64,000 bases of DNA from contig NZ_JAEPBG010000009.1 of the NCBI RefSeq assembly GCF_016632335.1, positions 1 through 64,000 of the forward strand, read 5' to 3'. Under the pieces are notes generated by a model. That model made no database searches. It had not been told where the DNA came from and worked only from the letters and a program-made list of their open reading frames with translations. Below are positions 1 through 64,000 of the stretch, piece after piece (the first letter of the stretch is position 1; the number at the start of each line of letters is the position of its first letter). This DNA comes from Noviherbaspirillum pedocola. GTDB lineage: Bacteria; Pseudomonadota; Gammaproteobacteria; Burkholderiales; Burkholderiaceae_D. The position numbers and the translations under genes are program-made.

Positions 1-35
1 TTTGCGATATCAATCCCTACAGGCATGAGTAACAT
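1..35 (-). CDS. IS110-family transposase, N-terminus only (runs off the left edge)
   Basis: Reading leftward from position 35, an ATG is followed by residues MLLMPVGIDIAK and then the window ends. GIDIAK with its first-strand aspartate is the usual start of IS110-family DEDD transposases. A GGAGG ribosome site lies at 41-45, 5 bases upstream. The roughly 90 bases between this start and the broken IS3 orfB at about 127 would be the noncoding end of the element. Only 11-12 codons are visible, so IS110 versus IS1111 group cannot be decided. Confidence 0.65.
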   Translation of the reverse strand, partial: MLLMPVGIDIA

Positions 36-121
36 AGTGACCTCCGATGCAAAATCACGACTCCCTGACGAGCTAACTATATTCTTTCGGCCAAGGCTGA
101 CCAGGGCGGGAGGCGTTCATA

Positions 122-925
122 TCATTGTTCAAAGGCGATGGCCAAGTTATGTACCGCCGTCACGGCATCGGGCTTGGGCATGAAGGCGATGTAATCGCGC
201 TTCATCGTCTTCACGAAGCTCTCTGCCATGCCATTGCTCTGTGGGCTGCATACCGGCGTCGTCAGTGGCTTGAGCCCCAGTTCGGCAGCAAACATCCTGG
301 TGCGCTCGGCAATATACCCTGAGCCGTTATCGGTCAGCCACTCGATTTCCTCTGGCGCCTTCAGCGTCGCGCCAAAGCGGTTTTCTACCGCGGCCAGCAT
401 GACATCGCGTACGACATCGCCGCTATGCCCGCCGGTGGTGGCGACCCAGCTCATGGCTTCCCGGTCGCAGCAATCCAGCGCAAACGTCACCCGTAATGGC
501 TCCCCGTTCTCACAGCGGAACTCGAAGCCGTCCGAGCACCAGCGTTGGTTGCTTTTGGGGACGGCGACTTTGCCATCGTGCCGCCGCTGTGCCCGTGGCG
601 GTATTGGCCGGCGCTGCAGTAGCAAGCCATGCGTGCGCATGACGCGATAGACGCGCTTGGCATTGACAGCAACTGCACCCTGGCGCTCTCGTTGGCGTCG
701 CAACAGTCCCCAAACGCGGCGGTAACCATAGCTCGGCAAGTGCGCTATCGACGCGCGGATTTCCTCCACCAGGCCAGCATCGTCAGTCTTGCGCGCGGAA
801 CGTCCATCCTGCCAGCCAGTTGGCCGGGCCAGTTTGACTGCCACATTCGAGCGCGCTACGCCGAGAACTTCACAGACCCGCTTCACAGGTCGTCCCCTGG
901 CAATAAGGGCGAGCGCGCTAGCCAT
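122..925 (-). pseudogene. IS3-family (IS2 group) transposase OrfB, 3'-truncated
   Basis: Carries the integrase core (DDE) of IS2-group OrfB: the WCSDGFEF block, the LTDNGSGY block with the second aspartate, and [14 protein letters not shown] with the glutamate. The protein ends at ...AIAFEQ, lacking the last 25-30 residues present in copy 2 at 12692-13564. The final stop is created at the junction with the IS110-like element. Orf overlap with orfA is 43 bases. The frameshift region around the start (CGAAAATGG on the coding strand) has only four A residues, versus seven in copy 2. Probably inactive. Confidence 0.85.
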
Positions 926-1342
926 TTTCGCGACTTCATTACCTCCACGGCTTCCTTGAGAATCTCGTTCTCCATTGTCTTCTTGCCGAGAAGCCGCTGC
1001 AGTTCCTTGATTTGCTTGAGCGCGTCATTGAGTTCGGAGGCTGGCACCACTTCTTCGCCGGCGCTGACTGCTGACAGGCTGCCGTTCTGGTACAGCTTGC
1101 GCCAATGGAAGAGCTGGTTGGGGTTGACGCCATGCTGGCGTGCCACCATCGAAACCGTCTTTCCCGGCTCGCAGCTCTCCCTAACCATCGCCAGTTTCTC
1201 GTCGGTTGACCACCGTCGCCGGCGCTCCGGACCCGTCAATACTTCCATCACTTCTTTCTTCGTATTAGTCATGAACACAGTCTTATGCCTACCCGCTATT
1301 TTAAGTGGGAGACTGTGTCCGGCATTTCAGGGGGCCGCTCCA
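128..1342 (-). mobile_element. IS3-family (IS2 group) insertion sequence, copy 1, truncated by the IS110-family element
   Basis: Contains orfA and orfB in the IS2-group arrangement. The orfA-proximal terminal repeat reads inward from 1342 as TGGAGCGGCCCCCTGAAATG, which resembles the end of copy 2 at 13987. The other end is missing because orfB stops abruptly after AFEQ near 122-128, where copy 2 continues with HYNTQHPHS. The homology breaks where the leader of the IS110-like gene begins, so the IS110-family element most likely inserted into this IS. Confidence 0.75.
883..1278 (-). CDS. IS3-family (IS2 group) transposase OrfA
   Basis: 131 residues with an N-terminal helix-turn-helix: [17 protein letters not shown], then [20 protein letters not shown] leucine-zipper-like segment follows ([20 protein letters not shown]) and the end [18 protein letters not shown] overlaps orfB. 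Normally OrfA-OrfB fusion by -1 frameshifting gives the transposase. It is intact here, but its partner orfB is truncated. Related to, but clearly diverged from, the copy at 13522-13923, so the two IS copies are different elements. Confidence 0.85.
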
Positions 1343-1804
1343 GTTGTCATTGTGAAACATTGCGAGAATCGGCCATCCTGATGATAGGGGACCGAGGGCG
1401 CTTTGAAGGTGGGCTATCCAAAATCCTGAGCCGCGTATGCATGAGCGGCCGACGAGCCTGAACGACGTCCCCAGCTTACCTCTGTTGTTGAATGCTTCAG
1501 CTAGCTATTCAAAGTCCAAATCATCACTTTTCAACGCGTCGTTGACGGGCTTGGGCTCAGGTGTCCTGTCGTACAGGCGGCGCTGATTTTGGCTCGACAT
1601 TAACGGTCAACTGGTGTGAAACACACCAATAAAGTCACTGTAGTTGCTAATTATCAACATAAATTCGATTCCACTCGGAAATAATTGCGGTGCCTGCTCC
1701 AGTTCAGTAGGATGAATTTCGAGCAATATCAGACGTGCCATTTAAAAAATACTTAATGGAACGCGGCGGTTTTTGGTTGCGACGTAGCCTCGCTCGGAGG
1801 AAAC
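1343..1804. other. Intergenic stretch with a 31-codon ORF, possible gene remnant
   Basis: No full gene is visible. On the minus strand an ATG at 1600 opens a 31-residue frame (MSSQNQRRLYDRTPEPKPVN and on to KSDDLDFE) ending at 1505. Its acidic, hydrophilic tail looks like the C-terminus of a larger protein, and there is no ribosome site, so it is more likely a remnant than a gene. The right part (1620-1740) is AT-rich and leads into the ribosome site of the 1805 gene. Confidence 0.3.
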
Positions 1805-2242
1805 ATGGATACATTGCTTGATTCTACAGACAGCATCGATGGGCCAAGGGACGGAACCTTGTCGAGCAATATCTTGGAAGGGGACTGGGTCGCCTATCGA
1901 CAACACCTTTTGGAGGCCGCTAATCAAAGTCCGAGGGTCCTCAACGCTTATGGTGGGTTATTGCCATACAAGCGCGCAGGTGCTTTGGCATATCTTGGAC
2001 GGCGGGCCCAGTTGCATGGAGGGGTATGTAGTCGGATACAGCCACGCATCCTGACCAGCATCTTCGTCGCCGAGCTTGGCGTTGCAAACGAAACACAGCG
2101 GTTTATGCGCTATCCCTGGCTCAAAACGTTGTTGAGCCTCCTTGCGGAAATGGAAAAAATTCAGGACGACATGGCGGCCGGTGCGAACGTAATTTCTCTT
2201 GTGCCGCCTTCCAAAGTTTCGGCAGTGAATGAAGCGCGCTGA
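1805..2242 (+). CDS. Hypothetical protein, 145 residues
   Basis: I do not recognise the family. A GGAGG at 1796-1800, four bases before the ATG, supports the start. The protein begins MDTLLDSTDSIDGPRD and ends VPPSKVSAVNEAR. It has no signal peptide or membrane segment and is probably cytoplasmic. Leucine-rich helical stretches sit around residues 30-60 and 95-120. It lies alone between IS debris and the convergent RND pump gene. Confidence 0.55.
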   Translation: MDTLLDSTDSIDGPRDGTLSSNILEGDWVAYRQHLLEAANQSPRVLNAYGGLLPYKRAGALAYLGRRAQLHGGVCSRIQPRILTSIFVAELGVANETQRFMRYPWLKTLLSLLAEMEKIQDDMAAGANVISLVPPSKVSAVNEAR

Positions 2243-2347
2243 GCAGCTTGTGATGGATGTCTGCGCGATGCTTGCGTTAGCTTCAACAATGTTCTGAAGG
2301 TATGCGAATGCAAAAGGGTGCTTGTCGGGAAAAGAACGAGTCCGACA

Positions 2348-5300
2348 CTAATTATTGGGCTGCCTGAACTTCCCGAATCGTAGCGACAGAGCCGGCAAGA
2401 CAAGAAGATTTAGCACGGTCGACGTAAAGAGTCCGCCTAGAATGACAATGGCCATCGGGCCTTCAATTTCATTTCCTGGTTCGCCGCTTTGAAGGGCGAG
2501 TGGCAGCAGACCAAGCCCCGTCACCAGCGCAGTCATCAAAATGGGCGCGAGCCGCTCAGTGGCGCCTAAGGTTGCAGTGTCCATATTCCACGGGCGCCCC
2601 TCCTGATGTACCAGGTGTTGATAATGCGAGATGAGCATGATGGAGTTGCGAAGCGTAATGCCGAACAGCGTGACGAAACCCACCATCGAACCAAGTGACA
2701 TGACGCCGCCCGTTGCAAAAACGGTCAGGACTCCACCGACGAGCGCGAACGGCAGGTTGCTCATCACGAGCAGCAAGCCGCGTACGCTGCGTAGCGCAAG
2801 AAAAACGAGCAAGCAGATAGCGACGGCAGCAATGGCGAAATCCATTGTAAGGTCCCGCTGCGCATGGGCTTGGGCTTGTGCCTCCCCGGAGAAGACGACG
2901 TTGTAGCCCTTGGAGAGCTTCAGTTGCGAGCTGACTCGCCTCTTTGCTTCATCTGTGAACTGAGCGACCGATGTCCCGTTGACCTGTGCGGTGACTGTCT
3001 GAAGCCTCTGACCGCCATTGTGAAGAACTAGATACCGACCGTCGGTTTGTCGGATATCGGCAAGCTTGTTGAGCGGGATGACCGCGCCGTCCGCAGTGCG
3101 TAACGGTAGCTCACCAATCTGAGACGGGCTGTTGCGAGCACCAGCATCCAAGAGGACGGCGACATTGAAAACCGCACTGGCTTCATAAACTTGCGCGACT
3201 TCCGCACCCTGATAGGCCGCCTGGATGGCCTCCATGACGTCCACCGGCGCCAAGCCCCATCGGGTCAATTGGTCCTGGCGCAGGCGAATTGACAGTTGGG
3301 GCAGGGCAGCAGGTGCCTGTAGCGTCACACCAGAGGCTCCCGGGACTGAATTCAGCACCTTTACGACTTGGCCACCCAAGTTATCCAGCACGTCCAGATT
3401 GGGGCCAAAGACATTGACGATGACTGGAGCGGTATAGCCGGAAATCGTTTCCTGGACGCGCTCGGTTAGAAAGGTCTCCGCGGTAAAGACCAGCCCGGGA
3501 AAGCCTGCCAAGCTCTTGCGCATGGCAGCCATAGTCTGCTCCTGTTCTTCTGCGCCCAGTCCGGACTTCAAGTCGACTTCAAATTCGCTGTACTGTGGGC
3601 CGAACACGTCAACCCCGCGCTCGGCCCTCCCGACGCGTTGGGCAACGGACCTGATATTGGGGACTTGGAGCAAGGCTCGGCTAACGCGTTCGCCAATGCG
3701 CATGGATTCTTGGACAGAAGTGCCGGGTACAGCCTGCATGTGGACGATGAAGTGTCCTTCGCGCAGTTCGGGCAAATACTCCCTGCTGAAGAATGGGATG
3801 GCAATCAAGGCCGCGACCAGAAAGCCGCCGAAGGCAATCAGTGCGAGAGCCCAATGCTCCTCCACTTCACGGAGGATGGCGGTATAGCGCACCTTCAGCC
3901 ATCGGTACATGCGCGGTTCATCCTTATCCTCGGTGCGTCCGGCGAGCATGGTGTAGCAAAGCGCCGGCGTTACCGTAAGAGCGACCAAGAGTGATGCCAT
4001 GATGGCCAGGATGTAGGCGATGCCTAGGGGGGCGAACAACTTCCCAGCGACGCCGGACAGAGTCAAAACAGGTAGAAAAATTGCAGCTACGGTGAACGTG
4101 GCGTAAATGACGACGCCGCGCACTTCAGTCGAAGCATCAACGACGACCTGAATCGCAGGTTGGGGATTTGGCAGGCGGCGGTTTTCCCGCAGACGTCGAT
4201 AAATGTTCTCGACGTCAATAATGGCGTCGTCCACAACTTCGCCCAGAGCGATTGCCAACCCACCCAGCGTCATGGTGTTGAGAGGGACGCGAAAGTGGTA
4301 CAGAACGATGACTGCCGCCAGCAGGGATAGCGGGATAGCCGTTACCGAGATAAAGGCGGTCCTAACATTGAGCAGGAAGAGAAATAGGACAATGACAACC
4401 AGCGCGCCGCCGACCAATAGTGCCACGCGCAAATGTCCGGTCGACGTCATGATGAAATTGGCTGGTCGGAACAGCTTGGGATGGAGTTCGATGCCGTTGG
4501 CTTCTAGTTGGGGCCGCAACTCAGCCAGAGCGCTTTCGACATTCTTGGTGACGGATACGACGTCGGAGCCGTACTGATTGCTGACCATAAGCACGACGCC
4601 CGGTATCCCTTGTATATTCGCGCCACTGACAGGCACTTCCTGGCCGACTACCACCTTCCCAACATCAGCGAGCCGCACTGTAGAACCATTCTTCTGAAGC
4701 AGCACCACTTGCCCCAGCTGTTCGGCATTCGTGGTTTGCCCAATGGTAGTTAGAACGAGGCGCTGGTTAGGTGTGTCGAGTACCCCGGCCCCGCTGATGC
4801 CGGTCGCTCGTTGTGCAGCATTCACCACATCATGGAGAGAAAGACCGAGCCTTACCAGTTTGTTGGGGTCTACTTGCACTTGATACTGCTTGATTTCACC
4901 GCCATAGACGCTGATATCGGAGACACCCTGGCTGCCCAGCAACCTCGGTTTGATAGTCCAATCAGCAATAGTGCGCAGCTCCATCAGTGACCGTGTTTTC
5001 GAAGTGAGCCCGAGGCCCAGTACCAGCGTGCTTGACGAACTTAAAGGCGTCATCTTGGGCGTTCCGACATCGGCAGGTAAAGACCCCGCAACTGTTGTCA
5101 GCTGCTCCGCGACAGTCTGGCGCGCGCGGTGAATGTCGGTCGCCTCGTCGAAGATGAGGGTGATTACCGATACCCCTTGAATTGATTGCGAGCGCATCGA
5201 CTGCAGACCGATGGAGCCGCCGAGCACGTTCTCCACGCGTTGAGTAACTAACTGCTCAACCTGCTCGGAAGACAATCCAGGAGCTTCCGTCTGGATGGTC

Positions 5301-5440
5301 ACCAAGGGCGGCGTAAACTCAGGGAACACATCAAGCCTGCTCTGGCGGAAGGCGTGGATGCCGTACGCAAAGACAAGGCAGGCAAGTACAAAAATGACGC
5401 CACGCAGGCGCACTGAGAATTCGATAATTGGTGTCAGCAT
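2348..5440 (-). CDS. Heavy-metal efflux RND pump (CzcA/CusA family), inner-membrane subunit
   Basis: 1030 residues, full length for an HME-type RND transporter, with the usual two halves of one N-terminal helix, a periplasmic loop and five more helices. The proton-relay segment near residue 400 reads ALGEVVDDAIIDVENIYRRL, with paired aspartates in helix 4. This differs from the DFGxxVDGAVV form of zinc/cobalt/cadmium CzcA and from the copper/silver CusA form, so the substrate cannot be named. Proton-driven export out of the cell through the tripartite complex is expected. It is the last gene of a three-gene operon, 18 bases after the adaptor gene. Confidence 0.9.
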   Translation of the reverse strand: MLTPIIEFSVRLRGVIFVLACLVFAYGIHAFRQSRLDVFPEFTPPLVTIQTEAPGLSSEQVEQLVTQRVENVLGGSIGLQSMRSQSIQGVSVITLIFDEATDIHRARQTVAEQLTTVAGSLPADVGTPKMTPLSSSSTLVLGLGLTSKTRSLMELRTIADWTIKPRLLGSQGVSDISVYGGEIKQYQVQVDPNKLVRLGLSLHDVVNAAQRATGISGAGVLDTPNQRLVLTTIGQTTNAEQLGQVVLLQKNGSTVRLADVGKVVVGQEVPVSGANIQGIPGVVLMVSNQYGSDVVSVTKNVESALAELRPQLEANGIELHPKLFRPANFIMTSTGHLRVALLVGGALVVIVLFLFLLNVRTAFISVTAIPLSLLAAVIVLYHFRVPLNTMTLGGLAIALGEVVDDAIIDVENIYRRLRENRRLPNPQPAIQVVVDASTEVRGVVIYATFTVAAIFLPVLTLSGVAGKLFAPLGIAYILAIMASLLVALTVTPALCYTMLAGRTEDKDEPRMYRWLKVRYTAILREVEEHWALALIAFGGFLVAALIAIPFFSREYLPELREGHFIVHMQAVPGTSVQESMRIGERVSRALLQVPNIRSVAQRVGRAERGVDVFGPQYSEFEVDLKSGLGAEEQEQTMAAMRKSLAGFPGLVFTAETFLTERVQETISGYTAPVIVNVFGPNLDVLDNLGGQVVKVLNSVPGASGVTLQAPAALPQLSIRLRQDQLTRWGLAPVDVMEAIQAAYQGAEVAQVYEASAVFNVAVLLDAGARNSPSQIGELPLRTADGAVIPLNKLADIRQTDGRYLVLHNGGQRLQTVTAQVNGTSVAQFTDEAKRRVSSQLKLSKGYNVVFSGEAQAQAHAQRDLTMDFAIAAVAICLLVFLALRSVRGLLLVMSNLPFALVGGVLTVFATGGVMSLGSMVGFVTLFGITLRNSIMLISHYQHLVHQEGRPWNMDTATLGATERLAPILMTALVTGLGLLPLALQSGEPGNEIEGPMAIVILGGLFTSTVLNLLVLPALSLRFGKFRQPNN

Positions 5441-5458
5441 GTTGAGGGCGGGAGATGG

Positions 5459-6505
5459 TCAGTCTTTGCTCAACAAGGCACGGCTTTCTTCGGATAGGAG
5501 AAGCTGTGCACCGCGGACGACGACCTGTTCGCCGGCCCTGAATCCACGTGTCACAAGGTAATCCCCATTCCTTGGGATGCTTGCGTCAACTGCCCGACGC
5601 TCAAAGGTCGTGGCTGTGGTTCGGGCATACGCCCAAGGCTGGCCACCGTACCAGACGATGGCATTCGCCGGGATATCTAGGCCGATATCTTGGGCTTTCC
5701 CGAGATGTCCAATCACGCGGGCGCCAACCGCGAGTGGCGTAGAGGTTCGGTAGAAATAGGCTCGACCTTGGACGTTCGGGTCGGTTTGCGGCGACTCCGA
5801 CACCAGCCGAGCCTGGATGGGAGCGTCCCCGTTTCCGTATAGCGTCAAGGTGGCCGGAGCCGGCGCGGACTGTGACATCAGCACTATGCGAATGAGCACT
5901 TCGCGACGAGCCGTAAATGGAGCAAGTTCGGGAGACCGGGGCGAAGTTACCCAACTTGTAACGGTGGCTCCGAATTGCTGGCGTATCGAGCCAGCTACCG
6001 CGTTGGTCGTAGCCTGCGCGACGTTTAATTTTGCAGTCGCAGCGGCGTCTGCAGCGCTCGCGGCGCCGAATGCCTTCTGCGACACATTCTGGTCGTCCTC
6101 ATATAGTGCTCTGACTCGACCTAGCTCTGCTCGACTTGTCGCCGACTCGGTCTTGGCTGCGCTGAGGTCAGCGAGAGCAGATGTATAGCGACTGGATAGC
6201 TCTACCAATGGCTGGAGGTCGACGACAGTGCCATAAACGGTAGGGCCGTCTGCGGCCGCCATCTCTTCGATTGCCGCCGTCTGAATTCCACTGTGCGTTT
6301 GGGATGCCTGGTCTACCGTTAGCGTCGTGACGCCGTCCTTGACCTCGATAGTGACTGAGTTGCGTACCGGGGCTTCCCGCTCCGCCTCATTAGATTGTTC
6401 GCCCTTGCTCAGCCAGTACTCGCCCAATATGGCCAAAGCCAAGATGGTCGGAGACAGCAATAAGAGGCCTTTGAGGATTGTTCTTTTTGATTTTGATATG
6501 GTCAT
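5459..6505 (-). CDS. RND efflux periplasmic adaptor (CzcB/HlyD family)
   Basis: 348 residues with one N-terminal membrane anchor (about residues 10-27, KGLLLLSPTILALAILG). An alpha-hairpin region rich in Ala and Gln follows around 100-165, then beta-barrel and membrane-proximal domains ending at LLLSEESRALLSKD. It lacks the N-terminal His-rich extension of some CzcB proteins. It bridges the inner-membrane pump and the outer-membrane channel. The start codon overlaps the stop of the outer membrane gene by four bases (ATGA), so translation is coupled. Confidence 0.88.
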   Translation of the reverse strand: MTISKSKRTILKGLLLLSPTILALAILGEYWLSKGEQSNEAEREAPVRNSVTIEVKDGVTTLTVDQASQTHSGIQTAAIEEMAAADGPTVYGTVVDLQPLVELSSRYTSALADLSAAKTESATSRAELGRVRALYEDDQNVSQKAFGAASAADAAATAKLNVAQATTNAVAGSIRQQFGATVTSWVTSPRSPELAPFTARREVLIRIVLMSQSAPAPATLTLYGNGDAPIQARLVSESPQTDPNVQGRAYFYRTSTPLAVGARVIGHLGKAQDIGLDIPANAIVWYGGQPWAYARTTATTFERRAVDASIPRNGDYLVTRGFRAGEQVVVRGAQLLLSEESRALLSKD

Positions 6506-7962
6506 TTGGCGAACTCACTCAGGCTGTCGGGAACAGTCGGGCCGGAAATTGGCCGCTGCATCGCATCTTCGATTTTTCCGACTGCCTGCTGCATCTGGAC
6601 GGTGGCATCCAACACCGCGAGTCGGGCGAGGAGTTCGGTTTTCTCGGCCAAGGTCAGGGACATTCGGTCGTCTTGGCCCAATTCCAGTGCGCGTTGAGCG
6701 GTCCGTAGTTGACGACGTTGAACAGCCAATTGGCTCTCGTTTTGGCTCATCATCCCACGGGTGGTGTTGTAGGCAGCGACGGCGCTGTCGACTTCGGCGA
6801 AGGCCTTTGCTTCTAGCTGTTTCACGCGCGCTTCCGCCTCAAGCCGCCGGCTGCGCGCTTCAGCGATGGGCCCTTCGTTCCGGTTGAAAATCGGCAGTTC
6901 CAGACCCGTGAAGTCAAAGCCGACCTTGTGCGCGCCTTGGTCGAAGGTGTACCCGGGCCCAAGATGCAGGTTCGGGTACTGCCTGGCCACCTCAAGCTGA
7001 AGCGCGGCTTGGCTGACTTCGTATTGCGCCAAGCCCTCGAGTACATCTGCCCGGTTCAGCAATGCTTGCCGCCGAATTCCCTGTGGCGGCAATTCTGGGA
7101 CAGGAGAGCTGAACCCGGTCAGGTCCAGTTGTGCATTGGAGAGTGCCTCTGCCCGCAATCCGAGCACCGACGCGACCCGGACTTTGGCCGCTGCCATCTC
7201 GCGTTGGACAGCCAGTAGTTCGTTCCTGTCCTGAATCAGCGAAAGCCGTTGTTGGTTCACTTCCCAAGTCGATGCATAACCGGCTGCCAGGCGTTTTTCC
7301 AAAATCGTTACCAGCTTCTGGTCCAGGTCAACCTGCCGTTGGAGAAGTCCGAAGCGTTCTGACGTCGACCAGAGGGAGAGGAGTTGCTCCCTTAGCTGAC
7401 TCCGGATGCTCCAAGCGACATTCGCAGTCTGAAGGCGAGCAGCAGTGACGAGGTGGCCCGCCTCATTCACTCGATAACCGCGTTTGCCCGCCGTCTCAAT
7501 TGGAATATCCAGTGCGAACCCGACTATCCAGGGAGACACGCCGGTATTCGGATTCACCGTCCATTGCAAAGGAAATTGCAGAACCGGGTTTGGCCGCTGG
7601 GCCGCCGTGACTTGGCCAGCCTCCGTTGTCGCCAGTTTGGCTCGCACAGCTTGGAGGTCCGGATTGAAGAAGAGCGCTGCCAAGGTCAGGCTATCGAGAT
7701 TCCATCGTTGAGGCGGCCAGGATTGTCCTGCTTGGCGAGTATGGGCCTGGATGAAATCCCGGAGCTCCGGGGAGCTGAGTGAATGGCTACTCAGGTTCTG
7801 CGCAATGGTTTCTGCAGAAATCGGGCGTGCATCGTAGTGCTGGGTAGCACATGCGGCAAGAAGGCAGCAAAGCAATGGCAGAGCAAGTCGTCGCCAGGGA
7901 CGACATCGGTCCTCACTAGCTATATATTGTTTTAATGACAATTTCGCACTCGGAGATATCAT
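6502..7962 (-). CDS. Outer-membrane efflux lipoprotein (TolC/CzcC family)
   Basis: 486 residues. The N-terminus has a lipoprotein signal with lipobox LLAAC at about residues 34-38, after a long charged stretch. No internal Met allows a shorter start before the lipobox. Two outer-membrane-efflux repeats follow with typical coiled-coil segments (for example TTEAGQVTAAQRPNPVLQFP and EARSRRLEAEARVKQLEAKA). It is the first gene of the RND operon. The promoter must lie in the 185-base gap facing the response regulator gene. Confidence 0.85.
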   Translation of the reverse strand: MISPSAKLSLKQYIASEDRCRPWRRLALPLLCCLLAACATQHYDARPISAETIAQNLSSHSLSSPELRDFIQAHTRQAGQSWPPQRWNLDSLTLAALFFNPDLQAVRAKLATTEAGQVTAAQRPNPVLQFPLQWTVNPNTGVSPWIVGFALDIPIETAGKRGYRVNEAGHLVTAARLQTANVAWSIRSQLREQLLSLWSTSERFGLLQRQVDLDQKLVTILEKRLAAGYASTWEVNQQRLSLIQDRNELLAVQREMAAAKVRVASVLGLRAEALSNAQLDLTGFSSPVPELPPQGIRRQALLNRADVLEGLAQYEVSQAALQLEVARQYPNLHLGPGYTFDQGAHKVGFDFTGLELPIFNRNEGPIAEARSRRLEAEARVKQLEAKAFAEVDSAVAAYNTTRGMMSQNESQLAVQRRQLRTAQRALELGQDDRMSLTLAEKTELLARLAVLDATVQMQQAVGKIEDAMQRPISGPTVPDSLSEFAK

Positions 7963-7987
7963 GGCGTCCCAACGCTATCGGCGCAAA

Positions 7988-8093
7988 CTTAGCAAATACT
8001 TAGAAAGTATTATTTTGCGTCAGCATTTGTTGATTGATGGAATGTATGCCGGTATGGGCATAGGAAAGGTTGGCTTTCTAAGCCTTTGCTAAG
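7988..8093. promoter_or_regulatory. Two paired direct-repeat sites for an OmpR-type regulator in the divergent promoter region
   Basis: CTTAG occurs at 7988 and 7999 on the + strand, and CTAAG at 8078 and 8089. Each pair is spaced exactly 11 bases, one helical turn. This is the layout expected for dimers of PmrA/QseB/CzcR-type regulators. One pair sits just upstream of the efflux operon and the other, in opposite orientation, upstream of the response regulator gene. This suggests the regulator controls both operons. Binding itself is inference. Confidence 0.6.
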
Positions 8094-8147
8094 TTTGGGA
8101 TGAGATGCTGCTGCTACTTCCCGGCAAGCATTTGGAAAATGCAAGAA

Positions 8148-8810
8148 ATGAGAACCTTATTGGTAGAGGACGACCCACTTATCGGTGAAGCCGTGTGCCA
8201 AGCATTGCGGGATGCTTGCTACACGGTTGATTGGGCAACCGACGGGCGGGCAGCCTTGACGGCGACTACGACGGAAAACTATGCAGTCGTCATGCTCGAC
8301 CTGGGGCTTCCGGAACTGGATGGATTGAAGGTATTGCGAGAGCTTAGAGCCCACGGAAGCCGCGTGCCCGTTCTGGTAATCACGGCACGCCATGCAGTGG
8401 AAGACCGTATCGCCGGCTTGGACTTGGGCGCGGACGATTATCTGGTAAAGCCTTTCCATGTCGGTGAACTTCTCGCTCGAGTGCGCGCGCTTGCACGGCG
8501 CCAAGGACCGGACGTACCGCCGGTGCTACAGAACGGTAGCCTGTCGCTGGACCCCGCTACCCATGAGGTCTGGTACCAGGGCACGCTGCAGCAGTTGTCT
8601 GCGCGCGAGTTCGCCGTGCTCTACGAATTCCTCCGTCGACCCGGCATCATTCTTTCCCGCAGTGACCTGGAGCAGCGTATTTATGGTTGGAATGAAGAAG
8701 TCGAAAGTAACGCAGTCGAATTCCTCATCCACAGTCTGAGGAAAAAGCTCGACACCAGCGTCATCAGGAACATAAGGGGCGTCGGATGGATGATTCCAAA
8801 GGCACAGTGA
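8148..8810 (+). CDS. OmpR-family response regulator (QseB/PmrA/CzcR type)
   Basis: 220 residues from the ATG at 8148 (MRTLLVEDDPLIG). An upstream in-frame ATG at 8139 is possible, but the GGAAA ribosome site is better spaced for 8148. The N-terminal receiver domain has the acidic pair EDD, phospho-acceptor Asp in VVMLDLGLPELDG near residue 51, and Lys in YLVKPF near 101. The C-terminal winged helix contains LSAREFAVLYEFL and NAVEFLIHSLRKKL. Followed by its kinase with a 25-base overlap. Probably activates the divergent efflux operon in response to metal. Confidence 0.88.
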   Translation: MRTLLVEDDPLIGEAVCQALRDACYTVDWATDGRAALTATTTENYAVVMLDLGLPELDGLKVLRELRAHGSRVPVLVITARHAVEDRIAGLDLGADDYLVKPFHVGELLARVRALARRQGPDVPPVLQNGSLSLDPATHEVWYQGTLQQLSAREFAVLYEFLRRPGIILSRSDLEQRIYGWNEEVESNAVEFLIHSLRKKLDTSVIRNIRGVGWMIPKAQ

Positions 8811-10141
8811 ACCGGTCCCTGCTGTGGCTGCTGTCCGTTTCGATTTGCGGGACGATTCTCGTCGTCGGCATCCTCGGTGCGCTGACTTCGTTTTGGTTTG
8901 CTTTTGAGGAAGCGCGCGACCTTCAGGACGACGAACTCAGAGAAATCGCGCAGCTGGTATCACTGGACGAGAAAAACGCGATTTCTTCAGAGGCCCACCC
9001 GCCAGTCGATGATGAGCCTGAAATGCGGGTTTGGGTGATTCGCATACCGAAGGCGGGAGGGAACGTCTCGACGCCAGACCTATCGCTTACCCTGACGCCC
9101 AACCTTTCGGACGGCTTGCACACGGTGGGTTCGAAGGGCGAGTCTTGGCGTCTCTATGTGAGGACTGTGAACGCTGGGTATGGTTTGGCGGTCGCCCAGC
9201 GAACTTCTGCAAGAGACGAGATTGCTAGGGATAGCGCGCTCCGTACCTTGACTCCGTTCCTTTTGGTAATCCCAATCCTGATGGTTTTGGTTGCCTTGCT
9301 TATTCGCTTCTTGCTTCGCAAGGTCAATGAGGTATCCGAGGAAGTAGATAGAAAGGACGACACGGACCTAACGCCTATTCTTCCTGACAGCGTACCGGCG
9401 GAAATCCTTCCGTTCGTCACTGCCACCAACAAGCTTCTTGGGCGCGTTAAGTCTTCGCTCCAGCATCAACGGCAATTCGTGGCGGACGCGGCGCATGAAC
9501 TGCGCTCGCCGGTAACCGCAATGACTCTGCAGCTGGAAAACGCCATGGCTGTCGAGACGATGCCCGAAGCGGTGGGGTGCCGCCTCGCACCGCTTGGAAC
9601 AAGCCTCGTGCGCATGCGAGCACTGGTGGAGCAACTGATGATGTTGGCCAAGCTAGAGGCAAGCACTCCAGCATCGCCTCAGAAGATGGACGGGAAGTCC
9701 ATCGTTGTGGAAACGTTAGGGGAAGTATTTCCACTTGCCGATTCGAAAAGCATCGACTTGGGCCTAGTAGTAGGTGAGGACATCGTCCTCCGCGGTAGCG
9801 AGCATGATTTCCGCGCATTGGCGAGAAATGCGATTGAAAATGCCGTGCTTTACACGCCTTCGGGAGGCAAGGTCGACGTGCGGTTTTACCGTGACGCGGA
9901 CATGGCCGTGCTAGAGGTCGAAGACACCGGCCCTGGAATTCCAGAAGACCAAATTTCGCGCGTTTTTGACCCGTTTTACCGGATAGCCGGTTCGGGACAA
10001 GTAGGAAGCGGACTTGGACTAGCCATTGTGCGCAGTGCAGCGGACCGACTTGGTGGTCGCGTCAGCCTACTTAATAACCATATCTCGCCCGGCAAAATGG
10101 GCATCCGTTTCAAATACATTCAACCACTACACCAGCACTAA
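8786..10141 (+). CDS. Sensor histidine kinase, partner of the 8148 regulator
   Basis: 451 residues. Membrane segments lie at about 10-33 and 150-172, with a periplasmic sensor loop of about 115 residues between them. A HAMP-like linker follows, then the H-box QFVADAAHELRSPVTA near residue 230-245, the N-box NAIENAVLYTPSGG near 347, G1 EDTGPGIP near 379 and G2 GSGLGLAIV near 409. The overlap with the regulator gene indicates one operon. The sensor loop has acidic residues (EAHPPVDDEPEM) that could bind metal cations, which is inference only. Confidence 0.88.
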   Translation: MDDSKGTVNRSLLWLLSVSICGTILVVGILGALTSFWFAFEEARDLQDDELREIAQLVSLDEKNAISSEAHPPVDDEPEMRVWVIRIPKAGGNVSTPDLSLTLTPNLSDGLHTVGSKGESWRLYVRTVNAGYGLAVAQRTSARDEIARDSALRTLTPFLLVIPILMVLVALLIRFLLRKVNEVSEEVDRKDDTDLTPILPDSVPAEILPFVTATNKLLGRVKSSLQHQRQFVADAAHELRSPVTAMTLQLENAMAVETMPEAVGCRLAPLGTSLVRMRALVEQLMMLAKLEASTPASPQKMDGKSIVVETLGEVFPLADSKSIDLGLVVGEDIVLRGSEHDFRALARNAIENAVLYTPSGGKVDVRFYRDADMAVLEVEDTGPGIPEDQISRVFDPFYRIAGSGQVGSGLGLAIVRSAADRLGGRVSLLNNHISPGKMGIRFKYIQPLHQH

Positions 10142-10170
10142 ATATTAAAAATTTGTCGAATGGAAATGCA

Positions 10171-10776
10171 ATGACCTCACTGGAAGCAATCAACCAATCG
10201 TTATTTTTGAGTCTCAATGCAGATGCTTTGAGCCCGACCTGGGAGCTTATACTTGCCAAAATTGCGGCAGAAGATTTTATATATGCAATTCCCCTATGTT
10301 TGGCTTGTTTTTGGCTATGGGGGACCTCTGAACAGCGAAATCTTGCATTAAAAGCCTGTATAATTGCCGTTGTCGCGCTAGGTGTGAACCAACTCTTGGC
10401 AGTTCTCTGGCCCCATCCGCGGCCCTTCATAATAGGGCTCGGCCATACTTACATTCCGCATGTGCCCGATTCTTCTTTTCCAAGTGACCACGCAACGGTG
10501 TTTGCCGCTGTTGGTTTGACACTGGTCTTTGCAAATTGGCGTTCGCTGGTTGGTTGGGGAACGCTTTGGGCCGGGGTAGGCGTAGCCTGGGCGCGGGTCT
10601 TCCTTGGTGTGCACTTTCCGTTGGACATGGTCGGTGCATTTGCTGTAGCCGTCCTTGCGTGGCTTGTGGTCAGCCCGATTTGGCGTTTGCTCGGCACACG
10701 CATTACTGCGTTTGCTACGCAGCTCTATGGCCGAGTTTTAGCCCATCCGATTGCGTTAGGTTGGATTCGTCCATAG
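10171..10776 (+). CDS. PAP2-family membrane phosphatase (BcrC/undecaprenyl-diphosphatase-like)
   Basis: About 201 residues from the ATG at 10171. A TTG 18 bases upstream is the alternative. The acid-phosphatase signature is complete: LWPHPRPF (KxxxxxxRP-like motif 1), PSDHATV (motif 2 SxxH) and ARVFLGVHFPLDM (motif 3). Multiple hydrophobic helices place it in the inner membrane. Such enzymes dephosphorylate undecaprenyl diphosphate or related lipid pyrophosphates. It follows the two-component genes by 29 bases and may be co-transcribed, suggesting an envelope-stress role. Confidence 0.82.
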   Translation: MTSLEAINQSLFLSLNADALSPTWELILAKIAAEDFIYAIPLCLACFWLWGTSEQRNLALKACIIAVVALGVNQLLAVLWPHPRPFIIGLGHTYIPHVPDSSFPSDHATVFAAVGLTLVFANWRSLVGWGTLWAGVGVAWARVFLGVHFPLDMVGAFAVAVLAWLVVSPIWRLLGTRITAFATQLYGRVLAHPIALGWIRP

Positions 10777-10786
10777 GACCTATACG

Positions 10787-10972
10787 GCGCCGCCCGCCTT
10801 GAAGGGAATATCGTTCGGCCTCTTCAACTTGGTGAGCGGTATCGCGATGCTTTCTGTCAGTACTATCGCTGGCACCCTCTGGGAACAACTCGGCGCCGCC
10901 ACAACTTTCTATGCGGGAGCTTTGTTCAGTGTGCTGGCAGCAATTCTGATTATTAGTCGCGGTGTCGAGTGA
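10787..10972 (+). pseudogene. Remnant of an MFS transporter, C-terminal 61 residues
   Basis: A frame from 10787 to the TGA at 10970-10972 reads PPALKGISFGLFNLVSGIAM then LSVSTIAGTLWEQLGAATTF, a loop and last helix ending in ISRGVE. This is the typical last two transmembrane segments of a drug-type MFS transporter. No start codon or upstream part exists: the reading frame before it belongs to the phosphatase gene. It is a leftover from a deletion. Confidence 0.6.
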
Positions 10973-11006
10973 GCCGCTGGGAAGGCCGGAAAGCGACAGT
11001 CCAGGC

Positions 11007-11333
11007 TCACACTTGCCGCTGGCCGAGAGCAATGACGCCTGCGCCGCATAACGCCAGACCTACACCGAGGACATCCGTCCATGTCGGTTTCACACCGTCG
11101 ACTACCCAAAGCCAGCCAAGTGCTGTCGCGATATAGACAGCCCCGTAGGTGGCGTAGACGCGGCCGCTCGCCGTTGGATGCAGAGTCAGCAGCCACACAA
11201 AGATGGCGAGGCTGACGGCGGCCGGCAGAAGTAGCCAAGGACTTCCTTTAGACGTTAGCCAAAGGAGCGGCAAATAGCAGCCAACGAGTTCGGCTATAGC
11301 TGTTGCAAAGAATAAGCTGAGGGTTTTCGCCAT
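11007..11333 (-). CDS. YnfA-family (UPF0060) small inner-membrane protein
   Basis: 108 residues with four transmembrane helices, full length for the family. Family hallmarks are [15 protein letters not shown] near the N-terminus, [20 protein letters not shown] in the middle and the [20 protein letters not shown] end. YnfA proteins resemble small multidrug resistance transporters, and their substrate is not settled. Convergent with the MFS remnant. Confidence 0.88.
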
Positions 11334-11506
11334 ATTGAGTCACTGCACAGTCAGAGTTTTCCAAAGAAGGAAGAGGCTTTCTCGGGCATTGTTTGATGTC
11401 GCTTTGCAACAGATTGTAATTCTGGTCATCGGCACGCGAGCCACCGCGTTGTAGGGAGTAGCAAGGGCACTGTCTCCTTTGCCTCAACTTTGAAAGTGAA
11501 TTCAAA

Positions 11507-11812
11507 ATGAAGAAAGCTCTCGTCGTCGCTGCTTAGTTTGCCATAGCCGGTATCGCTTCTGCGCAAAACGCTGCACCTGCTCCCGCTGCACCAGCCGCTG
11601 CGACCGCGCCGGCTGCTACTACTGCACCGGCAAACGGCGCTGAAGCTAAAAAAGCCGCGCCCGCTGCGGCACCGGTGAAAGTAGTCAAGCACAAGAAATC
11701 GCACGCGAAGAAGCATGTGAAAGCAGCTGCGAAGAAGGATGACCAAGCTAAAGCAGAAGCTACTGCACCAGTAGCGAAGGCTGATGCAGCTGCGACGCCG
11801 GCCGCGAAATAA
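11507..11812 (+). pseudogene. Asr-like Ala/Lys-rich exported protein with an in-frame amber codon in the signal peptide
   Basis: From the ATG at 11507 the frame reads MKKALVVAA, then TAG (11534-11536), then FAIAGIASAQNAAPAPAA and onward to a TAA at 11810-11812. Without the amber codon it would be a 101-residue exported protein: a signal peptide cleaved after ASA, then Ala/Pro-rich and Lys/His-rich sequence (KVVKHKKSHAKKHVKAA). This composition resembles acid-shock (Asr-type) periplasmic proteins. The rest of the frame is intact, so the nonsense change is recent, or a sequencing error, or read through. Confidence 0.6.
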
Positions 11813-11843
11813 TCGCTTATCCTCTGCTTCCTTGGAATGAAAT

Positions 11844-11872
11844 AAAGCCCGCAATGCGGGCGTTATCGTTTG
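11844..11872 (+). terminator. Possible rho-independent terminator after the Asr-like gene
   Basis: A hairpin GCCCGCAATGCGGGC at 11847-11861 is preceded by A residues and followed by a weak T-rich tract (GTTATCGTTT). It sits 35 bases after the stop codon. Confidence 0.5.
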
Positions 11873-11890
11873 CATTTCAGCTCGTCGACC

Positions 11891-12640
11891 TCAGAATGTT
11901 TGCGCTGTCGCCCGGAAAAGAATTTGGTTGATGTCGACGTCATCCGGCTGGGACACGGCATAGGCAGCGGCCCGTGCGAATGAGTCTGCAGGAATCGCAG
12001 ACTCATAGACCTGCTTCATGTAGGCCGCAATATCCACCGGTTCAGTGACACGCTCTGTCAGTTCGGTTGCGACTGCACCGGAAGAGATGATTGTCGTCCG
12101 GATGTTGTAGGGCTTTACCTCTTGCCTCAGCCCTTCAGACAGTGCACAAACCGCATGCTTGGTCGCCGCATAGACGGCGCCGCCGCCGTGTACCTTATGC
12201 CCGGCCATTGAGGATACATTTATGAAGTGACCGGACTTCTGTCGCTGCATGTGCGGTAATGCCGCCGCAATGCGATACAGGACGCCTTTGAGGTTCACGT
12301 CAATCATGCGGTCCCAGTCATCAACCTTCAGCCGCTCCAGCGGAGAGCTTGGCATCAGGCCTGCGTTATTGAACATCACGTCGATACGCCCGTTAGTATT
12401 CACAGCCGTATCAATCAGGCGCTGAACTTGTTCTCGTTGGGTGACGTCGGTTTCCCACAGTCAAGGCCTTGCCGCCTTTTGCGACGAGTTCTTGGGCCAA
12501 GGTGTAAATACGCTCAAGTGCGCCGCGCGCTCAAGACAACGATGGCACCTTGGTACGAGCCGGGAAATTCGCATGAGACGCTACTGGCACCGGAGCTGCA
12601 AAAAGCCGAAAACCGTCTGTCGTCCGCGGCTTCCGTATCA
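11891..12640 (-). pseudogene. Short-chain dehydrogenase/reductase (SDR), 5' part frameshifted
   Basis: The intact frame (11891-12403, 170 residues) holds the SDR core: [10 protein letters not shown], the catalytic Ser region [10 protein letters not shown], and [10 protein letters not shown] with catalytic Tyr and Lys. It starts in the middle of the fold. The upstream DNA still encodes the missing Rossmann part in pieces: QGAIVVLSARR, a one-base shift, [19 protein letters not shown], another one-base shift, then [18 protein letters not shown]. The nucleotide-binding GASS region near 12590 is degraded. At least two frameshifts make this a pseudogene, unless the read is faulty. The IS at 12659 lies just beyond its 5' end. 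Confidence 0.75.
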
Positions 12641-12691
12641 AGACTACGGATGGCGTCTTGGATTCGCCCCCGTACTTCCGGACCATCGGCA

Positions 12692-13564
12692 TTAGTTATT
12701 TAAAGCCTGTTTTTCTCTAAATGTCCGTGGCGGCAGGTACTTCAATGCGCTGTGCGGATGCTGCGTATTGTAGTGCTCGAACCAGCTGTGCAATTGCCGT
12801 ATCACGGTTCTGGCGTCCGGCCGCAGTGCCAACCTAGCGTAATCCCGTTTGATGGTCTTGACGAAGCTTTCCGCCATGCCGTTGCTCTGTGGGCTATGTA
12901 CCGGAGTCGTCACCGGCTTGAGGCCCAGGCTGCGGGCAAAGGAACGGGTTTCGGCAGCGGTGTAGCAGCTCCCGTTGTCCGACAGCCATTCAATCTCGGC
13001 CGGCGCCGTCTGGTTAGCACCGAAGCGAGACTCCACGGCTTGCATCATCAAGTCACCTACGAGCCCCGCATCAATCCCTCTGGTGGTGGCAACCCAACTC
13101 ATCACCTCGCGGTCACAGCAGTCCAGGGCAAAGGCAATGCGCACCCGCTCACCGTTGTCGCACGCGACTTCAAAGCCATCGGAGCACCAGCGCTGGTTGC
13201 TGACGTCCACGGCCACTTTGCCGTCATGCTTGCGGGTCGATACTGGTCGTTGTCCGTGCCGGTACAGCAGCAGGCCATGGTCACGCATGACGCGATAGAC
13301 GGTCTTGTGATTGATGCGGCATCCCCATTGGTAGCGCAGCACGGCCCATACCCGGCGATAGCCATAAGTGGCCTGTTCATGCACGACCTGACGAATATCC
13401 TCCAGAACTGGACCGTCGTCACGGTGGTTGCGCGCGGTACGGCGGTCAGTCCAGTCAGCAGGACGGCTATGTATTGCCACCAGATGGCTGCGCGCCACGC
13501 CAAGGGTACTGCAGACTGTTCTCATTGGTCTTCCCTGGGCAACAGCGGCGAGCGCGCAATCCAT
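12692..13564 (-). CDS. IS3-family (IS2 group) transposase OrfB
   Basis: 290 residues, full length. DDE integrase core: [20 protein letters not shown] with the first Asp, EWLSDNGSCYTA with the second, and [18 protein letters not shown] with the Glu. The end reads HYNTQHPHSALKYLPPRTF, normal for IS2. The ATG at 13564 sits inside the A7 tract used for frameshifting from OrfA. Confidence 0.92.
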   Translation of the reverse strand: MDCALAAVAQGRPMRTVCSTLGVARSHLVAIHSRPADWTDRRTARNHRDDGPVLEDIRQVVHEQATYGYRRVWAVLRYQWGCRINHKTVYRVMRDHGLLLYRHGQRPVSTRKHDGKVAVDVSNQRWCSDGFEVACDNGERVRIAFALDCCDREVMSWVATTRGIDAGLVGDLMMQAVESRFGANQTAPAEIEWLSDNGSCYTAAETRSFARSLGLKPVTTPVHSPQSNGMAESFVKTIKRDYARLALRPDARTVIRQLHSWFEHYNTQHPHSALKYLPPRTFREKQALNN

Positions 13565-13923
13565 TTTTTTGATTTGGCGAAATCCACGGCTTCCTTAAGG
13601 ATTTCGTTCTCCAGCGTCTTGCGGCCCAGGGCAGCTTCGAGCTGCTTGATACGCCGCATGGCCTCCTGCAGCTCGGACGCTGGCACCACGGGCTCATTGG
13701 CGCCTACCGCCACCAGCGAACCTTCGGTATAGGCCTTGCGCCACTGGAACAGCTGGCTGGCAGTGATGCCCGCTTCGCGGGCCACTAGCGAGACCGACAT
13801 CCCAGGTTCCATCGTCCGTCTGACCCATTCCAGCTTCTGTTCCGGGGTCCAGCGTCTGCGCCGTTGGACCCCGGTAATGACTTCCACTTCCTGATTTCTC
13901 CCTGAAGGCATAGGCATATCCAT
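13522..13923 (-). CDS. IS3-family (IS2 group) transposase OrfA
   Basis: 133 residues: N-terminal helix-turn-helix (RRRRWTPEQKLEWVRRTM, VAREAGITASQLFQWRKAY) and a zipper-like helix (MRRIKQLEAALGRKTLENEI). On the coding strand a run of seven A residues at 13570-13564 lies in the overlap with orfB. It is a classic -1 slippery site (A AAA AAA) giving the OrfAB transposase. Confidence 0.92.
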   Translation of the reverse strand: MDMPMPSGRNQEVEVITGVQRRRRWTPEQKLEWVRRTMEPGMSVSLVAREAGITASQLFQWRKAYTEGSLVAVGANEPVVPASELQEAMRRIKQLEAALGRKTLENEILKEAVDFAKSKKWIARSPLLPREDQ

Positions 13924-13995
13924 AGCAGTATTCCTAGTCGTAAGTTTAAGGAATACCGATGGTCCGGAGAATCAGGGGGCTACTTCACGTCTGCA

Positions 13996-14539
13996 TTGGC
14001 CAGGCGATATCGGAAAGCGCTCGCGATTGGGACCTCTTCACTACAGCATGAGGCCGTTAATCTGTGCAAGATTGTGCAAGGTGCCCAGAAAGAGCTGGTT
14101 TGTACGGCGTGCAAGTCAGGTCTTCTTGATTCCGCTCTCATAGGACCTAAATTCGGACTGCGCCGCGTTTACTGCGGAGCGCCTGCGGCAAGTTGGCCAA
14201 GATACTGACGCGAGTGACATTGCAACGGCCAGCATCGCTCTTGGCCAACAGTCGGCAGAAGCCACCATTACTATGTCATGGAAAACCGATGCCAAGCATA
14301 CAATCCAAGTCGATGGGGTAACCACGGGCTCAACGTCCTCCTAACACTGGAGGCGTACCAAGGTGTGCGATTGAACGACGGCGACCATGTAGTTGGCCAA
14401 GATTGGCTAAGACGATGGATATCGCTTCGAGTTGCTTGGCCTGCAATCCTGGGAAGGCTGCGTATCTGCATCTACGCAAGGTTGGCCAGGATGCCGGCGC
14501 CACGGGCATCGGAAAACGCCCGCGTCGGTTCTTGGCCAA
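13996..14539. repeat. Cluster of TTGGCCAA palindromes in an ORF-free stretch
   Basis: The 795 bases between the IS and the rep gene hold no convincing gene. They contain TTGGCCAA at 14193, 14241, 14393 and 14532 and one- or two-mismatch versions at 13996, 14403, 14436 and 14482. An 8-bp palindrome is expected about once per 65 kb. The sites lie beside the iterons and may bind a plasmid regulator, but the spacing is irregular. Single copies also occur at 9654, 33143, 36781 and 37425. Confidence 0.45.
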
Positions 14540-14639
14540 CATGCTTTACCCTACGCACCTCTTCCTTAAAAGACTGCTCGTTCCGACGTCGCTGCGTGGC
14601 AACTGCCTCTGGCGTGGTACTTCTTAAGATAGTCATATA

Positions 14640-14795
14640 GAAGTAAAGAAGCTATCTATAAGGTATGGGTAACGTTTTTCCAGTATTTTTAACGATTTTT
14701 GACGCCGTAGCACATAGTTGCTTACGGGAAAAGTCATAGCCAATTACGGAGAAAACATAGTCGTCTACGGGGGGGCACATAGTCATTTACGGAGG
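14640..14795. other. Probable plasmid replication origin: four iterons plus AT-rich region
   Basis: Four direct repeats with consensus CATAGYCRNTTACGGR start at 14713, 14735, 14756 and 14778, spaced 22, 21 and 22 bases (two helical turns). Examples are CATAGTTGCTTACGGG and CATAGTCATTTACGGA. The last one reaches the stop codon of the rep gene. The neighbouring 14630-14705 stretch is strongly AT-rich (GTATTTTTAACGATTTTTGA), as expected for an unwinding element. This layout matches iteron origins controlled by TrfA-type initiators. Orientation and function are inferred. Confidence 0.72.
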
Positions 14796-16312
14796 GCGGG
14801 GTCCTCGTTGCGAGCCAGCTTAATATGATAGGTTTTCGCCCCCGGGCGCTCCTCGTTCATTTTGTATTTAGGCACTTCGCTAATCAGCCTTTTCGCAAAA
14901 AGCTCTTTGTGCGCCACGTTAATTGCTTGTCGCAATGGGGCGTCCGCCATCTTCGCCCCTAAGAATTCTTGCAACTCGGCTAGAGTAAATGGATGAGGCC
15001 ATGCATGGCGGTCGTATAGCAGAAAGAGACGGCGCGCCGTCGGGTTCTTCAAGCTGTAGTATTCGTCTTCCTTGAACCAAGTAGAAAGCCCTTTGCCGAA
15101 GAGGGCGCGTACGCGGGATGGGATTGTAATAGTGAATGTACCTGGTGCATCGCGCTTCGCTGCCGATGTCGAATCGCCTAATAGACTTACGACAACATGA
15201 AGGCGCTTCGTCTCTAAGGCTGTCTGTGCATCCTTGTCATCTGGCATGGCGACCGCTATAGCTTCTATAAGCCGCGAATACGTTGTTGTAATGACAATTT
15301 TTGCATTTTGCAGTCGCAAGACTTGGCCTCGCAGGGATTTGTACTGTGGAGTACTATCTCCGCGTCTCATAGCCTTCAGCATATCTATTTCGCGTAGCTG
15401 AACATCGGTACCAAGCGGCAATCTTGCTCCCTGCGCGTCTTTTGCTTGCGCCCCGTATCGAAGCGCCGTCACCCAAGTCTCGATGTCGCTAACGCGCAGC
15501 TCTTCGCCCACGTATTCAATGGTGGTTGTCTCGGCGCGTACGCCGGAAATACGGGACACTACGAGCGGGTTCGAGGCACTCCAGCTTTTCCGCGCGCCTT
15601 TGCCTATCGTAAGCAGCCTAGAGCCGGTAACAAGATTCGAAACCTGTAACTGGCCCCGATAGAAGTGAACATCAAACAGTACAACGTCAGTAGGTGACTG
15701 CTCTGTGGAAGTATCGGACGTCGGGGGGCATCTATTTTCTTGGTGCTTGCCTCCGCCTCTAGCGACTGGGGTGCCGCCCTGCTCGTGCGTTGAATGCTCA
15801 GCGACAGGTTCATCGTTTCGGCCCTGAGGCGTCAAGGCCTTGGGCTGTATTTGTCGCAGGGCCGCCAGTCTCTGCGGCTCTTTGAGGGAGGCGCGCGCTT
15901 CACGTGCCGCACGTCGCTCCTCTAAGGCAGCAAGCGCCTCTGCATAGCCTACTTCATCGGGGTCCATCACAAAAACTTCGCCCGCGGCGACGCCTCTTAT
16001 GATTCTTAGAATCTTTCCGAGCCATTCTCTATCGGACATCGGCCGCTTGAATCCCTCGCGCTCATAGAGAGGGGCGGCATCTTGGCTGGTCGAAGCGAAG
16101 AGTTCGGTAAGCTTGGTCTCGAGCAAGCGCTGAGCTGCTGCGGATTGCTCGCAAATTTTTCGCATAGCATCAGGGGAGTATGCGAAGAGGAAATCGTGCT
16201 CGCCAGAGGCGATAATGCCTTTGATGTCGTCTAGCTCTAGCAGTTCGACTTGTTCAAGCGTATAGCTATTGATTCGGGTATGCATTCGAACTTTCGGACG
16301 TGGTATGTCCAC
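14783..16312 (-). CDS. Plasmid replication initiator, TrfA/Rep winged-helix type
   Basis: 509 residues from a GTG at 16312 with AAGG upstream. An ATG at 16285 is the alternative. The N-terminal half is charged and variable. From about residue 225 the TrfA-like core begins: VVLFDVHFYRGQLQVSN, then VGEELRVSDIETWVTALRYG, LRGQVLRLQNAKIVITT, a serine/basic segment FTITIPSRVRALFGKGL, the winged-helix part NPTARRLFLLYDRHAWPHPF, and KTYHIKLARNEDP at the end. Such proteins bind iterons and load the host helicase. Four iterons lie directly at its 3' end. It marks the 14-37 kb block as plasmid-derived. I could not assign an incompatibility group. Confidence 0.75.
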   Translation of the reverse strand: MDIPRPKVRMHTRINSYTLEQVELLELDDIKGIIASGEHDFLFAYSPDAMRKICEQSAAAQRLLETKLTELFASTSQDAAPLYEREGFKRPMSDREWLGKILRIIRGVAAGEVFVMDPDEVGYAEALAALEERRAAREARASLKEPQRLAALRQIQPKALTPQGRNDEPVAEHSTHEQGGTPVARGGGKHQENRCPPTSDTSTEQSPTDVVLFDVHFYRGQLQVSNLVTGSRLLTIGKGARKSWSASNPLVVSRISGVRAETTTIEYVGEELRVSDIETWVTALRYGAQAKDAQGARLPLGTDVQLREIDMLKAMRRGDSTPQYKSLRGQVLRLQNAKIVITTTYSRLIEAIAVAMPDDKDAQTALETKRLHVVVSLLGDSTSAAKRDAPGTFTITIPSRVRALFGKGLSTWFKEDEYYSLKNPTARRLFLLYDRHAWPHPFTLAELQEFLGAKMADAPLRQAINVAHKELFAKRLISEVPKYKMNEERPGAKTYHIKLARNEDPALRK

Positions 16313-16663
16313 GTATAGGCCTTGGCAATATACGCCAGTCTAGTCATCTCCTATGCACCCCTGCTCAGAAAAGAAAGGCAGAATCGATGCTCAAGTAAGC
16401 GAGTGCTTCTTTGGAACTCGGTATTCAGCCTTCTTCTGAGAGAGATTCCTGAATTTCGGCAGCACCTTCTTCTGGCTGCGTAGCTGACACTCCCAAATTG
16501 TTGGACTTCTCTTCTCAAAATGGTCGGGCTAGGCGCGCTAGTTTATTGGTACTTTCCATGGATTGTAGCCGTCGAAGTACCCGTTTACAATCCACGTCCG
16601 CAGCACATTTCCAAGTTGCAATGATTGCCATGGGATGCTGCATCTTCAAACAGCACTATGGCA
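16313..16663. other. Intergenic region between rep and the kinase operon
   Basis: No gene is visible in about 350 bases. The promoter of the leftward rep gene must be near 16320-16400. No clear repeat was found here apart from the LexA-type site annotated separately. Confidence 0.5.
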
Positions 16664-16688
16664 CTGGATAAACATACAGTGTTATAGT
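16664..16688 (+). promoter_or_regulatory. LexA-type (SOS) box and possible -10 upstream of the kinase operon
   Basis: CTGGATAAACATACAG at 16664-16679 has the CTG-N10-CAG form with an AT-rich core. It matches the perfect SOS box of lexA at 43306 (CTGTATTTTTATACAG) at both ends and differs mainly in the fourth base. TATAGT at 16683-16688 could be the -10 element. The first gene of the operon starts at 16772. Confidence 0.6.
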
Positions 16689-16771
16689 GTCGCAAAGTGT
16701 TCCACCCGTCTCTCGGCTTGCTGCAAAAGTAGCTCGTGGCGCCACGGACGGTCAAGGTCGGAAAAGAAAGA

Positions 16772-17230
16772 ATGAGAACAATCGGAATTCGGGTCGCCCC
16801 GCGCGCCGTCACCTTTGTAATTTACAACACCGAAGAGAATGAAATCGTTTCCGTAGACAGCATCAAGGTTCCAAAGGCTTTGGAAGTGCCGGATTCGCTT
16901 AAGTTCGTGCGGAATACACTTTTAGACGTAATTCGCGAGTATGGAGTAGAAAAGGCTGGGGTACGTATTACTGAAAGCAATTCGAGGACGATTTCGCATG
17001 AGCGTATTCAAATGGAGGGCGTAATTCAGGAGGCTTTTGCTAGCAGTCCCATTGCTGCTTATTACTGCGGAAGGATTGCCACAATTTCCAAGTATTTGGG
17101 ATTTTCATCCAAGGATTTTGGGAAATATGTTAGCGGAGAACTGGAGCTGGATTGTGTTGAAGATTGGAAGTCTCATAACAAAGAGGAACGTGAGGCGATT
17201 TTGACGGCGTTGGGAGCTGCTAATGCTTAG
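16772..17230 (+). CDS. Small protein of possible RNase H/RuvC-like fold, first gene of a kinase operon
   Basis: 152 residues from the ATG at 16772 with a purine-rich leader. A GTG at 16736 would add 12 residues. The pattern resembles RNase H-fold families such as DUF3010: an opening strand RTIGIRVAPRAVTFVIY, a second strand EIVSVDSIKVP, a long helix, AGVRITES with a Glu, and a helix RIQMEGVIQEAFAS. The usual first-strand acid is Arg here (GIRV), so catalysis is doubtful. The family call is inference from pattern only. It overlaps the kinase gene by eight bases. The coding region is AT-richer than its flanks, which suggests horizontal origin. Confidence 0.45.
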   Translation: MRTIGIRVAPRAVTFVIYNTEENEIVSVDSIKVPKALEVPDSLKFVRNTLLDVIREYGVEKAGVRITESNSRTISHERIQMEGVIQEAFASSPIAAYYCGRIATISKYLGFSSKDFGKYVSGELELDCVEDWKSHNKEEREAILTALGAANA

Positions 17231-18272
17231 ACCAATTGAGCGCGCCCATCTTTCGTTCGAGTTTGTTCGAAATATTGGTCAAGAGGGGAAAAATTCTGAG
17301 GTTTACCTCGCTCGCGACCATCAACTGAATGCTGATTTGGTGATTAAAAAAATCAGCAAAGGGTCTTTCGCTGACCCTGCAGCATATTTCGTCGAAGCTA
17401 GCATTCTTTATCAAAGTGAGCACGCGAACGTCGTTCCTGTTCATTACGCATGCCAGGATGAGGGGTTTATTTACATTGCGATGCCATTTTTCCCAAATGG
17501 GTCGCTGAAGTCATTAATGGATTCCCGGTTTTTGACTGTGCGGGAAATAGTTCGCTTCGCAATACAATTTTTGAGTGGATTGCATAACATTCACACCAAG
17601 GGTCTTATCCATTTCGACATAAAGCCTGACAATATATTGCTGTCGAAAAGGAAAGAGGCTCTTGTTTCTGATTTTGGACTTGCAAAGCAAATGGATTCGG
17701 AAGGCTTTGCAGAGCAGCCAATTTCATATACTAAGATATCTCCCCCGGAGCGCGTTGAAGGGGAGGGGGAATTCAGCATATTGCACGATATCTATCAGAC
17801 AGGTGTTACGCTTTATAGAATGTGCATTGGCGATAAGGAATTTTATCTACAGTGGAATTCTTTTTTTGAAAATGGGGTTTTTCGTCGCGACTTGTTTATG
17901 AGGGCGGTAAAGCAAGGACATTTCCCCGACCGGACGAAGTTTCCTGAGCAAATTCCGCAACGTCTGCGGGCTATTGTTAGGAAATGTATGGCTCCTGAGG
18001 AAGGGAATAGATATCAATCAGTACTTCAAATCACTAATGCGCTTGCAGAAATTGATGGGCCGGAACTGGATTGGCGTTACGAAGTTGCTGCGGATGGAAC
18101 CCGAAGGTGGTCGTGCGTATCAGATGGTAAAGAATGCTTTCTTGTTGTCGACCCTCAAGGGCGTTCAACTGCAAAGAAACAAAATAGAACCAATGCCTAC
18201 ACTAACATCAATGCCTTTTGTAAAGACGCAATAACACCTGATGACGTTCGAACTTTCATAGAGACGATGTGA
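17223..18272 (+). CDS. Hanks-type serine/threonine protein kinase
   Basis: 349 residues, cytoplasmic, without a membrane segment. The kinase motifs are complete: N-lobe lysine in LVIKKI (about 42), a Glu helix (EASILYQSEH), the catalytic loop HFDIKPDN (about 130-137), DFGLA (about 150) and the PPERVEGEGEF activation-segment end. The final 65 residues (LDWRYEVAADGTRRWSC onward to FCKDAITPDDVRTF) form a small unknown domain. Translational overlaps tie it to the genes before and after. Known bacterial defence kinases act by phosphorylating host proteins after phage entry, and a comparable role is inferred from location. Confidence 0.88.
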   Translation: MLRPIERAHLSFEFVRNIGQEGKNSEVYLARDHQLNADLVIKKISKGSFADPAAYFVEASILYQSEHANVVPVHYACQDEGFIYIAMPFFPNGSLKSLMDSRFLTVREIVRFAIQFLSGLHNIHTKGLIHFDIKPDNILLSKRKEALVSDFGLAKQMDSEGFAEQPISYTKISPPERVEGEGEFSILHDIYQTGVTLYRMCIGDKEFYLQWNSFFENGVFRRDLFMRAVKQGHFPDRTKFPEQIPQRLRAIVRKCMAPEEGNRYQSVLQITNALAEIDGPELDWRYEVAADGTRRWSCVSDGKECFLVVDPQGRSTAKKQNRTNAYTNINAFCKDAITPDDVRTFIETM

Positions 18273-18466
18273 TGCAAACCATCAAGAATGCCCGCCCTAA
18301 ACATTTGCTGAGGGAACATCTGACTGTCGCCCCAGTACGCCGGCGGGAATCTATGGCTAAGCGTACGGAAGAGGAAGTATCGGAGTGTCTTCGCCACGGT
18401 GACCCGCATGGGTACACTGACTGGGGATGGTCTCCTGATACTGCCAATGCACATAAGAAGAAATAG
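18272..18466 (+). CDS. Small basic protein, third gene of the kinase operon
   Basis: 64 residues starting at the ATG that overlaps the kinase stop (TGATG, 18270-18274). Rich in Lys, Arg and His: MQTIKNARPKHLLREHL at the start, then EEEVSECLRHGDPHGYTDWG and HKKK at the end. No known domain is recognised. The overlap and shared direction suggest it works with the kinase, as substrate, adaptor or inhibitor. Confidence 0.5.
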   Translation: MQTIKNARPKHLLREHLTVAPVRRRESMAKRTEEEVSECLRHGDPHGYTDWGWSPDTANAHKKK

Positions 18467-18921
18467 CTCGGCTCTTTGCTTCGTAGCGGGATAGCTATGA
18501 CTTTCCCGGATGAACGAACCCGAGCTATCCTCCTCGCCCGCAACTTCCTATGCGCGCTGTGCCTCTCATAAGACAGGCATCGCACAACATATTCAGTAAT
18601 AGACCGATGTCCTACTGAATATCATCCTGTCGCTAGCGACATAAGCTTGGTCATGTAGCGAGGGGAATTGAATTCGGCTGCAAAAAGCGGAATTTAATTG
18701 CCTGAGCTAGCCAAAAATTCGACCACATATGGCAATGAATTTGGTTTTTCTTAGGAATTCTTGGCAGTTTTTGCATTAAACGGCGAGGGCCTGACGCAAA
18801 TGAAACTATTCAGAAATTCCGAATAGTTCCTCGAGGGGGATGCCGCTCATGAGGGTTCCTAGGCGGCGCGCGCAGTTGCTGATATGATTTGTTGCTTATT
18901 TACAATCATTTTTGACGCTGC
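18467..18921. repeat. Intergenic region with two perfect inverted repeats
   Basis: No gene is visible. ATATTCAGTA (18589-18598) and TACTGAATAT (18613-18622) form 10-bp arms around 14 bases. It lacks a T-tract, so it is an operator or a weak terminator of the kinase operon. AACTATTC (18804-18811) and GAATAGTT (18821-18828) form 8-bp arms around 9 bases, about 95 bases before the metallopeptidase gene. That site could be an operator for it. Confidence 0.4.
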
Positions 18922-19749
18922 ATGAAATCCTTCTTGCTCCTCTGCCTTACGCTGGCCGTGCACGCTTTTGCGGCGGCCGGCGCCATCCCCACTGTTGAGC
19001 TCCTGTGGACGGGGAAGGCAGTTCCGTTCTACGGTAATGCGAGCGATGAAGAGCAGCAAAAAGTAATGGTAGCTGTCCGGAGTGACCATATGGCGGAGCG
19101 CATGGCTGCCATCGCCCAAGGCTTTCGACTCCGAAGCAACATCGCGGTCGGGTTCGCCTCTTGCGGTCAGCCTAACGCCGCTTTCATCCCACAAAAGCAA
19201 GTGCTGGTAATTTGTACTGAATTCCTCGAGTTAATTTTGCAGGAGGTGAAAGCGGACCAAAAACTGACATCCCGGCTCGACAAGACTCAGTTGGTCACTT
19301 GGATACGCGGTGTGATATGGGGCGTGTATTTTCACGAGCTGGCTCACGCACTTATCCACGTCAACGGGATTAATGTCACGGGACGGGAAGAGGATGTTGC
19401 TGACCAATTCTCGCTTTGGTATGCCGTAAATTATGTGGACCTCGCCAAGCAGCCGATTGTTACTCCGGTCGTTTGGTTTTGGAGGGCGCTGGCAAAAAGA
19501 CACGACATCGGCGAAATGTCCGATGACGCCTTGCGCAATATCCTGGCAAACGAACATGGCTTGGACGACCAGCGTACCTACAATGTCGCCTGTTGGGCGC
19601 TCGGAGCAAATCCGGAGCGCGGTAGTAAAACGGCGCAATTCGTGGGATTGCCGGAATTGAGGGCTGCACGCTGCCCAAGTGAATATGCCGCGTTGAACGC
19701 GGCAATGCGTAACCACTTCTTCAAATACATCAAGCCAAGACGAAATTAA
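18922..19749 (+). CDS. Exported DUF4344-type zinc metallopeptidase
   Basis: 275 residues with a signal peptide (MKSFLLLCLTLAVHAFAAAG). The zinc motif HELAH lies near residue 138 and the third-ligand region GREEDVADQF near 155, the arrangement of DUF4344 metallopeptidases. Two cysteines in FASCGQPNA and VICTEF may form a disulfide. Function of the family is unknown. It is convergent with the J-domain gene. No ribosome site is obvious. Confidence 0.72.
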   Translation: MKSFLLLCLTLAVHAFAAAGAIPTVELLWTGKAVPFYGNASDEEQQKVMVAVRSDHMAERMAAIAQGFRLRSNIAVGFASCGQPNAAFIPQKQVLVICTEFLELILQEVKADQKLTSRLDKTQLVTWIRGVIWGVYFHELAHALIHVNGINVTGREEDVADQFSLWYAVNYVDLAKQPIVTPVVWFWRALAKRHDIGEMSDDALRNILANEHGLDDQRTYNVACWALGANPERGSKTAQFVGLPELRAARCPSEYAALNAAMRNHFFKYIKPRRN

Positions 19750-19849
19750 GAAATGGCTTGGCTGAAATGCGGCGCGGCGCCGGCGAGCTCTAGGTTGTCT
19801 AAATTTAATATCGAACGGCAGCCGTCTCGGCACGCCAAAGCCAGCGGGC

Positions 19850-20458
19850 CTAGGGCGCACCCAGCCGAAATCGGCAGAGAACTGCGTATGCCGCGTTGAT
19901 GCGACGGGCTTCGGCTTGAAAATCTAGCCCCTGCTTGGGGCTCAACAAGGCAATCCGGTCCGGATGCGACTGCTGTACCAGCTGCCGGCGATTTTGCTCA
20001 ATGGCTTCCCATGTTGAGCTCGGAGTTGCCTTCAAGAGTTTGTACGCCTCATCTATGGTTATCGAGAGAGGAACTGTCGCGTCCTTATCAGCTGCTGCAT
20101 TTGCAGGACTGGCTGAACCGATAGAAGACTTCTGTGCGAACCCTGGACGCGACGATTTCGATTCAGCGGTAGTCGGCTCGGCCTTTTCTTGTTGAGATAA
20201 CCTTTCTGACTCACCCCACAAGTCAGGCTGCTTTGTGGGTACCGTCTTTGGAACATCGGCGGACCGAGCGGCCGCAGCACCGGAAGCTGGTGGTGCTTTC
20301 AAAGCCTTCTGAACTTTGCCCAGAAGAGCGACGGCGCTCGGAACTCGCCGGTGTTGCAATTCCTCTGCCAACTCTTTGAGCTTTTTGGCATCGGTCTTTG
20401 CTTCAGCAAACCGCTCCGTCAGCTGCGCTATCGTGTAATGCATTAAGGGGCGTGCCAT
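19850..20458 (-). CDS. J-domain protein at the end of the helicase-nuclease operon
   Basis: 202 residues. N-terminal helices (MHYTIAQLTERFAEAK...LAEELQHRR), a Ser/Ala/Lys-rich linker of about 70 residues, then a C-terminal J domain from about residue 133: TIDEAYKLLKATPSSTWEAI, QQSHPDRIALLSP with the essential HPD, and AEARRINAAYAVLCRF. J proteins stimulate Hsp70/DnaK. The start codon overlaps the helicase stop by one base (TAATG), so it is translated with the helicase and probably regulates or assembles it. Confidence 0.75.
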   Translation of the reverse strand: MARPLMHYTIAQLTERFAEAKTDAKKLKELAEELQHRRVPSAVALLGKVQKALKAPPASGAAAARSADVPKTVPTKQPDLWGESERLSQQEKAEPTTAESKSSRPGFAQKSSIGSASPANAAADKDATVPLSITIDEAYKLLKATPSSTWEAIEQNRRQLVQQSHPDRIALLSPKQGLDFQAEARRINAAYAVLCRFRLGAP

Positions 20459-23400
20459 TACTGAGCAACCTCCTGTTCTTCGTCAATCCCGTACGGGTCT
20501 ACCTCTTTGGCATGTACCCACACTGTACTGTCAACCGATTCCGCGCCAAGCGGCTCGATACCCAATCTACTGAGAGTCTGGAGCAGGTCCTGAAGCACTT
20601 CTTCCCTGCGACGTACAAAGCTGGATGCAAAACAGCGCCAGAATGTCCAGCCTGCTCGCTCCAGCACCCGTTGGCGCGCCATGTCATCCGACCATTGCTC
20701 TGGCCCGTGGAAGCGGTCGCCATCGCACTCGATGGCGAGACGGCGGCCTTCGTTTCCTTCCACTACAAAGTCGATGCGATACCCTCCGCATGGAACTTGC
20801 GGCTGGACTCGATACCCTCGCTTTACGAGTTCATCAAACATCTCAAGCTCAAAGCCTGACTCACATTTCTCCCGCAGCGATTGTATTTTTTGACTTTCTT
20901 GACGGAACGGTTGGCGGAAATGGCGAATGAGCCGAGAGTTCAGCGTGTCCTCTTTGAACGTCGTTTCTGTCACCGACCTAAACAGGTACATCCGGTCCCT
21001 GGCCCGGGACAAGGCGACATTGAATCGCTGGTACATATCGACCTTGTTTTGTGCTGCGCGGTCCCCAGGTGCCAACACCATGGATACCATCATGATGTCC
21101 CGTTCGCGCCCCTGGAATACTGGCGGTGGCCCAACCGCTATCTTCCGTGCCAGGACATCCGCAGGCAAAATCCGATTGCTCACCAGTTCCTGAATATGCG
21201 CAGCTTGTGCGGTGCCCAGCAACGTGACCACACCGATACTTCGCCCGTTGAACAGCTCATCAGCAAGGATTGCCTCGATTTCGCCAACTATAGCTTCGGC
21301 CTCGACAGGATTGACGTCTCCTTTGCGGAACCCTCCTTTAACAAACACATCGACCAATGGCGGGTCAAGGCGCTCATTTGCCTTCGGCAAACGTAAAGGC
21401 TTGATGTCGCCTTCATAAAACTCGCGATTGGAAAATTCGATGATGGCGGGCACACACCGGAAATGCTCTTTGAGCATTACCGAATTTCCAGCAAAGACTA
21501 CTCGTGCCAAGTCGTAGATAGACTTGTCCGGTGTCATTTGTGCACCGTGCGGTTGGTTTCCCAAGAATCGGTTGCTCAACTCCTTGATTTTCTCTTCAGC
21601 CGTGCCGACGGCGGAGGGAGAAACTTGTTTATGGTCGCCCACAACGAGGAGCTTTTTGCCACGCAGCAGAGCTGGCAGCGCCCAGATATCGGACTGAGAG
21701 GCTTCATCGACTACCACCAAGTCAAACAGCCCGACTTCCGCAGGAATGGTTTCCGAAACACGCCATTGTGGGAGTACCCAGCACGGGACGGCCTGATAGG
21801 CCCGAAGCATCGCGTCTCTTGCAGTTTTTCGATGGCGAATTGCGCGCACTCCGGTGCCAGAGCCCATCGCTTGGACGGCATTGAGGTACGCCTGCAAAGC
21901 TTGGCGCACACTATCCGGGGAGTTGTTGAAAACACCCAGCCATGTTTTCTCTGCAACGAGGTCTTGATACGTACGAGCCAAGGCGGTTGTTAATGTCTTT
22001 CTCTCTTCAAAAAGGCTCCGCAACCGCTGGTGCTCGTCAATTTTCTCGAGGAAGAGGGCTGCTTGACGCCAATTCCATGCCTCAAGCCACGTCACGGGCA
22101 CTAAAGGGTCATGGTCGCCGGCAGCAGGCTGGATACGGACACGAGACGCCCATTTGACGGCGCCTGCCGCGTCCAACTGCAGCGCAACACTTTGGATTTG
22201 AGCGAGCGACGGCAGCAGGGCGACTAACCTGGTCAACTCACTCTGTAAGGCTCCCCATGTGGTTTGTAGTACTGCCTCATCCGCTGAAATTCTACCTATC
22301 GACGATGCTAAGAAGCTTCTGATTTCGTCCGTAATGCCTCCCGAGCGCCCCTCTAGCTTCCGCAAGAGTTCCTGCATGCGATTCATCGCGTATGCAAGCC
22401 GGCCTTTGTCGGCATGTGCTTCCAAGCTCTCGGAGAGAACGTTCAAGAATGGTTCACCCTCGTCCCATATTCTGTCGGCTACCTGTTTGCCGAACACTTC
22501 AGAAAGTTGACCATGAAGCTTTGCATCGAACTCAAAGACAAGCCGTTGCATGTCCACGATATGGGTTTTTGCCGCGACGATAGCCTTAAAACCAGCATCA
22601 AAGGCATCGCTTGCAGGTTCTAGCCCGAACTCTCCAGACATCGAATTCCAACGGGCTAGCGCTTTCCGAGCATCTACGCGCCATTTGCAAAGACGTTGAG
22701 CAAACTCCCACTCGTCCGCGGATTTCGGAGCCATGCCTAGTACGGTCACTGTGCTGATAAGCTTCCTTGCCTCGCCCTTTCCGAATGGGAGGGAAAACGC
22801 ACTTTTTCCTGCGACAAGTCGAGTAAGCGCATCATTGAAATCATTGTTCAGCTCCGCGCCAGCAGGCAATTCGACGGCTTTTGATACAAGCTCCTTGCGG
22901 ATGCCTTCCAGGTTCTCGATATCAGTACAGACTTCATTCAACGCTTTCAATAAGGGGTCATCTGCTTTCATGTCCCCCAAGCGTTCCCCAAATGCGTTCA
23001 CCCATGCCTGGCGCGCGCTATCCAACTTGGCGAGAAGCGCTGTACGGTCTTCAATAAACTTGGCAAGAATCTGCACCTTTTCAAGCGTTTCAAGTCGCGC
23101 GTCGACAAGCGGAAGAATGCTCCCTTGCGAAACATTTGTTTCGATAGTGCGCGCTTTTACCAAGTCGCGATGCAATTCCAATAGGTTAGGCCATGCGGGG
23201 AAGTCGCCCGGCATTGGAAGCGAACAACCTAAGTAGCAAAGGTCGGCTCCAACTTTTATCCGAGCTTGACGTAAGACCGTAATGTCCGAATCGGTGAAGG
23301 GCAATTTCTGGTCTTGCATGGCCGGCGGCGCATCGTCAAACCATTCATGCTCTTCGGCCTGCTGCAGCACCGATTTCGCCATTTCTTCGGGTGATACGTC

Positions 23401-24933
23401 TTTACCCTGGAATGAGTAGTTCCGCATGTGCTTGGCCGCAAAGGCGGTAACCGTTTGGTTAACACCGGCAATTTTGGCATGGATGGTGTTAAGCTTTTCT
23501 TCAAGAGCCGTAATGGCGCTCTGCGCCCGCGCTGGATTCAGCGAAGCTACGCTTGATGCAATAGTTTGAATCGAGTGCTCGAATTGCTTCATGCCGTCCC
23601 GCTCATCAGAAAGTAGCGCGATGCTCAGTGGACGAATTCGTTCAGGGAGCTTCTCTTGCAGAACAGCTAAGGCAGACTCGCCTTTGGCCGTTACAAGAAC
23701 CCGTTTTCCTTGGGTGAGGTAGTGCGAGATGACATTCGCAATCGTATGCGTCTTGCCGGTGCCAGGAGGCCCCTGAACCACGACGCCATCGTTGCTTTCG
23801 AGCTTCTGGACAATGGAGACTTGCTCGTCGTTGTAGGGCATCGGGAAATACAGCTCGAAAGCTCCAGTCGGGCTATCGCTCGATGAAAGACCGCGGAATG
23901 GCTGCTCTGGCCGCACGCGAACCGTGGAGTCTCCGTGTTCGACAAAGCTCCGAATCACACCGGGAAGAGCTGGAGCTGCTTCGACACTCTTTTTCAAGCG
24001 ACGAATGTCTTCTAAGAAGATGTCCCCAGTCCGTTTGCGTCCGAATAGGACCCAAGTATTCGTAATCTTGAGCTGAGCGTCCGGCGTTGGCGGAGTAACA
24101 TCGTCAGAGCGCACCTCGTACGCGCCAGAAGGGTCCAAGTGGCCGACTGCGGCTTTCAGGACCCCTTCAAACGTAGACGCTTCGAACGGATTGACTCGGT
24201 GCGCACCGGTGGCCAAGGTGCTTTTCCAGAACGCCTCAAGCGGCCGGACACCGGGCAACTCCATCTCGGCGTAGCAATCGGCCTCAAGCCGGGGTTCAAC
24301 GTCCCTCGGCCTAATTTCGAGGTCAAAAGTCTTCTCGTTGAGCGTTATCTCGCAGGATTGCACCAGGAGCGGATGCTTGACCGCAGTTCCGAACCCTTCC
24401 TTTTTCCAAGCTGCGTAACCAATGCCCCACACGAGTTCTATGGGTGTTTCAGCGCCCTCCGAAGTAATGGCTTGCTGTAGGGCGAACAACTGGTTGTAGC
24501 GCGCGATAGCTTTCCGGCGCGGGCGTTCCGCAGCAGCCCAAGGCTCCCACTGGTATTCCACGTACCAGTCGAACAATTGCTTGATTTCAGGGTGCTCATT
24601 AAGCAGTTCCCGACTGACTTCCCGCTTACCGTCGTAAGCTACACACTCGGACTTCAACTCGGGAATCTTTTCGGGGCTTTTGGGCAGTGTGGTCCAAGGC
24701 CGAAGTTTGTCATCTAGGTCCGGTGCCGGAATTTCTTGAAGGCGTGGTACACGAAGCCAGACGTCGTCCCCCTCAGCCTGCAGGTTGAACTGGAGTTCCG
24801 GAAGCCCCTGGAGTTCGTGCTGATGCGCGACGAAGTACTCCGTCGGGACTGAAAAGCTGGGCTTGGTTTTGAGTTTTTCAACCTGCTCGATGTATGTCAG
24901 CAGGTCGAGAACGCGAGGAGATGCCTCGTTCAT
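20458..24933 (-). CDS. Large SF1 (Upf1/Dna2-like) helicase with C-terminal Vsr/DUF559-like nuclease domain
   Basis: 1491 residues. About 380 residues precede Walker A GPPGTGKTHT (near 388). A long insertion with coiled coil follows, then motif II VVDEASQSD (near 1074), VVGDHKQVSP, and C-terminal helicase motifs including QGRERDIMMVSMV and NVALSRARDRMYLF. From about 1360 a PD-(D/E)XK fold begins: SGFELEMFDELVKRGY, YRIDFVVEGNEG and LAIECDGDRFHG, with D and ExD catalytic residues, then RVLERAGWTFWRCF as in DUF559/Vsr-like enzymes. This layout resembles helicase-Vsr defence proteins such as Hhe (recalled, not searched). It overlaps the RHH gene by ATGA and the J-domain gene by TAATG. Confidence 0.85.
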   Translation of the reverse strand: MNEASPRVLDLLTYIEQVEKLKTKPSFSVPTEYFVAHQHELQGLPELQFNLQAEGDDVWLRVPRLQEIPAPDLDDKLRPWTTLPKSPEKIPELKSECVAYDGKREVSRELLNEHPEIKQLFDWYVEYQWEPWAAAERPRRKAIARYNQLFALQQAITSEGAETPIELVWGIGYAAWKKEGFGTAVKHPLLVQSCEITLNEKTFDLEIRPRDVEPRLEADCYAEMELPGVRPLEAFWKSTLATGAHRVNPFEASTFEGVLKAAVGHLDPSGAYEVRSDDVTPPTPDAQLKITNTWVLFGRKRTGDIFLEDIRRLKKSVEAAPALPGVIRSFVEHGDSTVRVRPEQPFRGLSSSDSPTGAFELYFPMPYNDEQVSIVQKLESNDGVVVQGPPGTGKTHTIANVISHYLTQGKRVLVTAKGESALAVLQEKLPERIRPLSIALLSDERDGMKQFEHSIQTIASSVASLNPARAQSAITALEEKLNTIHAKIAGVNQTVTAFAAKHMRNYSFQGKDVSPEEMAKSVLQQAEEHEWFDDAPPAMQDQKLPFTDSDITVLRQARIKVGADLCYLGCSLPMPGDFPAWPNLLELHRDLVKARTIETNVSQGSILPLVDARLETLEKVQILAKFIEDRTALLAKLDSARQAWVNAFGERLGDMKADDPLLKALNEVCTDIENLEGIRKELVSKAVELPAGAELNNDFNDALTRLVAGKSAFSLPFGKGEARKLISTVTVLGMAPKSADEWEFAQRLCKWRVDARKALARWNSMSGEFGLEPASDAFDAGFKAIVAAKTHIVDMQRLVFEFDAKLHGQLSEVFGKQVADRIWDEGEPFLNVLSESLEAHADKGRLAYAMNRMQELLRKLEGRSGGITDEIRSFLASSIGRISADEAVLQTTWGALQSELTRLVALLPSLAQIQSVALQLDAAGAVKWASRVRIQPAAGDHDPLVPVTWLEAWNWRQAALFLEKIDEHQRLRSLFEERKTLTTALARTYQDLVAEKTWLGVFNNSPDSVRQALQAYLNAVQAMGSGTGVRAIRHRKTARDAMLRAYQAVPCWVLPQWRVSETIPAEVGLFDLVVVDEASQSDIWALPALLRGKKLLVVGDHKQVSPSAVGTAEEKIKELSNRFLGNQPHGAQMTPDKSIYDLARVVFAGNSVMLKEHFRCVPAIIEFSNREFYEGDIKPLRLPKANERLDPPLVDVFVKGGFRKGDVNPVEAEAIVGEIEAILADELFNGRSIGVVTLLGTAQAAHIQELVSNRILPADVLARKIAVGPPPVFQGRERDIMMVSMVLAPGDRAAQNKVDMYQRFNVALSRARDRMYLFRSVTETTFKEDTLNSRLIRHFRQPFRQESQKIQSLREKCESGFELEMFDELVKRGYRVQPQVPCGGYRIDFVVEGNEGRRLAIECDGDRFHGPEQWSDDMARQRVLERAGWTFWRCFASSFVRRREEVLQDLLQTLSRLGIEPLGAESVDSTVWVHAKEVDPYGIDEEQEVAQ

Positions 24934-25136
24934 TCCTTTGCTCCCTTTTTGTTTTTTTCTGAGGCAGCTGCCGTACTAGATGCTTCGGTTAATCCTTGTT
25001 GGTCACAATAGGTAAATAACAGGGTTTCCAGCATATTTGTGAGGCTTCTATGTTCCCGTGCCGCTGCGGCCTCCAAAAGAACTTTGAATTTGGGCGAAAC
25101 CCGGAAACTTATCGAAACACTTTTTTCCGCAGCCAT
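24930..25136 (-). CDS. Ribbon-helix-helix protein, first gene of the helicase-nuclease operon
   Basis: 68 residues from the ATG at 25136 with GGAAAA upstream. A GTG at 25169 would add 11 residues. SVSISFRVSPKFKVLLEAAA gives the strand and first helix, and REHRSLTNMLETLLFTYCDQ the second, typical of Arc/MetJ/CopG folds. The tail is Lys/Glu-rich. The stop overlaps the helicase start (ATGA). The inverted repeat at 25151-25175 lies directly upstream, so autorepression is likely. Confidence 0.72.
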   Translation of the reverse strand: MAAEKSVSISFRVSPKFKVLLEAAAAREHRSLTNMLETLLFTYCDQQGLTEASSTAAASEKNKKGAKE

Positions 25137-25150
25137 TGTTTTCCATTTTT

Positions 25151-25175
25151 CTTGTATAGAAGAACACAATACAAG
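25151..25175. promoter_or_regulatory. Inverted-repeat operator before the RHH-helicase-J operon
   Basis: CTTGTAT at 25151-25157 and ATACAAG at 25169-25175 are perfect 7-bp arms around 11 bases, 15 bases upstream of the RHH start codon. The position suits repression by the RHH protein. Confidence 0.6.
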
Positions 25176-25199
25176 AAATTTGATGCTTGAAGAACAGAC

Positions 25200-25335
25200 T
25201 TACTTCCTATTCTTTGTTTGGTCGGCCACGGCCGCACCACCGAGATGGTCAAGCTGGTTCAGGGTGCTGGCGTTGACACCGAAAGCGATGCGATTCAGAA
25301 ACTGCAGGTCTTCGACACGGGTCGATGGCAACTGC
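25200..25335 (-). pseudogene. Short remnant resembling a DUF1800 protein N-terminal region
   Basis: On the minus strand a frame ending at the TAA at 25202-25200 encodes QLPSTRVEDLQFLNRIAFGV, then NASTLNQLDHLGGAAV. DUF1800 proteins carry a similar FLNRxTFG motif near their N-terminus. Only about 45 codons remain and no start is visible. A break left by recombination between the helicase operon and the next block is the likely origin. Confidence 0.35.
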
Positions 25336-26173
25336 GCCAAGCAGATGTGGCAGGCCACTGCTGGTCTGGATTTTTGCCGAATTCGACGGCTTCGCCCACC
25401 GTCCGTTGACCCAAAACGACGTGTTCTACAACAACAACCGCAACGCTTTCCTCATGACCGAGGAGACGGTCGCGGCCTCGCTCGCCGCAGGCCGGCTGCA
25501 GCTCGAGTGCCGGTGGGAAGAACCGCTGTACCCGGCGGGGACCACGCCCTTGCAGCGGCGCATCGTGCCGTTCCAGGACCTGACCCTCGACTGGGAAAAG
25601 CAGCAGGCTTACTACTTCGATTTCTACGGACCGCAGGAGCGCATCCGCGCGGAGCTCGCGCGCCGGGGAGGCGACCCGGACAAGCTGAGCGAGCAATTCC
25701 GCCGGCTATGGAGGGACGGTTACTTCGACATTAAGGACACCCCCGAATTCAGGCAGTTGCTCGCCAACCTGCGCCGCGCCGGCGTATGGGTGCCGCCGCG
25801 GCTCGACTATCACTTGCTGAATGCGCTGTATACGGCCCGGATGGGCACGCCCGTCGGCTACAAGAGTGCGAACTCCCTGCGGGGCCGCGAGCGCGAAAAC
25901 CTCCTGCTGATTGCGCACCACGTGCATGATAAACACCCAACCCATTTTCTGACGTTCTGCAAGGCCTTGGCGGTTTACGGCAAGCTAGAGCAGCTCCGCG
26001 CGGAAGACAAGTCCGGCAAGTGGGGCGCGAAATACGAGGCCGCCAAACAGAAATTCCGCGAGGGCGACACGGCATTCCAGCGCGACATTTCCCATGACCC
26101 GCTCGTTGCCTTTTTGTTTCCGGAAATCTTCGCGTCAACCGAAATCTCCAGCAACGGCGCGAAATCAAAATGA
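25325..26173 (+). CDS. Hypothetical protein, up to 282 residues, start uncertain
   Basis: I do not recognise the family. The ATG at 25325 lacks a good ribosome site, and the first 25 residues overlap the DUF1800-like remnant, so the true start may be further in (for example GTG near 25420, FYNNNRNAF). The C-terminal two thirds is soluble and rich in aromatic and charged residues (QAYYFDFYGPQERIRAEL, FRRLWRDGYFDIKDTPEF, VFLFPEIF-like end LVAFLFPEIFAS). Codon use is GC-rich, unlike the helicase operon. It faces the Nmad pair convergently. Confidence 0.5.
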   Translation: MATAPSRCGRPLLVWIFAEFDGFAHRPLTQNDVFYNNNRNAFLMTEETVAASLAAGRLQLECRWEEPLYPAGTTPLQRRIVPFQDLTLDWEKQQAYYFDFYGPQERIRAELARRGGDPDKLSEQFRRLWRDGYFDIKDTPEFRQLLANLRRAGVWVPPRLDYHLLNALYTARMGTPVGYKSANSLRGRERENLLLIAHHVHDKHPTHFLTFCKALAVYGKLEQLRAEDKSGKWGAKYEAAKQKFREGDTAFQRDISHDPLVAFLFPEIFASTEISSNGAKSK

Positions 26174-26479
26174 TAAAAAAAAATATTTTTCGGGAAAAAT
26201 ATAAATCCGCGAAACTACACTGTTCGTCGCGAACAACTTCTACCCCTAAGAATGACTTTTATAAATAAAAGTAGTTAACCTGCAAAAATTCGGGTACCGC
26301 GCAAAGAAGGACTGCGCGCTTCAAAAACCGGATGCCTTTACAAATGTTTTCGAGGCCGGAAGTGAAAGGCGTCGGCGCACTTGCTGCACCACCTCCAGTG
26401 TCCTCGCCATCTGACTTTTGCAGTTGCAAGGTGCCGGAATGCGCAGGACAGCACTGCGATGCGACCTCTTGTCAGTCTG
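26174..26479. other. Intergenic region between convergent genes
   Basis: AT-rich at its left (AAAAATATAAATCC near 26200, a string also seen before parA at 29190) and GC-rich at its right. No gene or clear terminator is seen. Confidence 0.4.
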
Positions 26480-27193
26480 CTAGGGTAATGACTCCACGAA
26501 GGCTCGCGCCCTATAAACATGGGACTCTGGTACCCAGCGAGGCGGGCTGCGCTGGATGCTGACTTTTCCGTCGAAGTTGCTGAACACTTCTCGCGCCTGC
26601 GGCGACAACACCTTCAGCGGCGAGCCCACACCGTTTATACCAACCGTGCTGATGCAGTGCGCGCGTGTCAGTAGCCGGCTGCCGGGTCCGCCTTTGACCA
26701 GCACCAGGCGCTCGCGCTGCTTCTCGAGCACTGCCCAATGCCGCACATGGAAATTGTTTCCGCAGAGCTGATGCAGTTCGCGCTCCGGCAGCGTACTCGC
26801 CAAGCCTGCCCATTGGACAACAAAGTAGCCGACGACATAGAGCGCAGCGGGGCAGTGGTGGCCCCATCCCTCCAGTCCAGCGTAGAAGACCAGCATGTCT
26901 CCCGGCTGCAGGCGTCGCAATCCGGCCTTCGGGCGCGTCGGGTCGCCATAGGTATGCGTCTCGAACTCCGGGTCCCAGTGCATGGTCTGGCCAACCCGGC
27001 GATGCCGAGTCGCCGCAGGAAAATATTCGGAGAGCGGCAAGCCCCGGGTGCCCGTCGCCGCGCCATAGGTATGCGAGCCCAGCCCGGAGGTGTCCGGAAT
27101 CGGAATTAACTCAAACGAATAGTCATGAAACAGCGGCCCCTGCATGCCGCCGGCACCGGCGTCCACTCCCACCCTTAGCAGAACGACCTGCAT
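26480..27193 (-). CDS. Nmad3-type nucleotide-modification-associated protein
   Basis: 237 residues. The N-terminus MQVVLLRVGVDAGAGGMQGP followed by LFHDYSFELIPIPD is the family hallmark as I remember it. Further on come PGDMLVFYAGLEGW, YFVVQWAG, FHVRHWAV, VLVKGGPGSRLLTRA and a C-terminal FVESLP. Nmad families were named from gene neighbourhoods of hypermodified DNA bases. The activity of Nmad3 is not known. It follows the Nmad2-type gene by six bases, so the two are one operon. Confidence 0.65.
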   Translation of the reverse strand: MQVVLLRVGVDAGAGGMQGPLFHDYSFELIPIPDTSGLGSHTYGAATGTRGLPLSEYFPAATRHRRVGQTMHWDPEFETHTYGDPTRPKAGLRRLQPGDMLVFYAGLEGWGHHCPAALYVVGYFVVQWAGLASTLPERELHQLCGNNFHVRHWAVLEKQRERLVLVKGGPGSRLLTRAHCISTVGINGVGSPLKVLSPQAREVFSNFDGKVSIQRSPPRWVPESHVYRARAFVESLP

Positions 27194-27199
27194 CGCGCG

Positions 27200-27994
27200 T
27201 CACACTAGGTCGTTGAGTAGATGCGACAGCGTCCAGCGCCGGCAGGAGCGCGTTGGCCCCGGGTGACTGCGAACCACCATCGGCCGGTCCCACGTGAAGC
27301 TCCATTCCGGGTCGCCCACCAGCAGCGCTGCCGGCCGCGTGTTCTTGCCGATATGTCGGATATCGGCTTCCCATTCCGTGTCCTGCGGGTGGCCGTGGTG
27401 CGCATGCCCGAGAATGGGCGGCAGGTAGTTGTCCACGATGAGCCTGTCGGCCAGCGTCGGCAGTGCCTTTTTCGGCAGGTAGAGGTCGCCCAGCACGTTC
27501 GCGCTGGCGCTCTTGGATTCCACGATGTCGTTGCGCCCGCTTTGCCGCAGCGCCTCCACCAGCGCTGCCTGCGAATCGTATGCGGCGGCCACGCGCATGA
27601 GGTAGACCAGCGATTGTCGCTTGCCAAACTTGACGTCCCAGCTGGAAAGGCCCGCTATCCAGAAGTCGCCCTGCGACCACTGCTGCGAGCTGTGAGCGGT
27701 GCGCATCTCGTGCTTGCAGGTACATAGGGTAATGAGCCCGCCGGCAAAGTTTGGCCCCGACCCGGTCTGCAGAAACAGGTCTGCATACGGTTCCACTGAA
27801 GTCACGGCGTACGCATAGACTTCCATTACGCCCGGGTCGCCCGCCTGGCCAATACGCTGGCGCAGCTCGTCTACCGACAACTGGGCATTGGCGCTGGTAA
27901 TCGGATTGTCTTCCAAGGTGAATCGGCCGCCCGGTTGTGCGCCACAAGCTCCCGAGCTGGGAGGGGTTGCGCCGGAACCGCAAGAATTTGCCAT
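27200..27994 (-). CDS. Nmad2-type nucleotide-modification-associated protein
   Basis: 264 residues from the ATG at 27994 with GAGGA five bases upstream. A longer frame to 28054 is not needed. Conserved-looking blocks are VMEVYAYAVTSVEPYADLF, PNFAGGLITLCTCKHEMR with paired cysteines, GDFWIAGLSSWDVKFGKR, and VYLMRVAAAYD. They match my recollection of Nmad2 (xxGYxTLAxCKPxIR, GDWxxG). It may sense or help make modified bases. It is the first gene of the pair. Confidence 0.62.
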   Translation of the reverse strand: MANSCGSGATPPSSGACGAQPGGRFTLEDNPITSANAQLSVDELRQRIGQAGDPGVMEVYAYAVTSVEPYADLFLQTGSGPNFAGGLITLCTCKHEMRTAHSSQQWSQGDFWIAGLSSWDVKFGKRQSLVYLMRVAAAYDSQAALVEALRQSGRNDIVESKSASANVLGDLYLPKKALPTLADRLIVDNYLPPILGHAHHGHPQDTEWEADIRHIGKNTRPAALLVGDPEWSFTWDRPMVVRSHPGPTRSCRRWTLSHLLNDLV

Positions 27995-28255
27995 GGTTTT
28001 CCTCGCATAGAGTTCGCTCTCCAGCATACCGCGGTGCGGGTGCAAGAAACTCAACTAGCTCAAGTCCCGCGCAAGAACATATTCCACCGGCATATCAGAC
28101 GTGGCTATACCCGAAACCTAAGATTGAGAGCACGTGAGGAGGCGCGCCATTCCGACTTCCATTCTTGCGAATTTCCGCGACCTTGGGGCGTGGCCACGTT
28201 CGGTGCCGGCCATCGTCGTCCATAACGACCCACTCCGGTCACCGAGTATGGCAAC

Positions 28256-28681
28256 TTACAAACAGAATGTCGCAGCGCAGAGGCGCGGCCACGCCGCACG
28301 CAACCGGACTTTTGAAATGTAGGGTTCAGCTAGAAGGTCGCGGTCCTTATCAAGCGACTGGGTTGGCTGATGCCATAGGCTCTGTTCGAGGCGAACTCGT
28401 TCATACAGCAGAGCCCACCGTCCTTCCAGCACTTCTGGGGCGTGATTCGCCACCCTCGCGAATAGGTCTGCACAGGCAAGCGACCATGGAGCCAGTGCGT
28501 CTAATCCGCGCTCGACCGCCACCTCGTCGTCCGCCATAACGTAGCTAATGCGGTGTTCCATCCATTCGTGCAAGCTCAACCCAGACTGCTGGGCGGCCAA
28601 CAGCGCTGCTGTACATACCGCAGGGGAAAGATACAAGACAGTACGCATACCTACTGAGTGGTGAAATTCGACATCGCTCAT
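28256..28681 (-). CDS. Hypothetical protein, 141 residues
   Basis: Start at 28681 is supported by GGGAAG upstream. No family is recognised. The N-terminal third (MRTVLYLSPAVCTAALLAAQ, SGLSLHEWMEHRISYVM) resembles a ribbon-helix-helix or short DNA-binding fold, followed by acidic helical sequence. The last 30 residues are basic. Stands alone in the plasmid block. Confidence 0.45.
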   Translation of the reverse strand: MSDVEFHHSVGMRTVLYLSPAVCTAALLAAQQSGLSLHEWMEHRISYVMADDEVAVERGLDALAPWSLACADLFARVANHAPEVLEGRWALLYERVRLEQSLWHQPTQSLDKDRDLLAEPYISKVRLRAAWPRLCAATFCL

Positions 28682-28826
28682 GGTGACTTCCCTCATCGAG
28701 TTGAAACAGCATGAGGATGCATTTGGCGGAACGACAATGCAGCAACTTTCGATTACGTAATCGCAGCGCCACTACCTATACATGGAGCGTGTCCTGAGAG
28801 GACAGCTATCATGAAAGGTCAAAACT

Positions 28827-29006
28827 ATGGTGGGACGAAAGGGCATCACCTTGGTGGATGTGGCGCGGGCCTGTCTGGCTCTCATGCGACAACGGCGGCG
28901 GGTTAGCCCCTGCAACCTGCGACTGGAGCTAGGGCGGGGGAGCATGACGACGATTAGTCGTCACTTGCGTCGTCTGGCGCTGCGGGATATCCGTCGAGGC
29001 GACTAG
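28827..29006 (+). CDS. Solo KfrA-type N-terminal DNA-binding domain, 59 residues
   Basis: ATG at 28827 with AAAGG upstream. The protein GRKGITLVDVARACLALMRQ, then RRVSPCNLRLELGRGSMTTI and SRHLRRLALRDIRRGD, matches the start of plasmid KfrA proteins (GIT..DV..A...L...G..P....R..LG.GS..T...HL). The long coiled coil that normally follows is absent and a strong terminator comes right after the stop, so the short form looks deliberate. Possibly a plasmid maintenance regulator. Confidence 0.55.
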   Translation: MVGRKGITLVDVARACLALMRQRRRVSPCNLRLELGRGSMTTISRHLRRLALRDIRRGD

Positions 29007-29028
29007 GGCTTTACCAGAGTCATTAAGA

Positions 29029-29062
29029 GGAGGGACGGGCATTGCCTTTCCCTCCCTTTTTT
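29029..29062 (+). terminator. Rho-independent terminator after the KfrA-like gene
   Basis: Stem GGAGGGA (29029-29035) with TCCCTCC (29049-29055) and then six T residues. It lies 22 bases after the stop codon. Confidence 0.8.
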
Positions 29063-29239
29063 CGCCGGCCCGCGGGAATTAGGTGGGGGGCATTTCGCCT
29101 TGCGTTTGCTCTGCATCACCTACGGAAAATGTTGGGAATCCTTAGCATTTCCTGAAAAACGTCTACATGGACGTAGCGGCTCAGCCGAAAATATAAATCC
29201 CATCGTAATACTGTATTCCATCAACAACAGGAGTACAGC

Positions 29240-29911
29240 ATGGAAGCGCGTACTGTAGTAGTCACGAACCGCAAAGGCGGCGTCGGGAAATCCACAATTT
29301 CTATCACTTTGGCAGCTGAACTAGCAGGTCGGGGCCATAGGGTCCTCGTCTGCGATTGTGATGCACAGCAAACAGCTACGGGATGGGCCGCTGTCGCCCC
29401 CGATTCAAAACCTTTCCCTGCCGCCGTGGCGAGCTTTTCCGCATACGGAGCAAAGCTCCATCGAGAGATTGAGAAACAGGTCAAAAATTATGATTACATC
29501 ATTGTCGACTTGCCGCCGTCCGCGGATGCAGGCACAGCTACTCAATCTGCGTTGTTGGTCGCTGACTTAGCGATAACGGTTGTTGCGCCGTCGGCCCCGG
29601 ACATTCGCGCATCAGAAGCGACGAGGGGGCTAATTGAGAATGCCAAAATCTATAATGAGGAGCTTATTGCGGTAGTGTTCGCAAACAAAGTAGAGCGTAC
29701 CAATGTTTCAAAAAAGCTCCTAAAAGAGCTTGCTAGCTTTGGCATCCCTGTGCTGAGTTCTTCGTTTGCGGCTAGGACCGCGTATCAGGTGGCCGCTTAT
29801 GGCGGGACAGCGGTATCTGAGTTAGGTAAAAATGCGAGAGCAGCGATACAGGAGGTGAAGAATTTGGCTGACGAAATCCTTGGCTTACTGGAGGTGCGAA
29901 ATGAAAAGTGA
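29240..29911 (+). CDS. parA: ParA-type plasmid partition ATPase
   Basis: 223 residues, short type Ib ParA without an N-terminal DNA-binding domain. Deviant Walker A RKGGVGKSTISITL near residues 10-23, motif A' CDCDAQQTATGW near 45-56, and Walker B-like YIIVDLPPSAD near 90. AGGAG upstream supports the start. A GTATTC (complement of the centromere repeat) lies in the promoter region near 29213-29218, so the partner protein may autoregulate. It overlaps the RHH gene by 11 bases. Confidence 0.9.
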   Translation: MEARTVVVTNRKGGVGKSTISITLAAELAGRGHRVLVCDCDAQQTATGWAAVAPDSKPFPAAVASFSAYGAKLHREIEKQVKNYDYIIVDLPPSADAGTATQSALLVADLAITVVAPSAPDIRASEATRGLIENAKIYNEELIAVVFANKVERTNVSKKLLKELASFGIPVLSSSFAARTAYQVAAYGGTAVSELGKNARAAIQEVKNLADEILGLLEVRNEK

Positions 29912-30212
29912 TGACTTTGCTATCCAGGCCGCGAAACATAATGGGAACATAGACAGGAAAAGCTCACGCTTTGCGAATGCTGATTTGGCGATGGGGCAAT
30001 CCTCGCTTATTCGAAAAACCTTCTCCTTGCCTTCTGAGGAATGTGTGGCGATAGACATATTGCGTGGTCTTGCTGCGAGCCAAGGCAAATTTCCCTCGCA
30101 TAGCGAAATCGTGCGTGCGGGGCTCATCCTTCTACAGACGTTGAGTGGCCTGGAGCTTTCCAAGGCACTCGACCAAGTGGCACATTTGGTCCCGGGAAGG
30201 AAAGCAACTTAG
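29901..30212 (+). CDS. ParG-like centromere-binding ribbon-helix-helix protein
   Basis: 103 residues from the ATG at 29901, preceded by GGAGGT. The N-terminus is flexible and charged. The core TFSLPSEECVAIDILRGLAA, then HSEIVRAGLILLQTLSG, fits a strand-helix-helix fold. The position after parA and before an octamer array is the arrangement of type Ib partition systems. The protein is predicted to bind the 8-bp repeats at 30287-30484. Confidence 0.72.
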   Translation: MKSDDFAIQAAKHNGNIDRKSSRFANADLAMGQSSLIRKTFSLPSEECVAIDILRGLAASQGKFPSHSEIVRAGLILLQTLSGLELSKALDQVAHLVPGRKAT

Positions 30213-30286
30213 GCCCACATTTGGGAGTTGTCATAAGGGGCGAGGCTTGCCCCTTTAGTTTTTAAAATCCTGCATGTGAAGAGAGC

Positions 30287-30484
30287 TAATACGGGAATAC
30301 GAGAATACAGGAATACGAGAATACAGGAATACGAGAATACAGGAATACGAGAATACAGGAATACAGGAATACGAGAATACAGGAATACGAGAATACAGGA
30401 ATACGAGAATACAGGAATACGAGAATACAGGAATACGAGAATACAGGAATACGAGAATACAGGAATACGAGAATACGAGAATAC
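30287..30484. repeat. Tandem octamer array, probable partition centromere (parS/parC)
   Basis: Twenty-four perfect copies of GAATAC occur in strict 8-bp register from 30295 to 30484. The two spacer bases mostly alternate GA and AG. One degenerate copy (TAATAC) sits at 30287. The array lies 75 bases after the ParG-like gene. Repeated octamers in phase are the known binding pattern of RHH partition proteins. Repetitive ORFs seen on both strands across it are artefacts of the repeat. Confidence 0.85.
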
Positions 30485-30585
30485 GGTATGACCATTAAGG
30501 GCAGTGAGCCCCTATCGGAAGTGGCATCATGACTTTACCGTTTTTTGTCCCAGTTTTAGCCCTGGATTGCTGATTTGGGTTCATT

Positions 30586-31062
30586 TTGCCTATAGGAGAC
30601 GTCTGGAACCAAGGGCAGGTAGCGAAGCAACTGCTGCAGCTTTCCCGCCCCCTATCTTTTGTTGGCAATCTTCCAATGCTGATGTTGTTTCTACCGGAAT
30701 GTCGCCAGTTTCAATATTACGACTGGTACGGGAACCACAAAGCTGCAGCCCTGAAGGCGCAAGTCGTGGAGCAACGAGCAAATTCCCAGCAGGAGGCGCG
30801 CACCGCGGAGCACCTGGCCAACCAAGCAAAACGCACCGTAGCGGATAATCTTGCGAAAGACACTCAGAAAGGCACCGCTCGCAGTCGGGCTGCTGGCCGG
30901 CTGCGCCACGCTGCTGCCACCCAGCCAGCCGCCACAACTGCCACCGCCGCCAGCGGAGGTAATGCAGCCCCGGTAATCGAACTTCGTGACGACACTCGGG
31001 GGAGCTCTTGTCCGGCTCACCGACGACGCCAGACCGACCGCAGACGCGCTAAGGGCGTGTGA
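30586..31062 (+). CDS. Possible Rz-like protein remnant enclosing the Rz1-like gene
   Basis: A 158-codon frame from a TTG with AGGAG-like sequence nearby. The middle is a charged coiled coil (HKAAALKAQVVEQRANSQQE, ARTAEHLANQAKRTVADNLA) as in i-spanins. A clear N-terminal membrane helix is missing (only LSFVGNLPMLMLFLP), and the last 50 residues look like an out-of-frame reading of the nested gene. It is either a decayed Rz or a spurious frame. Confidence 0.3.
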   Translation: MPIGDVWNQGQVAKQLLQLSRPLSFVGNLPMLMLFLPECRQFQYYDWYGNHKAAALKAQVVEQRANSQQEARTAEHLANQAKRTVADNLAKDTQKGTARSRAAGRLRHAAATQPAATTATAASGGNAAPVIELRDDTRGSSCPAHRRRQTDRRRAKGV

Positions 31063-31171
31063 AGACTATGTGCGGGATGTCGCGAAGCCGAATTTTAACG
31101 TCAATAGGGCAGGGATGCTTATTCAAGGGAATACCCAAAGTGCAAATTTGCAAGTAAAGTATTGTTGCTAA
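30851..31171 (+). pseudogene. Rz1-like outer-membrane spanin lipoprotein, interrupted by an in-frame TAA
   Basis: From a TTG at 30851 the frame gives MRKTLRKAPLAVGLLAGCAT with lipobox LLAGC, then LLPPSQPPQLPPPPAEVMQP and R, then TAA at 30974-30976. The small size, lipobox, proline-rich body and nesting in another frame are hallmarks of Rz1 spanins. The same frame continues after the stop with SNFVTTLGGALVRLTDDARP and CEDYVRDVAKP to 31171, which looks like the natural continuation. The stop is therefore probably a recent mutation. Phage origin is inferred. Confidence 0.5.
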
Positions 31172-31188
31172 TACAACAAGGAAAGCAC

Positions 31189-31926
31189 TTGAACAAAAAA
31201 GTCATGCGCCCGCAAGACTACACACTTGGTGCAGCGCGGGACTACAAAAGATTGCTTTATGAGGATACCGAAAAGCCGCGTGATGACTTGGAGACGAGAA
31301 GCGATATCGCTCTGGCTGAGTTGGCTGCGACTGTGCATAAGAATGCCCCGGGCCTCATCAGTAGCGATTTTGAGCTCGTTATAGGCTGGCTGAAAACCTG
31401 GAAACTGCATGACAGAACGTTCAAACGCAGTTCCCCCGGTACTAAGCATGTCGACTTTTACAACCGGCTCGAGGAACTGAAGAACAGCGGGGAGCAAAAA
31501 GACTTACAAAAGCGGGCATACCGGAAGACGTTGTGGTCTCGTCTGTGGGCTATGCTTTTCGGGGTTTCGCTCGCGGTAACGTGCATCCTCTTTTTCAGTA
31601 GCGACGTTGCTTGGTACTGGAAAACAGCTTCTCTCATCGTCACCGTCTTTCTCTTCATATTCAGCGATATCTTGCTGGAGAACGGCATCAAGCTCTACAA
31701 AGAGCAAGATAGGCGCTACATCCTCGCCTCGATTCGTGAAGCGGAGAGCGTCGTCGAACTGAGCGACGCTGGCCTGTTTGGATATCTCCCTGGGACATCG
31801 ACAAGCGACAAGTCGTATTCAGAAGCGGAAGCTGTCGAGCGCATGCGAAAAGAGCGGGACAAATTGACGGATGCTCTCTATCGGGACTCGGGCGAGTATC
31901 TGTCGATGGACTGGCGGAACCACTGA
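31189..31926 (+). CDS. Hypothetical membrane protein with two transmembrane helices
   Basis: 245 residues from a TTG at 31189, chosen because AAGGA ends six bases before it. An ATG at 31204 is the alternative. The N-terminal 125 residues are soluble and charged (DYTLGAARDYKRLLYEDTEK, FELVIGWLKTWKLHDR). Helices lie at about 126-145 (LWAMLFGVSLAVTCILFF) and 150-168 (KTASLIVTVFLFIFSDILL), followed by a soluble C-terminal domain with AEAVERMRKERDKLTDALY. Topology with both ends in the cytoplasm is expected. Family unknown. Confidence 0.6.
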   Translation: MNKKVMRPQDYTLGAARDYKRLLYEDTEKPRDDLETRSDIALAELAATVHKNAPGLISSDFELVIGWLKTWKLHDRTFKRSSPGTKHVDFYNRLEELKNSGEQKDLQKRAYRKTLWSRLWAMLFGVSLAVTCILFFSSDVAWYWKTASLIVTVFLFIFSDILLENGIKLYKEQDRRYILASIREAESVVELSDAGLFGYLPGTSTSDKSYSEAEAVERMRKERDKLTDALYRDSGEYLSMDWRNH

Positions 31927-32024
31927 AAGCCGGGCTGCGTCGCCAAGGAAAAGGGTCCCGCATGCGGAGCGCAAATCTCGAGGATTTTTCTACGTATAGC
32001 ACCACAATTTAATCGGCACCGATT

Positions 32025-32291
32025 ATGCATGCGAAAGCGAGAAGAAAAGCATTGTTCGTAGCGCTGCTTGGCACAATTGGCTTCGGGGCCATCTTCTCCG
32101 CGGTCGAGAAGCGCACGCCAGCCCCAGCCCCCGCACCTGTCATGCTTGCCCAGCCGCAAACTCCGGCCCCGGCCCCGGCGCCGTCTTCGACAGCGACACA
32201 TGCGAAGCCGGTAACAGACAGCACCTGCCACATCGGCCCACGCGGTGGTCGATATCGCCTAGTGCACGGCAAAAAGCGCTACGACTGCTGA
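32025..32291 (+). CDS. Small membrane-anchored protein with a basic GPRGGRY motif
   Basis: 88 residues: one hydrophobic helix (KALFVALLGTIGFGAIFSAV), an Ala/Pro repeat region (PAPAPAPVMLAQPQTPAPAP), and a C-terminal CHIGPRGGRYRLVHGKKRYDC-like block flanked by cysteines. The GPRGGRY motif resembles the small basic adaptor domain first described from chlorovirus proteins. Probably exported, with the basic block outside the membrane. Common on plasmids and phages. Its 3' end overlaps the SNF2 pseudogene convergently. Confidence 0.55.
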   Translation: MHAKARRKALFVALLGTIGFGAIFSAVEKRTPAPAPAPVMLAQPQTPAPAPAPSSTATHAKPVTDSTCHIGPRGGRYRLVHGKKRYDC

Positions 32292-32830
32292 GCAGCCCGG
32301 TTCTTCGCTTTTGCATACGCAATAATCTGTTCTTGCGTGATGCCTTTATTGTCACGCTTCGCGATGCAGGCTTCGTCAACCGTGCCGCGCGCGACGAGGT
32401 AAAACTCCTGGATAGACCTGGTCATAGCCAGACTGCATTTGCCTGACCACGCCTAGGCGCTCGTGGACCTGCTCGAATGTCTCTAGGTTGAAGTTATGAC
32501 TGAACCAGGCGATGTTCCGGCCGTGCTGAAGATTGATGCCGTGTTCGGCGGACCGCGGGTGAATCAGCATTAGCGCCACAGTGCCGTCGTCCTGATTCCG
32601 GTCTTCCTCGTCGCGCTGCGTCTTCAGCTCCCGTGCCTTCGGAAAATGCTCCTTCAGCCTAGCAAGGTCTGGCCGGAATTCGTAGACCACGAACAGCTGC
32701 TCGCCGCCCAACTCCTCAATGACGCTTTCAAGCGTGTCACGCTTCTCGTCGTGCAGTATCTTTTACTCAGCGCCGCCAGACTTCGTGTAGATTGCCCTGC
32801 TGCAGACTTGCGGCAGCTCGCCTTGGAGGC
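32279..32830 (-). pseudogene. C-terminal part of a phage-type SNF2/DEAD helicase with a stop and a frameshift
   Basis: Reading leftward: ELPQVCSRAIYTKSGGAE, TAA, KILHDEKRDTLESVIEEL, GGEQLFVVYEFRPDLARL, ALMLIHPRSAEHGINLQHGR, HNFNLETFEQVHERLGVVRQ, MQSGYDQ, then after a one-base shift SIQEFYLVARGTVDEACIAK and ITQEQIIAYAKAKNRAAQQS. This is helicase motifs IV-VI of a phage SNF2 protein. The N-terminal ATPase half is absent. It is clearly dead. Confidence 0.75.
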
Positions 32831-32862
32831 GAAAAAATCCCGGCACAAGCCGGGACCCTTTT
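32826..32862. terminator. Hairpin, possible bidirectional terminator
   Basis: CCCGGCACAAGCCGGG at about 32838-32853, with A6 on the left and a CCCTTTT stretch on the right. Confidence 0.5.
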
Positions 32863-32958
32863 CAGCGGCACCACCCACCGGGCACTACACCCCCCACTAC
32901 ATCTCACGCAATACGTTAGCGACGGCCTGCGAAGTTTGAGCAAGCGCCGGGAAGATTA

Positions 32959-33249
32959 TTACAGGTCGAACGGGTCGCCGCGCCCAGGCTGCGACACGGT
33001 GGGCATGTCAAACGGGTCACCGTGTCCAAGCTGCGACACGGTGGGCATGTCAAACGGGTCGCCAAGGCCAGGCTGGGAGGTGGCCGGCGCGTCGTGCCAT
33101 TCGCCTACGAGACCATCCTGGCCAACAGCGTCTTGGTCATGGTTGGCCAAGGACGGCGCAGGTGCGGTCGCTGCAATCAGCTGCTCCAAGTATTCCCGCC
33201 CTACTAAGTCAACAAGGACTTTCTCAGCGTATTCCATCGACTTCTTCAT
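32959..33249 (-). CDS. Hypothetical protein with three C-terminal 14-residue repeats
   Basis: 96 residues. GGAGG upstream and an ATGA overlap with the preceding small gene support the start. The N-terminal half is helical (MKKSMEYAEKVLVDLVGREY). The C-terminal part repeats SQPGLGDPFDMPTV, SQLGHGDPFDMPTV, SQPGRGDPFDL, seen in DNA as near-identical repeats with a 42-bp period. Repeats of this kind suggest slippage or a peptide-binding tail. No family known. Confidence 0.5.
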   Translation of the reverse strand: MKKSMEYAEKVLVDLVGREYLEQLIAATAPAPSLANHDQDAVGQDGLVGEWHDAPATSQPGLGDPFDMPTVSQLGHGDPFDMPTVSQPGRGDPFDL

Positions 33250-33428
33250 AGCCCGGCCTCCATCAGTTTGCGTTCAGCAACTTCGGCGCGCTCCTGCAAC
33301 GTGAGCTTCTCCGTCAAAAAGGCAAGATACGCTTCGTTTACTTATGTTGTCAAATTTGCATTCTTTTGGGCAATGTCGGCCAGTAGGGCGAGTTGCATTT
33401 TGCAAAAGTCTTCGAGGGGGGCGCTCAT
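33246..33428 (-). pseudogene. Small ORF split by an in-frame TAA
   Basis: From the ATG at 33428: MSAPLEDFCKMQLALLADIA, QKNANLTT, TAA (33344-33342), VNEAYLAFLTEKLTLQERAE, VAERKLMEAGL, stop. Both halves are coherent and amphipathic, and the downstream half ends in an ATGA overlap with the 96-residue gene, so they probably formed one 60-residue protein. It could instead be two tiny genes. Confidence 0.4.
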
Positions 33429-33471
33429 CAACCAACGCACGGATGTGCGAATTCGTATCCGGTAAGTGCTC

Positions 33472-33864
33472 TTACAGCAACTGCCTAATCTTCTCGCACT
33501 GCTCGACGTCCAGGGCTGCCAAGCGCGCATCGGCCGCTTCTTGTTTGGCTTCGGGAAGGTCGGGCATCGAAATGAATCCGATGTTCACCATTAGCTGGTC
33601 TCCCCCGTTGCACTGTTTCGCGAACGGGCATTCTGCGCAGACGGCGCAGCTCGTCAAGCGCAGTACCGGAGGCAGGCTCGGGTCAGCTTGGTTGATGCCA
33701 ATGGTGGCTTTCTCGATTTCGCCGGCTTTAGCTGGACTGATGTTGCGATGGCCTACCGCCATTTGGTGGACTGACATGTACGAGGTGTCGGCGTCCTTGT
33801 AGAGTTGCGCGCGCTGTGCGGGGGTAGCTTTCTGCAGCCATTCTTTTAGTGTGATTGATTTCAT
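33472..33864 (-). CDS. Cro/YdaS-like phage regulator with a cysteine cluster
   Basis: 130 residues from the ATG at 33864. The N-terminal half matches short phage antirepressor/Cro proteins: ITLKEWLQKATPAQRAQLYK, then DTSYMSVHQMAVGHRNISPA and KAGEIEKATIGI. The second half has four cysteines in TSCAVCAECPFAKQCNGG, able to bind zinc or iron-sulfur, which is not usual for YdaS. Two palindromic operators lie about 100 bases upstream, so autoregulation is likely. Confidence 0.6.
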   Translation of the reverse strand: MKSITLKEWLQKATPAQRAQLYKDADTSYMSVHQMAVGHRNISPAKAGEIEKATIGINQADPSLPPVLRLTSCAVCAECPFAKQCNGGDQLMVNIGFISMPDLPEAKQEAADARLAALDVEQCEKIRQLL

Positions 33865-33961
33865 TACGCGTCCCATGCGATGATATTTCTCGTATAGCAA
33901 CAGCTATGGGCCGCCGCGGGGAACATCCAAAAATTCTTCCGGCGAGGCCCCGTTGTTGTTC

Positions 33962-33999
33962 ATTGTCGTGAGAGCGACAATTGTCGTTTTTACGACAAT
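33962..33999. promoter_or_regulatory. Double palindromic operator ATTGTCG-N6-CGACAAT
   Basis: Two perfect 20-bp inverted repeats, 33962-33981 and 33980-33999, share two bases. Each reads ATTGTCG, six bases, CGACAAT. The junction CGACAATTGTCG is itself palindromic. They lie upstream of the Cro/YdaS-like gene, and no other start codon faces the site closely. Tandem 18-bp-spaced sites suit cooperative binding of a dimeric repressor. Confidence 0.7.
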
Positions 34000-34088
34000 G
34001 ACCTTTTAAAAAATGAACGGGACAGCGCATAGGAGTGCTTTTTACGTTCATAGAATCGCATGCCGTAAGAATAATTTTGTTCGCTCGT

Positions 34089-34113
34089 GAAAAAGCCCCG
34101 CACTGCGGGTCTT
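34089..34113 (-). terminator. Rho-independent terminator of the replication-relaxation-type gene
   Basis: On the minus strand GACCCGCAGTGCGGGGC is followed by TTTTT. It lies just after the stop at 34119. Confidence 0.65.
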
Positions 34114-34118
34114 GGAGA

Positions 34119-35084
34119 TTACGTGGCGGCTTGGTCCAGCGGTACTATCTGGTATCCCCAGAGCGCCCAGTCGGCGGCATACTCCGCGCGCCGCGCCCAC
34201 TCCGCGACATATGCCAGCTGGCCGGTAGCCGGGTCGAGAAACTGCAGCCGGGGCATCAGGAAGGCGAAGTCGTGCGAGTACTTGGCGACCTTCAGATACT
34301 TGAACAGGAACTCGACAAAGCGCGATTTCAGGTCTTCCGTCGGGCAAACGATGATGGCACGCACCACCTCATACGGGATGCCGTTCTTCTGCAGCTGCAG
34401 GCCATGACCGTCGTTCTTGAAGTGCGGCGACAGGATGTGGCACAGCGACTTCACCAGCGTGTCTTGGTCAACATCCTTTTTGTGGCCGCGTTCGACCTCG
34501 ACCCACACCAGCCGCTTTTTCTTAGCGTACTCGCTGTCGAACATGAACAGGGCGTCCGGAATCTTCTCGAAGTCTTTTCCCTTGACCGAGTGCAGGGGCG
34601 CGACGCCTTTGACGACTTCATACTCCGTGAAATACGCCGCGCCGGACTCCCCGCCGGATTTCTTCCACCAAACGCAGGAGGCGTTGGACAGCGCGCGGTG
34701 CTCGAACTGACCCTCGACGCGCTTGGCAAATTCCTTGTCATAGACCGCGGCTACGCCATACTCTTCGCTGACATAGGCCACGCCGATTTCGGTCAGCGCG
34801 AACATGCGGGTCTTGTCCGATACGCGCGTCTTGTAGCGCACCATGCCTAGCTTGCGTAGGGCGGCGAGGGCGCGGTCGCAGCAGCGTGCAGTCTTGTCGT
34901 TCGGCCATCCAAAAGCGGCGAGTTGCTTGCTCGGCAGCCAGCCAAAACGAGCCAGCGCACGCAGCACCAGCTCTTGATTTCGAGCCGCGCGGGCGATGCT
35001 GTTGACTCCAGCCTCCCGGGATAGGTTGGCAAGGGATGCGGCCGCCTTTGCCGGGTCGCGAGGCTGCATTTGTTGTTCGTTCAT
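34119..35084 (-). CDS. Replication-relaxation-type winged-helix protein
   Basis: 321 residues from the ATG at 35084, with GGAG six bases upstream. The N-terminal winged helix reads RNQELVLRALARFGWLPSKQ, LAAFGWPNDKTARCCDRALA and ALRKLGMVRYKTRVSDKTRM, as in Replic_Relax proteins of plasmids and conjugative elements. The C-terminal part contains PDALFMFDSEYAKKKRLVWV followed by EVERGHKKDVD, a nuclease-like pattern (D...ExE) as in PD-(D/E)XK folds, but activity is not shown. G-rich repeats at 35183-35251 lie upstream. Confidence 0.6.
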   Translation of the reverse strand: MNEQQMQPRDPAKAAASLANLSREAGVNSIARAARNQELVLRALARFGWLPSKQLAAFGWPNDKTARCCDRALAALRKLGMVRYKTRVSDKTRMFALTEIGVAYVSEEYGVAAVYDKEFAKRVEGQFEHRALSNASCVWWKKSGGESGAAYFTEYEVVKGVAPLHSVKGKDFEKIPDALFMFDSEYAKKKRLVWVEVERGHKKDVDQDTLVKSLCHILSPHFKNDGHGLQLQKNGIPYEVVRAIIVCPTEDLKSRFVEFLFKYLKVAKYSHDFAFLMPRLQFLDPATGQLAYVAEWARRAEYAADWALWGYQIVPLDQAAT

Positions 35085-35182
35085 AGTTGTCTCCAGGGTC
35101 ATTCATGGCACGCGCCGGGGTCTGCCGGGGCTTGTCTTGTATAGCTAGTGCTATCGTCAAAATGACCATGCCGGAGAAAAAA

Positions 35183-35251
35183 GGCTGGCGAAGGGGCTGG
35201 CGGAATGGGGTCTGGCTGAAGGGCTGGCTCGGGGGCTGGCGAAGGGATGGC
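35183..35251. repeat. G-rich repeats with GGCTGGC core
   Basis: GGCTGGC occurs at 35183, 35195, 35222 and 35234, with variants GTCTGGCT at 35210 and GGATGGC at 35245. The + strand also has runs of 3-5 G (GGGG, GGGG, GGG, GGGGG), compatible with a G-quadruplex. It lies about 100 bases upstream of the replication-relaxation-type gene and could be its binding site. Confidence 0.5.
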
Positions 35252-36030
35252 GGATTGCGCCTTTGAAATTACCGCGAAATCGCGACGGCATTACTTTGCA
35301 ACATGCAGAAATCGGCGTACCGGCATGAGGTTGGTCAGGGTTGGGGAATCCCCCGGTTCTGCTCAAAAAGTGGGCAGCCCGAGAAGGGCCTGTTTTGGCA
35401 TCTTGTACCGTATACGAAGTCGGTATAGCTCCCGTGCAAAAGTCTGCACAGCGGCCGTTCCAAATGCTGCACACAAGCTGAACACCGCTCGCGCACTTCG
35501 TGCGCTCGCTCGCCGTTCGAGAACTATGCGCTGAACGCGCTCCGTCCTCTCACTCCTTGGCACCGCAGCCGGTCCTCGCTGGGACCGTCCGCTCTTGGCG
35601 TCGCTGCGCATACCGCTCACGCCGGCCGCCACCTCCGGCGGCACCCGACGTCGCTACGTCGGCGCACGCTCCGCGCATCCGCTTCGCCAGGCGCCCGCTC
35701 TGCCGGCGCCCGACACGCTGCAATCCTGGCCAACCCCGCTGTGCGACGGCCGCGGCAGGAATATTCGGCGCCGAATATTCAAGTGCCAATACGAAAAAAC
35801 GCAACTAACGAAACAAGCCGCGGCCTCCGCGCCAGTGCGTCGGCTTCTCGTGCGCGGTGCCTGTCTTTTGAAATCAAATTGAACACCGATGCGCCGACGC
35901 TAGGGCAGGGCGTAGGTACGCGGAGCGGACATCGTCGCATTAGTGCCAAGCACAGGCGTGCTCATGCGACGACGCGTGAAGGGGGGGGCGGCGCAGGTGC
36001 GAGGGATGTTGGTCAGGGCGTGTCGTTTTG
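35252..36030. other. Long ORF-poor, hairpin-rich region, possible oriT or single-strand origin
   Basis: No credible gene in about 780 bases. Hairpins include GCGCACTTCGTGCGC near 35492, GCCGCCACCTCCGGCGGC near 35627, CCGACGTCGCTACGTCGG near 35647, and the 22-bp perfect palindrome at 35759-35780. GC-rich hairpin clusters beside a mobilisation-type protein are typical of oriT regions, but no nic site can be named. Confidence 0.4.
35759..35780. repeat. 22-bp perfect palindrome GAATATTCGGC/GCCGAATATTC
   Basis: Each 11-base arm is the exact reverse complement of the other, with no spacer. Expected by chance far less than once in this window. It may be a binding site for a dimeric regulator or a recombination site. 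Confidence 0.8.
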
Positions 36031-36032
36031 CG

Positions 36033-36254
36033 TCAGTCGCTCTCATCCAAGCTCTTCAATATCAAGCTTCGATGGTGCTGCATCGCGTGTAAAGTCTGCA
36101 TAAGTACCGCCAATAGCTCAAATGCTTTTTCTATGCTCTGCCCGTCGGCAGTTAGGTGTTCTATTAACCTCAGTTGGTTGCCAATTCGTTCTTCACCTTC
36201 TGCAATATGCTTATCGGCAAGGGTTAGGTGAGTCTTCTTAGCACGGTCAGGCAC
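36033..36254 (-). CDS. Small helical hypothetical protein, 73 residues
   Basis: GTG start at 36254 with AGGAG six bases upstream. Nearly all helix: ADKHIAEGEERIGNQLRLIE, HLTADGQSIEKAFELLAVLM, QTLHAMQHHRSLILKSLDES. No family recognised. Size and composition resemble small plasmid accessory proteins. Confidence 0.6.
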   Translation of the reverse strand: MPDRAKKTHLTLADKHIAEGEERIGNQLRLIEHLTADGQSIEKAFELLAVLMQTLHAMQHHRSLILKSLDESD

Positions 36255-36443
36255 GATGCACTCCTAGTGGATGGATGTTCTTCTTAGTATTGAATACTAG
36301 CCAAACTACTGGTGCGACAAGCCTTGGCAAGCGAGAAAAATTTTCGGTGTAGCGGCGCGTTCAGCGATAGCAGTTGCTATACGTAATATCACGGCGCCAT
36401 CGTGAGCACGAACGAAACTCAAAAACCATAAGGAGACTTCACC

Positions 36444-36755
36444 ATGGCACTCATCAAAAACGTTACAAAGCCGGAGCGCACCGTCCGCGTTGCCTTTGGC
36501 CTCAAAGAAGGCCAGGTACGAAAGTTTCACGCGTATCGGTTGTTCATCGAATCCAAGTACGGGTACTTGCCGTCGCCCTCCGAGATGGCCGAGCTGCTCT
36601 TCGCACACATCTTCGGCGAGGATAAGGAATTCGTCGGCTGGTACAGCGAGAAAGACACGGCGCAAGCCGCGAGCATCGATGCGCTCATGAAGAAAGACGC
36701 TGCGAAGCCGCAGGCTTCGCAGAAGGATGAAGGCGACGACGGCATTGCGCTGTAA
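36444..36755 (+). CDS. Hypothetical plasmid-type protein, 103 residues
   Basis: ATG at 36444 with AGGAG nine bases upstream. The core TVRVAFGLKEGQVRKFHAYR followed by LPSPSEMAELLFAHIFGE looks like a strand-helix-helix DNA-binding fold, but the family is not recognised. The tail is Lys/Ala/Asp-rich. A terminator follows. Confidence 0.6.
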   Translation: MALIKNVTKPERTVRVAFGLKEGQVRKFHAYRLFIESKYGYLPSPSEMAELLFAHIFGEDKEFVGWYSEKDTAQAASIDALMKKDAAKPQASQKDEGDDGIAL

Positions 36756-36772
36756 GCCGGCCTACACGCTCA

Positions 36773-36808
36773 GCAACCCCTTGGCCAACACAGCCCGGGG
36801 GTTTTTGT
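36773..36808 (+). terminator. Rho-independent terminator
   Basis: AACCCC (36774-36779) pairs with the GGGGGTT stretch near 36795-36802, followed by TTTGTTTT. It lies 18 bases after the 36444 gene. The loop contains TTGGCCAA. Confidence 0.65.
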
Positions 36809-36895
36809 TTTCAGTTGGGCGGAATATCCCCCGGTATTGCGCCCCGTACGATTTCCCCGAAAACCGGCGACGCTTCGCCAATCAGCTCGCGCGCC

Positions 36896-37324
36896 TCATG
36901 CGGCGACGTCGCTGCCGCAATGCTTGCACTTGATAGCGGCGGCGAGAATCTCTTCAGCACAGAACCTGCAGGTCTTCGTCTCGCGCACTGGTTTCGGCGC
37001 AGGTTGTTCCACCCCCACGGGCGACGACGCAGTTTTGGACAGCACTACGGTGGGCTCCGGCTTTTTGTGCGCCCAGACGATAGCCACAACCTACCCTAAA
37101 ATGGACCAGCCAAGAAAGATGTTGACCAAGGCGATTGCGTTCACATTCGGCTGTTGGTTCTTCCAGGCTTCATACGTCGGCAGGAAGTAGAGCGCGGGCG
37201 CCGTGAAGAAGAAGGATATCGACATGAGCTTGCCGAAGCCGTTGAGCTGGTATTCAGGGGTAGTGCCCATCGCAAAACCGTAGGCCACCAAAAACATTAG
37301 AACGAGCACGCGCACGAGTACCAC
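36896..37324 (-). pseudogene. Superinfection-immunity-type membrane protein fused to a zinc ribbon, interrupted by an amber codon
   Basis: From a GTG at 37324 with AGGGGA upstream the frame runs 143 codons. It has a first membrane helix (VLVRVLVLMFLVAYGFAMG), a second (LMSISFFFTAPALYFLPTYE), NVNAIALVNIFLGWSILG, then TAG at 37093-37091, then VVAIVWAHKKPEP. It ends in a zinc ribbon CRFCAEE...CKHCGSDVAA. Imm_superinfect proteins have LGWxxxGWVVALVWA, so the amber codon stands exactly where Trp is expected (TGG to TAG). Otherwise intact. Either a fresh pseudogene or suppressed. Confidence 0.7.
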
Positions 37325-37876
37325 AGCGTCCCCTTTTGTTGTAATTTTGTAATTGTTGTAGGTTACGCAATGCGCAAGGGGATGTCCAGCGAGTAACATG
37401 CACGCGGCTTTCGTCGGCCGCATCTTGGCCAACATGAAGGTTGAAAGAATGCTACCGCAGTGCTAACAAACGTCCAAAAAAGCCATTTTTTTCAGGTTGG
37501 CGCGGAAATCTGGAAAAAATCTGGAAAAAATATAAAAAACGATTTATACGTTACTAAGTAAGCCATTGAATTTACAGTATAATATTTGAATGCTGCGGGC
37601 GGAAGCATATGATGCTGCATCATCGGCGTGTGCTTTGGATCGGGGGCGGGCGGGGAGTCTTGTCTGGTTCCAACAAGCATTGCGAGGTCCGGGCTACGGT
37701 GAATGGAAGCGAATGAGGCCTGGATATGGCCACAATGAAAACCCGCTATCGTAACATTCCGCCGTAGCTGGCAGGCAGCATTGGTGAATCCGGGTCCGGT
37801 TTCAGTCGACGTCGCTGGACGTGAAGCCGAAGTGCTGGACGCGCGGTGCGCTGTAAAGGGAAAAGCTCAGCCGAGC
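37325..37876. other. Boundary region between plasmid-like block and core genome
   Basis: No gene is visible. It has an AT-rich part with the direct repeat ATCTGGAAAAA (37508 and 37519) and a TATAAT near 37579. TCTTGGCCAACATG at 37423-37436 also occurs at 14530-14543, on the other side of the plasmid-like block. No tRNA gene was found. From about 37.8 kb the composition becomes that of the core. Confidence 0.4.
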
Positions 37877-38485
37877 TCAGTTACCGTGCGCATGCATGCT
37901 CTTGAGCTTTTGCGCATGGCAAGCCCGCAGATAACCGCGCAATTCGTCATAGGCGATCGGTTTCGGGAGGTAGGTCACGCCTGCCGGCAGGCCGCCGCGC
38001 CGTTCCAGGTCCTCAAACTCTAGGCTGGTGATCACTGCAATCTGCACGTCTGCAAGCTCCGGATAGGACAACACGGTTTGCATAACCTCATAACCGTCGA
38101 TGCCCTGCATCACGATATCGAGCAGCAGCACATCAGGCTTGTCCTTGGCAATGTCGACCAGCGCCTTGTAACCGCTGTCGCACAAGTGTACCCGTACCGG
38201 GAAATTCCACGATCCGACCTGAGCTTCGTAGATACCGCGCTGCAGCGGATTGTCTTCCACGATCATGACAACCAGGCGTTCCTCTCGCTCAGCAGCGGCA
38301 GCATGCGGCGAATCGCCTTGCGAAGATGCCTTGAATGCATGGATCGCAGTCACCGGTATGCGCCGGTGCCCGCCCTTGGTTTTCCACGCCTCAATTTCGC
38401 CTGATTCCACCAATTGCTGCACTGAAGTGACAGATATGCCCAGCAAGGCCGCTGCTTGCTGCGTGGTGCAAACTTCAGCAGACAT
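37877..38485 (-). CDS. Excisionase-type HTH plus response-regulator receiver protein
   Basis: 202 residues. N-terminal MerR/excisionase-like helix-turn-helix: TTQQAAALLGISVTSVQQLV then GEIEAWKTKGGHRRIP. A linker follows and a receiver domain from about residue 70: VVMIVEDNPLQRGIYE, phospho-acceptor Asp in PDVLLLDIVMQGIDGYEV, and TYLPKPIAYDEL with the conserved Lys. The HTH-first order is unusual for response regulators. No kinase gene lies nearby. The start is preceded by AAGGATTTT-like sequence. Confidence 0.75.
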   Translation of the reverse strand: MSAEVCTTQQAAALLGISVTSVQQLVESGEIEAWKTKGGHRRIPVTAIHAFKASSQGDSPHAAAAEREERLVVMIVEDNPLQRGIYEAQVGSWNFPVRVHLCDSGYKALVDIAKDKPDVLLLDIVMQGIDGYEVMQTVLSYPELADVQIAVITSLEFEDLERRGGLPAGVTYLPKPIAYDELRGYLRACHAQKLKSMHAHGN

Positions 38486-38866
38486 AAAAATCCTTTTTCA
38501 TTTTTTGCGATTTTGCTTGAAAAACACAGATATGTCAAATTTATTGTGAATTTTGATTTTCTGTCATATGATGTGATTCCAATAGTCAATTAACCCATAC
38601 AAATGGTTACGGCGCTCTGCTCGCGATTGCGGACATTGCCCTGGATGAAGTGGGTTGATTGAATCACGCACGGTTCTCGACTTCTCTTTCCGTGCTGCGT
38701 GCGGCAAATATGCCGGGCAAGCTGAGTAAGTAAGAAGAGAGGGAATGATGTTCAAAGTAGCGCGCACCGGCCGCCTGTTACGGCAGGACGATTGCGCTGC
38801 AAAGAAGATCGTGTCTACCGAAAACGATTTCGAAACAAGGGAATCATGAAACAGAAGGAAACACCG
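38486..38866. other. Divergent intergenic region
   Basis: AT-rich near 38490-38600 (TTGTGAATTTTGATTTTCTG), likely holding promoters for the leftward HTH-receiver gene and the rightward HTH gene. No further gene is seen. Confidence 0.4.
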
Positions 38867-39220
38867 ATGAGCAAGGACATTTCCACCATCACCTCCGCTG
38901 CCGACTGCAACCATGGAGCGATGCTCGACATCCTCATGGAAAACCTGAACGTAACCAGCGATGCGGCATTGTCACGCAAGCTGATGGTTCCGCCGCCGGT
39001 GATCAGCAAGCTCAGAAATAACAAAATCGGTTTTTCTGCAGGACTTTTGGTGCGGATTCATGATGTGACGGGTTTGCCCATCAATTCGGTGCGGTCGATG
39101 CTCGGTCTGCCGACGCCTATGCCGCGCGAAGGCCGTACCTTGAAAAATGTGGTTTACAGTCCGATCGCTCCCACGCCGGTGCGTAAGAAGCGCAGCGCCC
39201 GCGCCGCCCGCGCCGCCTGA
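38867..39220 (+). CDS. Small XRE-like helix-turn-helix protein
   Basis: 117 residues from the ATG at 38867, preceded by AAGGA at seven bases. The upstream ATG at 38846 is a weaker choice. VTSDAALSRKLMVPPPVISK and LRNNKIGFSAGLLVRIHDVT are a helix-turn-helix as in Cro/CI proteins. The tail is basic (VRKKRSARAARAA). No signal peptide. Probably a regulator of unknown targets. Confidence 0.6.
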   Translation: MSKDISTITSAADCNHGAMLDILMENLNVTSDAALSRKLMVPPPVISKLRNNKIGFSAGLLVRIHDVTGLPINSVRSMLGLPTPMPREGRTLKNVVYSPIAPTPVRKKRSARAARAA

Positions 39221-39247
39221 GCGGCGCTTGGGCAAGATCGTTTTTTC

Positions 39248-40582
39248 TCAGGCGGACTTGCGGTTCCGGCTGTCGCGTGAAGCCGGCGCTGCCGAACTTG
39301 TCTGCGAACGATTGCGGGAGTGATTGCGTGGCGCGTTCTGGCGCGGCTGTGCGGACGGATTGGCTTGAGGGCGCCGTTGCTGCGTGCGTCCTCCGCCACC
39401 GCCGTTGCCGCTGCGCAGCTGTATCGGCTGCGGCTTCGCGCTCAGGTCCGGCTCGAAACCCGGAATCACTTCCCGCGGCAGCTCGCGCTTGATCAGGCGC
39501 TCAATGTCCCTGAGCATCAGATGCTCGTCCACGCAGACCAGCGACACGGCTTCACCCGTTGCCCCGGCGCGGCCGGTGCGGCCAATGCGATGTACATAAT
39601 CCTCCGGCACGTTAGGCAGGTCGTAATTCACGACATGCGGCAGTTGGTCAATGTCGATGCCGCGCGCGGCGATATCGGTCGCCACCAGCACCTGCAGACT
39701 TCCATCCTTGAATTCGGCCAACGCGCGCGTGCGCGCCGACTGGCTCTTGTTGCCATGAATGGCCATGCCACTGATGCCATCCTTCGCCAGTTGCTCGACC
39801 AGACGATTTGCCCCGTGCTTGGTCCGGGTAAAAACCAGCACCTGCTGCCAATTGTTCGTCTTGATCAGATGCGCCAGCAGCGGATGCTTGCGGTCACGGT
39901 CGACCGGGTGAATCTTCTGGGCGACGACTTCGGCGGTGGAATTGCGGCGCGCTACTTCGATGGTTGCCGGTGAATTCAACAGGTTGTCGGCAAGGGCACG
40001 GATCTCATCGGCAAATGTTGCCGAGAACAGCAAGTTCTGGCGCTTGGGCGGCAGGGCCTGCAGCACCTTGCGAATATCACGGATGAAGCCCATGTCCAGC
40101 ATGCGATCCGCTTCGTCGAGAACCAGGATTTCGATGCGTGACAAGTCGACCGTCCCTTGCTGCATATGGTCGAGCAGGCGGCCGGGAGTCGCTACCAGGA
40201 TATCCACGCCTTGCTGCAGGATCTTGATCTGCGGATGGATGCCGACGCCGCCGAAAATCACCGCCGAAGTCAGCTTCAGATACTTGCCGTAAGTCCGCAC
40301 GCTTTCTTCCACCTGCGCGGCAAGCTCGCGCGTCGGCGCAAGTATCAGTGCACGGATGGCGCGCCGTGCACCGCTCTTGACGGGCAGAGCGGACAGACGC
40401 TGCAGGATCGGCAGGGTAAAACCAGCGGTTTTGCCGGTGCCGGTTTGGGCGCCGGCAAGCAGGTCGCCGCCAGCGAGCACTGCGGGAATCGCCTGTTTCT
40501 GGATAGGCGTAGGAGTTGTGTAACCTTGTTCGGTAACTGCTCGCACAATGGCTTCGGACAAGCCGAGTTCTTGAAATGACAT
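39248..40582 (-). CDS. rhlE: DEAD-box ATP-dependent RNA helicase RhlE
   Basis: 444 residues from the ATG at 40582 ([10 protein letters not shown]) with GAGG upstream. The open frame continues further without a plausible start. Q motif [11 protein letters not shown], motif [12 protein letters not shown], Ia [39 protein letters not shown] and [12 protein letters not shown] are all present. The C-terminal tail is Arg/Gln/Asn-rich, low complexity, typical of RhlE. Role in ribosome assembly and RNA remodelling, notably in the cold. Confidence 0.93.
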
Positions 40583-40733
40583 AAACCTCAATCGGAATGA
40601 GCGGTTCGTCCACGCGCATCGCGCGGGTCGAAAGAATTGGTATAGGGAGTGCCGAGAGCGGGAAGTCGCACCGGCGACGGGATGCGGAGTATAACAGCCG
40701 CCTTCGGTTCGTGGCGGCTGCAGTGCACGCGCT

Positions 40734-41528
40734 TTAACGGGCGAACGGAGACAGCTGTGCAACCATCTGAGCGAAAATCTTGGGATTCCCAGCCAGCACA
40801 TCGCCCTTGTACAGATAATCGGACTCCCCGGCGAAGGTGCCGACGATGCCGCCGGCTTCACTGATCAGCAGAGAGCCAGCCGCCACGTCCCAGGGTTTCA
40901 GATTCTTTTCGAAGAAGCCGTCGAAGCGGCCGCATGCGACATAGGCCAAATCCAGCGCGGCCGAGCCGGGGCGGCGCAGGCCGGCGGTCTTTTCCGTCAT
41001 CAGACGGAACATCTTCAGGTATTCATCCAGCGCTTCCAGGTTCGAGTACGGAAAGCCGGTGCCGACCAGCGCGTCGGACAGCTTGTCGCGGCGGCTGACG
41101 CGAATGCGCTTTTCATTCAGGAATGCGCCTGCGCCACGGGTGGCGGTAAACAGGTCGTTGCGGCTCGGATCGTAAACCACGGCCTGCGTGATCTGCCCGC
41201 GCTGCTGCAGCGCGATCGAAATGCAGTATTGCGGGAAACCGTGGATGAAATTCGTGGTGCCGTCGAGCGGATCGATGATCCACACATTTTCGTTGTCATC
41301 ATGCAGATTGGCCGATGCGCCGGATTCCTCAGCCAGAATCGCGTGGTCCGGATAGGCGCCGCGCAGCACCTCGATGATCGCTGCCTCTGCCGCGTGATCG
41401 ACTTCGGTCACGAAATCGTTGTGCTTCTTCTCCGACACCTGGAGACGGTCGAGATCGAAGGAAGCGCGATTGATGATGGCGGAGGCGCGGCGGGCGGCTT
41501 TGACCGCCGTGTTGATCATGGGATGCAT
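40734..41528 (-). CDS. suhB: Inositol-1-monophosphatase family protein SuhB
   Basis: 264 residues from the ATG at 41528 ([16 protein letters not shown]). Metal-binding motifs: [14 protein letters not shown] with Glu, [17 protein letters not shown] (the DPLDGT signature) and [18 protein letters not shown]. It hydrolyses inositol monophosphate, and in E. coli SuhB also helps rRNA transcription antitermination. Divergent from trmJ across about 120 bases. Confidence 0.93.
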
Positions 41529-41647
41529 AAAGGTTCCGTTAGAATGGCGAATCCCTTGCCTGGCAATGGACCGCATGTAGAGTCTTGGCGCGGCAGCCGG
41601 AACAGGTTGGGAGCCTACGTTCGCGCTGCGCAAGCGCGCTATTTTAA

Positions 41648-42451
41648 ATGAAGCTGTCTGTATCCAGTATGTCTCTTTTCCACCGCGTTCGATTTGTGCT
41701 GGTCGAAACCAGTCGGCCGGGCAACGTCGGCGCTGCAGCGCGGGCTCTGAAAACCATGGGATTTTCCGAGTTGTTCCTGGTCGCTCCGCGTGACCCCGAC
41801 CCCCGGTCTCATGAGGAAGCGCTGGCATTCGCCAGCGGCGCCACCGACGTTTTGGCGCGCGCGCGCATCGTCAGTACTGTCGACGAGGCGTTGGCCGGCT
41901 GCAATTTTGCCGCTGCAGTCAGCGCGCGCCTGCGCGAATATTCCCCGCCGGTGACGACGCCGCGCGATTTCACGGCCCAGCTTGCCGCCGATGCGAAACT
42001 GACAGCGGCAATCATCTTCGGAAATGAACGCTTCGGTTTGCCGAACGAGCTGGTCGCACGCTGCAACGTGCTGATCAATATTCCGGCCAATCCCGACTAT
42101 TCATCGCTGAACCTGGCTCAGGCAGTGCAGGTGCTGGCCTACGAGTGTCGCTTGGCCACGGTCGGAAATGCGCTGCCGGAAACAGCCATCGGATTCAAGG
42201 GCGTGTCGGCGGACGTCGACCAGGTCGAAGGCATGTATGCCCATCTCGAACAGGCGTTGGTTGCGCTGGGATTTCTGGATCCGAGCAATCCGAAGAAGTT
42301 GATGCCGCGTTTGAAGCGCATGTTCTCCAGGGCTGGATTGGAAGTCGAAGAAGTCAATATCCTGCGCGGCATCGCGCGGCAGATTCTGGACGCGCATCCT
42401 GCAAACCCGGACGCGGTCATGGATGCTAAGCGCAAGCAGGGAGAAGAGTAA
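41648..42451 (+). CDS. trmJ: tRNA/rRNA methyltransferase TrmJ (SpoU/TrmH family)
   Basis: 267 residues from 41648. A second ATG at 41669 is equally plausible and neither has a clear ribosome site. SPOUT knot motifs: [20 protein letters not shown] (motif 1), [18 protein letters not shown] (motif 2) and [15 protein letters not shown] (motif 3). A C-terminal helical extension ([17 protein letters not shown]) is usual for TrmJ. It 2'-O-methylates nucleotide 32 of tRNAs using S-adenosylmethionine. Confidence 0.9.
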
Positions 42452-42478
42452 GAGCAGTGCCAGGGAGTGGACAGCTGC

Positions 42479-42512
42479 GCCGCGCCAGAATGGCTGGCGC
42501 GGCTTTCAATTT
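42479..42512. terminator. Hairpin terminator between convergent trmJ and lexA
   Basis: GCCGCGCCAG (42479-42488) pairs perfectly with CTGGCGCGGC (42494-42503), then TTTC. It probably serves trmJ and possibly lexA. Confidence 0.65.
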
Positions 42513-42548
42513 CCCGGACCCGGATGAAGCCGGGCCGGCATGCAATGA

Positions 42549-43232
42549 TTAATTCCAGGAGCGCAAGAGTCCGACCGCCAGCCCTTCAAGCGCGAATTCA
42601 TCGCGCCCGGCTTCAACGCGTATCGGTTCGAAGTCGGGATTTTCAGGCAGCAACTCGATCAGCGAGCCCGACCTCTGATAACGCTTGACCGTGACTTCAT
42701 CGCCAAGACGTGCCACCACGATCTGTCCATTCTTGGCGCTATCCGCCTTTTTCACGGCAAGCAAATCACCATCCATGATGCCGGCATCGCGCATCGACAT
42801 GCCCCGCACCTTCAGCAGGTAATCGGGACGGCTTTTAAATAGAGTCGGATCGACGGTGTACTGCGCATCGATATGCTCCTGCGCGAGAATCGGCGACCCA
42901 GCGGCGACTCGGCCTACCAGCGGCAGCGTCATCTGCATCGCCCCGGGATGCATGATCGGATGCGCGTCGGGGTTGTCCTTCAGCAGAGTGTGTGCATGGG
43001 AGTGCGAGCGGGAAGCGAAAGAATCTCGCAGACGAATTCCGCGCGAGGTACCAGGAAAAATTTCGATGGCGCCCTTGCGCGCAAGCGCCTGCAGATGTTC
43101 TTCCGCAGCATTGGCGGAACGGAAACCAAGCTCCTTGGCGATTTCGGCACGCGTGGGAGGGAAGCCCGTCTTTTCGATGGCATCCCGGATCAACCTGAGG
43201 ATTTGCTCCTGGCGGGCAGTGAGTTTGAGCAT
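42549..43232 (-). CDS. lexA: LexA SOS repressor / self-cleaving protease
   Basis: 227 residues from the ATG at 43232 ([12 protein letters not shown]), supported by AAGGTG upstream. A GTG three codons earlier is possible. The N-terminal winged helix contains [20 protein letters not shown]. The cleavage site is in [11 protein letters not shown] (Ala-Gly), the catalytic Ser in [11 protein letters not shown] and the Lys in [12 protein letters not shown]. It represses SOS genes. Its own promoter carries a perfect box at 43306. The kinase operon at 16.7 kb may also be a target. Confidence 0.95.
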
Positions 43233-43305
43233 GAAATGCACCTTGATTTAAGGGCGTCAGGGAAGCTGAACGACGATGATCGACAATGTGTCTGGGAAAA
43301 GTCGC

Positions 43306-43321
43306 CTGTATTTTTATACAG
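43306..43321. promoter_or_regulatory. LexA (SOS) box upstream of lexA
   Basis: CTGTATTTTTATACAG: CTGT and ACAG arms around eight AT-only bases, a perfect match to the proteobacterial SOS consensus, 74 bases upstream of the lexA start. Confidence 0.9.
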
Positions 43322-43397
43322 TGAACGCTGAAAAGCAAGACAATTGACATCAGAATTTAATCGGTCATCGAAAAGTCCGTACGGAATCGATTAAAGC

Positions 43398-43426
43398 TTG
43401 AGCCGCAGTTGCGTTTCGCGTATGAT
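43398..43426 (+). promoter_or_regulatory. Sigma70-type promoter of the rpsF operon
   Basis: TTGAGC (43398-43403) and TATGAT (43421-43426) are separated by 17 bases, giving transcription start near 43433 and a leader of about 70 bases before rpsF. Confidence 0.7.
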
Positions 43427-43442
43427 CGCGGGTTTTCCTCTT

Positions 43443-43471
43443 CCCACACCCGTCCTGACGCCGGGGTGGGC
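43443..43471 (+). promoter_or_regulatory. rpsF leader hairpin, possible S6:S18-binding autoregulatory element
   Basis: CCCAC-ACCC (43443 on) can pair with GGGGTGGG (to 43470), with CCG residues near the loop. Leaders of rpsF in many bacteria carry a conserved S6:S18-binding hairpin with a CCG feature. The match here is by position and shape only. Confidence 0.45.
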
Positions 43472-43501
43472 GATTTGTTAATCCGTCCAAAAGGAGTTTG
43501 C

Positions 43502-43870
43502 ATGCGTCACTATGAAATCGTTTTCATCGTCCATCCGGACCAGAGCGAGCAGGTCCCGGCGATGATCGAGCGCTACAAGGGCATCGTCACCAGCCGCGGC
43601 GGCAAGGTTCACCGCGTTGAAGACTGGGGTCGTCGCCAGATGGCCTACATGATCCAGAAGCTCGCCAAGGCGCACTACGTCTGCCTGAACATCGAATGCG
43701 ACAGCGAAACGCTGGCGGAAATCGAAACCGGCTTCAAGTTCAACGACGCCGTCCTGCGCCACCTGACCGTCAAGATGAAGCGCGCCGAAACCAATCCTTC
43801 CCCGATGATGAAAGCGGTGCAGAAGGAAGACGCCGCGAAGACCCATCGCGCGGAAGCTTCGGCCAGCTAA
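43502..43870 (+). CDS. rpsF: 30S ribosomal protein S6
   Basis: 122 residues from the ATG at 43502 ([20 protein letters not shown]) with AAGGAG upstream. The family block [20 protein letters not shown] is present. First gene of the S6-PriB-S18-L9 operon. S6 binds S18 in the platform of the small subunit. Confidence 0.97.
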
Positions 43871-43891
43871 GACGGGGGCACAGCCCTTAGC

Positions 43892-44206
43892 GTGAATCAG
43901 TTTCAGTTCGTTGCGACCATTGCCGAGCGCGAAGTCTTGCGCTACACCCCGGCAGGAATCCCGATCGTTTCAGCCCGGCTGCAGCATGTTTCGCAGCAGA
44001 CCGAGGCGAGAATCGAAAGACAGGTAGAGTTTGAAATTCCCGCGATCGCCGCGGGCGAGATTTCCGGCAGATTCAACCATGCCGATCTCGGCGGCATCTA
44101 CCGCTTCTCCGGTTTCCTGGCGCGCAAGAATCGCAACAGTAAAAGCCTCGTTTTTCATGTCACTGATTTCGAGGCGTACACCAAACAGACAGATACAGGA
44201 GCCTGA
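43892..44206 (+). CDS. priB: Primosomal replication protein N (PriB)
   Basis: 104 residues from a GTG at 43892, an OB-fold protein ([57 protein letters not shown]). It binds single-stranded DNA and helps PriA restart replication. Encoded between rpsF and rpsR as in most betaproteobacteria. Confidence 0.93.
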
Positions 44207-44208
44207 AC

Positions 44209-44493
44209 ATGGCATTCGGTAAAAAATTCGACAAGAGCAAACTCAAGGAAAAGCGCAAGCAGCAGAACCCGCTGTTCAAGCGCAAGAAATTCTGCCGCTT
44301 CACCGCCGCCAAGGTTGAGCAGGTTGACTACAAGGACGTCGACACCCTGAAGGACTTCGTCCAGGAAAACGGCAAAATCATGCCGGCTCGCCTGACCGGC
44401 ACCCGCGCTCACTACCAGCGCCAGGTTGACACCGCGATCAAGCGCGCCCGTTATCTCGCGCTGCTGCCGTACACCGACCTGCACAACGCGTAA
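44209..44493 (+). CDS. rpsR: 30S ribosomal protein S18
   Basis: 94 residues. The core [40 protein letters not shown] and [20 protein letters not shown] is standard. It starts two bases after priB stops. The N-terminal extension is basic. Confidence 0.97.
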
Positions 44494-44518
44494 GCGGCGA
44501 CTGAACTAGGAGAAAAAC

Positions 44519-44971
44519 ATGCAAGTCATTCTGTTGGATAAAGTCGTCAACCTGGGCAACCTGGGCGATGTGGTGAAAGTCAAGGACGGTTATGCACGTA
44601 ACTTCCTGATCCCGAACAAGAAGGCCCGCCGTGCCACCGACGCTGCGATCGCTGAATTCGAAGTGCGTCGCGCCGACCTGGAAAAAGCCGCTTCCGAGCG
44701 CCTGTCCGCTGCCCAGGCGCAAGGCGAGAAGCTGAACGGTCTGACCGTTCAGATTTCGCAGAAAGCCGGCGTTGATGGTCGCCTGTTCGGTTCCGTTACC
44801 AATGCCGACATCGCCGAAGCGCTGACGAAGCAGGGCTTCCCGGTCGAGAAAGCGCAGGTTCGCCTGCCGCAAGGTCCGCTGAAGGTTGTTGGCGATCATC
44901 CGGTCACGGTCTCGCTGCACACCGATGTCCTGTCCGACGTCACGGTTTCCGTGCTCGGCGAACACGCGTAA
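44519..44971 (+). CDS. rplI: 50S ribosomal protein L9
   Basis: 150 residues, ATG at 44519 after [25 protein letters not shown] and [16 protein letters not shown] form the rRNA-binding N-domain, followed by the long connecting helix and the C-domain ending [17 protein letters not shown]. Last gene of the operon. Confidence 0.97.
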
Positions 44972-44992
44972 TAAAGCCTTTCTGGCGAATAA

Positions 44993-45020
44993 AAAACCGG
45001 GAAATTTCCCGGTTTTTTTT
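44993..45020 (+). terminator. Rho-independent terminator of the rpsF-rplI operon
   Basis: AAACCGGGAAATTTCCCGGT stem-loop followed by eight T residues, 22 bases after rplI. Confidence 0.9.
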
Positions 45021-45043
45021 CGTCCATCGGCTTTCTGACCGCC

Positions 45044-45487
45044 TTATGTGTTGCTGATCATTCTGCGCAGAAAGCTCTTGAACTGGTCGATTTCTTCCGG
45101 GCTGAAGCCGCGCAGGTGATGGTTGAGCGCATCGATTGCCACGCGAGTCATTTGATCGGCCTGTGACTTGCCCTTTTCGGTGAGACTGACTTCAATGACG
45201 CGCCGATCGGCATTGCTGCGCAGGCGCCGGATGAAACCTTTTTCCTCAAGACGGTCGAGCGCGCGCGTCATCGCGCCGGTATCAATCACCATCTCTCGCG
45301 CCAGGTCGGCCGCCGTATTGGCATGGCCATGCAGCAGCCGCAGGAAAATGCCGAGCTGAGCATGCGTCATGTCGAATTCGGCAAGTGCTCTGTCCACGGT
45401 CGTGGTCAGTTGGCCGCCCGCGCGCTTGATCAGGTAACCGATGCTTTCATCGGGCGAGTAGGTGTCCAGGCGGTAAGCGTCGCTCAT
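45044..45487 (-). CDS. MarR-family transcriptional regulator
   Basis: 147 residues from the ATG at 45487 (MSDAYRLDTYSPDES). The longer frame upstream has no support. Winged helix with TAADLAREMVIDTGAMTRAL, DRLEEKGFIRRLRSNADRRV and IEVSLTEKGKSQ. No obvious efflux or catabolic partner adjoins, so the target is unknown. Confidence 0.85.
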   Translation of the reverse strand: MSDAYRLDTYSPDESIGYLIKRAGGQLTTTVDRALAEFDMTHAQLGIFLRLLHGHANTAADLAREMVIDTGAMTRALDRLEEKGFIRRLRSNADRRVIEVSLTEKGKSQADQMTRVAIDALNHHLRGFSPEEIDQFKSFLRRMISNT

Positions 45488-45634
45488 CGGTGTCGGAAGG
45501 AGAAGGGTGGCTCCCAATGTAACGAGGGGAGGCCGGGTTGGCAAGGGCGCTTGCTGGAAAAAATGCCATGAAGAAAATAATTTCGGGCGATATGCAGTGT
45601 GGCAGCAAAGATCGAGCGGGTATAATGGCGCGCC

Positions 45635-47020
45635 ATGAATAGCCGTTCCGATCCGCAAGTCGATTCCCTCCGCATCCCGCCGCATTCCATCGAAGCAGAA
45701 CAGTCCGTACTAGGCGGCTTGTTGCTCGACAATGCTGCCTGGGATCGCATCGCCGATTTTGTTTCCCAGGAAGATTTCTACCGCTACGATCACCGCATCA
45801 TTTTTCAGTCCATCGTCAAGCTGATCAACGAGTCCAAGCCAGCTGACGTCATTACCGTTTATGAAGCGCTCGCTTCCACAGGCAAGGCCGAGGAAGTGGG
45901 CGGTCTGTCCTACCTGAATGCGCTGGCGCAGAACACACCGTCGGCGGCCAATATCCGGCGCTATGCCGAGATCGTCCGCGACCGTGGTGTGCTGCGCAAG
46001 CTGATTACCGTGTCTGATGAGATTTCGGGCGCCGCCTTCAATCCGCAGGGCAAGGAAGTCAAGCAGATGCTTGACGAAGCCGAAGCCAAGATTTTCGCGA
46101 TTGCGGAAGAGGGCGCGCGCGGCGCCAAGGGTTTCATGGAAATCCAGCCGCTGCTGACCCAGGTGGTGGAACGCATCGACGAGCTCTACAATCGCGACAG
46201 CACCAGCGACATCACCGGCGTGCCCACCGGCTTTACCGATCTGGATCGGATGACCTCAGGCTTGCAGCCCGGCGACCTGGTCATCGTTGCCGGTCGCCCC
46301 TCGATGGGCAAGACCGCGTTCTCGATCAACATTGGCGAGAACGTGGCCATCGACAGCGGTTTGCCGGTCGCGGTGTTTTCCATGGAGATGGGCGGCGCGC
46401 AGCTCGCTATGCGTATGCTCGGCTCGGTCGGCCGTCTCGACCAGCATCGTCTGCGTACCGGCCGCCTCAATGACGAGGACTGGCCGCGGCTGACGCACGC
46501 GATCCAGAAGATGAACGACGCCCAGCTGTATATCGATGAAACACCGGCACTGTCCTCGATCGAACTGCGCGCGCGCTCGCGTCGGCTGTCACGGCAATGT
46601 GGCAAGCTCGGCCTGATCATCGTCGACTACCTGCAGCTGATGTCGGCCAACTCGGCTGGCGAGAACCGTGCAACCGAGATCTCGGAGATCTCGCGTAACC
46701 TGAAGGGTCTGGCCAAGGAGCTGAACTGCCCGGTCATTGCCTTGTCACAGTTGAACCGTTCGCTCGAGCAGCGACCGAACAAGCGCCCGGTCATGTCGGA
46801 CTTGCGCGAATCGGGCGCCATCGAGCAGGACGCCGACGTGATCCTGTTCATTTATCGTGACGAAGTCTATAACCCGGATTCACCGGATAAGGGCACCGCG
46901 GAAATCATCATCGGCAAGCAGCGTAACGGTCCGATCGGCGCGGTGCGGCTGACCTTCCTTGGCCAGTTCACCAAGTTCGACAATTACACCGGCGGCTCCG
47001 CCATCTTCAGCAATGAATAA
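45635..47020 (+). CDS. dnaB: Replicative DNA helicase DnaB
   Basis: 461 residues. N-terminal domain PHSIEAEQSVLGGLLLDN, linker, then RecA-like ATPase with Walker A VIVAGRPSMGKTAF, Walker B LIIVDYLQLM and LSQLNRSLEQRPNKRPVMSD, the H4-type motif. Hexameric helicase at the fork. No intein is present. Confidence 0.96.
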   Translation: MNSRSDPQVDSLRIPPHSIEAEQSVLGGLLLDNAAWDRIADFVSQEDFYRYDHRIIFQSIVKLINESKPADVITVYEALASTGKAEEVGGLSYLNALAQNTPSAANIRRYAEIVRDRGVLRKLITVSDEISGAAFNPQGKEVKQMLDEAEAKIFAIAEEGARGAKGFMEIQPLLTQVVERIDELYNRDSTSDITGVPTGFTDLDRMTSGLQPGDLVIVAGRPSMGKTAFSINIGENVAIDSGLPVAVFSMEMGGAQLAMRMLGSVGRLDQHRLRTGRLNDEDWPRLTHAIQKMNDAQLYIDETPALSSIELRARSRRLSRQCGKLGLIIVDYLQLMSANSAGENRATEISEISRNLKGLAKELNCPVIALSQLNRSLEQRPNKRPVMSDLRESGAIEQDADVILFIYRDEVYNPDSPDKGTAEIIIGKQRNGPIGAVRLTFLGQFTKFDNYTGGSAIFSNE

Positions 47021-47076
47021 AGCCCGCAGCGAGGCAATGACGCTGCGATGAAGACAACCTTACACAACGACAAATC

Positions 47077-47703
47077 ATGTTCGGACGCCTGATGCCCAAC
47101 GAGGGCAAATTCTTCGATTATTTCAACCAGCATGCGGACCTGTGCATCAAGGGCGCGCGCGAGATGCTTGGCCTGATGTCCAACTTCGATGATCTGGAAA
47201 ACCGGGCGCATGTCATCGAAGGCATCGAGAAGCAGGCCGACAAGGTCACCCACGACACCCTCGAGCTGTTGCACAAGACCTTCATCACGCCGCTGGACCG
47301 GGACGATATCCACCAGCTGATCACCCGCATGGATGACATCCTCGATCTGCTCGAGGATGCGGCGCAGACCGTCTCGCTGTACGACATCAAGGCCGTAACG
47401 CCCGAGGCCAAGCGCCTGGCCGAGCTGTGCCTGTCCTGCACCGAGAAGGTCAAGGCTGCGGTGAGCCTGCTGCACAACATGGACAATTCCCGCCAGATTC
47501 TCGAGCTGTGCCAGGAGATCGACCGGCTGGAATCGGATGCGGACCACGTGATGCGCGCCGCGATGTCCAAGCTGTTCCGCGACGAGCCGGACGTGCGCAA
47601 CCTGATCAAGCTGAAGGCCATCTATGAAATTCTCGAAAGCGTGACTGACCGCTGCGAGGACGTGGCCAACATCCTCGAAGGCATCATCGTCGAGAACGCC
47701 TGA
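47077..47703 (+). CDS. DUF47/PhoU-like phosphate transport accessory protein
   Basis: 208 residues, all helical: GRLMPNEGKFFDYFNQHADL, RAHVIEGIEKQADKVTHDTL, ITRMDDILDLLEDAAQTVSL, RLESDADHVMRAAMSKLFRD. The PhoU-like family with paired acidic metal sites (ExxD). It precedes pit by about 130 bases, the common pairing in which it regulates the transporter. Confidence 0.9.
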   Translation: MFGRLMPNEGKFFDYFNQHADLCIKGAREMLGLMSNFDDLENRAHVIEGIEKQADKVTHDTLELLHKTFITPLDRDDIHQLITRMDDILDLLEDAAQTVSLYDIKAVTPEAKRLAELCLSCTEKVKAAVSLLHNMDNSRQILELCQEIDRLESDADHVMRAAMSKLFRDEPDVRNLIKLKAIYEILESVTDRCEDVANILEGIIVENA

Positions 47704-47829
47704 GCGTCGAAGACGGTTGCGGCCCAGCCGCAGGATTCGCTCCGGCAGTGTCTTGCATCACCCGTTCGCATGAGGCGGACGGTGTCATCCAGGGCTCTGG
47801 CGCAGGTACCCATTCATCCAACAACACAC

Positions 47830-48837
47830 ATGCATACCATCCAGATCAGCATCTACACCCTTGGGTTACTGGTCGCGCTCGCGCTGATATTCGACTTCAT
47901 GAATGGCTTCCACGACGCCGCCAACGCCATTGCCACCGTAGTGTCGACCGGCGTGCTGAAACCGCAGACCGCGGTGTTGGTTGCCGCCGTGTTCAACTTC
48001 GTCGCCATCCTGGTATTTCATCTCAAGGTGGCAACCACTGTCGGCAAGGGGACCGTCGATCCGGCCATCGTTGATCATTATGTGATCTTCGGCGCGCTCG
48101 TCGGCGCCATCGTGTGGAATGTGCTGACCTGGTATTACGGCATTCCGTCCTCGTCTTCGCATGCGCTGATTGGCGGCCTGGTGGGCGCGGCCGTTGCCAA
48201 GTCCGGAACCGGCTCGCTGGTTGCCAGCGGCCTGTTCAAGACCATCCTGTTCATCGTGCTGTCGCCGCTGCTCGGCTTCGTGTTCGGCTCGATCATGATG
48301 ATCCTGGTGTCCTGGATCTTCGTGAATGCCACGCCGCGTCGCATCGACCGCTGGTTTCGCCGCCTGCAGCTGCTCTCTGCTTCGATGTACAGCCTCGGTC
48401 ATGGCGGCAACGATGCGCAGAAGACGATGGGCATCATCTGGATGCTGCTGATCGTGGCAGGTCAAACCGATGCCGATGCCGGCATGCCCTGGTGGGTCGT
48501 GGTCGCATGCTATACCGCGATCAGCCTCGGTACGCTGCTCGGCGGCTGGCGCATCGTCAAGACCATGGGCCAGAAGATCACCAAGCTCAAGCCGGTAGGC
48601 GGCTTCTGCGCCGAAACCGGCGGCGCGATCACGCTGTTCATGGCCACCTGGCTGGGCGTGCCGGTGTCGACTACGCACACTATCACCGGCGCGATCGTTG
48701 GCGTGGGTGCGTCGCGCAAGGTGACCGCCGTGCGCTGGGGCGTAGCCGGCAACATCGTCTGGGCATGGATCTTCACCATCCCGGCATCGGCATTCATGGC
48801 GGCGATCGCCTGGTACATCGGCACGCTCGTGCTCTGA
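47830..48837 (+). CDS. pit: Inorganic phosphate transporter (PiT family)
   Basis: 335 residues from the ATG at 47830. Duplicated PHO-4 motifs: FDFMNGFHDAANAIATVVST near the N-terminus and SLGHGGNDAQKTMGIIWMLL in the second half. The sequence GVPVSTTHTITGAIVGVGAS is also typical. About ten membrane helices. It imports phosphate (as metal-phosphate) with protons. Confidence 0.93.
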   Translation: MHTIQISIYTLGLLVALALIFDFMNGFHDAANAIATVVSTGVLKPQTAVLVAAVFNFVAILVFHLKVATTVGKGTVDPAIVDHYVIFGALVGAIVWNVLTWYYGIPSSSSHALIGGLVGAAVAKSGTGSLVASGLFKTILFIVLSPLLGFVFGSIMMILVSWIFVNATPRRIDRWFRRLQLLSASMYSLGHGGNDAQKTMGIIWMLLIVAGQTDADAGMPWWVVVACYTAISLGTLLGGWRIVKTMGQKITKLKPVGGFCAETGGAITLFMATWLGVPVSTTHTITGAIVGVGASRKVTAVRWGVAGNIVWAWIFTIPASAFMAAIAWYIGTLVL

Positions 48838-48882
48838 GGCCTATCCCCGTGCGGGCGCTGCCCGCCATGCATGGAATGAAAA

Positions 48883-48907
48883 AAGCCCCGCATCGCGGGG
48901 CTTTTGT
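48883..48907. terminator. Bidirectional terminator between convergent pit and phoH
   Basis: AAAAGCCCCGCATCGCGGGG followed by CTTTTG: a GC-rich stem with A residues on one side and T residues on the other. Confidence 0.85.
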
Positions 48908-48940
48908 TATGGCGCTTGCGGCGCGCTTGCGTGGCGCTGC

Positions 48941-50620
48941 TTACAGCACGTCGCTGGCGTGGTCGGCAAGCCGCGAGCGTTCCCCGCGCGCCAGCGTCAC
49001 ATGGCCGCCGTGCGACCAGCCCTTGAAGCGGTCGACCACATAGGTCAGGCCGCTCGAACCCTCGGTGAGATAGGGCGTGTCGATCTGCGCGATATTGCCG
49101 AGACAGACGATCTTCGTGCCCGGGCCAGCGCGAGTGATCAGCGTCTTCATCTGCTTCGGTGTGAGGTTCTGCGCCTCGTCGATGATCACGTACTTGCTGA
49201 CGAAGGTGCGACCACGCATGAAGTTGAGCGACTTGATCTTGATGCGCGAGCGGATCAGGTCCTGCGTCGCGGCGCGGCCCCATTCGCCGGCGTCATTGTC
49301 GGACTTGTTGAGCACTTCGAGGTTATCGTCGAAAGCGCCCATCCATGGCGACATCTTCTCTTCCTCGGTGCCCGGCAAGAAGCCGATGTCCTCGCCGACC
49401 GGCACGGTGACACGGGTGACGATGATCTCGTTGTAGGTCTTCGTTTCCAGCACCTGGGTCAGTCCCGCGGCCAGTGCCAGCAAGGTCTTGCCGGTGCCGG
49501 CCTGGCCGAGCAGGGACACGAAATCGCATTCCGGATCCATCAGCAGATTCAGCGCGAAGTTCTGCTCGCGATTGCGCGCGGTGATGCCCCAGACGCTGTT
49601 TTTGCCGTGACTGTAGTCGCGCAGCGTGCGGATCACCGCGGTCTTGCCATTGATCTCAAGCACATGGCCATAGAACGACGCTTCGCCGTTGGTCGGCTCC
49701 ATGTAGACGAACTGATTGACCAGCATGGCTGGCACCAGCGGCCCGGTCAGGCGGTAATAGGTATAGCCGGTGCCGTTCTTGCTCTCCTGCCACGACTCCA
49801 TGCCCTTGCCATGCTTGTTCCAGAAGTCGTCCGGCAGCTGCATGATGCCGCTGTAGAGCAGGTCGGTGTCTTCCAGCACATGATCGTTGAAGTATTCCTC
49901 GGCCGGCAGTCCCATCGCGCGCGCCTTGATGCGCATGTTGATGTCCTTGGACACCAGCACGATCGCGCGTCCCGGATACTGGTCTTCCAGCGCGCGCACC
50001 ACGCCCAGGATCTGGTTGTCGGCCTTGCCCACCGGCAGACCCTCGGGCAGGGTGACGTTCTGCAGCTTGGTCTGGAAGAACAGGCGGCCGCGCGCATCCT
50101 TGTTGCCGAGCTTGGCCAGCGGTATGCCCTGGTCGATGGCATTGTCGTCGGTGTCGGCCACCAGCGCGTCCAGCGTGCGTGATACCTGGCGCGCATTACG
50201 CGCGACTTCGGACATGCCCTTCTTGTGATTGTCGAGCTCTTCCAGCGTCATCATCGGCAGATAGACATCGTGCTCTTCGAAGCGGAACAGCGAGGTCGGA
50301 TCATGCATCAGGACATTGGTGTCGAGCACGAACAGCTTGCTGCCGCCAGCCTTGTCCGCCGCGCGGCTGGTGCTCGACTTCGGACGCGTTTCCACTGCCT
50401 TCAAAGATTTGCCGCGGGTCTTTTCCGCGACCGGTGTAATTGCCTTGCCACGCGCGGCCGGAGCCTCGACTGCTGGCGCGCTCGCAGGCGCACTCGCAGG
50501 TGCCGCGGCCGGCTCGAGCAACTTGATGGATGGCTTGACCGACTTGCCTTTCTCAGCCTTCGGATAATCGCTGGGGGAAAGCAGGGTGGCAGGCTTGCTG
50601 GGCAGTTTGGGCAGGGGCAT
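48941..50620 (-). CDS. PhoH2-type protein: PIN ribonuclease domain plus PhoH ATPase
   Basis: 559 residues. A Pro/Ala/Lys-rich N-terminal 90 residues, a PIN domain (KLFVLDTNVLMHDPTSLFRF, IVLVSKDINMRIKARAMGL) and a PhoH ATPase with Walker A LLGQAGTGKTLLALAAGL and Walker B YVIIDEAQNLTPKQMKTLI. PIN-PhoH fusions act as sequence-specific RNA helicase/RNases in mycobacteria. The role here is not known. Confidence 0.9.
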   Translation of the reverse strand: MPLPKLPSKPATLLSPSDYPKAEKGKSVKPSIKLLEPAAAPASAPASAPAVEAPAARGKAITPVAEKTRGKSLKAVETRPKSSTSRAADKAGGSKLFVLDTNVLMHDPTSLFRFEEHDVYLPMMTLEELDNHKKGMSEVARNARQVSRTLDALVADTDDNAIDQGIPLAKLGNKDARGRLFFQTKLQNVTLPEGLPVGKADNQILGVVRALEDQYPGRAIVLVSKDINMRIKARAMGLPAEEYFNDHVLEDTDLLYSGIMQLPDDFWNKHGKGMESWQESKNGTGYTYYRLTGPLVPAMLVNQFVYMEPTNGEASFYGHVLEINGKTAVIRTLRDYSHGKNSVWGITARNREQNFALNLLMDPECDFVSLLGQAGTGKTLLALAAGLTQVLETKTYNEIIVTRVTVPVGEDIGFLPGTEEEKMSPWMGAFDDNLEVLNKSDNDAGEWGRAATQDLIRSRIKIKSLNFMRGRTFVSKYVIIDEAQNLTPKQMKTLITRAGPGTKIVCLGNIAQIDTPYLTEGSSGLTYVVDRFKGWSHGGHVTLARGERSRLADHASDVL

Positions 50621-50672
50621 GGGATCTCAATCTTGACGAGCCTGACGGGCGATCAGGCGGTTGGCGGAAATG

Positions 50673-50758
50673 CCGGGACGGGGAAGAACATCATTCACCG
50701 TCCCGGAATGCAAAAAGCCGTTGCGGAAAAAGGAAGCATCCTTTCTCGACAACGGCTT
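50673..50758 (-). terminator. Two hairpins between bcp and phoH, first a likely terminator of bcp
   Basis: AAGCCGTTG (50715-50723) pairs with CAACGGCTT (50750-50758) across a long loop, and on the minus strand is followed by TTTTTG. A second hairpin CCGGGACGG / CCGTCCCGG spans 50673-50706. Confidence 0.6.
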
Positions 50759-50796
50759 GGGACTGAGACTTTCTACGGATTTCAATGTTTGGCGAT

Positions 50797-51273
50797 TCAG
50801 GGTAGGGCCTTCACGAATTCGAGTACTTCGTCCACGTGGCCCGGGACTTTTACTCCACGCCATTCTTTCACCAACCTGCCGGAAGCGTCAATGATGAAAG
50901 TACTGCGATCTATGCCACGGACCGCTTTGCCGTACATAGTCTTGCTTCGGATCACATCGAACATCGAGCACAGCGTTTCTTCCGGGTCGGAAATGAGCTG
51001 GAAAGGCATCTCAAGCTTTGCGCGGAAATTCTCATGCGAGCGCAGGCTGTCGCGGGAAACACCGAAAATTTCGGCATCGGCCGCCTGGAACTCCGGGTAC
51101 AGCTCGCGGAAGCGTATGCCCTCGGTCGTGCAGCCGGGCGTGTTGTCCTTCGGATAAAAGTACAGCACGATCTTCCGGCCGCGGTAATCCGAAAGGTGGA
51201 AGGTTTTATCGCTGGTCATCGCGGCGGAAAAGTCGGGCACGATGTCATCCAGCGCGGGTGGGCTCTCTACCAC
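50797..51273 (-). CDS. bcp: Peroxiredoxin of the Bcp/PrxQ family
   Basis: 158 residues from the GTG at 51273, chosen because AAGGAG lies six bases upstream. The longer frame to 51357 adds an unlikely extension. Thioredoxin fold with peroxidatic Cys in YPKDNTPGCTTEGIRFRELY. The usual resolving Cys five residues later is replaced (GCTTEGI), while a Cys in PEETLCSMFDV could serve. Reduces hydroperoxides with thioredoxin. Confidence 0.9.
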   Translation of the reverse strand: MVESPPALDDIVPDFSAAMTSDKTFHLSDYRGRKIVLYFYPKDNTPGCTTEGIRFRELYPEFQAADAEIFGVSRDSLRSHENFRAKLEMPFQLISDPEETLCSMFDVIRSKTMYGKAVRGIDRSTFIIDASGRLVKEWRGVKVPGHVDEVLEFVKALP

Positions 51274-51375
51274 AATGTTCTCCTTGTTCGTGTGGGCAGT
51301 TCCGGCGTTCGGGCGTTGGGGCGCATGTCTGGCGGGTACGGATACGGCAATGGACAAGCGACCGCGGCGCAGCGT

Positions 51376-52314
51376 TCAATCGAGAATCAGCTCGCCCGAA
51401 CGTCCCGGCAACTCGCCCCAGCGCATCGGCCGCAGCGGCAATTCAGCGTCAGCGATCTGCGCATGGTAATCCGCCATCGACGCCAGGCGATAGCCTTGCG
51501 CCTTCCAGCCCTGCAGCAACTGCTGGAAGATGGGGGCAAGTTTCTGTCCTTCAAGTTCCGCATGCAGCGTATAGATATGGTCACGCGGTTTTTCGGTCAA
51601 GCGCAGCAGGAAGGAGGCAATGTTGCTCGTGGTGATGGTTTCGCCGTTGATCGTGCGTCCGAGCAATTCATCCAGCGTGGGCAAGGTAGTCGGCATCTGT
51701 ATGCACGACAGCGCTTGCCCATCGACGGACAAGCGATGCGGACCGATGCCCGGTTCTGCCAGGCTGCCATCTTCATTGAGCGCGGCACGGCCATCCGATG
51801 CATAGGCGAAGCCGAAGGCATCGAGCTGACGAAACGCATGCGCATTCATCTGCCAGCCGGCCGCGCCATGGGTGCGTGGCGCCACATCGAAGACTTCGGC
51901 GAAACGCTGGTAGGACTGCTGCATCATACGCGCGGTCCAGGCGCTGTCGCGTTTGCGGACATGGTCCTGCCAGGCCACATGGTCCCAGGTGTGGATGCCG
52001 CATTCGAAGCCGGCGTCGCGCACCGCACGCAATTCATTTGCCGCGGCGCGGCCGATGTCGGGGCCGGGCAGCAGCACGCCGTACATCAGCGTCTTGATGC
52101 CGTAGTGCTCGACGACGGACGTGCGCGATACCTTGCTGAAGAAGCCCGGGCGCAGCGCGCGCCGCATCGCGCGGCCGGTGTGATCCGGCCCCAGCGAGAA
52201 CAGGAAACTGGCGCCGGCACCATGTTCCGCCAGCATGCGCGCCAGGGCCGGCACGCCTTCGCGGGTGCCGCGGTAGGTATCGACATCAATTTTCAGTACC
52301 AGCGTCGGCATCAT
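51376..52314 (-). CDS. arnD: ArnD-type polysaccharide deacetylase (deformylase)
   Basis: 312 residues from the ATG at 52314, overlapping the arnA stop (ATGA). LVLKIDVDTYRGTREGVPAL has the catalytic/metal Asp pair, FECGIHTWDHVAWQDHV the metal histidines, and PRTHGAAGWQMN the next motif. In the aminoarabinose pathway it removes the formyl group from undecaprenyl-phospho-4-formamido-arabinose at the inner membrane. Confidence 0.88.
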   Translation of the reverse strand: MMPTLVLKIDVDTYRGTREGVPALARMLAEHGAGASFLFSLGPDHTGRAMRRALRPGFFSKVSRTSVVEHYGIKTLMYGVLLPGPDIGRAAANELRAVRDAGFECGIHTWDHVAWQDHVRKRDSAWTARMMQQSYQRFAEVFDVAPRTHGAAGWQMNAHAFRQLDAFGFAYASDGRAALNEDGSLAEPGIGPHRLSVDGQALSCIQMPTTLPTLDELLGRTINGETITTSNIASFLLRLTEKPRDHIYTLHAELEGQKLAPIFQQLLQGWKAQGYRLASMADYHAQIADAELPLRPMRWGELPGRSGELILD

Positions 52315-53213
52315 GCCGCCGCCAGCAATTGCGCGAGCTGCGCCGCATCCAGCGCCTGGCCGTTCTCGAGCAGCTCGCTGATTCGCAGCGCGCCGCCATC
52401 GCCGCAAACGCCGTAAAGCTGACCATCGATCAGCGACAGGCCCGGCGCCGCATCAAAACGGCCCCTGGCCAGACGCGCTCGGCCGATGACCACGGTGCGG
52501 CCATTGACGACGGTCCATGCGCCCGGATACGGCGGCGCAACCGCGCGATGCAGGTTGTACACCGCCTGCGCCGGCTGGCTCCAGTCTATGCGGCCATCCT
52601 CGGGCTTGCGTCCGCCGAAATAGCTGCCTTTGGCCAGCTCGTTCGGCATGCGCGGCGCGGTGCCATCGATCAGGCCGGGCAGGGCGCTCCACAGCGTCTG
52701 CTCGGCGGCCACGGTCAGCTTGCCGAAGACTTCAAATGCGGTGTCGTCGGGCAGGATGGGCACCATGGTCTGGCCGATGATGGCGCCGGCATCGGGCTTG
52801 GCCGTCATCTCATGCAGCGTCGCGCCGGTCTCGGTCTCGCCATGCAGCACGGCCCAGTTCACCGGCACGCGGCCGCGGTATTTCGGCAGCAGCGAGCCAT
52901 GCAGGTTATAGGCGCCGCGCGGCGCCATCTCCAGCAGGGTCACAGGCAGCATATGACGGTAGTAGAAGCTGAAAATGAAGTCCGGCCGGGCTGCTGCCAC
53001 CTGCGCCATCACCTCGGGCGCCGAGGGATCGGCCGGAGTGATGAAGGGGATGCCGCTTTCCTCGCACAGCGCGGCGACCGACTCGAACCAGATCGTCTCG
53101 GCCGGATTGTCCTGGTGCGTGACCACCAGCGCGACGTCGATGCCGCGCGCGGCCAGCACCTTCAGGCAGCGCACGCCGACATTGTGATAGGCAAAGACCA
53201 CCGCGCGCTTCAT
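52311..53213 (-). CDS. arnA: ArnA formyltransferase (stand-alone domain)
   Basis: 300 residues from the ATG at 53213. Formyltransferase fold: AVVFAYHNVGVRCLKVLAAR, the active-site Asn/His in YNLHGSLLPKYRGRVPVNWA, and LHEMTAKPDAGAIIGQ with Asp. The second domain of E. coli ArnA (UDP-glucuronate decarboxylase, NAD-binding) is absent: the protein stops after the formyltransferase C-terminal barrel. It N-formylates UDP-4-amino-arabinose. Overlaps arnC and arnD by four bases each. Confidence 0.88.
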   Translation of the reverse strand: MKRAVVFAYHNVGVRCLKVLAARGIDVALVVTHQDNPAETIWFESVAALCEESGIPFITPADPSAPEVMAQVAAARPDFIFSFYYRHMLPVTLLEMAPRGAYNLHGSLLPKYRGRVPVNWAVLHGETETGATLHEMTAKPDAGAIIGQTMVPILPDDTAFEVFGKLTVAAEQTLWSALPGLIDGTAPRMPNELAKGSYFGGRKPEDGRIDWSQPAQAVYNLHRAVAPPYPGAWTVVNGRTVVIGRARLARGRFDAAPGLSLIDGQLYGVCGDGGALRISELLENGQALDAAQLAQLLAAA

Positions 53214-54211
53214 GACTGACCTCCGGCGGCTTCCTGCACGCTGTGCAGCGGCGTATCGCTCCTGCGCCGGTACAGCGGCGTCTCGCCCTCGAGCACCGCC
53301 TGCACCACATAGCGCGGTCGGCCGCGCACCTGCTGATAGATGCGGCCTACGTATTCGCCAACCAGGCCGATACCGAACAGGATCACGCCCATCAGGAAGA
53401 AGGCAATCGCAAACAGCGTGAACACGCCCTGGACTTCGGCGCCAAGAAGGAAGCGCCGCACCAGCAGCAGGAAGAACAGTGCCGCTGACACAAAGGACAA
53501 ACCGATGCCCAGCATCGAGAAGAATTGCAGCGGCACCAGCGAAAAGCCGGTGACGAGGTCGAAGTTCAGCCGGATCAGGCTGTACAGCGAATACTTCGAT
53601 TCGCCGGCCGAGCGCTCTTCGTGCTCGACGATGACTTCGGTCGGGCGGCGCGCGAAGGTGTAGGCCAGCGCCGGCACGAAGGTATTGATTTCCTTGCACT
53701 GGTTGATCAGGTCGATCACGTTGCGGCCGTAAGCCCGGAGCATGTTGCCCTGGTCGGTCATCTTGATACGGGTAATGCGTTCACGAACGCGATTCATCAG
53801 GCGCGACGCATAGGTGCGCCATGCCGAATCCTGGCGCTTTCTGCGGATCGAGCCGACATAGTCGTAACCCTCGCGCATCTTCTCGACCAGCTTGCCGATT
53901 TCCTCCGGCGGATTCTGCAGGTCGGCGTCCAGGGTAATGACGATGCTGCCGCGCGTGGCTTCGAAGCCGGCCATGATCGCCATGTGCTGGCCGTAATTGC
54001 CGTTGAACAGCACGACACGGGTCACGTCCGGGCGCAGCCGGTACTGATCGGCCAGGATTGCCGCCGACGCATCGCGGCTGCCATCGTTGACGAACACGAT
54101 TTCATACGACGCGCCAAGCGCATCCAGCGCCGGATACAGGCGCGCAAACAGCTTGGCCAGGCCCGCCTCTTCGTTATAGACGGGAATGACGACGGAAATT
54201 TCAGGATTCAT
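53210..54211 (-). CDS. arnC: ArnC-type undecaprenyl-phosphate glycosyltransferase (GT2)
   Basis: 333 residues. GT2 motifs: SVVIPVYNEEAGLAKLF, IVFVNDGSRDASAAIL, and TLDADLQNPPEEIGKLVEKM (DxD-type). Two C-terminal membrane helices (PLQFFSMLGIGLSFVSAALF; LFAIAFFLMGVILFGIGLVG). Transfers formamido-arabinose to undecaprenyl phosphate at the inner leaflet. Confidence 0.9.
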   Translation of the reverse strand: MNPEISVVIPVYNEEAGLAKLFARLYPALDALGASYEIVFVNDGSRDASAAILADQYRLRPDVTRVVLFNGNYGQHMAIMAGFEATRGSIVITLDADLQNPPEEIGKLVEKMREGYDYVGSIRRKRQDSAWRTYASRLMNRVRERITRIKMTDQGNMLRAYGRNVIDLINQCKEINTFVPALAYTFARRPTEVIVEHEERSAGESKYSLYSLIRLNFDLVTGFSLVPLQFFSMLGIGLSFVSAALFFLLLVRRFLLGAEVQGVFTLFAIAFFLMGVILFGIGLVGEYVGRIYQQVRGRPRYVVQAVLEGETPLYRRRSDTPLHSVQEAAGGQS

Positions 54212-54240
54212 CGATCAAGCGGAATTGAGGAAGGCAGGAA

Positions 54241-55362
54241 TCAGGAAAGCACGGATTCTACCGCGCCGACTACGCGCTCCACGTCCTCATCGGTCATGGT
54301 AGCGAACATCGGCAGCGACACGATGCGCTGGCCGACGCGCTCGGCGATCGGGAACATGCCTTCATGGAAGCCGCGCTCGCGGTACAGCTTCAGGAGGTGG
54401 ATGCACGGATAGTGGTAGCCGATGCCGATCTTGCGCTCCATCATTTGCGTCATGAAGTCGGCGCGGGTGATGGTCTCGGGCAGCACCAGTTGGAACATGT
54501 GCCAGTTGCTGTCCTCGAAATTCGCCGGCGGCAGCTGTGCGCCAAAGCGCGCCTCGAAATCGGAGCCGAAGGTGTCGAAATACAGCCGCGCCAGTTCCTT
54601 GCGGCGCGCCGTGACGCGGTCGATATGCGCGAACTGGCCCAGGCCGATGGCGGCGGCGACATCGGTCATGTTGAACTTGCCGCCCAGGACATCGACTTCC
54701 AGGCCGTCCATGCCGCTGCGGGTCACGCCCTGCAGCCGGTATTTCTCCGCCAGCTTCGCTTCGTCGGCATTGTTGAGCACCAGGCAGCCACCTTCGGAGC
54801 TGGTGATGTTCTTGTTGGCCTGGAAGCTGAAGGACACCAGGTCGCCGAAGCTGCCGATGCGCTGCCCGCCCCAGGTCGAGCCGAGCGCCTGCGCCGCGTC
54901 TTCGATCACGCGCAGATTGTGGCGGCGGGCGATGTCGTAGAGCCGGTCCATGTCCACCGGCAGGCCGGCGAGATACACCGGGATGATCGCGCGGGTACGG
55001 GGCGTGATCGCCGCTTCGAGTTTGTCGAGATCAATGTTGCGGGTGACGGGGTCGATGTCGGCGAACACCGGCGTGGCGCCGACTTCCAGGATCACGTTGG
55101 CCGTGGCGACCCAGGAAATCGGCGTGGTGATGACTTCATCGCCGGGACCAACGCCAGCGATGCGCAGGCCGATCTCCAGCGTGCAGGTGCCGGAATTGAA
55201 GGTGCGCACGATGCGCCCGCCCAGGTATTCGGAAAGCTGCGCCTCGAAAGCCGCTACCTTGGGGCCCGTGGTGATCCAGCCCGAGCGCAGCACCTCGCCG
55301 ACGGCGCGGATGGTGTCTTCGTCGATCACGGGCTTGGCAAAGGGCAGGAAAGCTGTAGTCAT
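54241..55362 (-). CDS. arnB: ArnB-type PLP aminotransferase
   Basis: 373 residues, DegT/DnrJ/EryC1 family. N-terminal LPFAKPVIDEDTIRAVGEVL and SGWITTGPKVAAFE, VIEDAAQALGSTWGG, PLP-lysine region FSFQANKNITSSEGGCLV and a C-terminal GIGYHYPCIHLLKLYRE. It makes UDP-4-amino-4-deoxy-arabinose from the 4-keto sugar. ArnC begins about 30 bases later. Confidence 0.92.
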   Translation of the reverse strand: MTTAFLPFAKPVIDEDTIRAVGEVLRSGWITTGPKVAAFEAQLSEYLGGRIVRTFNSGTCTLEIGLRIAGVGPGDEVITTPISWVATANVILEVGATPVFADIDPVTRNIDLDKLEAAITPRTRAIIPVYLAGLPVDMDRLYDIARRHNLRVIEDAAQALGSTWGGQRIGSFGDLVSFSFQANKNITSSEGGCLVLNNADEAKLAEKYRLQGVTRSGMDGLEVDVLGGKFNMTDVAAAIGLGQFAHIDRVTARRKELARLYFDTFGSDFEARFGAQLPPANFEDSNWHMFQLVLPETITRADFMTQMMERKIGIGYHYPCIHLLKLYRERGFHEGMFPIAERVGQRIVSLPMFATMTDEDVERVVGAVESVLS

Positions 55363-55408
55363 GGCTGGTCGAATTCTTTGGGGTGGGTAGGGAAGGCGCT
55401 CAAGACGC

Positions 55409-55780
55409 TCAACTGCGGGTCAGCAGCGCCACGCCGACGATGATGATGCCGATGGCAAGGATGCGCTGCGCCGACACCGCTTCGCCGAGGAAGTACCAGG
55501 CGCCGATGGCATTGACGATATAGCCCAGCGACAGCAGCGGATAGGCGATGGTGACATCGACGCGCGACAGGCCGATGATCCACACCGCCACCGAAATCAC
55601 GTAGCAGGACAGGCCGCCAATGATCGGCAATTGCGTGGCCAGCTGAAAACCGATGCGCAGCCAGTTCTCTGCCGTCAGGTGTATCGCGCCGACCGCATTG
55701 GTGCCGGCCTTGAGCAGCAGCTGCGCCAGCGCGTTGAGCAGGATGCCGGTGAAGATGAAACCGAAGGTGGATAAGCTCAT
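55409..55780 (-). CDS. Small EamA/SMR-type membrane protein (ArnE/ArnF-like)
   Basis: 123 residues, four helices: FGFIFTGILLNALAQLLLKA, LPIIGGLSCYVISVAVWIIG, SRVDVTIAYPLLSLGYIVNA, and ILAIGIIIVGVALLTRS. ArnE and ArnF form the flippase moving undecaprenyl-phospho-aminoarabinose. Only one subunit is encoded here, so it may act as a homodimer. Stop and start overlap with arnT (ATGA). Confidence 0.8.
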   Translation of the reverse strand: MSLSTFGFIFTGILLNALAQLLLKAGTNAVGAIHLTAENWLRIGFQLATQLPIIGGLSCYVISVAVWIIGLSRVDVTIAYPLLSLGYIVNAIGAWYFLGEAVSAQRILAIGIIIVGVALLTRS

Positions 55781-57453
55781 GAGCCAGCCTTTCCGGAAGC
55801 CGGCAGGTCGGCCACGATCACACGGCGCGGATCTTGCGCGACGACACGCATCGGCAGGCCGGCGCGACGGAATTCGTCATAGGCGTCCAGGCTCAGGATG
55901 GCGACGGCTTTCTTGCCCGCGTCATGCATCGCGGTCCACTTCTGCGCGAACTCGGCGCGCGTCGGTATCCACAGCTCGGGCTGCTGCTGCAGGCCGAATG
56001 CCAGCTCGTCAGCATGCTGCACCATCGTCATGGTGCGCTGCAGGTAGAAGGGCAGCACCTGCTCGTAGCGGCCAACGATGTACAGCGGCGTGTCGGGCGT
56101 AAGTTCGGCCCGGATCGCGTCCAGGTGTTCGAGACCAGCGGCATGCCGGCCCAGCGGCTGATGGCCCACCAGCAGAAACATGCTGCAGACAAAGCTGCCG
56201 ATGGCCAGCGCCAGCATGCCGGACTGCCAGTTGCGGCGCGCAAGCCAGATCGCCGCGAGGCTGCCGATCAGCATGGCCGCGCAGGCCGCGCCGACCGCAT
56301 GGCTATAGGACAGGTACAGCGGCGCTTCGTAGTCATTGTGCGCAAGCGCGGCCACCTTCGGCCACAGCACCACGCCGGCGGCGCCAAAGGCAGCCATCAG
56401 CCAGGCGCAGGCGGCGACCGCGCCGCGGCCTGCGCGATGCAGGTGCAGCGCAATGAGCAGGGCCAGCGACGGGAAGATCGGCAGGATGTAGGACGGTAGC
56501 TTGGAATCCGAGATGCTGAAGAACACGAACAGGAAGATGGTCCATACCGACAGCATGATTTTCGGCTGGAAGCGCGCGCCGGCCTCGCGCCGCGCGCCCC
56601 ACAGGCTCTGCGCCATCACGGCCAGCCAGGGCAGGATGCCGACCAGCAGGATGGGAATGAAGTAATGCCAGGGCTGGAAGCGGCCGTGAACCTTGCTGGT
56701 GAAACGCTGAAAATGCTCGTGCACAAAGAAGAACCAGGCGAATTCCGGATTGCGCAAGGAAACCAGCACGAACCAGGGCGTGGTGATTGCAAAGAACAGG
56801 ATCAGGCCGGGCACGAGATGCAGCCGGCGCCAGATGCTCCAGTCGCGGGCGATGACGGTGTACAGCACCAGCACCGCGCCGGGCAGCACAATGCCGATCA
56901 AACCCTTGGACAGCACCGCAAGCGCCATGCCGGCCCAGCAGGCCAGCATCCAGTTGCGCCGTTCCTGCGGCCGGGCTTCGTCGCGCTGCGCGATCAACAG
57001 GCTGGCCAGCGACAGCGTCATCATCGCCGACAGTCCCATGTCCAACGTGTTCACATGGCCCAGGCCGATCCAGAAGAAGGAGGAGCCCAGCACCACGGCC
57101 GCGACGAAGCCGACGCTGCCGTTCCACATCCTGCGGCCGGCCTCGGCCACGAGCGCGATGCCGAAGAGACCGCACAGCCCGGTCCACAACCGCGCCTGCC
57201 ATTCACCCAGGCCGAAAAGTTCGTAAGCGAGCGCGGTGGCCCAGATCTGCAGCGGCGGTTTTTCGAAATACTTGATGCCGTTCAAGCGGGTGGTGATCCA
57301 GTCGCCGGTGGCGACCATTTCGCGCGCCATCTCGGCGTAGCGGCCTTCATCTGTGGGCACCAGGGTGCGCGCGCCGAGCGACCACATCCAGGCGGCGAGA
57401 AAGGCGATGAGCAGTATCCAGACCAGGGTTTTCTGACGGTGCAATTCCTTCAT
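55777..57453 (-). CDS. arnT: ArnT-type lipid A aminoarabinose transferase (GT83)
   Basis: 558 residues. A long N-terminal membrane domain of about 12 helices with the catalytic loop WSLGARTLVPTDEGRYAEMA (periplasmic Asp/Glu) and GIKYFEKPPLQIWATALAYE. The C-terminal periplasmic domain has PLYIVGRYEQVLPFYLQRTM. It transfers the sugar from the lipid carrier to lipid A, lowering binding of cationic peptides. Confidence 0.88.
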   Translation of the reverse strand: MKELHRQKTLVWILLIAFLAAWMWSLGARTLVPTDEGRYAEMAREMVATGDWITTRLNGIKYFEKPPLQIWATALAYELFGLGEWQARLWTGLCGLFGIALVAEAGRRMWNGSVGFVAAVVLGSSFFWIGLGHVNTLDMGLSAMMTLSLASLLIAQRDEARPQERRNWMLACWAGMALAVLSKGLIGIVLPGAVLVLYTVIARDWSIWRRLHLVPGLILFFAITTPWFVLVSLRNPEFAWFFFVHEHFQRFTSKVHGRFQPWHYFIPILLVGILPWLAVMAQSLWGARREAGARFQPKIMLSVWTIFLFVFFSISDSKLPSYILPIFPSLALLIALHLHRAGRGAVAACAWLMAAFGAAGVVLWPKVAALAHNDYEAPLYLSYSHAVGAACAAMLIGSLAAIWLARRNWQSGMLALAIGSFVCSMFLLVGHQPLGRHAAGLEHLDAIRAELTPDTPLYIVGRYEQVLPFYLQRTMTMVQHADELAFGLQQQPELWIPTRAEFAQKWTAMHDAGKKAVAILSLDAYDEFRRAGLPMRVVAQDPRRVIVADLPASGKAGS

Positions 57454-57833
57454 GGGCGCGCGGTGTCCAGAATCAGCGCCAGCGCGACCTTGCGGCCTTC
57501 GGCCATGAGGATGTTGTAGGTGCGGCAGGCCGCCTGGTTATCCATCGTCTCGACGCCGACGCGGCGCGCGGCCAGGCCGGCGACGAGCTTCGGGTGGATG
57601 AAGCGCTGGCGCGCGCCGGTGCCAAGGATGACTACATCCGGCTCGGCCGCTTCGATCTGCGCGAAATCTTCCTTTGTCAGCGCATCGAAGGAGGTGACCG
57701 GCCAGGCAACCGGCGCGACCTCGGGCATGACGACCAGGCTGTAGCCGTAATGGGTTGCATTGATCTCTACACCGCTGTCGTCGTAGCCGGTGACGGTTTG
57801 ATATTGCTGGGTGGAGGTGGCGTGTAGCTTCAT
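57450..57833 (-). CDS. Mth938/DUF498-type protein
   Basis: 127 residues, first gene of the arn-type operon. NATHYGYSLVVMPEVAPVAW, EPDVVILGTGARQRFIHPKL and MDNQAACRTYNILMAEGRKV match the Mth938-like fold. Function unknown. It overlaps the arnT start by four bases, so it shares the transcript. Confidence 0.8.
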   Translation of the reverse strand: MKLHATSTQQYQTVTGYDDSGVEINATHYGYSLVVMPEVAPVAWPVTSFDALTKEDFAQIEAAEPDVVILGTGARQRFIHPKLVAGLAARRVGVETMDNQAACRTYNILMAEGRKVALALILDTARP

Positions 57834-58006
57834 GACGTGGAAACGTGGCCCGTAAGGCGGCGTCGGTGGTCAAAAGGAAAACGGGCATTGTAACGGCTTT
57901 TGCCAGGCGCTCCGGCGCAATTGATTGATTAACCGGGAGGGTTTCGGCAAAATGGACGCTTTTCGGCGGCGCAGCATTCCACGCCCAGCGCCGCGACTTC
58001 AAGGGA

Positions 58007-59242
58007 ATGCACCCCGTGCGACCGATACAGAAATCCAACAAGCTCGCTGACGTCTGTTACGACATCCGTGGACCCGTGCTCGAGAAGGCGCGGCAGATGG
58101 AAGAGGATGGTCACAAGATCATCAAGCTCAACATCGGCAACCTCGCCGCCTTCGGCTTCGATGCGCCGGATGAGATTGTGCAGGACATGATCCGCAACAT
58201 GTCCAACGCCTCGGGCTATACCGATTCCAAGGGTCTGTTCGCGCCGCGCAAGGCGGTGATGCATTACACCCAGCAGAAGAACATCGCCGGCGTCACCATC
58301 GACGACATCTATCTCGGCAATGGCGCTTCCGAATTGATTGTCATGAGCATGAACGCGCTGCTCAACAGCGGCGATGAGGTGCTGGTGCCGGCGCCGGATT
58401 ATCCGCTGTGGACCGCGGCGGTGAGCCTGTCCGGCGGCAAGCCGGTGCACTATGTCTGCGACGAAGGCGCCGGCTGGCTGCCCGACATCGACGACATCAA
58501 GAAGAAGATCAATTCCAATACCCGCGCCATTGTCGTCATCAATCCGAACAATCCGACCGGCGCGCTGTATCCGGTGGAGCTGCTGAAGGAAATCGTCGAA
58601 GTCGCGCGTCAGCACCAGCTGATCGTGTTCGCTGACGAGATCTACGACAAGGTGCTGTACGACGGCGCCACGCATACCTCGCTGGCCTCGCTGGCCGACG
58701 ACGTGCTGTTCATCACGATGAACGGCCTGTCGAAGAACTATCGTTCCTGCGGCTACCGCGCCGGCTGGATGGTGGTCTCCGGTGAAAAGCGCCATGCCAA
58801 GGATTACATCGAAGGCCTGAACATGCTGGCGTCGATGCGGCTGTGCGCCAACGTTCCCGGGCAGTTCGCGATCCAGACCGCGCTTGGCGGCTATCAGAGC
58901 ATCGATGAGCTGGTTGGCCCGAACGGCCGGCTCACGCGCCAGCGCGACCTCGCGCACCGGATGCTGACCGAGATTCCGGGCGTGACCTGCGTCAAGCCGA
59001 AGGCCGCGCTGTACATGTTCCCGAAGCTCGATGCGCGCATGTACCCGATCGCCGACGATCAGCAGTTCGCGTATGAATTGCTGGCCGAGGAACGGGTGCT
59101 GATCGTGCAGGGCACCGGTTTCAACTGCACCGACACCGGCCATTTCCGCGTCGTGTTCCTGCCCAACACCGACGACCTGACCGAATCCATCGGCCGCATC
59201 GCCCGTTTCCTCGACGGCTATCGCCGCCGGCACGGCGTCTGA
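58007..59242 (+). CDS. alaC: Alanine transaminase (AlaA/AlaC-type class I aminotransferase)
   Basis: 411 residues, ATG at 58007 after AAGGGA. LNIGNLAAFGFDAPDEIVQD, ASGYTDSKGLFAPRKAVMHY, NPNNPTGALYPVELLK, and PLP lysine in MNGLSKNYRSCGYRAGWMVV. AlaA and AlaC cannot be separated with certainty from sequence reading. First of the alaC-hom-thrC cluster linking alanine and threonine metabolism. Confidence 0.85.
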   Translation: MHPVRPIQKSNKLADVCYDIRGPVLEKARQMEEDGHKIIKLNIGNLAAFGFDAPDEIVQDMIRNMSNASGYTDSKGLFAPRKAVMHYTQQKNIAGVTIDDIYLGNGASELIVMSMNALLNSGDEVLVPAPDYPLWTAAVSLSGGKPVHYVCDEGAGWLPDIDDIKKKINSNTRAIVVINPNNPTGALYPVELLKEIVEVARQHQLIVFADEIYDKVLYDGATHTSLASLADDVLFITMNGLSKNYRSCGYRAGWMVVSGEKRHAKDYIEGLNMLASMRLCANVPGQFAIQTALGGYQSIDELVGPNGRLTRQRDLAHRMLTEIPGVTCVKPKAALYMFPKLDARMYPIADDQQFAYELLAEERVLIVQGTGFNCTDTGHFRVVFLPNTDDLTESIGRIARFLDGYRRRHGV

Positions 59243-59309
59243 GCCAAGCTCCCGCCGCGCGCGGGAGCCGAGCATCATCATCCCTGGCATCACCATCACG
59301 AGAAACCGC

Positions 59310-60620
59310 ATGAAACCCATCAAAGTAGGCTTGTTAGGCATAGGCACCGTCGGCGGCGGCACCTTCGACGTATTGAAGCGCAATCAGGAAGAGATCCGCC
59401 GTCGCGCGGGCCGCGGCATCGAGATCGTGATGGTGGCCGACCTGAACACCGCGCGCGCGACCGAAATGACGGGCGGGCAGTGCGAAGTCGTCAGCGATGC
59501 GAACACGGTGGTGAATCATCCCGACATCGATATCGTGGTCGAGCTCATTGGCGGCTACGGCATTGCGAAGGACCTGGTGATGAAGGCCATTGCCAACGGC
59601 AAGCATGTCGTCACCGCGAACAAGGCGCTGCTGGCGATTCATGGCACCGAGATCTTCCGCGCCGCGCAGGAAAAGGGCGTGATGGTGGCCTTCGAGGCCG
59701 CGGTCGCCGGCGGCATCCCGATCATCAAGGCGCTGCGCGAAGGCCTGTCGGCCAACCGCATCCAGTGGGTCGCCGGCATCATCAACGGCACCACCAACTT
59801 CATCCTGTCCGAGATGCGCGAAAAGGGCCTGGACTTCGGCACCGTGCTCAAGGAAGCCCAGGCGCTGGGCTATGCCGAAGCCGATCCGACCTTCGACATC
59901 GAAGGCATCGACGCCGCGCACAAGGCTACGTTGATGTCGGCGATCGCTTTCGGCATCCCGGTGCAGTTCGACCGCGCCTACGTCGAAGGCATCACGAAGC
60001 TCAACGCCGTCGACATCCGCTACGCCGAGCAGCTGGGCTATCGCATCAAGCTCCTGGGTATTGCGCGCCGCACCGACGCCGGCATCGAGCTGCGCGTGCA
60101 TCCGACGCTGATCCCGGCCAAGCGCCTGATCGCCAACGTTGAAGGCGCGATGAACGCGGTGCTGGTGCAGGGCGATGCGGTGGGCGCGACGCTGTATTAC
60201 GGCAAGGGCGCCGGCGCCGAGCCGACCGCTTCGGCCGTGATCGCCGACCTGGTGGACATTGCCCGCCTGGCCACCGCCGACCCGAACCACCGCGTGCCAT
60301 ATCTGGCCTTCCAGCCGGATGCAATGGCCGATATCCCGGTGCTGCCGATGGCAGAAATTACTTCCAGCTACTACCTGCGCATCCGCGTGGCCGACCAGCT
60401 CGGCGTGCTGGCCGACATCACCCGCATCCTGGCCGACGCGTCTATCTCGATCGATGCGATGTTGCAGAAGGAGCCGGGCGAAGGCGAGAGCGACACCGAT
60501 GTGATCCTGCTCACCCATCGCTGCCAGGAAAAGCAGGTCGATGCCGCAATCGCTCGCATCGAGGCCATGACCACCGTTTCCGGCAAGATCAACCGCATCC
60601 GCATGGAAAGCCTGGCGTAA
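59310..60620 (+). CDS. hom: Homoserine dehydrogenase
   Basis: 436 residues. N-terminal NAD(P)-binding fold KVGLLGIGTVGGGTFDVL, catalytic region VTANKALLAIHG and INGTTNFILSEMREKGLDFG, and ALGYAEADPTFDIEGIDAAH. A C-terminal ACT domain (YYLRIRVADQLGVLADITRI) for threonine feedback. It converts aspartate semialdehyde to homoserine. Confidence 0.95.
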   Translation: MKPIKVGLLGIGTVGGGTFDVLKRNQEEIRRRAGRGIEIVMVADLNTARATEMTGGQCEVVSDANTVVNHPDIDIVVELIGGYGIAKDLVMKAIANGKHVVTANKALLAIHGTEIFRAAQEKGVMVAFEAAVAGGIPIIKALREGLSANRIQWVAGIINGTTNFILSEMREKGLDFGTVLKEAQALGYAEADPTFDIEGIDAAHKATLMSAIAFGIPVQFDRAYVEGITKLNAVDIRYAEQLGYRIKLLGIARRTDAGIELRVHPTLIPAKRLIANVEGAMNAVLVQGDAVGATLYYGKGAGAEPTASAVIADLVDIARLATADPNHRVPYLAFQPDAMADIPVLPMAEITSSYYLRIRVADQLGVLADITRILADASISIDAMLQKEPGEGESDTDVILLTHRCQEKQVDAAIARIEAMTTVSGKINRIRMESLA

Positions 60621-60646
60621 AGCTTCCGGCCTTCCATCCTTACAAC

Positions 60647-60668
60647 GGGCGCGGCCGATGCCGCGCCC
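60647..60668 (+). other. GC-rich hairpin in the hom-thrC gap
   Basis: GGGCGCGGC (60647-60655) pairs with GCCGCGCCC (60660-60668), followed by TTGTTC. The T-tract is weak, so it may only reduce read-through. A TATAAT lies at 60679-60684 but has no clear -35. Confidence 0.5.
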
Positions 60669-60713
60669 TTGTTCATCCTATAATTCCGCATCCCGTCGCC
60701 CAGCCCCGTCCCC

Positions 60714-62174
60714 ATGCACTACATCTCGACCCGCGGCCATGCCGCAGCCCAGAGCTTTTCCGAAATCCTGCTGGCCGGCCTGGCGCCGGACGGCGGCCTG
60801 TATCTGCCGCAGGAATATCCGCAGGTGTCCAGCGCCGAGCTCGATGCCTGGCGCAAGCTGTCCTATGCCGAGCTGGCCTTTGAAATCCTGCGCAAGTTCG
60901 CTACCGATATTCCCGAAGCCGATTTGCGCGCATTGACGGCGAAGACCTACACCGCCGAGGTCTATCGCAATGCCCGCGAAGGGGAAGACCCGAATCTGAT
61001 CACGCCGCTGCTGCCGCTGGAAGAGAAGAATGGCGCGACCATCCTGCTGCAGGCCTTGTCCAACGGACCGACGCTGGCGTTCAAGGACATGGCGATGCAG
61101 CTGCTCGGCAATTTGTTCGAGTACACGCTGGCCAAGCGCAACGAGGAGCTGAACATCCTCGGCGCGACTTCGGGCGACACCGGCAGCGCTGCCGAATATG
61201 CAATGCGCGGCAAGAAGGGCATACGCGTATTCATGCTGTCGCCGCATCGCAAGATGAGCGCGTTCCAGACCGCGCAGATGTTCAGCCTGCAGGACGAGAA
61301 CATCTACAACATCGCCGTTGAAGGCGTGTTCGATGATTGCCAGGACATCGTCAAGGCGGTGTCCAACGATCATGCATACAAGGCGCGGCAAAAGATCGGC
61401 ACGGTCAATTCGATCAACTGGGCGCGCGTGGTGGCGCAGGTCGTGTATTACTTCCGCGGCTATCTGCTGGCAACCCGATCGAACGAGCAGAAGGTGTCGT
61501 TCACGGTCCCGTCCGGCAACTTCGGCAATATCTGCGCCGGCCACATCGCGCGCATGATGGGCTTGCCGATCGATAAGCTGATCGTCGCGACCAACGAGAA
61601 CGACGTGCTCGACGAGTTCTTCCGCACCGGCGTGTACCGGGTGCGCAAGTCGGCCGAGACCTATCACACCACCAGCCCGAGCATGGATATCAGCAAGGCG
61701 TCCAACTTCGAGCGCTTCATCTTCGATCTGGTCGGCCATGACAGCGCGCGCGTCGCAGCGCTGTTCAGGAAGGTGGAAACGCATGGCGGCTTCGATCTGT
61801 CCGGCGGACCGGGCAGCGATGGCGATGAATTTGCCAAGGTCGCGCAGTACGGCTTTGCTTCCGGCAAGTCCATCCACCAGGACCGGCTCGCGACCATCCG
61901 CGATGTGCATGCCAAGCGCGGCCTGCTGATCGACACCCATACCGCCGATGGCGTGAAGGTGGCGCGTGAATATGCGACCGCAGGTGTGCCGATGATCGTG
62001 CTCGAGACCGCGCTGCCGGCGAAGTTCAATGAAACCATCCAGGAAGCCCTGGGCCGCGATGCCGACCGTCCGGCCGGCTTCGAAAACATCGAAGCCCTGC
62101 CGCAGCGTTTCGTGGTCATGCCCGCGGACGCCGCCAGGGTCAAGGATTACATCCTCGAACATACCGGACTGTAA
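60714..62174 (+). CDS. thrC: Threonine synthase
   Basis: 486 residues. MHYISTRGHAAAQSFSEILL start, PLP lysine in NGPTLAFKDMAMQLLGNL, phosphate-binding ILGATSGDTGSAAEYAMRGK, and SFTVPSGNFGNICAGHIARM. Converts O-phosphohomoserine to threonine. Directly downstream of hom. A homoserine kinase gene is not in the window. Confidence 0.95.
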   Translation: MHYISTRGHAAAQSFSEILLAGLAPDGGLYLPQEYPQVSSAELDAWRKLSYAELAFEILRKFATDIPEADLRALTAKTYTAEVYRNAREGEDPNLITPLLPLEEKNGATILLQALSNGPTLAFKDMAMQLLGNLFEYTLAKRNEELNILGATSGDTGSAAEYAMRGKKGIRVFMLSPHRKMSAFQTAQMFSLQDENIYNIAVEGVFDDCQDIVKAVSNDHAYKARQKIGTVNSINWARVVAQVVYYFRGYLLATRSNEQKVSFTVPSGNFGNICAGHIARMMGLPIDKLIVATNENDVLDEFFRTGVYRVRKSAETYHTTSPSMDISKASNFERFIFDLVGHDSARVAALFRKVETHGGFDLSGGPGSDGDEFAKVAQYGFASGKSIHQDRLATIRDVHAKRGLLIDTHTADGVKVAREYATAGVPMIVLETALPAKFNETIQEALGRDADRPAGFENIEALPQRFVVMPADAARVKDYILEHTGL

Positions 62175-62180
62175 AACGCC

Positions 62181-63428
62181 ATGAACAAGCAAGCGATGCT
62201 CACCGTGCGGCAGGCGCTCGATTTCCTGATGGGCGCGGTGCGGCCGATCACGGCGACCGAAACCATTTCGACGCTGGCGGCGAACGGCCGGGTGCTGGCC
62301 GCTGACCAGCGCTCGCTGCTCGACGTGCCGCCCGCCGACAATACCCAGATGGATGGCTACGCGGTGCGCGCCGCCGATTGCGCCAGCGGCGATGCCTTGC
62401 TGCCGATTGCCCAGCGCATCCCGGCCGGCCATGTCGGCGCCGAACTCACGCCGGGCAGCGCCGCGCGCATCTTCACCGGCGCGCTGATTCCGCCGGGCGC
62501 GGATGCGGTGGTGATGCAGGAGCAATGCGAACTCGTCACCGGCGAGGGCGGCGACCGGGTGCGCATCAAACATGCGCCGCAGTCCGGCGACTGGATCCGT
62601 TTGCGCGGCGAGGATATCGAAGCCGGCAGCGTGATCCTGCCCGCCGGCACCCGCCTGCGCGCGCAGGAACTGGGCCTGGCGGCGTCGGTCGGCCTGGCCG
62701 AACTGCCGGTGCTGCGCCGGCCGCGCGTGGCGGTCTTCTTCACCGGCGATGAACTCGCGATGCCGGGCGAGCCGCTCAAGCCCGGCGCGATCTACAACTC
62801 GAACCGCTACACGCTGCGCGGCCTGCTGGAAAACCTCGGCTGCGAGATCACCGATTACGGCATCGTGCCCGATACGCTCGCCGCCACGCGCGACACGCTG
62901 CGCGCTGCCGCGCGCGAGCATGACCTGATCATCACTTCGGGCGGCGTCTCGGTCGGCGAGGAAGACCATATCCGGCCGGCGGTAGAGGCCGAAGGGCGGC
63001 TGAACATGTGGCAGATCGCGGTCAAGCCGGGTAAGCCGTTGGCCTTCGGCGAAGTGCGCCGCGGGCAGGGCGATGAAGACGCCGCCTTCTTCCTCGGGCT
63101 GCCCGGCAATCCGGTGTCGAGCTTCGTCACCTTCCTGCTGTTCGTGCGGCCCTTCGTGCTGAAGCTGGCGGGAGCTGCCAGTGCCGAGCCGCAATCCTTC
63201 CTGCTGCGTGCCGACTTCGACTGGGCCAAGCCCGATCGGCGCAATGAATTCCTGCGGGTACGCGTCAATGCCGAAGGCGGCCTGGACCTGTTCACCAACC
63301 AGGGTTCGGGCGTGCTGACTTCCACCGTCTGGGCCGATGGCCTCATCGACGTGGCGCCGGGCCAGCCGATTGCCAGGGGCGACATGCTGCGCTTCATCCC
63401 GTTCAACCAGATGCTTTACCCGACATGA
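62181..63428 (+). CDS. moeA: Molybdopterin molybdenumtransferase MoeA
   Basis: 415 residues. LLDVPPADNTQMDGYAVRAA and ARIFTGALIPPGADAVVMQE (domain III), VAVFFTGDELAMPGEPLKPG, LIITSGGVSVGEEDHIRPAV and FFLGLPGNPVSSFVTFLLF. It inserts molybdate into adenylated molybdopterin. It starts six bases after thrC ends and overlaps moaD by four bases. Confidence 0.95.
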   Translation: MNKQAMLTVRQALDFLMGAVRPITATETISTLAANGRVLAADQRSLLDVPPADNTQMDGYAVRAADCASGDALLPIAQRIPAGHVGAELTPGSAARIFTGALIPPGADAVVMQEQCELVTGEGGDRVRIKHAPQSGDWIRLRGEDIEAGSVILPAGTRLRAQELGLAASVGLAELPVLRRPRVAVFFTGDELAMPGEPLKPGAIYNSNRYTLRGLLENLGCEITDYGIVPDTLAATRDTLRAAAREHDLIITSGGVSVGEEDHIRPAVEAEGRLNMWQIAVKPGKPLAFGEVRRGQGDEDAAFFLGLPGNPVSSFVTFLLFVRPFVLKLAGAASAEPQSFLLRADFDWAKPDRRNEFLRVRVNAEGGLDLFTNQGSGVLTSTVWADGLIDVAPGQPIARGDMLRFIPFNQMLYPT

Positions 63429-63682
63429 AGATACAGCTGCGTTTTTTCGCCAGCGTGCGCGAAGCCCTGGGCGCTTCGGCCGAGACCCTGGAGCTGCCGG
63501 AAGGCATTGCGACCGTCGGTCAGCTGCGCGCGCATCTGCGCGAGCGCAGTGATGCATGGAGCGAGGCGCTGGCGCCGGGACGCTCGTTGCGCATGGCGAA
63601 GAACCAGGCGATGGCGGGCGAGGAAGCGCTGCTTGCCGATGGCGACGAGGTGGCGTTCTTTCCGCCGGTGACCGGCGGTTGA
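63425..63682 (+). CDS. moaD: Molybdopterin synthase sulfur carrier subunit MoaD
   Basis: 85 residues, ubiquitin-like fold (MKIQLRFFASVREALGASAE), ending DEVAFFPPVTGG with the Gly-Gly tail that carries the thiocarboxylate. The ATG lies within the moeA stop (ATGA). Confidence 0.95.
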   Translation: MKIQLRFFASVREALGASAETLELPEGIATVGQLRAHLRERSDAWSEALAPGRSLRMAKNQAMAGEEALLADGDEVAFFPPVTGG

Positions 63683-63689
63683 ACACGAT

Positions 63690-63768
63690 GTAGGTTGGGC
63701 TGCCAAGCCCAACATCGGACGTCTGCGGCCCGCGAGCATGTTGGGCTTCCTGCGTCAGCCCAACCTAC
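63690..63768. repeat. Interspersed palindromic repeat between moaD and moaE
   Basis: GTAGGTTGGGCT (63690-63701) and AGCCCAACCTAC (63757-63768) are perfect 12-bp inverted arms. Inside, AGCCCAACAT (63706) and ATGTTGGGCT (63738) form a second pair. Elements with this GTAGGTTGGGCT...AGCCCAACCTAC layout are found widely in proteobacterial genomes as REP/MITE-like repeats. It interrupts an otherwise tight operon. Confidence 0.75.
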
Positions 63769-63786
63769 GAGAACAAGGAGATTTCG

Positions 63787-64000
63787 ATGCCGGTGAAAGT
63801 CCAATCCGAAGATTTCGACGCGGGCCGCGAAGTGGCCGCGCTGCGCGCCGGTCATCCCGAGGTTGGCGCGGTGGCGATGTTCATCGGCACGGTGCGCGAC
63901 ATCAACGAAGGCTCGACCGTGGCCGAGATGGAGCTCGAGCATTATCCCGGCATGACCGAGCGCTCGCTGGAGGACATCGTCGCGCGCGCAAAGGCGCGCT
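63787..64000 (+). CDS. moaE: Molybdopterin synthase catalytic subunit MoaE, cut at the right edge
   Basis: ATG at 63787 with AAGGAG eight bases upstream. Seventy-one codons are visible: VKVQSEDFDAGREVAALRAG, GAVAMFIGTVRDINEGSTVA, MELEHYPGMTERSLEDIVAR. FxGxVRD and MxLEHYPGMT are family hallmarks. It continues beyond the window. Confidence 0.93.
   Translation, partial: MPVKVQSEDFDAGREVAALRAGHPEVGAVAMFIGTVRDINEGSTVAEMELEHYPGMTERSLEDIVARAKAR

Follow-up and report, generated by a model that had tools for sequence, protein, structure and literature searches.

What does a protein kinase encoded between a RuvC-like protein and a small basic protein do in Noviherbaspirillum pedocola, and do the three genes form a system of their own? 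The operon that raises this question lies in the window analyzed here, the first 64,000 nucleotides of contig NZ_JAEPBG010000009.1. Its three genes are all on the plus strand: gene 1 (16772..17230, from ATG at 16772 to TAG at 17230) encodes a RuvC-fold protein of 152 aa that is a probable pseudo-resolvase, gene 2 (17223..18272, from ATG at 17223 to TGA at 18272) a 349-aa Stk-type protein kinase, and gene 3 (18272..18466, from ATG at 18272 to TAG at 18466) a small basic protein of 64 aa with a pI of 9.6. Reading of the open reading frames gives an overlap of 8 bases between gene 1 and the kinase gene, and of TGATG between the kinase gene and gene 3, in agreement with the single translational unit proposed in the initial annotation. 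The AT-richness also noted there is borne out, the GC content of the operon being 45.6% versus 57.8% for the window, a value equally low in 0.3% of 1.7-kb windows taken in 100-base steps.

The upstream neighbor is a divergently transcribed gene with a RepA match (PF10134) below its cut-off (24 versus 27 bits). Directly 3′ of the operon is a gene identified by Pfam as a DUF4344 putative metallopeptidase (18922-19749, plus strand), the N-terminus of which looks signal-like by eye. This part of the window also holds transposases, a ParA and defense-like genes, and core-chromosomal-looking genes, including lexA, are found from about 39 kb onward. The plasmid-like island that had been proposed is only in part supported, by the ParA, the transposases and the RepA match under its cut-off.

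The kinase matches the Pfam Pkinase family (E 4.6e-38) and PHROG phrog_2361 (E 2e-69). In an alignment of 54 kinases that includes the window copy and leaves out loci with a cut or unresolved kinase, residues K42, E58, H130, D132, K134, N137, D150, F151, G152, P175, E176, D189, and R263 are invariant in 54/54, and all catalytic motifs are present, as first read. An extra C-terminal domain (residues ~285-348), which had also been recognized, is predicted with high confidence as beta-rich with a final helix; Pfam searches with seven kinase C-terminal pieces gave no match except two weak ones in one piece. For residues 281-349 (18063-18269), Foldseek puts AMPK chains first, over 381-388 columns with an rmsd of ~23, which may hint at a KA1-like C-terminal domain. 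Models of several other defense kinases also match the kinase domain: the best PADLOC PD-T4-6 kinase model covers only residues 13-276 (E 3.9e-37), and the score against the MADS kinase MAD6 of NCBIfam is 112 bits, below the curated cut-off of 460.

The initial annotation knew of no described system with this gene set. That statement has to be revised, because the kinase is related to the exclusion kinase Stk of Stx phages 933W and phi24B, reportedly the subject of Tyler and Friedman in 2004 and of Friedman et al. in 2011, and the trio itself is found in Stx-phage immunity regions. By tblastn the window kinase is 42% identical to the kinases of phi24B and P27, and it is 38-42% identical to the prophage kinases compared, being homologous and co-linear with them over the full length. 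The gene order in Stx phage P27 is cI, DUF3024, gene 1 (annotated as "RuvC-like Holliday junction resolvase"), kinase, small gene, and N. The kinase of the phi24B immunity region bears the annotation stk, and gene 1 and the small ORF were found there by script. The likeness to Stk of 933W and phi24B thus extends from the kinase to the same gene 1 upstream and a small gene downstream; the difference is that the prophage copies follow cI, whereas the window copy lacks cI and has a LexA-type box. A DUF3024 gene lies between cI and gene 1 in the Stx-phage immunity regions (L003:3092-3433 and equivalents).

According to PMC3564112, stk is cotranscribed with cI and Stk activity aborts HK97 infection, and Stk is described as nearly inactive in uninfected cells. 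Expression of stk is placed under pRM, in stable lysogeny only, in PMC3430580, although stk is among the genes unaltered by induction in an RNA-Seq study (PMC4651098). Cotranscription with cI from pRM has no counterpart in the window, where the gene upstream is the divergent RepA-like one and the operon is preceded by the LexA-type box. Since upstream genes vary, the cI/pRM arrangement is, judged by gene order, a trait of the prophage copies and not of the family. By homology, the window operon belongs with the Stk exclusion kinases, as a divergent (~40% identical) copy that has an SOS-type box and lies outside a prophage.

The lysogen proteins P2 (17,096 Da) and P3 (13,472 Da) are assigned to genes downstream of cI in PMC3342100. 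The computed mass of the phi24B gene-1 product is 17,096 Da, that of P2, and the DUF3024 product has a computed mass of 13,472 Da, that of P3. Because of the mass identity with P2, which has a MASCOT score of 39 without significance mark and a listed pI of 5.27 versus 6.60 computed, the pseudo-resolvase is probably made in lysogens.

The AlphaFold2 model of gene 1, obtained with 56 sequences, has a pLDDT of 95.2 and a pTM of 0.90. Its best PDB match by Foldseek is RuvC of D. radiodurans (E 1.4e-8), and the TM-score with T. thermophilus RuvC is 0.73-0.74. Resolvases also rank high among viral structure models, amid many unnamed proteins, and phrog_3875, "RuvC-like Holliday junction resolvase", matches gene 1 with an E value of 1.6e-39. 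A Pfam RuvC match at E <0.1 is found in 12 of the 56 gene-1 members (best 1.8e-4), whereas gene 1 of the window gave nothing beyond one weak Pfam match in Pfam, NCBIfam and PADLOC, and a sequence search of solved structures gave nothing useful. The RNase H/RuvC-type fold suspected for the first gene is accordingly upheld by the structure comparison. A further RuvC-type fold, that of TEFM, is at Foldseek rank 13; TEFM differs in being eukaryotic and without a kinase partner. It is a RuvC-like domain in mitochondrial transcription elongation that is not known to cut DNA, and gene 1, as a probable pseudo-resolvase, would be comparable to it in kind. In the gene-1 tree the window copy is on a long branch in no starred grouping, at a fork that the tree does not resolve and that also leads to alphaproteobacterial, cyanobacterial and viral sequences.

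Gene 1 shares its fold with the RuvC resolvase but differs in the active site. Among the residues invariant in 56/56 gene-1 sequences are G5, R7, R47, R65, E68, R78, E82, E87, and E141. The catalytic acids of RuvC, D7, E66, D138 and D141, align in gene 1 with R7, with R65, with an unconserved position 138 and with the invariant E141. An hhalign comparison of gene 1 with the RuvC of its own genome places R7 on D7 and R65 on E66 (probability just 28%, E 6e-4). Both placements recur when gene 1 and 12 RuvC sequences are aligned together with MAFFT, an alignment in which E141, read by eye, falls on D141; these 12 are from 30 fetched RuvC loci, the other 18 being unmatched by a plus-strand pattern. 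The first catalytic acid, the one that the initial annotation found lacking, is by alignment replaced by an invariant Arg. According to the profile alignment the second is likely replaced as well, by R65, with the invariant E68 shortly after it. Gene 1 is on these grounds a probable pseudo-resolvase.

The relatives of gene 3 are 50-72 aa long with a median pI of 10.2 (51 sequences), and consist of two short conserved end motifs, one at the N-terminus that resembles KIKNDxxxYxxRxxL and an aromatic one at the C-terminus, around a variable middle. A small ORF follows the kinase in 90 of 92 gene-1 loci (89 by a script for which every ORF 35-110 aa in length and close to the kinase stop codon counted, and L043 by reading), the remaining two being contig ends. 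The gene-3 model matches in 54 of 60 loci fetched through the kinase, and the other six also have a small ORF in place. Gene-3 relatives are under purifying selection, with pN/pS of 0.13-0.56 in 15 non-independent pairs with at least 10 differences, the gene of the window being in none of them. With a model built without it, gene 3 of the window scores above all other window ORFs, and 1 of 2000 shuffles scored higher; by sequence it is weakly matched to its family. Searching solved structures by sequence with gene 3 gave nothing useful, and hits to virus capsid chains at E ~0.05 were taken as chance.

The linkage of the three genes was assessed in 92 loci, all fetched via gene 1: 39 from 84,980 species genomes, 52 from viral contigs, and L002. 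The 39 are a lower bound, having been found with one 9-residue pattern, and for viral relatives a single-protein scan gave 0 and an alignment scan 52. Kinase sequence is directly 3′ of gene 1 in 91/92 loci; the exception, L054, ends at the stop codon of gene 1. The gap between gene 1 and the kinase gene is −8 to +2 nt in the 86 of 92 loci where both starts resolve. Outside these 86 are L048, where the contig start cuts gene 1, L054 (contig end), L057, where the contig ends within the kinase, as well as L055, L065, and L071, where kinase homology is present and its start or frame could not be placed. Many of the viral loci are near-identical E. coli prophages, and 55 sequences were left after removal of same-length ones more than 93% identical. 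In the reverse direction, 60 viral loci were fetched by kinase alignment, and all but L174, which begins at the kinase, have gene 1 before it (59/60); the two peptide patterns of this check come from this subfamily, distant kinases being outside its scope. Homologs only rarely adjacent had been named as evidence against a module. Adjacency proved near-universal in both directions, and both exceptions are contig ends.

Protein distances between loci are correlated, with r values of 0.89 for gene 1 versus kinase (53 loci), 0.73 for gene 1 versus gene 3 (50 loci), and 0.79 for kinase versus gene 3 (50 loci), and 0 of 2000 permutations were as high. What such correlated sequence distances show is shared descent and not function. 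The strict linkage suggests, at the level of gene order, a three-part system; if Stk alone suffices, the partners would be less essential than the linkage suggests.

Loci with the small basic ORF in place come from Pseudomonadota, from one cyanobacterium and from Bacillus phages. With gene 1 as query, tblastn yielded 14 phage and 5 plasmid records, each less than 60% identical over at least 80% of the query. They extend to Bacillus phage SPbetaL7, which has the trio, and to a Providencia plasmid with the trio amid phage genes. A Mesorhizobium plasmid has the gene 1/kinase pair annotated and the small ORF unannotated, and in a Klebsiella plasmid copy the kinase is broken by insertion sequences. 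The P27 trio was found by megablast in 223 of 5426 complete E. coli genomes; in 221 the match spans 80% or more of its length. In even samples the family is present in 2/399 genomes of the order and 2/398 of the phylum, both counts including the window's own genome. The family is rare and patchy, and many copies of the trio are in prophages or viral contigs.

The genes around the trio are diverse. Of 37 upstream proteins, 4 match S24 peptidase, a proportion that may overstate repressors since for L041 and L046 a second, repressor-like upstream protein was added by size and place; others match integrase, relaxase, macro-domain and transposase families. The set is without the duplicates L023 and L032 and without loci lacking an upstream ORF. 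The idea that the module is a prophage immunity gene only was rejected because of this diversity. Among 125 flank proteins from 35 loci there are single matches to SAVED-HNH, dGTPase, AbiE, DrmD, SduA, and methyltransferase PADLOC models (E 1e-15 or better, among the 25 listed of 66 matched families); the counts cover the flanks of the trio only.

The LexA-type box CTGGATAAACATACAG (16664..16679, plus strand) has 3 mismatches relative to the E. coli consensus CTGTATATATATACAG, from which sites with up to 3 mismatches were searched. The window contains two such sites versus 0.02 expected from 100 shuffles, the one at 16664 and one at 43306 upstream of the window's lexA (42549-43241, minus strand; Pfam LexA and S24), so that the box reported just upstream of the operon is there and can be compared with that of lexA. 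Genome-wide enrichment is just twofold, with 12 sites in 7.24 Mb versus 6 for a reversed control, and about half of the 12 may be chance matches. At the control density, the hand-calculated chance that a site falls within the 110 bases preceding gene 1 is ~1 in 10,000. Among the 10 other sites in the genome, CTGGATTTATGTACAG is ~80 nt before recA and another is at the beginning of an imuA-like ORF, which it overlaps (genes named by eye), and beside the remaining eight no SOS gene was recognized. The operon box and the recA box have a common CTGG start and 3 mismatches each, so by the mismatch measure the former is as good as the latter. A TATAGT −10-like hexamer follows the box at 16683-16688, by eye; a consensus promoter scan listed no promoter at the box or hexamer. 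The operon is on this evidence a candidate for LexA/SOS control, with LexA predicted to bind the box.

The upstream regions of relatives were searched for E. coli-, alphaproteobacteria- and Xanthomonas-type motifs alone, in 70 stretches of 156-400 bases, with L001, L006, and L009 omitted and stretches with identical last 150 bases listed once. An E. coli-type box occurs in the stretch from the window and in 0 of the 69 others, and GAAC-type repeats are upstream of gene 1 in two other loci (L030 and L051). SOS control as a family trait was rejected. Because only the window's stretch has the E. coli-type box, SOS control is best taken as a local trait of the window copy and not of the family, as far as these motifs tell.

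The reading that we prefer, with a probability of roughly 60%, is that the operon is a Stk-type module for phage exclusion, directed against phages, that was laterally acquired and came under the host SOS response, with the kinase as effector and two partners. Phage infection would trigger the kinase, which would phosphorylate itself and cell targets, and the infection would be aborted. The RuvC-fold protein would most likely be a non-cutting sensor or regulator that recognizes branched or recombining DNA, or a phage protein bound there, and would pass the recognition signal on to the kinase. The small basic protein would most likely connect these two, as a flexible tether or as an inhibitor, and LexA control would raise the dose of the module when phage or damage exposes single-stranded DNA.

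What the trigger might be is suggested by phage HK97. Friedman and colleagues reportedly named HK97 Orf41 as the trigger of Stk in 2011, and the HK97 record has an erf-like annealing gene and a "recombinase" between Gp40 and Gp43 (L203, 24175-25042). By the numbering of the record, we take Gp41/Orf41 to be the Erf-like single-stranded DNA-annealing protein, and a possible Stk trigger. With these two genes in the Gp40-Gp43 slot, a recombination-sensing role is attractive, though unproven. A more specific version of the preferred reading, which we hold only tentatively, is that the trio senses phage recombination: a resolvase fold that has lost its catalytic acids, with two Arg in the old active site, would read branched DNA or a phage annealing protein and switch on the infection-aborting kinase. 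If true, the pseudo-RuvC would represent a new way to sense phage DNA recombination.

A less probable account than the preferred reading, and in our view a doubtful one, is that the operon is toxin-antitoxin-like. The kinase would then be a growth-inhibiting toxin, gene 1 and/or gene 3 the antitoxin, and phage or SOS stress would break the complex, defense being one outcome. The tight translational coupling and the small basic partner are consistent with this, as are the near-inactivity of Stk described for uninfected cells and the toxin-antitoxin-like kinase precedents KKP (PMC11341870) and HipBST. However, neither the 56 gene-1 members nor gene 3 of the window gave a convincing Pfam match to a DNA-binding antitoxin domain; moreover, one kinase with two non-kinase partners is unlike KKP. 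It is unlikely that the operon serves host DNA-damage signaling and not defense, with an SOS-induced kinase modifying repair or division proteins to which the RuvC-like adaptor guides it. A box like that of recA and the RuvC fold of gene 1 would fit such a role, but the E. coli-type box is confined to the window among the stretches compared (0/69 others), the family is rare and patchy (2/399 of the order and 2/398 of the phylum, with the window's genome included), and prophages or viral contigs account for many of its copies. That gene 1 is an active resolvase with a changed active site, working on phage DNA under regulation by the kinase, we regard as very improbable: its fold, its annotation and the invariant E141 and E68 could be cited for it, and against it are the Arg in place of D7 in 56/56 sequences and the invariant Arg aligned with E66.

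Compared with other kinase-based systems, the Stk-kind module that we favor stands apart in composition. Staphylococcal Stk2, which Depardieu is said to have described in 2016, is likewise a eukaryotic-like kinase directed against phage. In PMC11341870 it is described as a single locus, the kinase, and by that description is set apart from the trio. KKP of Pf prophages (also PMC11341870) is likewise a prophage-borne kinase defense module but comprises two kinases and a phosphatase, whereas the window operon has one kinase and no phosphatase; no second kinase and phosphatase of the KKP type were found, the gene downstream being the DUF4344 putative metallopeptidase. CapK-CapS similarly couples DNA damage to immunity via a kinase, but according to PMC13373217 CapK resembles anti-sigma-factor (GHKL) kinases and the other components differ.

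What is new is the place of the Stk-type kinase in a conserved unit of three genes, one of which encodes a probable pseudo-RuvC. Our literature search, with Friedman 2011 and Tyler and Friedman 2004 outside its scope, found no description of the trio. The literature covered describes Stk of 933W as an exclusion kinase on its own, whereas in the loci examined it is hardly ever without the pseudo-RuvC and the small basic protein. The three-part view gives a testable sensor and a testable inhibitor, and the SOS-boxed, non-prophage copy would be convenient to study in a laboratory strain, with no toxin-carrying phage involved.

Two further groups of genes are found downstream of the operon in the window. 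At 19850-24933, on the minus strand, a weak DnaJ-domain protein adjoins a 1491-aa helicase with a terminal MTES_1575 restriction-endonuclease domain; the top PADLOC model for this region is PDC-S37 (E 9.5e-66), followed by Hhe, MkoC and MkoA. At 26480-28054, also on the minus strand, two adjacent ORFs have matches to domains associated with nucleotide modification, Nmad3 at E 3.7e-25 and Nmad2 below its cut-off.
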